Assembly (NCBI GenBank): GCA_016783505.1
Contig: JADHWK010000037.1
Coordinates: 1-22,966, forward strand
DNA length: 22,966 nt
Reading direction: 5' to 3'
Source of the DNA: Candidatus Zhuqueibacterota bacterium
Lineage (GTDB): Bacteria; BS750m-G25
Notes under the pieces: model-generated
Seen by the model: only the letters and a program-made list of their open reading frames with translations
What the model was told of the DNA's origin: nothing
Databases searched by the model: none
Shown: piece after piece, positions 1-22,966 of the stretch
Position numbering within the stretch: the first letter of the stretch is position 1
Layout: each line of letters starts with the position of its first letter
Program-made: the position numbers and the translations under genes

Positions 1-135
1 ACCAACCCGGTGATCACCTCTCCCATCATTGGGGCAAACACCGTGGCCCAGCTTCATGAAAGCCTGGGGGCAGTAGGGTTTAGGTTGACTGCTGAGGAAC
101 GGAAAATATTAAATGAAGTAAGTGGGTGGAAATAG
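1..135 (+). CDS. Aldo/keto reductase, C-terminal end only
   Basis: Frame 1 is open from the window edge to TAG at 133-135 and encodes 44 residues. The stretch TNPVITSPIIGANTVAQLHE, then a Leu/Gly-rich helix and LTAEER..LNEVS, is the typical C-terminal end of NAD(P)H-dependent aldo/keto reductases, where SPIIGA leads into the cofactor-binding helix. The catalytic Tyr/Lys/His part lies outside the window, so the substrate cannot be inferred. A terminator-like hairpin follows about 130 bp downstream. Confidence is good for the family and nil for the specific reaction. Confidence 0.8.
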   Translation, partial: TNPVITSPIIGANTVAQLHESLGAVGFRLTAEERKILNEVSGWK

Positions 136-262
136 TGGGGGTAAGTGTCCGTTCTTTAGTTTATTTGAAACCTCTGAAAAATCACCCTATTAGATAGGTT
201 GACATCGGTTTTTAGCTACAAAAACAAGGTCAATTTTCCCAAAATCCCCCCTTTTTATTGAA

Positions 263-303
263 AAAAGGCCCATTCATTCATCTTGAGTAGGCCTTTTGTT
301 TTT
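263..303 (+). terminator. Rho-independent terminator after the aldo/keto reductase
   Basis: The 8-bp stem AAAAGGCC (263-270) pairs with GGCCTTTT (290-297) across a 19-nt loop. A T-rich run follows (294-303, broken by one G). The A-run on the left makes it potentially bidirectional. It separates the reductase from the AT-rich gene at 463. Confidence 0.6.
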
Positions 304-369
304 CCTTAAATATCTGGCTGTTCCCAAAAATTGTGATTAGATAAATTCAGAAAGTACCTTATTAAAGAC

Positions 370-397
370 TTGACTTTTCCTAATAAAAGACTTAAAT
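370..397 (+). promoter_or_regulatory. Possible promoter of the 463 gene
   Basis: TTGACT (370-375) is followed after 16 bp by TTAAAT (392-397), resembling a sigma-70 promoter in an AT-rich stretch. A similar ACTTGACTTTT string recurs near 1258-1268 downstream of the gene. The -10 match is only 4 of 6, so this is tentative. Confidence 0.3.
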
Positions 398-462
398 TAT
401 TGTTGTTATAGTTCGAATTAAAAAATTTAATTATTCATCAAAACATTAAAGGGGGTGTTATT

Positions 463-1185
463 ATGAGACTGTCTACAAATATTTTCTTAATTGTGTCCTT
501 GTTATCAATTTTATTTCCCCTGGAAGGTTTTGCTCAAGCTGACTCACCGCAAGAGGATCGATCTGAACCACATTTTAGAAAAGGTAGTCGAGCGTTACAA
601 TTTTATTTAATAAATGAAATATCAGCTGCAATCAAAAAACATTATACAAATCGAACAGCTCTTCGTCTAAAGTTTGATATATCGGGTATGTTTAGCGATG
701 AACAGGGTGACTATGATACTAAATTTGAAAGTGTTTATGATACGACAACGATAAAAAAAGATAGGGATTCCAAACTAAACATTCAAGGCATTGATATTTC
801 CTTACAGTATCTTTTTTATCCACATCCAAATAAGAGGATAAACATATTTGTTGGAACAGGGCCTTTTGTTGGTTTTCATCGTAGCAAATCTGAATATGAA
901 GATGAAGAAAAAAATGGGACATTACGTAAACATACGTATGATATATTAACTTATACATGGTCGTTTGGAATTACAGGAATAGGTGGTGTTGAAAGTTTTA
1001 TTACCAAACAAATTAGTTTATTTGCTGATTATAGGATTTTTTTAAGCTACAATTGGCAACATGGTGAATCCACCAGTAAATCATTGTATAATTCTGACTG
1101 GAGTGAATTTACATCTACTTACAATGGCCGATTTTGGGAATTAAACCTTAGTTCTCTAAGGGTGGGTATATCTATATATTTTTAA
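463..1185 (+). CDS. Exported outer-membrane beta-barrel-like protein, unknown role
   Basis: The 240-aa protein starts at ATG 463 behind a purine-rich SD (AAAGGGGG, about 8 nt upstream). Residues 1-26 form a signal peptide: a short basic start, a hydrophobic core and GFAQA as the likely cleavage site. The mature part is rich in alternating hydrophobic/polar and aromatic strands (for example IDISLQYLFYP, INIFVGTGPFVGFH, ISLFADYRIFLSYNW) and ends in SSLRVGISIYF. A terminal aromatic residue of this kind is the usual beta-barrel assembly signal of outer-membrane proteins. This suggests a small OmpW/OmpA-like or porin-type barrel. I do not recognise a specific family. Its codons are clearly more AT-rich than the rimP-pnp genes, so recent acquisition is possible. 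It is flanked by a terminator upstream and a tRNA downstream and looks monocistronic. Confidence 0.65.
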   Translation: MRLSTNIFLIVSLLSILFPLEGFAQADSPQEDRSEPHFRKGSRALQFYLINEISAAIKKHYTNRTALRLKFDISGMFSDEQGDYDTKFESVYDTTTIKKDRDSKLNIQGIDISLQYLFYPHPNKRINIFVGTGPFVGFHRSKSEYEDEEKNGTLRKHTYDILTYTWSFGITGIGGVESFITKQISLFADYRIFLSYNWQHGESTSKSLYNSDWSEFTSTYNGRFWELNLSSLRVGISIYF

Positions 1186-1361
1186 TCATCAGTATTGTGC
1201 TGCAACTTTGTCGTATACTTACATTTCATAATTGATAATAAGATTAAGAAATAAAGGACTTGACTTTTTGCAAAATAATTCTCCCAAAATTCTCCCATTT
1301 TAGGTAATTCAGATAGACAAATTTCCACAAATTAGACACTTTTTAAGGGTATTTTAGCTAC

Positions 1362-1439
1362 GCCCCTGTAGCTCAGTCAGGATAGAGCAGCGGTTTCCTA
1401 AACCGTTGGTCGGGTGTTCGAGTCACCCCAGGGGTACCA
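1362..1439 (+). tRNA. tRNA-Arg (anticodon CCU), CCA encoded
   Basis: A full cloverleaf can be drawn. The acceptor stem is GCCCCTG/CAGGGGT, with a G:U first pair. The D arm is GCTC/GAGC. The anticodon stem is GCGGT/ACCGT with loop TTCCTAA, so the anticodon is CCT at 1397-1399. The variable region is 5 nt, and the T arm is GGGTG-TTCGAGT-CACCC. Discriminator A is at 1436 and CCA is encoded at 1437-1439. It reads the rare AGG codon. Confidence 0.93.
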
Positions 1440-1475
1440 ACAAGATCGTAGCACTTTAATTGTTTGAAGTTGAGA

Positions 1476-1556
1476 AAAAGCGGGGCAAGGGAGCAGGGGG
1501 GATGAGGAGAAGGGGAAAAAAGGGGAGGGGAAGAAAAGCCGACAAGGAGAAAAAAC
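1476..1556 (+). repeat. Purine-rich low-complexity tract with repeated G-runs
   Basis: Between tRNA-Arg and the TPR gene the plus strand is almost pure purine. It has G-runs at 1482-1485, 1489-1491, 1496-1501, 1512-1515, 1522-1525 and 1527-1530, separated by short A-rich spacers. Four runs of at least four G within about 35 nt could form a G-quadruplex. No conserved ORF is apparent; the minus-strand ORF through this tract is low-complexity and runs into the tRNA. Confidence 0.6.
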
Positions 1557-1617
1557 TTCTCGTTGCCCGCCTTGTGGGTTAGCCCAAAGATAGGTAAATT
1601 TGTTGTAGGAGAAAATT

Positions 1618-2286
1618 ATGTTAAAACCGAGGAAGAAATTAACCAAGCAGCAGTTGAAAGAGGATAAGCTGGTCACCACTACGTATAAGGTGAATGAATT
1701 TATCACCCAGCATTCCCGATTGATCACTTATGGGGCAGTCGCCGTAGCTGCAATCGTCCTGTTCAGCGTCTTATGTGTCCGCAGCGGGCGCCAGGCTAGC
1801 CGCAACGCCGCCACCGAGACCACCATGTCCAAATTCGAATTTTATACCGGGAGATATGAAGCGGCCATCGAAAAATTCAAATCTATTCTCGATCAATACG
1901 AGGGGACCAGGGGCGCCGGTGAGGCGGCCTATTACCTGGCCCTAAGCCATCTGGCCTTGGGGAATAGGGAGGAGGCAGAAGCTACTTTTAAGCTCTTTTT
2001 AAAATCCTATGGGAAGGATAGGATTTTGGTCAGCGCCGCCCATACCGGTTTGGGAACTATCTTGGAAGATCAGGGCCAATTTGAAAAGGCGGCTGACCAA
2101 TATATCGCTGCCTATAAGGTGGGCAAGGATCTCTTTTCGGCCCCTCAAAATCTGATCAATGCAGGGCGATGCTTCCAGTCAGCAGGCCTTGCTGGTCAGG
2201 CCAGAGAGATTTATCAGTCCGTGTTAGACCATTATGCATACTCCCCCTTAAGGGCCGATGCGGAAAACCGGTTGGCCGGACTGTAA
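1618..2286 (+). CDS. Membrane-anchored tetratricopeptide-repeat protein
   Basis: This 222-aa protein has a basic cytoplasmic N-terminus (KPRKKLTKQQLKEDK, residues 3-17), one transmembrane helix (about 36-54, ITYGAVAVAAIVLFSVLCV) and a C-terminal region of about 150 residues made of TPR helices. Repeats are seen as FYTGRYEAAIEKFKSIL, AAYYLALSHLALGNREEAEATF and ILEDQGQFEKAADQYIAAYK. The topology resembles YfgM-like or BamD-like periplasmic TPR scaffolds, which help envelope protein folding or complex assembly. That role is a family inference only. ATG 1618 is preceded by TAGGAGAAAATT, giving an acceptable SD (GGAG). It stands alone between tRNA-Arg and the hairpin-rich gap before rimP. Confidence 0.75.
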   Translation: MLKPRKKLTKQQLKEDKLVTTTYKVNEFITQHSRLITYGAVAVAAIVLFSVLCVRSGRQASRNAATETTMSKFEFYTGRYEAAIEKFKSILDQYEGTRGAGEAAYYLALSHLALGNREEAEATFKLFLKSYGKDRILVSAAHTGLGTILEDQGQFEKAADQYIAAYKVGKDLFSAPQNLINAGRCFQSAGLAGQAREIYQSVLDHYAYSPLRADAENRLAGL

Positions 2287-2296
2287 TATCTGTAAG

Positions 2297-2527
2297 GTCA
2301 GTCAGGCGCCCTGGCCTGTTGCAGAACTATCGCAATTGATAATTTAGGGGTTATGTTTAGAACCGCTCTAAAGAGCGGTTCTGGTTAAATAGTTGTTAAA
2401 GAAAGTCTTAACCAGAACCTTATCCCGATGTTTCGGGGTAGGTTTTGGCCCTTGCTGAGCAGGCAAGATCTTCATACGGAAAATCAAGGATCTCTGGGTT
2501 GTGACCCGCCTGACTGACACCCGACTG
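2297..2527 (+). repeat. Palindrome-rich dispersed element, copy 1
   Basis: The noncoding block between the TPR gene and rimP is bounded by a perfect 12-bp inverted repeat: GTCAGTCAGGCG at 2297-2308 and CGCCTGACTGAC at 2507-2518. The sequence at 2314-2334 (starting GCCTGTTGCAGAACTATC) recurs inverted at 10570-10590 with 20 of 21 bases identical. The right-end CACCCGACTG at 2518-2527 recurs inverted at 10392-10401. Inside are overlapping hairpins at 2359-2382 (11-bp stem, AA loop), 2377-2419 (12-bp stem) and 2416-2444, plus a smaller one at 2451-2467. No ORF of note is present. It behaves like a non-autonomous, MITE-like repeat or a structured leader RNA. Confidence 0.6.
2359..2444 (+). promoter_or_regulatory. 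Three mutually overlapping hairpins upstream of rimP
   Basis: Hairpin A pairs AGAACCGCTCT (2359-2369) with 2372-2382. Hairpin B pairs GGTTCTGGTTAA (2377-2388) with TTAACCAGAACC (2408-2419). Hairpin C pairs AACC plus TATCCCGA (2416-2428) with TCGGGGTA plus GGTT (2433-2444), with one bulge. The 3' arm of A shares bases with the 5' arm of B, and B with C, so B excludes A and C. This is the geometry of a conformational switch, but no T-tract follows, so termination is not indicated here. Confidence 0.4.
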
Positions 2528-2544
2528 AAAAAATAATTTTTCTC

Positions 2545-2573
2545 TTGCAATTAAGAGAAAAAAATTGTATATT
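2545..2573 (+). promoter_or_regulatory. Probable sigma-70 promoter of rimP-nusA-infB
   Basis: TTGCAA (2545-2550), a 17-bp spacer and TATATT (2568-2573), preceded by TG, form a credible promoter with a predicted start near 2580. The -35 sits in the loop and 3' arm of an AT-rich hairpin (TTTTTCTCTT 2537-2546 pairing with 2553-2562). The transcript would begin directly at the hairpin that abuts the rimP start. Confidence 0.45.
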
Positions 2574-2582
2574 TATTCGAAG

Positions 2583-2607
2583 GTGGGTTGACAAGACCCA
2601 CTTTTTT
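2583..2607 (+). terminator. Intrinsic terminator-like hairpin 5 nt before the rimP start
   Basis: GTGGGT (2583-2588) pairs with ACCCAC (2596-2601), extendable by one T:G pair, and is followed immediately by six T residues (2602-2607). The rimP ATG is at 2613. This is a textbook Rho-independent terminator placed in the 5' leader of the nusA operon, so it can only act as an attenuator. In Bacillus subtilis NusA is known to stimulate termination in the leader of its own operon. The same autoregulation is inferred here. Confidence 0.65.
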
Positions 2608-2612
2608 GTTAT

Positions 2613-3059
2613 ATGGATTTAAAAGATAAACTACAGAAACTTTTTTTGCCGATCATAGAGGGTCGCGGGGCCTTCCTGGTGGATATTCAAATCTCGGGCG
2701 GCCCCCGAAAGCCTTTTCTGTCCGTATTCCTGGACACCCCTTCTGGAATATCTTTAGGGGAATGTGCTTCCTTCAGCCGGCAGTTTTCTGATATGCTGGA
2801 TATGGAAAACCTGTTGGAGGAATATCGGCTAGTGGTATCCTCTCCGGGTCTCAATCGTCCCCTAAAGAGTAAGGAAGACTTTGCTCGAAAGATTGGAAAG
2901 CAAGTAGAAATAGTGGTTCAGGAAGGGGAGAAGACCATTCATCTGGAGGGATCCCTTCACTCGGTCACCCAAGAGGAGGTCTTTATCGAAACCAGGGGGG
3001 GGATTAGTAGAATAAAATTAGGGGTCATTAAAACGGCCCATTTAAAAATAGTACTCTAA
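2613..3059 (+). CDS. rimP: Ribosome maturation factor RimP
   Basis: The 148-aa protein matches RimP in length and layout. An N-terminal alpha/beta domain (about 1-75) has LVDIQISGG..FLSVFLDTPSGISLGECASFSR. The hallmark YRLVVSSPGLNRPLK follows at about 71-85. A C-terminal SH3-like domain (about 88-148) has KQVEIVV..EGSLHSVTQEEVFIET. RimP binds free 30S subunits and assists central-domain assembly with S12. It is the first gene of rimP-nusA-infB, as in most bacteria. ATG 2613 gives the family-typical N-terminus but has no SD in the 11-nt T-rich gap after the leader hairpin. The only G-rich sequence (AGGTGGG, 2581-2587) lies in that hairpin's 5' arm. Confidence 0.95.
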   Translation: MDLKDKLQKLFLPIIEGRGAFLVDIQISGGPRKPFLSVFLDTPSGISLGECASFSRQFSDMLDMENLLEEYRLVVSSPGLNRPLKSKEDFARKIGKQVEIVVQEGEKTIHLEGSLHSVTQEEVFIETRGGISRIKLGVIKTAHLKIVL

Positions 3060-3108
3060 GAAATTATTTCTTGTAATTATATAGATTTAGGGTTGAAGCG
3101 AGGACACC

Positions 3109-4344
3109 ATGAACCATGAAATCGTTGATGCCGTCTCCCAGCTCATGAGGGAAAAAAACATCGACCGGGACATCCTTCAGGAAATTATTGAGGGTGTTTT
3201 TAAGACCATCCTTAAGAAAAAGTACGGATCATCTGATAATTTTGAAATCATCTTCAATATGGACAAAGGTGATATCGAGATTTATTGTGAAAAAGTGATA
3301 ATGGAAGATGGGGGGATAACGGATCCTCTTCGGGAGATTGAGCTGGGGGTTGCCCGCACGGAAGACCCTGATCTGGAGGTAGGGGATGAATATGTGGAAA
3401 TTATTAATTATAAGGACTTTGGTCGCCGGCTGATCATCTCGGCCAAGCAAAACCTTATTCAAAAGATTAAGGAGATTGAAAAAGAAAATATTTACAATGA
3501 ATTTAAAGACCGAGTGGGGGAAATCGTCATTGGGGACATTCATCAGGTCAATCGCCGGGAGGTCAAGCTGAATGTAGAGCGCATTGAGGTCATTATGCCA
3601 CGGGGAGAGCAGGTATATAATGAGCGGTATCGGCGTGGGGATTCACTGAGGGTATTGGTTAAAGAGGTCAACCGCACCACCCGCGAGCCCGAAATTACCG
3701 TTTCCAGAAGTGACCCCGATTTTCTTCGCCGGCTGTTTGAACTGGAGGTGCCGGAGATCTTCGACGGCATTATTGAGATTCAGAAAATTGTTCGTGCACC
3801 CGGTGATCGCGCTAAGGTTGCTGTCATCTCCAATGACAAGCGCATTGATCCGGTTGGGGCCTGTGTGGGGATGAAAGGGGTTCGTATTCAGGCTATCGTA
3901 CGTGAGCTGAACAACGAAAAGGTGGATATCGTCAAATGGGACGAGGATCCCAAACACAACATCCGACGAGCCTTAGGCTCTTTGATTGAGGCCCGGGAAA
4001 TTCTGCTAAATGAGGAGGAGAAAAAGGCCCAGGTTGTCCTTCCCGACGACCAAATGTCCCTGGCAATCGGCCGCCGTGGACATAACCTGAGGCTGGCCTC
4101 AGAGCTGACCGGATATGACATAGAACCAATTAAGGAATCCGAATACCATGCGACGGAAGAGGAACTGGAGCTGGCAGAGGTAGAGGGTCTGGGAAAAGCC
4201 ACCTTAAAACGGCTGTTGGACGCCGGATATCAGTATGCTGAAGAAGTTCTCGATGAAGGCAGGGAAAAGCTGCTGTCTATTCCAGGCATCGGCGAGAAAA
4301 AGTCCCGGAAGATTATTCAAATACTGGAAAACTATTACGAATAG
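3109..4344 (+). CDS. nusA: Transcription termination/antitermination protein NusA
   Basis: At 411 aa, NusA has its RNA-polymerase-binding N-domain at about 1-135 (MNHEIVDAVSQLMREKNIDR). The S1 domain is at about 136-200 (GEIVIGDIHQVNRREVKL). KH1 is at about 225-290 with VGACVGMKGVRIQAIV near 248-263, and KH2 at about 295-350 with LAIGRRGHNLRLASELTG near 318-335. The C-terminal helix-hairpin-helix region (about 352-411) has GLGKATLKRLLDAG and SIPGIGEKKSRKI. It is shorter than the 495-aa E. coli protein, carrying one C-terminal HhH unit instead of two acidic repeats. It binds RNA polymerase and nascent RNA to promote pausing, termination or antitermination. GAGG upstream of ATG 3109 serves as SD. 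It probably regulates its own operon through the 2583-2607 hairpin. Confidence 0.96.
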   Translation: MNHEIVDAVSQLMREKNIDRDILQEIIEGVFKTILKKKYGSSDNFEIIFNMDKGDIEIYCEKVIMEDGGITDPLREIELGVARTEDPDLEVGDEYVEIINYKDFGRRLIISAKQNLIQKIKEIEKENIYNEFKDRVGEIVIGDIHQVNRREVKLNVERIEVIMPRGEQVYNERYRRGDSLRVLVKEVNRTTREPEITVSRSDPDFLRRLFELEVPEIFDGIIEIQKIVRAPGDRAKVAVISNDKRIDPVGACVGMKGVRIQAIVRELNNEKVDIVKWDEDPKHNIRRALGSLIEAREILLNEEEKKAQVVLPDDQMSLAIGRRGHNLRLASELTGYDIEPIKESEYHATEEELELAEVEGLGKATLKRLLDAGYQYAEEVLDEGREKLLSIPGIGEKKSRKIIQILENYYE

Positions 4345-4346
4345 AT

Positions 4347-6884
4347 ATGGCAAGAACAACCAAAATATTCCAACTGGCCAAGGAGATCAATCTAGGATCG
4401 GGGACAATTATCGAATTCCTCCAGGAACGAGGCTATGAAGTCTTAAGAAAGCATATGAGCCCCCTGAACGAGGAGATGGTCGAAGAGGTCATCAAGAAAT
4501 TCGATCACGATAAATGGAACAAACTGATCGAACAGCGCCAGCGGGAAAAGGAGGAGGAGAAACGGAGGGAAGAGGAAAGATTACGGGAAGAACAGCTGGC
4601 GAAAATCCTCCATGAACGCCGGGAGAAAAAGAAAGGGGTAACCAGAGAAATTACTGAAAAAGAAAAAGCCGAGAAGGCGAAGCCCACTATTCCGGTTACC
4701 ACTAAACCCAGAGCCGTCAAAGAGGGAAAACCAGTCATCGGAATGGAGGTGGAACCGGCTAAGATTTCTCCCCCAACACCTACTACCCCCCCAGCCGCAA
4801 AACCTGAATCCCAAAAACCCCTCGTTGAAAAAAAACCCAAGCTTAAACCAAAGCCTAAAGAAGAGAAAGAGGAGGAGAAACCACACCCCAAGCGGAAACG
4901 TAAGAAGCGTTGGTTAAAACGCAGAAAAAGGGATGAAAAATACCGGGCTGAAGTGCTGGCCGGACCGCAGAGGTTACCCCGGCGCAAGCGAAGGCGTAAG
5001 CGTAAGGAGATCCTCCCCGCAGAGGTTGATGCAGCCATCAAAGAAACTATGGCCAGCCTGCTGGGAAGAAGAAAGGTCAAGCGCAGAAAGAAAAAAACAA
5101 AGACGGGTGAGATAGTTGAGGAGCAGGTCAATGTTATAGAAACGACCGAGTTTATATCCACGGCTGATCTGGCCAATTTACTCGACGTAGGGGTTCAGGA
5201 CTTCATCAAGAAGTGCCTCGAAATGGGCCAACTCCTCACCATCAACCAGAGATTAGACAAAGATCTTATCGTCCTGCTCGCCGCTGAGTATGGCTATGAG
5301 GTAGAATTCCTCAGCGACTTTTTTGAGGAGGAAATGGCGGCTACGGAAAGGGCTATGGGCGATGTGAACCTTCAGCTTCGGCCCCCGGTAGTCACTATCA
5401 TGGGTCATGTAGATCATGGCAAGACTTCACTTCTGGATCATATCCGACAGAGTAACATTGTGGCCGGTGAATCCGGGGGCATTACCCAGCATATCGGGGC
5501 TTATGAGATCACCCACAACGGAGAACATATCACCTTTCTGGACACGCCTGGGCACGAGGCGTTTACCGCCATGAGGGCCCGGGGAGCCCAGATCACCGAT
5601 ATTGTCGTCCTGGTGGTGGCCGCAGATGATAAGGTCATGCCCCAGACCTTAGAGGCCATTGATCACGCCCGTGCAGCCGTGGTTCCCATTATCGTCGCCA
5701 TCAATAAAATTGATAAGGCTAATGCCGACGTTGAGGGGACCAAAAAGCAACTGGCCGATCATAATGTTCTCATCGAGGAGTGGGGAGGAAAAATTCAGGC
5801 GATAGAAATCTCAGCCAAGTTGGGTACCGGCGTGGACACACTTCTGGAAAAGATTTCCCTCGAGGCAGAGCTAATGGAACTCAAGGCCAATCCGGACAGC
5901 CGGGCCCAGGGGGTGGTTCTTGAGGGTAAACTGGAGCGGGGAAGGGGTCCCATAGCGACCCTGCTCGTCCAGGAGGGTACTTTACACATAGGTGATAACC
6001 TGGTGGCCGGTAGCCATTTTGGTAAGGTGCGTGCCATGTTCAATGAGCGAGGAAATTTGAAAAAGGAAGCATCTCCCTCCACCCCGGTTCAGATTCTCGG
6101 ATTTAACGGCACCCCCCAGGCTGGGGACCGGTTCTTCGTCCTTGAAGATGAAAAGCAAGCCAAAGAACTTACCCTCAGACGTCAGCAGATCCGCAGGGAA
6201 CAGGATTTAAAACAGGTTAAATTTGTCACTCTGGATCAGATATCCGATCGCATCCGACACGGCGAAGTCAAAGAACTCCCCCTCATTATCAAAGCGGATG
6301 CGGATGGGTCCATCGAGGCCCTGAGCGACGCCCTTATGAAGATCCCCAATGAAGACGTCTCCCTCCAAATCATTCATAAAGGGGTAGGGGCCATATCGGA
6401 ATCGGATGTGCTGCTCGCTTCCGCTTCCAGGGCGATCATCCTGGGTTTTCACGTGAGGCCTAACGCCAAGGCCCGGGAGCTGGCCAAAAAGGAAAAAGTG
6501 GACATGCGTCTCTATAAAGTCATCTATGAAGCCATCTCTGAGATCAGGGATGCCCTCGAAGGATTGCTGGAGCCTGAGAGGACAGAAGAAATTCTCGGCA
6601 GCCTGGAGGTCAGAGAAACCTACAGGATTTCGCAAATTGGCACCGTTGCCGGCTGTTATGTCAAGGTCGGGAAGGTGAGCCGAAAGTATCGGGTTCGTTT
6701 AATCAGGGACGATGTGGGGGTATATGACGGCAGCATTGCTACCCTGAAGAGGTTCAAAGACGACGCTAAGGAGGTGAAAGAGGGTCTCGAATGCGGGTTA
6801 ACCCTGGAAAATTATAATGATATCAAGGTGGGGGATGTCCTGGAGGTCTATCAGATCCAACACAAGAAACGTACCCTGGATTAA
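4347..6884 (+). CDS. infB: Translation initiation factor IF-2
   Basis: This 845-aa GTPase delivers fMet-tRNA to the 30S subunit and promotes 50S joining. A first IF2_N module lies at 1-55. A long Lys/Glu/Pro/Arg-rich linker follows (about 65-255, with runs such as [15 protein letters not shown]), then a second IF2_N-like module at about 258-325. The G domain has G1 GHVDHGKT (353-360), G3 DTPGH (399-403), G4 NKID (453-456) and G5 SAK (489-491). Domains II to IV follow and include the C-terminal fMet-tRNA-binding barrel ([46 protein letters not shown]). The ATG comes two bases after the nusA stop without an SD, so translational coupling is likely. The ylxR and L7Ae-like genes often found between nusA and infB are absent. 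Confidence 0.97.
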
Positions 6885-7104
6885 AACAGTTGGCAGCAGG
6901 CAATAGGCAATAATAAATGAACAACGTTAAGATATAATATTTTGCTGCCGAGTTTTAAAGATCTAATTGTTTTATAGATAAGGCTTAAGAAGTCGGTCGT
7001 ATGTTAAACCATATTACAGAGAATCCCGAGAAATATCGCTGGAAGAGTTGAATAGATAATATTTTGGTTTAAAGGGGTTCAGATTGCCCACTGTCAACTG
7101 GTTA

Positions 7105-7132
7105 TTGTCAACTTTAAATTTCTAACTATAAT
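7105..7132 (+). promoter_or_regulatory. Probable promoter of DUF503-rbfA-nrnA
   Basis: TTGTCA (7105-7110), a 16-bp spacer and a perfect TATAAT (7127-7132) give a predicted start near 7139 in the 299-bp gap after infB. The -10 lies in an imperfect hairpin (7123-7149, TAACTATAATT against AATTATAAGTTA with one bulge). The site follows two TGTCAACT direct repeats (7092-7099, 7106-7113). The rest of the gap 6885-7183 has only a (GGCAATA)2 tandem near 6900 and no ORF. Confidence 0.5.
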
Positions 7133-7183
7133 TCTTTAATTATAAGTTATTTACAGAAATTCCGATATGTTTAGTTAATACCC

Positions 7184-7465
7184 ATGCGAGTGGGCGTCTT
7201 ATCATTAGAAATATTGATTCCTGGCAGTAGTTCTTTGAAGGAAAAGCGTTTTGTCCTACGGAGTCTGAAGGATAGGATACGGAAGAAGTTTAACGTCTCA
7301 ATGGCAGAGGTGGGCTACCAGGACAAGTGGCAGCGGAGCCAGATAGCGATAGCCCTGGTCTCCGGGGACGGAAAATCCATTGACCGTAGTTTTTCCCTCC
7401 TGTTAAATTTTATTGAAACCGATAGTCATATACAGATCATTCATTATGACACCCACCGTTTTTAG
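7184..7465 (+). CDS. DUF503 (YlxP-like) family protein
   Basis: The 93-aa protein matches the DUF503 family in length and pattern. It has MRVGVLSLEILIPGSSSLKEKR at the start, then FVLRSLKDRIRKKFNVSMAEVGYQDKWQRSQIAIALVS, a conserved block of the family. YlxP in Bacillus lies between infB and rbfA, exactly as here. That context suggests a role in ribosome assembly or early translation, but I know of no established biochemical activity and do not assign one. The ATG at 7184 has no SD. A promoter-like pair sits 50-80 bp upstream, and rbfA begins 31 bp downstream, so the two genes should be cotranscribed. Confidence 0.88.
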   Translation: MRVGVLSLEILIPGSSSLKEKRFVLRSLKDRIRKKFNVSMAEVGYQDKWQRSQIAIALVSGDGKSIDRSFSLLLNFIETDSHIQIIHYDTHRF

Positions 7466-7496
7466 TTAAATTCAATCATATCAATTACATTTTTTT

Positions 7497-7862
7497 ATGG
7501 ATTCCAAACGGGTCAGGAGGGTTGCCAACCTTATCCAGAAGGGCATCAGTGAGGTCATTCAACGGGACATCCGGGATCCCCGGATGCGTCGGCTAACCAT
7601 CACCCGGGTAAAGCTAACCGCAGATTTGAAATCGGCCCGGATCTTTTACAGCGTGTTGGGCGACCAGAAACAGAGGGATCAGACCCAGTTGGCCATGGAA
7701 CGGTCGTCTTCTTACATCAGGGGTCGGCTGGCCGAAAAGATGGTCATCCGTTACCTGCCCAAGCTAACTTTTATGCCCGACGAAACCTTAGACTATGTGG
7801 ATCGGATCGAGCACTTACTGGCCCAAATCAAAGAAAATGGGGATGGACTTACGCCGCCTTGA
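7497..7862 (+). CDS. rbfA: Ribosome-binding factor A
   Basis: RbfA (121 aa) is a small KH-fold protein that binds the 30S subunit near the 5' end of 16S rRNA during late maturation and cold adaptation. The family signature is visible: KRVRRVANLIQKGISEVIQRDIRDPRM at 4-30, then LTITRVKLTADLKSARIFYSVLG at 33-55 and the C-terminal LPKLTFMPDETLDYVDRIEHLL. The ATG at 7497 follows a T-run with no SD. The 3' end overlaps the start of nrnA by 26 bp in another frame, indicating translational coupling. Confidence 0.94.
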   Translation: MDSKRVRRVANLIQKGISEVIQRDIRDPRMRRLTITRVKLTADLKSARIFYSVLGDQKQRDQTQLAMERSSSYIRGRLAEKMVIRYLPKLTFMPDETLDYVDRIEHLLAQIKENGDGLTPP

Positions 7863-8799
7863 AGAGTTTTTGCTTGCCAACGATGACTTCCTCATCACCA
7901 CCCACGTCAATCCGGACGGGGATGCCCTTTGCTCAGTGTTGATCTTCCACGGGCTCCTATTGGCCCTGGGCAAACGGGCCCGCGTGATTATTAATGACCG
8001 GGTATTTCCTAAATACCGCTTTCTGCCCAACAGCCATCTCATTCAACCGGTAGGTAAGCTTCCCAAGGGGGTTCAAAAGAAATTTAAACATGCGGTCATT
8101 TTAGATTGCGGGGAACTTGATCGTATCGGCAGGGTATCCGAACTTTTAGAACCCCAGGTGAAGGTTCTGAACATTGATCACCACACCAGCAACGGTCAAT
8201 TCGGGGCTTTAAACTGGGTTGACCCACAGAAGAGCTCCACTGCTGAAATGCTCTATTATCTTTTAAAGGCCCTCGGGGTGACTATTGATCGGGGTTTAGC
8301 CGAGCTTATTTTTGTGGGTGTCATGACCGATACCGGCCGATTTCGGTTTTCAAATACCACCCAGGCCGTTTTCCAAATCGCCGGTGAGATGGTAGAATTA
8401 GGGGTTAATCCCCAACAAGCAGCCGAAAAGGTGTATTTTGAACGTTCCATCCGTGAATTAAAGGCACTGGGGAATTTCTTCCTCTCTCTGGAGCCTTTTT
8501 TCGAAGGAAGGGTATATTTGGGCTATCTTAAAGAAGGTGAGAAGGCGATTGACACCGAGGGGTTCGCCAATTTCGCCATCACTATCAAGGGGGCGGACAT
8601 GGCCGGGCTTATCCGGGGGGTGAAGCCCAACCAATTTCGGGTTAGTCTCCGGGCCCGTGATAGGCTCAGCGTCAGTCGGATTGCCGAAGCCCTGGGCGGT
8701 GGCGGACATCCCAATGCCGCCGGTTACCTGACCGAGGGTACATTGGATCAGGTCCGAAAGACCCTGCTGAAAGAAGTGGAGAAACATCTTAACCTATGA
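7837..8799 (+). CDS. nrnA: DHH-family oligoribonuclease/pAp phosphatase NrnA
   Basis: This is a DHH/DHHA1 phosphoesterase that degrades nanoRNAs and 3'-phosphoadenosine 5'-phosphate. Counting from ATG 7837 (320 aa), the metal-site motifs are HVNPDGDA (23-30), D90 in VILDCGELD, DHH (114-116) in NIDHHTSN, and D165 in MTDTGRF. The C-terminal DHHA1 domain ends with the substrate-binding ALGGGGHPNAAG. The frame is open further upstream to an ATG at 7795, but those residues (WIGSSTYWPKSKK) look like an out-of-frame reading of rbfA. ATG 7837 or 7843 is the more likely start. The rbfA-nrnA-truB order is common in bacteria. A hairpin follows at 8830. Confidence 0.93.
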   Translation: MGMDLRRLEEFLLANDDFLITTHVNPDGDALCSVLIFHGLLLALGKRARVIINDRVFPKYRFLPNSHLIQPVGKLPKGVQKKFKHAVILDCGELDRIGRVSELLEPQVKVLNIDHHTSNGQFGALNWVDPQKSSTAEMLYYLLKALGVTIDRGLAELIFVGVMTDTGRFRFSNTTQAVFQIAGEMVELGVNPQQAAEKVYFERSIRELKALGNFFLSLEPFFEGRVYLGYLKEGEKAIDTEGFANFAITIKGADMAGLIRGVKPNQFRVSLRARDRLSVSRIAEALGGGGHPNAAGYLTEGTLDQVRKTLLKEVEKHLNL

Positions 8800-8829
8800 A
8801 CTCAGATTCAAAATTTCATTTTTTAGCAA

Positions 8830-8875
8830 CCCACGAATCAATCGGGCGCCTGACCTATTTATTCGTGGGCCTTTA
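8830..8875 (+). terminator. Hairpin after nrnA, terminator-like, loop carries a repeat motif
   Basis: CCCACGAAT (8830-8838) pairs with ATTCGTGGG (8861-8869) across a 22-nt loop, followed by CCTTTATT. The T-tract is weak. The loop holds GGGCGCCTGACC (8844-8855), the same 12 bases as 10556-10567 in repeat copy 2 (the inverse of 11 of them is at 2301-2311). Confidence 0.45.
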
Positions 8876-8907
8876 TTAGCGACAATTCTATTTTTCACGA
8901 GGTGAAT

Positions 8908-9150
8908 ATGAAGAGAAAATTGACACTTCGTCTCGAAGAAAGCCTAATTCAACGTGCAACATCTTATTCGGAAAAGAATGGCAAGTCGGTCTCTCAAATT
9001 ATTGCCAACTATTTTGCACTAATTGGTGAAGAGACATCAGAAGCGGTATCTGAACTTACTCCAGTAGTTCGCTCACTAAAGGGAGCGCTTAGAGGCGGTC
9101 AAGTTGATGAAGACGAGTACAGACGACATCTTGAAGAGAAATACCTGTGA
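8908..9150 (+). CDS. Antitoxin, ribbon-helix-helix type (DUF6364-like)
   Basis: The 80-aa protein starts at ATG 8908, chosen over GTG 8902 because GAGGTG (8899-8904) is then a proper SD. The N-terminal MKRKLTLRLEESLIQRATSYSEKNGKSVSQIIANYFALI is a ribbon-helix-helix: a beta strand (KLTLRL), then two helices with GKSVSQI at the turn. This fold binds operator DNA as a dimer. The C-terminal part (VVRSLKGALRGGQVDEDEYRRHLEEKYL) is the toxin-binding tail usual for antitoxins paired with PIN ribonucleases. Its TGA overlaps the GTG start of the toxin. The pair sits between nrnA and truB, which are normally adjacent, so it is an insertion. The antitoxin should repress the pair's own promoter, but I see no clear operator. 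Confidence 0.85.
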   Translation: MKRKLTLRLEESLIQRATSYSEKNGKSVSQIIANYFALIGEETSEAVSELTPVVRSLKGALRGGQVDEDEYRRHLEEKYL

Positions 9151-9602
9151 AAGTGCTTTTTGACACTAATGTTTTACTCGATGTGATGTTGGATCGTGAG
9201 CCTTTTGCCAATACAGAGGCACAGTTATTCTCGAGGGCGGAAGCTGGAGAAATAACCGGTTTCCTTTATGCAACGACAGTAACGACAATCCACTACCTCG
9301 CCACTAAAATTGTAGGAGCAGACCAAGCACAACTTGAGGTTGGAAAGCTATTTAAGCTTTTCGAGATTGCTCCACTCAATCGTGTTATTTTGGAGGATGC
9401 CACAAAGTTTAATTTCTCGGACTTAGAGGACGCAGTTTTGTATGAGGCAGCCCGTCACGTTGGTGCTCATGCAATTGTCACTCGGGGGGGATCTCGATGG
9501 CTTCAAGCGAGCGGTTCTACCTGTCTATTCCCCTTAAGGATTGGCCAAAATGCTCAATGCGCTCAAGGAAACTTTCAGATAAATATGTCATATAAACCTT
9601 AA
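9147..9602 (+). CDS. PIN-domain toxin (VapC-like ribonuclease), 3' end frameshifted
   Basis: The GTG start at 9147 overlaps the antitoxin stop. The first ~113 residues are a normal PIN domain: MKVLFDTNVLLDVMLDREPF (Asp6), AEAGEITGFLYATTVTTIHYLA, and FSDLEDAVLYEAARHVGAHAIVTR with the mid acidic pair. Past the G7 run at 9484-9490 the frame as read gives an unrelated tail (GSRWLQASGSTCL...) to 9602. The adjacent frame from 9490 instead reads DLDGFKRAVLPVYSP, the expected PIN ending with the last acidic residue. There a TAA (9535-9537) interrupts it, and GLAKMLNALKETFR continues in frame to a stop at 9580-9582. A net +1 (or -2) shift plus a nonsense codon implies an inactive or altered toxin, unless the G-run is an assembly error. 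Confidence 0.8.
   Translation: MKVLFDTNVLLDVMLDREPFANTEAQLFSRAEAGEITGFLYATTVTTIHYLATKIVGADQAQLEVGKLFKLFEIAPLNRVILEDATKFNFSDLEDAVLYEAARHVGAHAIVTRGGSRWLQASGSTCLFPLRIGQNAQCAQGNFQINMSYKP
9538..9582 (+). pseudogene. Residual 3' end of the PIN toxin gene
   Basis: In the frame that also yields DLDGFKRAVLPVYSP, the 14 codons after TAA 9535-9537 read GLAKMLNALKETFR and stop at 9580-9582. This looks like the original C-terminal helix of the toxin and shows that the TAA replaced a sense codon. Confidence 0.5.
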
Positions 9603-9608
9603 CGAACT

Positions 9609-10307
9609 TTGATCGTCACTATCAGGAATAGAAATTATGATTTCGTGGTCGGTCAGGTTTTCCCTGTTTACAAAACCCGAGGTTGGACTTCCTTCGATGT
9701 GGTCAAAAAGGTCCGATCCCTGTTAAGACTTAAAAAAGTCGGCCACGGGGGAACGTTGGATCCCCTCGCTGAGGGGGTACTGGTGGTGATGACCGGGGAT
9801 GCTACCAAGCAGGCTGACCGCATTTCTGCGGGCCTGAAAGAATATATTGCCGAAATAGAGCTAGGAATAACCACCGATACCTGGGATGGGGAAGGCAAAA
9901 TTCTGCAAAGAAAGGACCCTACTGGACTTTCGAAGAAACTGATCGAGAGGACCTGCCTTACCTTCCAGGGCCCTATCAAGCAACTGCCGCCCATGTACTC
10001 GGCGGTCAAAATAGGGGGACAGCGGCTCTATAAATTAGCCCGAAGGGGTCAAACGGTTGACCGGAAACCCCGATGGGTAACCATTCATGAGATTAAAATA
10101 ATTGATATTGATCTTCCCACCATAAAGCTGTGGGTACGCTGCTCACGGGGGACCTACATCCGGACCTTAGCTTGGGATATAGGTCAGAAACTGGGATGTG
10201 GGGCTTTCTTAAAAGCCCTGAAGCGAACCCGGGTGGGGGATTTTTTTATAGAGGATGCTTTAACCATTGGAGAGATTGAAGCCGCTCTCAAGCGGGCTTC
10301 ATCTTAA
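9609..10307 (+). CDS. truB: tRNA pseudouridine-55 synthase TruB
   Basis: TruB converts U55 in the T-loop of tRNAs to pseudouridine. The 232-aa product has the N-terminal FPVYKTRGWTSFDVVKKV, the catalytic motif GHGGTLDPLAEGVL with Asp51, the ATKQ..KEYIAEIELGITTDTWDGEG block, PPMYSAVKIGGQRLYKLARRG, and the C-terminal VRCSRGTYIRTLAWDIGQKLGCGAFLKALKRTRVG. Residues YDFVVGQVFPVYK match Bacteroidetes/Chlorobi-type TruB N-termini, so the coding region extends upstream of the first in-frame GTG (9645). The only upstream option is TTG 9609. No SD is present for either. The AGGA-ATG pair at 9623-9639 is out of frame. The gene begins just after the inserted toxin-antitoxin pair, which may have replaced its normal 5' signals. 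Confidence 0.94.
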   Translation: MIVTIRNRNYDFVVGQVFPVYKTRGWTSFDVVKKVRSLLRLKKVGHGGTLDPLAEGVLVVMTGDATKQADRISAGLKEYIAEIELGITTDTWDGEGKILQRKDPTGLSKKLIERTCLTFQGPIKQLPPMYSAVKIGGQRLYKLARRGQTVDRKPRWVTIHEIKIIDIDLPTIKLWVRCSRGTYIRTLAWDIGQKLGCGAFLKALKRTRVGDFFIEDALTIGEIEAALKRASS

Positions 10308-10328
10308 AGAACATAGCTTTGTAAATAA

Positions 10329-10342
10329 ACCGCTAAAGCGGT
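10329..10342 (+). repeat. Short dyad after truB related to the 2359-2382 hairpin
   Basis: ACCGCT (10329-10334) and AGCGGT (10337-10342) are separated by AA. The core is the same as in the longer dyad at 2359-2382, which also has an AA centre. It lies 22 bp after the truB stop and could be part of a weak terminator, but no T-tract follows. Confidence 0.45.
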
Positions 10343-10391
10343 AACTCCGCTTTCAATATGAGGGTGTTTTGGAGTGCATCGTCCGTCTTAT

Positions 10392-10606
10392 CAGTCGGGT
10401 GGGCCTGTGGCACAACTCTGAGGTTGCTGATTTCCCCTTTGTGTGATAATAAATTATCACGTTATCTCAAAGAAAGTCCGGTAACTTTGGGATTGATTAC
10501 AGTATGTTTCAACATACTTTCTTAGAGTTAAGATAGGAATTTATTCCTATCAGTAGGGCGCCTGACCGATGCGATAATTCTGCAACAGGCTCGGTCACCT
10601 GACCGA
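10392..10606 (-). repeat. Palindrome-rich dispersed element, copy 2 (inverted)
   Basis: This is the inverted relative of 2297-2527: 10570-10590 matches 2314-2334 in reverse complement (20 of 21), and CAGTCGGGTG (10392-10401) is the inverse of 2518-2527. Copy length is close (215 against about 230 bp). GCCTGTGGCACAACT (10403-10417) and the inverse of 10576-10590 form imperfect terminal repeats (13 of 15), reminiscent of insertion-sequence ends, but there is no transposase ORF. The interior holds dyads with 2-nt centres at 10443-10460, 10501-10518, 10532-10551 and 10591-10606. The interior differs from copy 1 although the ends are conserved. Confidence 0.6.
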
Positions 10607-10630
10607 TGATCATTTATCGTTTAGCGTCAA

Positions 10631-10694
10631 CGAAGCCCGTATCGATGCCCGGTATTAGGTGTTCGTAGCCCGGTTTTGCCGAATACCGAACACC
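10631..10694 (+). promoter_or_regulatory. Short tandem repeats and competing stems upstream of ribF
   Basis: Three related units occur: CGAAGCCCGTAT (10631-10642), CGATGCCCGGTATT (10643-10656) and CGTAGCCCGGTTTT (10664-10677). CGGTATT (10650-10656) can pair with AATACCG (10682-10688), and GGTGTTCG (10658-10665) with CGAACACC (10687-10694). The right arms overlap by two bases, giving mutually exclusive stems or a pseudoknot. An FMN riboswitch consensus is not visible here, so a flavin link is unsupported. The rest of the 10308-10796 gap contains no gene. Confidence 0.35.
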
Positions 10695-10796
10695 GTTATC
10701 CCAAGATGAGTCCGCACCGAAATCCCATACGGTCAGCGTCACCAATAAAACAGCTACGATTGTTGTCTAACTAGGAAAATTCCAAAACGTCCAATC

Positions 10797-11732
10797 ATGG
10801 AAATTATTACCAACTTGGATCAACTAAGTGGATTATCGGGGACCATCGTCACCGTGGGTACCTTTGATGGGGTTCACCTGGGCCATCAGGGGGTCATCCA
10901 GCGCCTGATAACCCAGGCCTGGAAGAATGGCAGCCCCAGCGCAGTTTTGACCTTTTCACCCCATCCCCAGATGGTTATTAAATCCCGCCGCCGACCCATC
11001 AAGATCCTTACCAGCCCCGAAGAGAAAGCGAATTATCTGAAGGATGCCGGGGTGGACAAAGTGGTTATACTTCCCTTTGATGAGAAGTTCGCCCGGCTTA
11101 AGGCGGAGGATTTCGTTCGAGAAATCCTGGTCAAAAGGATGGGAATGAAGTGCATTGTCTTAGGACCCGATCACGCTTTTGGCCGGGATCGATCAGGGGA
11201 TACCCAAATGCTGAAGGATTTAAGCCAACAATATGGGTTTGAACTGGACATCCTTGATCCGGTTATGACGGAGGGGGGACGAATATCCAGCACCAAAATC
11301 CGCCATCTATTGGAGGAGGGTAAAGTGGCCCAGGCGTCCGCGTTCCTGGGACGCTTTTACTCCCTCTCCGGCAGGGTGGTAAAAAGCGAAGGCCGGGGCC
11401 GGAGACTTCAGTTCCCAACCGCTAATTTTGAGCCCATCTGTCCTGATAAACTTATCCCCGGGGATGGGGTATATGCGGTGTGGGTGCTTTATAAAGGGGT
11501 AAAATACAAGGGCGTGGCGAATATCGGAAGACGCCCCACTTTCAATGGGAAGGATCGGACCCTCGAAGTCCACATTCTGGATTTTGACCGGAACATTTAC
11601 TGGGAAACGCTGACCATAGAATTTGTCCATTATCTGCGACCAGAAAGGAAATTCCCCTCAGAGGATCAATTAATCGAGCAAATGAAAAAAGACCGTATGG
11701 CGGCTAAAAAAATCCTCGACGAGCATAGTTGA
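10797..11732 (+). CDS. ribF: Bifunctional riboflavin kinase/FAD synthetase
   Basis: The 311-aa enzyme phosphorylates riboflavin to FMN and adenylylates FMN to FAD. The N-terminal nucleotidyltransferase domain (about 1-180) has GTFDGVHLGH (21-30), LTFSPHPQMVI, VLGPDHAFGRDRSGD and the SSTKIR motif near 162-167. The C-terminal flavokinase domain (about 183-305) has GRVVKSEGRGRRLQFPTANFEP, GVYAVWV, KGVANIGRRPTFNG and EVHILDFDRNIYWETLTIEFVHYLRPERKF. Length is typical for the family. ATG 10797 has no SD nearby. The usual downstream neighbours rpsO and pnp are displaced by the AT-rich block at 12013-14252. Confidence 0.96.
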   Translation: MEIITNLDQLSGLSGTIVTVGTFDGVHLGHQGVIQRLITQAWKNGSPSAVLTFSPHPQMVIKSRRRPIKILTSPEEKANYLKDAGVDKVVILPFDEKFARLKAEDFVREILVKRMGMKCIVLGPDHAFGRDRSGDTQMLKDLSQQYGFELDILDPVMTEGGRISSTKIRHLLEEGKVAQASAFLGRFYSLSGRVVKSEGRGRRLQFPTANFEPICPDKLIPGDGVYAVWVLYKGVKYKGVANIGRRPTFNGKDRTLEVHILDFDRNIYWETLTIEFVHYLRPERKFPSEDQLIEQMKKDRMAAKKILDEHS

Positions 11733-12012
11733 AAACCGGATGATTTCGCGTTCACCCATCTCCAAATGTAACGCACCTTAGTAATATTAAGAAATTGTCT
11801 TGGTTTTTCCAACATATTTTCAAAGCAATTTATTGATATTATTTAATTTGCAATTAATTTTGAAGGCATCGCATCAATACATAGTCAGCTGAGTAAAAAA
11901 ACCACCATAGTCTTATTGATATGATATTATTGGGTTTAATGCTGTAAGACACTGTTAATATCTATACTCATTCAAGTGAATAATAGTTTAGCCTTAAAGA
12001 ATAGGTAACAAA
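11733..12012 (+). other. AT-rich intergenic region, no gene seen
   Basis: The 280 bp between ribF and the hydrolase become abruptly AT-rich after about 11780. There is no ORF, RNA gene or clear terminator. The change in composition marks the left edge of the accessory block. Confidence 0.5.
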
Positions 12013-13047
12013 ATGATTAATAAAAAAAATAAAAAGAAGCCAATCTTGAAGTATTCTCTTCTTGGTTGTGGAACGCTTATAATTGCTGGAGTATTGATCT
12101 TAACTTGGTTTATTCTATCATTATTTTCGGAATCCGACACAATAGAACTATCGCCATCTCACCCTTTTCGATCAGTTAAAGCAAAAGAAAAATATCTAAA
12201 ATATTATGAAAGGAAATCGCAGAAATGGCCAATCGATTATGAAGATCAAATGATAAAAACATCTCAAGGTGAAACTTTTGTACGTATCAGTGGACAAGAC
12301 GATGCACCACCATTGGTACTTTTAGCTTCTGGAGGTGCGCCATCACTGATTTGGATACCGAATGTTAAAATGTTATCTGAAAGTTTTAAAGTATATGCGA
12401 TAGACAATATTTATGATTTTGGTCGAAGTAGACATACCCAGGTCTTCAAAACACCTAATGACCTAATGATCTGGTTAGATGAGTTATTTGGCGCTCTTGA
12501 ACTTGGGAATAATATCAACCTTATGGGATTATCATATGGAGGTTGGTTAGCAAGCCAATATGCACTCCATTCTCCAGAAAAACTTCAAAAAGTTGTGTTA
12601 ATAGCACCAGCAGCTACAATATTTGACCTTCCAAGTGATTGGGCATGGCGTGGAATTTTATCAGCAATTCCGATTAAAATTATAATGAAAAAAGTAATGA
12701 TAGATTGGGCGTTCAAAGATTTAGTAGAAAAGGGAGATGAAGCCAGCCAAATAGTAATAAATGATATTATGAATGATGCCTTAATGGCACTAAAATGTTT
12801 TAAATTTAAGATGCCTATTCATCCAACCGTATTAAGTGACGATGAATTACATGGTATAAGCATACCCACACTTTTTTTAGTTGGTGAAAACGAAGTAATC
12901 TATTCAGCGCATGAAGCTATTGGTCGTTTAAATTCGGTGGCTCCTCAAATCAAAACAGAGATCATTCCCGATGCTGGTCATGACCTTACTATTATACAGG
13001 CAGAGTTGGTGAATAAAAAAGTTATAGAATTTTTAAAACAACCGTAA
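12013..13047 (+). CDS. Membrane-anchored alpha/beta hydrolase
   Basis: The 344-aa protein has a basic start (NKKNKKKPILK), a single hydrophobic segment at about 14-37 acting as signal anchor, and an alpha/beta-hydrolase fold. The nucleophile elbow is GLSYGG with Ser174. The oxyanion-side loop is LLASGGAP (103-110). The catalytic His is likely His323 in IIPDAGHDLT, with an acidic partner in LVGENEVI (Glu294 or nearby). A serine-hydrolase activity (esterase/lipase type) on the outer face of the membrane is inferred; the substrate is unknown. The gene is strongly AT-rich compared with ribF and pnp and lies in the block that splits ribF from rpsO, so horizontal acquisition is likely. Only a weak AGGT precedes the ATG. 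Confidence 0.85.
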   Translation: MINKKNKKKPILKYSLLGCGTLIIAGVLILTWFILSLFSESDTIELSPSHPFRSVKAKEKYLKYYERKSQKWPIDYEDQMIKTSQGETFVRISGQDDAPPLVLLASGGAPSLIWIPNVKMLSESFKVYAIDNIYDFGRSRHTQVFKTPNDLMIWLDELFGALELGNNINLMGLSYGGWLASQYALHSPEKLQKVVLIAPAATIFDLPSDWAWRGILSAIPIKIIMKKVMIDWAFKDLVEKGDEASQIVINDIMNDALMALKCFKFKMPIHPTVLSDDELHGISIPTLFLVGENEVIYSAHEAIGRLNSVAPQIKTEIIPDAGHDLTIIQAELVNKKVIEFLKQP

Positions 13048-13314
13048 AATTCAGAGTGATGCAGAGCCACGATTTCTAAAATAGTATAGTATAAAATATT
13101 TAGTTTACTCAAAACATAAGGATCTACATGAATATAATTACTTAGAAATCTTTAATTGTAATAGCCTAACTTTGCATTAAGCTGACTGAAACCGCCCTGT
13201 ACAAATTCGAATTTCTGGATGTCCGCAGGCAGTTTATTTAAAAGCCAATGGTCAGGTGCTCCGCAGGTTTCAGCAGCTTATGCTATCGTTATCCCTCTGA
13301 AAAATGGGATCATA

Positions 13315-13689
13315 ATGCTTCAGGAGATACATCAAACCAGACAGATTCCGGGCGATCCCTTTCGAAGATGGTTCTCAGACAAAATGTTCGATTTAATCGT
13401 GTGGTACAAATCGGACAACAGCATCCTTGGTTTTCAACTTTGCTATCGCGATGGGCCAGAGGAAAAGGCTTTGACGTGGTTGGAGGGAAAAGGTTTCGCG
13501 CACAACAGGATTGACAATGGCTAAGACCGACCTGCGCGTCACAAGATGACCCCGATCCTGGTGTCAGACGGTACCTTTGAGAAAAAACGCATTCTTGCCA
13601 CATTCGAGGACAAAGCCAAAGCCATTGATCCAGAAATCATGCGGTTTGTCATCAACGCGATTCGGAAGTATCCTTTATTCAAAGGATGA
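13315..13689 (+). pseudogene. Conserved-looking unknown gene interrupted by one in-frame TAA
   Basis: From ATG 13315 the frame reads MLQEIHQTRQIPGDPFRRWF, then DLIVWY, ILGFQLCYRDGPEEKALTWL and FAHNRIDNG, ending at TAA 13522-13524. The same frame continues without a shift as DRPARHKMTPILVSDGTFEKK, then FEDKAKAIDPEIMRFVINAIRKYPLFKG, to TGA 13687-13689. The two halves read as one 124-residue protein with a stop at codon 70, consistent with a GAA-to-TAA change. I recall uncharacterised proteins of this pattern (IHQTR.IPGEP.RRWF, GFQLCY, ALTW, HNR.D.GE.RP, MTPIL..DG.F) but no function. The open frame upstream to 13219 and the short tract 13690-13772 look like unrelated or eroded sequence. Base composition is less AT-rich than its neighbours. 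Confidence 0.65.
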
Positions 13690-13772
13690 GGGATAAACAA
13701 GCTTTGCCAGCGACTGCCGATTCCGCGCGCCAAATCAACAGCGCCTGAAGGCCGCCGTTAATCATATTTAAA

Positions 13773-14252
13773 ATGAAACTAAGACCAGCTATATCAAAAG
13801 ATCAAGATTTAATCATAAACCTTATTGACTCCGTTTATGAAGAGTATGGCGACAGGATATTTTTAGAAGGTGCCGATAAAGATTTAACTGATGTTAATTC
13901 ATTTTATCGTGAAAAAGGTGGAGAATTTATTGTTTTAGTCTGCAATGGGGAAATTTCGGGTACCCATGCAGTATTACCTAATCAAGAGAATAAAGAAGTA
14001 GTGAATTTTCGTAGGCTTTATTTAAAGCCTGAATTTCGTGGTAGACAATATGGAGAAGAACTAATGAAGTGGGCCATAGATTGGACGATTAAGCATGGTT
14101 TTAAGAAAGTCGAATTATGGTCTGATGTGAGATTTAAAAGGGCACACAATTTTTATAAAAGATATGGTTTTAAAAAGGGTAAACATCCTCGAAAAATGTT
14201 TGATGGTGCCATGCCTTATGAGGAATTTTTCTTCCACCTCGATCTAAAATAA
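13773..14252 (+). CDS. GNAT-family N-acetyltransferase
   Basis: The 159-aa protein is a single GNAT domain. Motif A, the acetyl-CoA pyrophosphate loop, is RRLYLKPEFRGRQYGEELMKWA at about 79-100, with R-G-R-Q-Y-G as the R/Q-x-x-G-x-G/A-type signature. Motif B follows as VELWSDVRFKRAHNFYKRYGFKK (about 115-137), including the F-Y-x-R-Y-GF ending typical of small-molecule and amino-acid acetyltransferases. The acceptor is unknown. It is AT-rich like the hydrolase at 12013 and belongs to the same accessory block. No SD precedes the ATG. Confidence 0.88.
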   Translation: MKLRPAISKDQDLIINLIDSVYEEYGDRIFLEGADKDLTDVNSFYREKGGEFIVLVCNGEISGTHAVLPNQENKEVVNFRRLYLKPEFRGRQYGEELMKWAIDWTIKHGFKKVELWSDVRFKRAHNFYKRYGFKKGKHPRKMFDGAMPYEEFFFHLDLK

Positions 14253-14418
14253 AATATTGTATTTAATTACGGTTAACATGGCTATCAGTAGTTCCACCCG
14301 ACAAAAACCATTTTAATTTCAGATTATATTTCTAGGCTTTGTACATACGGTTTTTGCAGATAATCGCCAAATCGTTATTTACTAATAGAAAAAATTTTTT
14401 AACAAAAGGAGGAACGTC

Positions 14419-14685
14419 GTGATCACAAAGGAGAAAAAGGCGCAAATCATCAAGGAATATGGGGGCGGGGCTGAGAACAGCGGTGCCACCGCAGCACAGG
14501 TGGCCCTGTTGACTGAAAGAATCTGGGATCTCACTGAGCATCTGAAGATTCATAAAAAGGACCATCATACCCGCCGTGGATTACTGAAAATGGTGGGTCA
14601 AAGGAAAAGATTGCTCAAGTATTTACAGGGAAAGGATCTTAAGTCCTATCGGGATTTAATAAAAAAGTTAAAAATTAGGGGGTAA
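14419..14685 (+). CDS. rpsO: 30S ribosomal protein S15
   Basis: S15 (88 aa) binds the central domain of 16S rRNA. The family is clear from [43 protein letters not shown]. The loop ENSGATAAQ replaces the usual DTGSPEVQ, a mild deviation. The start is GTG 14419 with a strong SD AAAGGAGG (14405-14412). Pnp begins 12-24 bp downstream, the classical rpsO-pnp pair. A small GGGG-TAAA-CCCC hairpin (14679-14690) spans the rpsO stop and may tune pnp expression. The leader 14253-14418 shows no obvious promoter or S15-site match by eye. Confidence 0.96.
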
Positions 14686-14709
14686 ACCCCATTTAATATG
14701 GAGAGAAAA

Positions 14710-16824
14710 ATGTTATACCGCAAAGAATTAGAAGTTGCTCAAAGACCCTTAATAGTAGAAACAGGGAAAGTAGCCAAGCAGGCCGACGGGGCCGTCTGGG
14801 TTCAGTACGGGGGAACGGTGATCCTGTCGGCGGTGGTCTCAGGGACAGAGGCCGTTGAAGGACAGGACTTTTTCCCTTTGACGGTGGATTACCGGGAAAA
14901 GTCGTATGCCGCCGGTAAAATCCCAGGAGGATTTTTTAAGCGAGAGGGACGTCCCCGGGACAAGGAAATCCTCAGTGCCCGGCTGATTGACCGACCCATC
15001 CGACCCCTGTTTCCCGATAACTACATGTGCCCAACCATGGTCGCTGTCACCGTACTCTCGTCGGACCAGGAGAATGACGCCGATATACTGGGTATTATCG
15101 GATCATCGGCAGCCCTCACCATCTCTGACATCCCATTCGATGGACCTATAGGGGCGGTTCGGTTAGGCAAAATCGGGGGTGAGTATGTAGTTAATCCTAC
15201 TTTCCAGCAACTGGAAGAGAGCACCCTGGACATCATCATCGCCGGTACCGCTGATTCCATCAATATGGTCGAGGGGGAGGCCAAGGAAATCGGGGAAGAG
15301 GAGATGTTAAAGGTCCTGAAACTGGGTCATGAGGAAATCCGACGCCTGGTGGAAATGCAAGTGGCCTTAAGGAATGAATGCGGCCAGCCCAAACGAAGCG
15401 TAGTTCAGAAAAGCCGGGACCAGGAGTTTGAGCAAAAAGTCATTGACCTTACCCTGTCTGGAATCAAGGAAGCAATCCAATTAACTGAAAGGAAGGATAG
15501 GAAGGAAAAATTGGATCTTCTGTTGCAGGAGGCTCAGGAAAAGTTAGCCCCGGATTATCCTGATAGCGAAAAGCTGGTTGAGGAGGTTTTTACTGATCTG
15601 CTACACAGTGAATTAAGGCGGTTGATTTTAAAGGATGGTCTTCGACCCGATGGCCGGAGGGCTGATGAGATTCGGCCCATAACCTGCGAAGTGGGTGTTT
15701 TGCCCCGTACGCATGGGTCGGCCCTGTTCACCCGGGGACAGACCCAGGCCCTGACGGTGACCACCCTGGGAACCAAGCTGGACGAGCAAAAGATTGATGA
15801 CCTTGAGGGGAAATCCTGGAAGGCTTACATGCTTCACTACAATTTTCCCCCGTTTAGCGTTGGTGAAGTGCGGCCCATTCGGGGCCCCGGACGTCGGGAG
15901 GTCGGACACGGCTATCTGGCCGAAAGGGCCTTAGAGCCTATCATCCCCCAAGAGGAATCCTTTCCTTACACCATTCGGGTGGTCTCCGATATTCTGGAAT
16001 CCAACGGATCCTCCTCTATGGCCACCGTCTGCGCCGGGTCGCTGTCCCTGATGGATGCCGGGGTGCCCGTTAAGGCGGCGGTAGCTGGAATCGCTATGGG
16101 TCTGGTGAAAGAGGATGACCAAGTGGCTATTCTGACGGACATCTTAGGGGATGAAGACCACATCGGCGATATGGACTTTAAGGTGGCGGGAACCCGACAG
16201 GGAATCACCGCCTTTCAGATGGACGTTAAAGTAAAAGGAATCTCAAACGATATTCTAAAGGAGGCCCTGGAAAGGGCGAAGAAGGCCCGGCTATTCGTCC
16301 TCGATATGATGGAGCAGACGATCAGCCACTCCCGACCCCAACTTTCACCCTATGCCCCCCGGATCGTATCCTTCAAAGTGAATCCGGAAAAGATAGGCAG
16401 CATCATCGGCCCCGGGGGTAGAACCATTCGGGAGATCACCGGCAAGACAGACGTAAACATCGAGATTGATGACGACGGCACCGTTTACATCTGGGGATCC
16501 GATGAGGACAACGTCCACAAGGCCAAGGAGCTCGTCAATTACATGGTCCAGGAGCCCGAAGTGGGTAAAGTGTATGCGGGAAAAGTAATCAAGATTATGG
16601 AATTCGGGGCCTTCGTGGAGATCCTTCCCGGGCAGGAGGGCCTGCTCCATATCTCCCAGATTGACAACCACCGCATCGGTAAGGTGACCGACGTACTCCA
16701 GGTGGGGGATGAGGTGAAGGTCAAGCTCCTGAAGATTGACCGGGACGGAAAGCTGGACCTGTCCCGCAAGGTTCTCTTAAGGGAAGAAGAAAAAAAGTCA
16801 TCTGGCCGTGAACACCGGTATTAG
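14710..16824 (+). CDS. pnp: Polyribonucleotide nucleotidyltransferase (PNPase)
   Basis: PNPase carries out phosphorolytic 3'-to-5' RNA decay. The order is RNase PH domain 1 (ETGKVAKQADGAVWVQYGGT.., GGFFKREGRPRDKEILSARLIDRPIRPLFP), a helical linker, and RNase PH domain 2 (DGRRADEIRPI, THGSALFTRGQTQAL, then GSSSMATVCAGSLSLMDAGV and ILGDEDHIGDMDFKVAGT). KH (KIGSIIGPGGRTIREITGKT) and S1 (GKVYAGKVIKIMEFGAFVEI) domains end the protein. I prefer ATG 14710 to ATG 14698: GGAG (14700-14703) gives a well-spaced SD and the product starts MLYRKELEVAQRPLIVETGK as in the family (704 aa). It is coupled to rpsO. Confidence 0.97.
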   Translation: MLYRKELEVAQRPLIVETGKVAKQADGAVWVQYGGTVILSAVVSGTEAVEGQDFFPLTVDYREKSYAAGKIPGGFFKREGRPRDKEILSARLIDRPIRPLFPDNYMCPTMVAVTVLSSDQENDADILGIIGSSAALTISDIPFDGPIGAVRLGKIGGEYVVNPTFQQLEESTLDIIIAGTADSINMVEGEAKEIGEEEMLKVLKLGHEEIRRLVEMQVALRNECGQPKRSVVQKSRDQEFEQKVIDLTLSGIKEAIQLTERKDRKEKLDLLLQEAQEKLAPDYPDSEKLVEEVFTDLLHSELRRLILKDGLRPDGRRADEIRPITCEVGVLPRTHGSALFTRGQTQALTVTTLGTKLDEQKIDDLEGKSWKAYMLHYNFPPFSVGEVRPIRGPGRREVGHGYLAERALEPIIPQEESFPYTIRVVSDILESNGSSSMATVCAGSLSLMDAGVPVKAAVAGIAMGLVKEDDQVAILTDILGDEDHIGDMDFKVAGTRQGITAFQMDVKVKGISNDILKEALERAKKARLFVLDMMEQTISHSRPQLSPYAPRIVSFKVNPEKIGSIIGPGGRTIREITGKTDVNIEIDDDGTVYIWGSDEDNVHKAKELVNYMVQEPEVGKVYAGKVIKIMEFGAFVEILPGQEGLLHISQIDNHRIGKVTDVLQVGDEVKVKLLKIDRDGKLDLSRKVLLREEEKKSSGREHRY

Positions 16825-16866
16825 AAGACATTGAAATCCTTCATTCGGTTTTGAATATCAAAGTCT

Positions 16867-17017
16867 CTCGATACATCGGGATAAAATCAAATCCAAAATC
16901 CCTGCCAGCAGCAGACAGGCAAATACCAAAAAGAGAATAGTCCACGATCTAAATAACCAAAGTACCAGAGTTTTAGATATGGTAGCACAATCTGGTGGCA
17001 CAGGCTTCCAGCCTGTG
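16867..17017 (+). repeat. Gap after pnp holding two dispersed palindromic repeats
   Basis: The 245-to-275-bp gap between pnp and the peptidase has no ORF. The inverse of 16867-16884 (TTATCCCGATGTATCGAG) matches 2420-2437 at 16 of 18 positions. At 16999-17017 CACAGGCT and AGCCTGTG flank TCC, preceded by GGTGG. This palindrome type recurs widely in metagenomic bacterial genomes, as far as I recall. Confidence 0.5.
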
Positions 17018-17099
17018 AAAGAATTCAAAATCTACACCAGGAATCTCCCTCATTGGCAATCTCCCGGAAGTGTATATTTTATTACTTTCAGAATATCCA

Positions 17100-18344
17100 A
17101 TGGATTCAATTTATACTAAAACAATCCTTGATAACGGAATCCGGGTGGTCACCGAACGAATGCCTAATGTGCGATCGGTTTCCATCGGGGTGTGGGTGAA
17201 TGTGGGAGCACGGAATGAAAAGCGCAGCAATAACGGCATCTCCCACTTCATCGAACACATGGCCTTCAAGGGGACCGAAACCCGGAGTGCTTATCAGATC
17301 GCCAGGGAGATCGAATCGGTAGGGGGACAGTTGAACGCCTTCACCAGCAGGGAGCAAACCTGTTTTTATGCCCACTTGCTGGATGAGAACCTACCCCAGG
17401 CCATTGATGTTCTGGCTGACATCACCGCCCATTCGCTGTTTCGGGATGAAGACATCGAAAGGGAAAAAGGGGTGGTTTTGGAAGAGATTCGCAACATGAA
17501 GGATACCCCGGACGAGCTGATCTTCGAATATTTTCTGGAGAATATCTTTCCCCATCATCCCTTGGGCTATCCCATCCTGGGCACGGAGAAAAACGTATCC
17601 CGTTTTACCAGGGAAACAGTGGTCCAATTTATTGAGGAAAACTACACCCTGAACAACGTTGTCATCGCCGCCGCCGGCAATCTGGAGCATAAAGCAGTGG
17701 TGGCCTCTATCAATGACAAATTCATCTTTGCCAATGACCATCCTCGGCGGGGAAACAGAAAGCCGTTCGCCCCGATGGCCGGGCTGAAGGTATATGAGGA
17801 CGACATCTCCCAGGCCCACATCTGTCTCGGTGGACGGGGGCTACCCTACGGAAATCCCCAAAAGTATGCCCTGCTGGTGCTGAATACAATCCTGGGCGGG
17901 GGGATGAGTTCCAGGCTTTTCCAAACTATCCGGGAAAAGTTAGGACTGGCCTACTCCATCTATTCTTTCCTCGACTTGATGGCCGATACCGGGCTTTTCG
18001 GGGTCTATCTGGCCACTAACCCCAATCAGATCGAAAAATGCATTGATCTCGTCCGGCGAGAGCTATGGAAACTGAAAAAACAACCGGTTGGTAAAAAAGA
18101 GCTCCAACAGACCAAAAACCAACTCAAGGGAAACCTTATGCTGGGGCTTGAGAAGACCTCCAGCCGCATGAACCGCATAGCCAAGATGGAGATTTATCAG
18201 GGGGAATTTGAGACCCTGGATGGGGTATTGGACAACATCAACCGGGTGTCTCCGGAACACATAATGGAGATCGCCCGAATACTGTTCGATGAAGTGAAGT
18301 TATATACGACCATATTAAAATCAAACAGGAGGAGCCATTCATGA
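17100..18344 (+). CDS. M16 family zinc metallopeptidase (processing-peptidase-like)
   Basis: This is an M16B peptidase. Counting from ATG 17100 (414 aa), the inverted zinc motif HFIEH lies at 49-53, followed by MAFKGT. The distal Glu lies in EREKGVVLEEIRNMKDTPDE. The C-terminal inactive half has GGRGLPYGNPQKYALLVLNTILGGGMSSRLFQTIREKLGLAYSIYSF. Length and order match YmxG/PqqL-short and mitochondrial processing peptidase-like bacterial proteins, which cleave peptides inside a two-domain clam. The frame is open to GTG 17070, but the product from ATG 17100 (MDSIYTKTILDNGIRVV) fits the family start. Rps15-pnp-M16 is a common gene order. The TGA overlaps the ald ATG by four bases. Confidence 0.93.
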   Translation: MDSIYTKTILDNGIRVVTERMPNVRSVSIGVWVNVGARNEKRSNNGISHFIEHMAFKGTETRSAYQIAREIESVGGQLNAFTSREQTCFYAHLLDENLPQAIDVLADITAHSLFRDEDIEREKGVVLEEIRNMKDTPDELIFEYFLENIFPHHPLGYPILGTEKNVSRFTRETVVQFIEENYTLNNVVIAAAGNLEHKAVVASINDKFIFANDHPRRGNRKPFAPMAGLKVYEDDISQAHICLGGRGLPYGNPQKYALLVLNTILGGGMSSRLFQTIREKLGLAYSIYSFLDLMADTGLFGVYLATNPNQIEKCIDLVRRELWKLKKQPVGKKELQQTKNQLKGNLMLGLEKTSSRMNRIAKMEIYQGEFETLDGVLDNINRVSPEHIMEIARILFDEVKLYTTILKSNRRSHS

Positions 18345-19459
18345 TTGTCGGTGTGCCCAAAGAAATCAAGGAGGATGAAAACCGGGTAGCATTACTGCCG
18401 GTAGGGTCGGAATTGTTAAAGCGTAACGGCCACCGGGTGCTGGTGGAGGATGGGGCCGGTGAGGGGAGCGGTTTTGCCAACGATGATTACCAGGCGGCAG
18501 GGGCCGATGTTCTCGGTTCGGCCCGGGAGGTGTTTTCAGGGTCAGATATGATCATCAAAGTAAAGGAGCCCCTTCCCGGTGAATATGGACTGCTGAAGGA
18601 AGATCAGATCCTTTTCACCTACTTTCATTTTGCCTCTTCCGAGTCATTGACCAGGGCCATGATGGAGGCCGGGATCATCGCTATTGCCTACGAGACGGTC
18701 CAGAAGGCCAATGGAGAACTGCCCCTGCTAATTCCCATGAGCGAGGTGGCCGGACGGATGGCTGTCCAGGAGGGTGCCAAATATCTGGAAAAACTAATGG
18801 GGGGTCGGGGCATTCTTCTTGGTGGTGTTCCCGGGGTGGAACCGGCGACAGTAGTAATTATCGGCGGGGGGGTGGTGGGAACCAACGCCGCCAAGATGGC
18901 GGCCGGGCTTGGGGCCAGGGTCATCATCATGGACATTAATTTAGAACGCCTCCGCTATCTGGATGATATTATGCCTAAAAACGTCATCACCATGGCTTCT
19001 GATCCTGGAGCCTTAAGGCACTGGCTGCCCCATACCGATCTTTTAGTGGGAGCCGTGCTCATCCCGGGGGCCAAGGCGCCCAAGCTGGTAACCCGGGATA
19101 TGGTCAGGCTGATGAAAGCAGGGTCGGTGATCGTGGATGTGGCCATTGATCAGGGGGGATGTATTGAAACCTGCGATCGACCTACCACCCACAAGGATCC
19201 TATCTACGTGGTGGATGGGGTGATCCACTACACCGTTGCCAACATGCCGGGAGCCGTGCCCTTCACCTCGACCATCGCCCTCACCAATGCCACCCTGCCT
19301 TATGCCATAGAAATAGCCAATCGGGATTATGTCAATGCTATTAAGGAAAATGCTGAAATCCGGAAAGGGGTGAACATTATTCACGGTAAGGTCACCCATC
19401 GAGGGGTGGCCGAAGCCTTCGGTCTGGATTATACCCCCATCGAAGAGGTTATCACTTAA
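18341..19459 (+). CDS. ald: Alanine dehydrogenase
   Basis: The 372-aa NAD-dependent enzyme interconverts alanine with pyruvate plus ammonium. Key residues sit at their canonical numbers: Lys75 in VKEP, catalytic His96 in TYFHFA, the Rossmann GGGVVG at 175-180, Asp198 at the NAD-ribose site (IIMDIN), and Asp270 in VDVAIDQGG. The N-terminal MIVGVPKEIKEDENRVAL and C-terminal HYTVANMPGAVPFTSTIALTNATLPY are typical. ATG 18341 overlaps the M16 stop and has an SD (AGGAGG, within the end of the M16 gene), so the two are cotranslated. No conserved link between the M16 peptidase and Ald is implied beyond the shared transcript. Confidence 0.97.
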   Translation: MIVGVPKEIKEDENRVALLPVGSELLKRNGHRVLVEDGAGEGSGFANDDYQAAGADVLGSAREVFSGSDMIIKVKEPLPGEYGLLKEDQILFTYFHFASSESLTRAMMEAGIIAIAYETVQKANGELPLLIPMSEVAGRMAVQEGAKYLEKLMGGRGILLGGVPGVEPATVVIIGGGVVGTNAAKMAAGLGARVIIMDINLERLRYLDDIMPKNVITMASDPGALRHWLPHTDLLVGAVLIPGAKAPKLVTRDMVRLMKAGSVIVDVAIDQGGCIETCDRPTTHKDPIYVVDGVIHYTVANMPGAVPFTSTIALTNATLPYAIEIANRDYVNAIKENAEIRKGVNIIHGKVTHRGVAEAFGLDYTPIEEVIT

Positions 19460-20047
19460 TACCGTTTACATTTTCCTATTAGAAGTTTTGCCAAATTTAT
19501 GTTGTTTCTCTTCTCGTCGGGTTGCCTGTCCGGTACGCCGTGCCCGGTCCCCCTGGCCACAGCCCAACGGGCAGGCAAGATCGCTTTGCGACTAGGGTAG
19601 GAGGCTACGCTCCCAGGGGGGCGAAGCTTCACTAGCATAGAGCCATCTAGTAATGATGGCTCTTTCGTTACCGTAGGCAAAGCCGGTCCCCAACACATCA
19701 ATACAGGGGATTTTTCTATCAGGGATCGGCTGGTCGCCCATCGGGAGGTAATCAAATTTCAGTGGAGGGAAACCCATTATTTTCCGGGAGAATTGACCGG
19801 TGAATCCCTACCCGCTTATGGAAGGGAAATATGAAGCTGTAAAAAATTTCCGGGAAAGAAAATCATATTGTACGGTACAAGGGAATAGACGAATTTATTG
19901 AAAATAAAGAAGGTAAAATCGGCAAGTAAATAGAAGATAATAAAAAATGGTCAACTGTTTGATGGAAAAAACCCCTTTAGCTGACCACATTACTCACCGA
20001 GCGGACTTCCCAAAAGCCCACCCGAAAAAGCCTAGCAACCCGTGTTG
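19460..20047 (+). other. Long noncoding gap with inverted repeats and a possible decayed gene
   Basis: TTGCCTGTCC (19522-19531) pairs with GGGCAGGCAA (19569-19578) with one G:T. GCAGGCAAGATC (19571-19582) recurs at 2459-2470. On the plus strand, about 19664-19834 reads TVGKAGPQHINTGDFSIRDR, then LVAHREVIKFQWRETHYFPG, before a stop. A second short stretch near 19875-19929 reads YKGIDEFIENKEGKIGK. These look like pieces of eroded coding sequence that I cannot assign. Overlapping minus-strand ORFs are rich in Arg/Pro/Ser and unconvincing. Confidence 0.35.
19639..19663 (+). terminator. Strong hairpin downstream of ald
   Basis: AGAGCCATC (19639-19647) pairs perfectly with GATGGCTCT (19655-19663) over a 7-nt loop, followed by TTCGTT. 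It may terminate the rpsO-to-ald transcript, although it lies 180 bp after ald and the T-tract is short. Confidence 0.4.
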
Positions 20048-20131
20048 TGCCGGGGGCGGGACTCGAACCCGCATGCCCTGACGGGCGGGGGATTTTGAGT
20101 CCCCTGCGTCTACCTGTTTCACCACCCCGGC
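20048..20131 (-). tRNA. tRNA-Leu (anticodon CAA)
   Basis: On the minus strand the acceptor GCCGGGG pairs with CCCCGGC. The anticodon stem GGGGA/TCCCC carries loop CTCAAAA, so the anticodon is CAA and reads UUG. A long variable arm (class II) is present, followed by a T arm with CGGGTTCGAGTCCCG. The discriminator is A at 20048. CCA is not encoded, unlike the tRNA-Arg at 1362. It is transcribed towards ald. Confidence 0.93.
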
Positions 20132-20197
20132 TTTTCATTAATATAATAAATTAAATCTCAAAATTCAATAAAAATTGTGAGAAATTAAAAATTTTAA

Positions 20198-20226
20198 TTG
20201 CTTTTAAGTTAAAAAATTGTTATAAT
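20198..20226 (+). promoter_or_regulatory. Promoter of the acyl-CoA synthetase
   Basis: TTGCTT (20198-20203), a 17-bp spacer and a perfect TATAAT (20221-20226), preceded by TG, lie in a very AT-rich stretch 40 bp before the gene. This also supplies the divergent arrangement with tRNA-Leu. Confidence 0.55.
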
Positions 20227-20265
20227 AATATGTCATTTTTAAGTATAATCTAAAGGGAGGAAAAA

Positions 20266-22059
20266 ATGTCAGCAGAAACCATCAATGGGATGTTTGCAGA
20301 GACCTGCGGGAAGTTTTCCGACAGAACGTCGTTGATGAGCAAAAGAGAGGGAAAATACGAGGGAATTACCTATGGTGAGCTATACCAGAGGGTCAAGGAC
20401 TTTGCCTTGGGGTTGACCTCCATGGGCGTGGGCAAGGGGGACCGGGTGGCTATCCTGTCCAATAACCGGGAGGAATGGGCGGTGGGCGACCTGGCTATCC
20501 TTTCCCTGGGGGCCACCGATACCCCGGTTTATCCCACCTTGCTTCCCAAGCAGATCGAATTTATCCTCAAGGACTGCGGCGCCAAGATGGTGCTGGTGGA
20601 GGACGAAGGGCAGTTGGCCAAAATTGATGAAATTCATAAAAATCTTCCCAAACTGGACACGGTTATCATCTTCGGCCAAAAGCCCCCCGGTGCCAAAGAG
20701 CACTTGTATTCCTATGGTGAAGTGATGGAGAAGGGGAAGGAATACGGAGAGGGTCGGGAAGGCTTCTTTGAGGGTGCCGCTAAGTCGGTGAAGGGGGATG
20801 ATCAGGCCACTATTATCTACACCTCAGGCACCACCGGCCTGCCTAAAGGGACGATACTTACCCATCACAATTTCATGTCTAACGTCTGGGCGGCCAAGGA
20901 GGCTATCCCCGTAGACGAGAACGACGTGCTCCTATCCTTTCTGCCCCTAAGCCACGTCTTCGAGCGCATGGCCGGTTACTACATCGCCCTGGCCAGTGGG
21001 GCGGCCATTGCCTACGCCGAGAGCATTGATACGGTGGGGGATAACATGGTAGAGGTCAAACCTACCCTGATGGTCTCCGTGCCCCGGCTTTACGAAAAGA
21101 TCTACGGCAGGATTATTGACGCCGTGGAATCGGGGTCATCCCTGAAGAAAAAAATCTTCTACTGGGGGTTGAAAGTGGGGGAGGAGGCAGGGGAAAAGAC
21201 CCAGGCCGGTCAGGAACTGAGGGGCATGCTAAAATTTAAACGGGGGATCGCAGACAAACTGGTCTTCAGCAAACTCCGGGCTAGAACAGGGGGCGGGCTT
21301 CGCTTCTTTGTTTCCGGAGGAGCCCCCCTGTCCAAAGAGATCGGGGAATTTTTCTATTCAGCCGGAATACTGATACTGGAAGGTTACGGCCTGACCGAGA
21401 CCTCGCCGGTAATTACAGTAAACCGATTGGACGACTTCAAGTTCGGCACCGTCGGCAAGGTCGTTCAAGGGGTGGAGGTAAAAATTGCTGAGGATGGGGA
21501 GATCCTCACCCGGGGTCCCCATATCATGAAGGGATATTTTAACAATCCCGAGGCCACCGCCGAGGCGATTGATAAGGAGGACTGGTTCCATACCGGGGAC
21601 ATCGGGCTTTTTGATCATGACGGCTTTTTGCGTATTACCGACCGCAAGAAGAATCTCATCGTTACTTCAGGGGGTAAGAATATCGCCCCCGGGCCTATCG
21701 AAAACCTGCTTATTACCTCCCGTTACATCGAACAGGTGATGCTCATCGGGGACCGACGGAATTTTCTTTCGGCCCTCATAGTTCCCGGTTTCGAAAACCT
21801 GGAACAATACGCCGGAGAACAAGGAATTTCTTATACCGATAGGCACGACCTGATCAAGAAGGCCGAAATCTATAGGCTCGTCGAAGGAGAAATCGAACGG
21901 CTCTCAGGGGAGCTGGCCCCCTTTGAAAGGGTAAAGAAATTTATACTACTGCCCCAGGAATTTAGCATTGAAGGGGGAGAACTGACCCCGACCCTGAAGA
22001 TACGCAAATCCGTAGTTATGGAGAAATTCCTCGAGCAGGTTGAAACGATGTATCGCTGA
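20266..22059 (+). CDS. Long-chain fatty-acid-CoA ligase (AMP-forming)
   Basis: The 597-aa enzyme activates fatty acids to acyl-CoA through an acyl-AMP intermediate. The ATP/AMP signature TIIYTSGTTGLPKGTILTHH is at about 182-201 and GYGLTETSP at about 373-380. DWFHTGDIG is near 439-447 and the hinge ITDRKKNLIVTSGGKNIAP near 457-476. The C-terminal catalytic Lys lies in TPTLKIRK near 575. SD AAAGGGAGG lies 6-14 nt before ATG 20266, and a good promoter precedes it. It resembles FadD15/long-chain synthetases of Gram-negative lineages. Chain-length preference cannot be read from sequence. DUF4416 follows after 10 bp, so the two form an operon. Confidence 0.94.
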   Translation: MSAETINGMFAETCGKFSDRTSLMSKREGKYEGITYGELYQRVKDFALGLTSMGVGKGDRVAILSNNREEWAVGDLAILSLGATDTPVYPTLLPKQIEFILKDCGAKMVLVEDEGQLAKIDEIHKNLPKLDTVIIFGQKPPGAKEHLYSYGEVMEKGKEYGEGREGFFEGAAKSVKGDDQATIIYTSGTTGLPKGTILTHHNFMSNVWAAKEAIPVDENDVLLSFLPLSHVFERMAGYYIALASGAAIAYAESIDTVGDNMVEVKPTLMVSVPRLYEKIYGRIIDAVESGSSLKKKIFYWGLKVGEEAGEKTQAGQELRGMLKFKRGIADKLVFSKLRARTGGGLRFFVSGGAPLSKEIGEFFYSAGILILEGYGLTETSPVITVNRLDDFKFGTVGKVVQGVEVKIAEDGEILTRGPHIMKGYFNNPEATAEAIDKEDWFHTGDIGLFDHDGFLRITDRKKNLIVTSGGKNIAPGPIENLLITSRYIEQVMLIGDRRNFLSALIVPGFENLEQYAGEQGISYTDRHDLIKKAEIYRLVEGEIERLSGELAPFERVKKFILLPQEFSIEGGELTPTLKIRKSVVMEKFLEQVETMYR

Positions 22060-22069
22060 GGATTAAAGA

Positions 22070-22606
22070 ATGGGAAAGATTTCAGACCCTCAGCCGGCTA
22101 AACTTTTTACAGCTATTACATATAATGATACGGGATTATTAGATAGACTTAAACATATACTTGAAAGACATTTTGGTACTTCTGATTACCAATCCCCCTC
22201 CTATCCCTTTAAGCACACCGATTATTATCGAAAGGAGATGGGGGGTGGATTGGAGAAGTACTTCATCAGTTTTGAGCCCCTTGTTGATCCCGGTAGGCTG
22301 GCTGAAATTAAACTCACTACCAACGAAATAGAGGGGGATTTTTCAGGGAAGGGGAAGCGAAGGGTAAACCTCGATCCTGGGTTTCTGGAGATGTCCAAAG
22401 TCGTCATGGCCACAACCAAAAATTTCGGCCATCGAATCTATCTGGGTCGGGGAGTCTATGGGGATTTGCATTTACGGTATCTGGGGGGGAAATTTAATCC
22501 CATGGCCTGGACCTATCCCGACTACCGGGAAAAGATCGCCCTATCATTTTTCAGCGAAATTCGAAGGATCTATCTGGAGCAACTGAAGGGTCTATCTAAA
22601 AAATAA
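22070..22606 (+). CDS. DUF4416 family protein
   Basis: This 178-aa protein matches the DUF4416 family in length and pattern. It opens PQPAKLFTAITYND, then FGTSDYQSPSYPFKHTDYYRKEMG, KYFISFEPLVDPGRLAEIKLTTNEIE, KRRVNLDPGFLEMSKVVMAT and ending YPDYREKIALSFFSEIRRIYL. The conserved F..TDYY..EMG and N.DPG motifs suggest an enzyme or binding protein, but no function is established to my knowledge. It begins 10 bp after the acyl-CoA synthetase with a weak GAGG. A hairpin follows its stop. Confidence 0.87.
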   Translation: MGKISDPQPAKLFTAITYNDTGLLDRLKHILERHFGTSDYQSPSYPFKHTDYYRKEMGGGLEKYFISFEPLVDPGRLAEIKLTTNEIEGDFSGKGKRRVNLDPGFLEMSKVVMATTKNFGHRIYLGRGVYGDLHLRYLGGKFNPMAWTYPDYREKIALSFFSEIRRIYLEQLKGLSKK

Positions 22607-22611
22607 ACCCG

Positions 22612-22641
22612 GGAAAAAGCCTGATCTGTTAACCTTTTTCC
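22612..22641 (+). terminator. Hairpin after DUF4416, weak terminator candidate
   Basis: GGAAAAAG (22612-22619) pairs with CTTTTTCC (22634-22641) across a 14-nt loop, five bases after the DUF4416 stop. The T-run is inside the stem and no tail follows. Confidence 0.35.
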
Positions 22642-22649
22642 AAGGATAC

Positions 22650-22690
22650 GGAGTATTGGAGTACTGGAATGTTGGAGTGTTGAAATGTTG
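22650..22690 (+). repeat. Degenerate tandem repeat (GGAGTATTGGAGTACTGGAA type)
   Basis: Units of 8-10 bp with the core TGGAGT or TGGAAT repeat about four times (GAGTATTG, GAGTACTG, GAATGTTG, GAGTGTTG). This kind of intergenic micro-repeat is familiar from Deltaproteobacteria and related metagenomic lineages. No ORF is present between 22607 and 22764. Confidence 0.55.
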
Positions 22691-22764
22691 TACCCATTAT
22701 TCCATTGTCGTACCGACATTATTCGTTAAGAACTTCTTTTGAGCTGTTATCTTCATCGTTTATT

Positions 22765-22966
22765 ATGACCAAGATTACCTATAAAGATGTGGGGGTGGAC
22801 ATTCAGGCCGGGGAGGAGGCGGTAAGGTCTATCCGGAAAAAAGTCAGATCCACCTTTAATGGCCAGGTTTTAACCGACCTCGGCACCTTCGGCGCCCTCT
22901 TCCAGCCCAACTTGGAGGGTTACAGGGAACCGGTTCTGGTCGCCAGTGTGGACGGGGTGGGGACGA
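22765..22966 (+). CDS. purM: Phosphoribosylformylglycinamidine cyclo-ligase, N-terminal part
   Basis: From ATG 22765 the frame stays open to the window edge (67 codons): MTKITYKDVGVDIQAGEEAV, then a short helix and FGALFQP, ending EPVLVASVDGVGT. The YKDAGVDIxAG start and SVDGVGTK ATP-binding motif identify PurM (AIR synthetase, fifth step of purine synthesis). Only the first fifth is present. No SD or promoter is obvious upstream. Confidence 0.92.
   Translation, partial: MTKITYKDVGVDIQAGEEAVRSIRKKVRSTFNGQVLTDLGTFGALFQPNLEGYREPVLVASVDGVGT

Follow-up and report, generated by a model that had tools for sequence, protein, structure and literature searches.

A probable MITE-like family with hairpin cargo inside REP-like palindromes of a Zhuqueibacterota genome

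Two elements in a 22,966-nucleotide stretch of a Candidatus Zhuqueibacterota genome (positions 1 to 22,966 of contig JADHWK010000037.1; hereafter, the window) belong to a dispersed repeat family that is probably MITE-like, that is, made up of miniature, non-autonomous, non-coding inverted-repeat transposons that target one REP family and carry REPIN/REP hairpins as exchangeable cargo. The novelty lies in how already known types of bacterial repeat are combined, and not in a new RNA. The initial annotation had described two copies with conserved ends and unlike interiors; the observation is real, and the family is larger than reported. All inference on the family is drawn from one incomplete genome (G000; 2.51 Mb, 60% complete).

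The element family and its target palindrome

The search for further copies that the initial annotation had proposed found about 30: at least 30 complete elements, each ~150–255 bp and non-coding, lie on many contigs (the 30 extracted from genome stretches, both window copies counted, measure 151–254 bp), and at least five more are truncated or decayed. The element runs from GGYCTGTTGCAGAACTATCG (left) to GTTGTGCCACAGRCC (right), the left terminus of the extracted copies being GGYCTGTTGCAGAACTATCGCA and the right again GTTGTGCCACAGRCC, and its ends form imperfect terminal inverted repeats of ~17 bp (left repeat, CCTGTTGCAGAACTA; right repeat, CCTGTGGCACAACTA; in short form, GGYCTGTTGCAGAACTA/TAGTTGTGCCACAGRCC) that mismatch each other at two positions, near-constant across nearly all copies. 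The left end shared by the window copies (GCCTGTTGCAGAAYTATCGCA, at 2314–2334 on the forward and 10570–10590 on the reverse strand) agrees at 20 of 21 bases, with one mismatch, as had been claimed, and exceeds chance, given that its 20-mer has 33 genome matches at up to three mismatches, against 1 for a backward control; the right end recurs in the genome in the same way. Copies are intergenic, apart from three overlapped by mechanical ORFs only, and their orientation to flanking genes is balanced (12 sense, 12 antisense). The family is thus MITE-like in being short, non-coding, multi-copy and dispersed, and equally in having terminal inverted repeats and a target-site duplication. The suggestion that ends resembling those of insertion sequences, with constant termini and variable palindromic cargo, mark an undescribed repeat family is supported by about 30 copies, inverted repeats, duplications and at least four cores.

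Complete copies are without exception embedded in a single 20-bp REP-like palindrome, TCAGTCGGGCGCCTGACCGA or a variant of it, in either orientation and at one fixed position. The palindrome occurs in 102 places at up to two mismatches (control, 1) and is mostly empty; imperfect, extragenic, within the 20–40 bp range and in high copy, it has the properties of a REP. Its commonest form contains one G.T and one A.C mismatch, and it lacks a fixed GTAG/CGTC tag, being only preceded by C-N-N-A and followed by T. In the stretches read, 49 simple solo palindromes represent empty sites, and the flanking C-N-N-A and T were seen at 31, 35 and 38 of 51 sites. Insertion is always at the CGGGCG side, and CGGGCG is then repeated on both flanks; among 29 scorable copies the duplicated hexamer is identical at 6/6 positions in 18, at 5/6 in 8 and at fewer in 3 old copies. 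As the variant targets CAGGCG, CAGGTG and CGCCTG are likewise copied on both sides, this is a true target duplication, strictly of 4–6 bp, because the element ends and the target have G/C bases in common and leave 4 and 6 bp indistinguishable in sequence.

Solo palindromes enter without duplication (for example, at CGCA^TAGG in the second window copy and in L024), and they nest inside one another at the single spot TCAGTCGGGCG^CCTGACCGA. Such behaviour could suggest that all levels, including the terminal-repeat element itself, were spread by Y1/HUH transposases (RAYT, IS200/IS605) through single-stranded hairpin-in-hairpin insertion, with the terminal repeats as the base of another hairpin. 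In keeping with this, the assembly encodes five Y1-type genes, at least four of them flanked by hairpin repeats (for example, C89 and C5), solo palindromes enter at C-N-N-A^T, nested palindromes always lie at one spot near the tip, and hairpin tips switch between forms. However, target bases at the element are directly duplicated over at least 4 bp, a product that Y1 transposition of the IS200/IS605 kind is not known to leave; we therefore consider this reading unlikely.

IS110-type recombination duplicates a short core only. Because the duplicated bases here number at least four, depend on the target and lie off the palindrome centre, bridge-RNA and tyrosine-recombinase mechanisms were set aside. 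For a non-autonomous bridge-RNA (IS110/IS1111) element, the interior of which would act as a guide RNA to REP-like palindromes (compare IS621 and ISPpu9), it also matters that the class interiors have no sequence in common despite an identical target, and we give this reading hardly any credence, even though the interior is non-coding and structured, REP targeting is 100%, and IS110-type elements target REPs (PMC1525189, PMC11208160).

Nesting of palindromes in other hairpins was also assessed, but we do not treat it as significant, as the 7 sites exceed the shuffle mean of 2.1 while single shuffles also reach 7. Separately, two class B copies (L070, or C63, and L226, or C70) are truncated exactly at a nested palindrome with loss of the left end; the nested palindrome of the C63 copy itself houses a class D element, which makes three levels of nesting.

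Architecture of the window copies

Copy 1 (2313–2506, forward strand; core class A) extends from GGCCTGTTGCAGAACTATCGCA to GTTGTG(-CCACAG)ACC, its decayed right end being the true end GTTGTGCCACAGRCC minus CCACAG. It occupies the inner of two nested palindromes. The left half of the outer REP-like palindrome (TCTGTAAGG, two changes from TCGGTCAGG, read from the sequence) lies at 2289–2297 (+) and is followed at 2298–2312 (+) by the left part of the inner target palindrome with the left target-site duplication (TCAGTCAGGCGCCCT); beyond the element lie the right duplication with the right half of the inner palindrome (CGCCTGACTGA; 2507–2517, +) and the right half of the outer one (CACCCGACTGA; 2518–2528, +). 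The outer palindrome received the second at the same spot as in L022, L035 and L161. Within the core, a REPIN-like doublet, AACCGCTCTAAAGAGCGGTT-CTGG ... CCAG-AACCTTATC..GGTT, spans 2361–2444 (+).

Copy 2 (10402–10591, reverse strand; core class B, AGCCTGTTGCAGAATTATCGCA ... GTTGTGCCACAGGCC) is bordered by the right half of its target palindrome with the right target-site duplication (CACCCGACTGA; 10391–10401, −) and by a decayed left part (TCGGTCAGGTGACCG; 10592–10606, −). Alignment with uninterrupted class B copies places a solo palindrome inside it, at 10550–10569 (−), where it entered at CGCA^TAGG and has no target duplication.

These boundaries bear on several earlier statements. The interiors of the two copies do indeed fail to align, because their core classes differ (A versus B), and GTTGTG lies inside the right end of both. 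The 10/10 match of CACCCGACTG (2518–2527 and 10392–10401) is likewise correct as a match, but it was wrongly taken as part of the element: what had been overlooked is that this outermost match comes from the target palindrome, a separate sequence of very high abundance, its instance at copy 1 being part of the outer, second palindrome. The near-equal lengths are a coincidence, because copy 2 holds the extra solo palindrome.

A further solo (empty) target palindrome, TCAATCGGGCGCCTGACCTA, lies at 8838–8857, where it interrupts a CCCACGAAT-TT-ATTCGTGGG hairpin close to the tip; hairpins of this family also flank a TnpA gene in L181. Beside the solo palindrome, at 8902–9602 and within a rimP-nusA-infB-rbfA-truB cluster, a gene for a small ribbon-helix-helix-like protein overlaps a PIN-like gene, a VapBC-type toxin–antitoxin pair by appearance.

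Core classes, hairpin cargo and the RNA reading

Between the shared ends lie at least four unrelated, hairpin-rich core classes, represented among the extracted complete copies by 14 (A), 11 (B), 3 (C) and 2 (D) members. Right-end segments are common to several classes, one subtype being found in part of class A and in class C and the other in the remaining class A and in class B, so the family is modular; in L043, a class B core is joined to an A-type right end. Were this a single transposon family that has merely decayed, the four cores would be degenerate forms of one ancestral interior, which might be thought to follow from the ends common to all and from the copies that are truncated or have small deletions or nested insertions. 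Yet members of class A, like those of class B, agree well among themselves, with nearly invariant hairpin cores, whereas the two classes cannot be aligned with one another, and the class A core also exists independently of the element, as a doublet of its own. We regard simple decay as highly improbable and already largely refuted.

In the class A core, ~84 nt form an inverted doublet with the stems AACCG..CGGTT-CTGG (AACCGCTCTAAAGAGCGGTT-CTGG) and CCAG-AACC..GGTT on either side of a 27-nt spacer, and this core has the form of a REPIN, that is, two inverted hairpins with a short spacer. The same stems are found at three standalone loci (C12, C20 and C66), which align with the class A cores and have no terminal repeats, and single halves occur at C1, C2, C49 and C54; that cargo hairpins occur alone elsewhere in the genome had also been overlooked. 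All three standalone doublets have short tips (TTTA or TTCA), and the embedded ones mostly have CCCGATGCTTCGGG-like tips with two exceptions (L012 and L020); as these come from two different subgroups, tips changed more than once or were exchanged. For the class B, C and D cores no intact standalone doublets were found, only their small palindromes in dispersed form (for class B, TAGGAATNNATTCCTA and CCCGAANNTTCGGG, occurring singly); a decayed class C core occurs without ends.

Several copies contain further repeats. A dispersed repeat, TCCGC..CTAGGGTAGGAGGCTACGCTC (sometimes with GGTCCCAAGATCGCTTTGCGA), is inserted between CCAG and AACC of the class A cores of L001, L018, L019, L023, L055 and L178 and is also present at L181:388–426, and the class B copies L017 and L024 contain a related insertion, TCCCAAGATCTTTACGA. 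Another class B copy (L004) lacks exactly the palindrome GTGATAATTTATTATCACG that is present in other class B copies, a clean presence/absence of a single hairpin, and L068 (C52), also of class B, has a larger insertion with GAGATTCTTCACTGCGTTCAG..CATTCTGAAGAATCT, another hairpin-type repeat. At L182:216–272, a CGGAT..ATCCG stem encloses three consecutive hairpins (AGGAATAAATTCCT, ATCCCGAAACTTCGGGAT and GGTAATTGATTGCC), with a palindrome half-site nearby.

The initial annotation had offered a structured RNA class as an alternative. In such an RNA, the conserved ends would pair into a closing stem around variable functional hairpins. As RNA, all four classes fold much better than shuffled sequences (z −4.4 to −7.2), and paired columns outside the termini show higher conservation than unpaired ones (permutation p<0.001 in class A; p=0.006 in class B). 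However, palindromes fold on either strand, the gene orientation of the copies is balanced, and compensatory changes are almost absent, with doubly changed pairs at only 1/56 (class B) and 1/44 (class A) and a covariation term of about zero and positive sign in both classes. Duplicated target bases and insertion at a fixed point of a palindrome are typical of mobile DNA, and Rfam gives no match to the element, reporting two tRNAs only in the window. A functional RNA class is not supported, and a structured non-coding RNA family is very unlikely. Conservation of the arms without compensation would fit recent spread or hairpin-templated arm repair. That paired columns vary less than unpaired ones nevertheless counts against the MITE-like model, as it could reflect some folding constraint.

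Mobilization, distribution and related systems

In the MITE-like model, the terminal repeats would be acted on in trans by a transposase that moves the element from palindrome to palindrome; this enzyme is probably of the DDE type, because a target duplication is present, and may be absent from, or unassembled in, the 60%-complete genome. REP/REPIN hairpins, spread by Y1 (RAYT/IS200-like) transposases, would have entered the element and become interchangeable cargo, and recombination between copies may have shuffled cores and right ends. The hairpins would then be passengers or folding aids rather than RNA with a cellular task.

No autonomous element with the ends of the family was found in the assembly. 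The sole DDE_Tnp_1 gene, of IS701 type, was examined as a possible autonomous partner, but its flanks have no matching ends; the IS701 consensus end (---YACT) does not fit the GGYCTGT of the element, although the 4-bp target duplications of IS701 (PMC2266710) are compatible with the 4–6 bp of the family. This gene is therefore no more than a weak candidate mobiliser. Apart from IS6100-type GGCTCTGTTGCA contexts, a literature search for the end sequence brought up no insertion sequence of relevance.

On present data, the element family is lineage-specific. Judged by NusA, the genome is closest to six MAGs at 55–59% identity (one labelled Calditrichaeota bacterium AABM5.125.24), and it was in related MAGs that the ends were to be sought; searches of these six and of 39 genomes from the phylum to which they belong turned up neither the palindrome nor the element family, the one exception being a 32-bp partial class B match that we take as chance. 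The end sequence is also absent from the genomes of random relatives, the paired ends as a pattern have 0 matches in 84,980 species genomes, and in viral contigs the palindrome has one match without terminal repeats, likewise taken as chance.

The closest known systems each share part of this architecture. REP-specific insertion sequences (ISPsy8, ISPa11, ISPpu9/10, ISRm19/22, IS1397 and IS621) are described by Tobes and Pareja (2006, PMC1525189), with 100% REP specificity already on record; as here, each copy breaks one point of an abundant extragenic palindrome, ISPsy8 at the symmetry axis and with a short direct repeat. Unlike these, the present element is non-coding, 150–255 bp long and furnished with several unrelated cores, and it targets a palindrome of 20 bp in a bacterium from a candidate phylum. 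REPINs and RAYT–REP systems (Bertels and Rainey 2011, PMC3116915; Nunvar 2010, PMC2817692) resemble the class A core in being inverted doublets of tagged hairpins; the spacer of ~27 nt, the occurrence alone and the architecture beside a Y1 gene are also as in REPINs (PMC3116915), and the solo palindromes are extragenic and numerous as in REP systems. The tag, however, is CCAG/CTGG rather than GTAG/GTGG, the transposase near class-A-like doublets (C80) scores as IS200/IS605 rather than as the RAYT of REPINs, and a terminal-repeat element here serves as carrier of the doublet. TIRtrons and TIR families (Di Nocera 2013, PMC3733652) join stem-loops to degenerate REPs and are dispersed in REP-rich genomes, but TIRtron terminal repeats flank tyrosine transposase genes, whereas the present ends enclose no such gene and come with target duplications. 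Bacterial MITEs (Correia, RUP, MITEAba12) are likewise short, non-coding, intergenic and multi-copy, with inverted repeats and target duplication, but the interior here consists of exchangeable hairpin modules instead of one conserved sequence, and specificity is for a single site in a palindrome.

We tentatively propose, as a possibility below even odds, that this composite unit couples two mobility systems, a terminal-repeat transposon with Y1-spread REPINs as swappable cargo, confined to a third REP family, and that the genome exemplifies a general process of hairpins entering hairpin tips. If so, REPINs would not be solely free-living but could be cargo of an unrelated transposon, two replicating parasites would have one vehicle in common, and REP-targeted transposition, together with several Y1/REP systems per genome, would reach into a little-known candidate phylum. 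The family supplies natural empty sites, a dated nesting order and variable tips for studying the spread of palindromes.

Of the five Y1-type genes, one is a clear RAYT (84 bits against a cut-off of 80), another is RAYT-like but weaker, and three are of IS200/IS605 type. None of the five is flanked by the target palindrome, although a half-site lies 1.2 kb from one. In C80, a TnpA gene of IS200/IS605 type (71.5 bits, above the cut-off for that type; RAYT score 26.7 of 80, below cut-off) is flanked by the class-A-like doublet architecture with different stems. In C89, direct repeats of ~190 bp (191 bp; L180:1060–1245 and 1690–1879, 90.6% identical) lie on either side of an IS200/IS605-type TnpA gene and each hold several hairpins (CACCACGATGAATCGTGGTG, CACCCGAATTYATTCGGGTG and AACCGTTTTAACGGTT). 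A RAYT above the curated cut-off in C5 (L183:1411–1995) has 95-bp repeats on either side, and the pair AGACACCGTCACAGACGGTGTCT / AAACAGGGTTTGTAACCCTGTTT (REP doublets) occurs on both.
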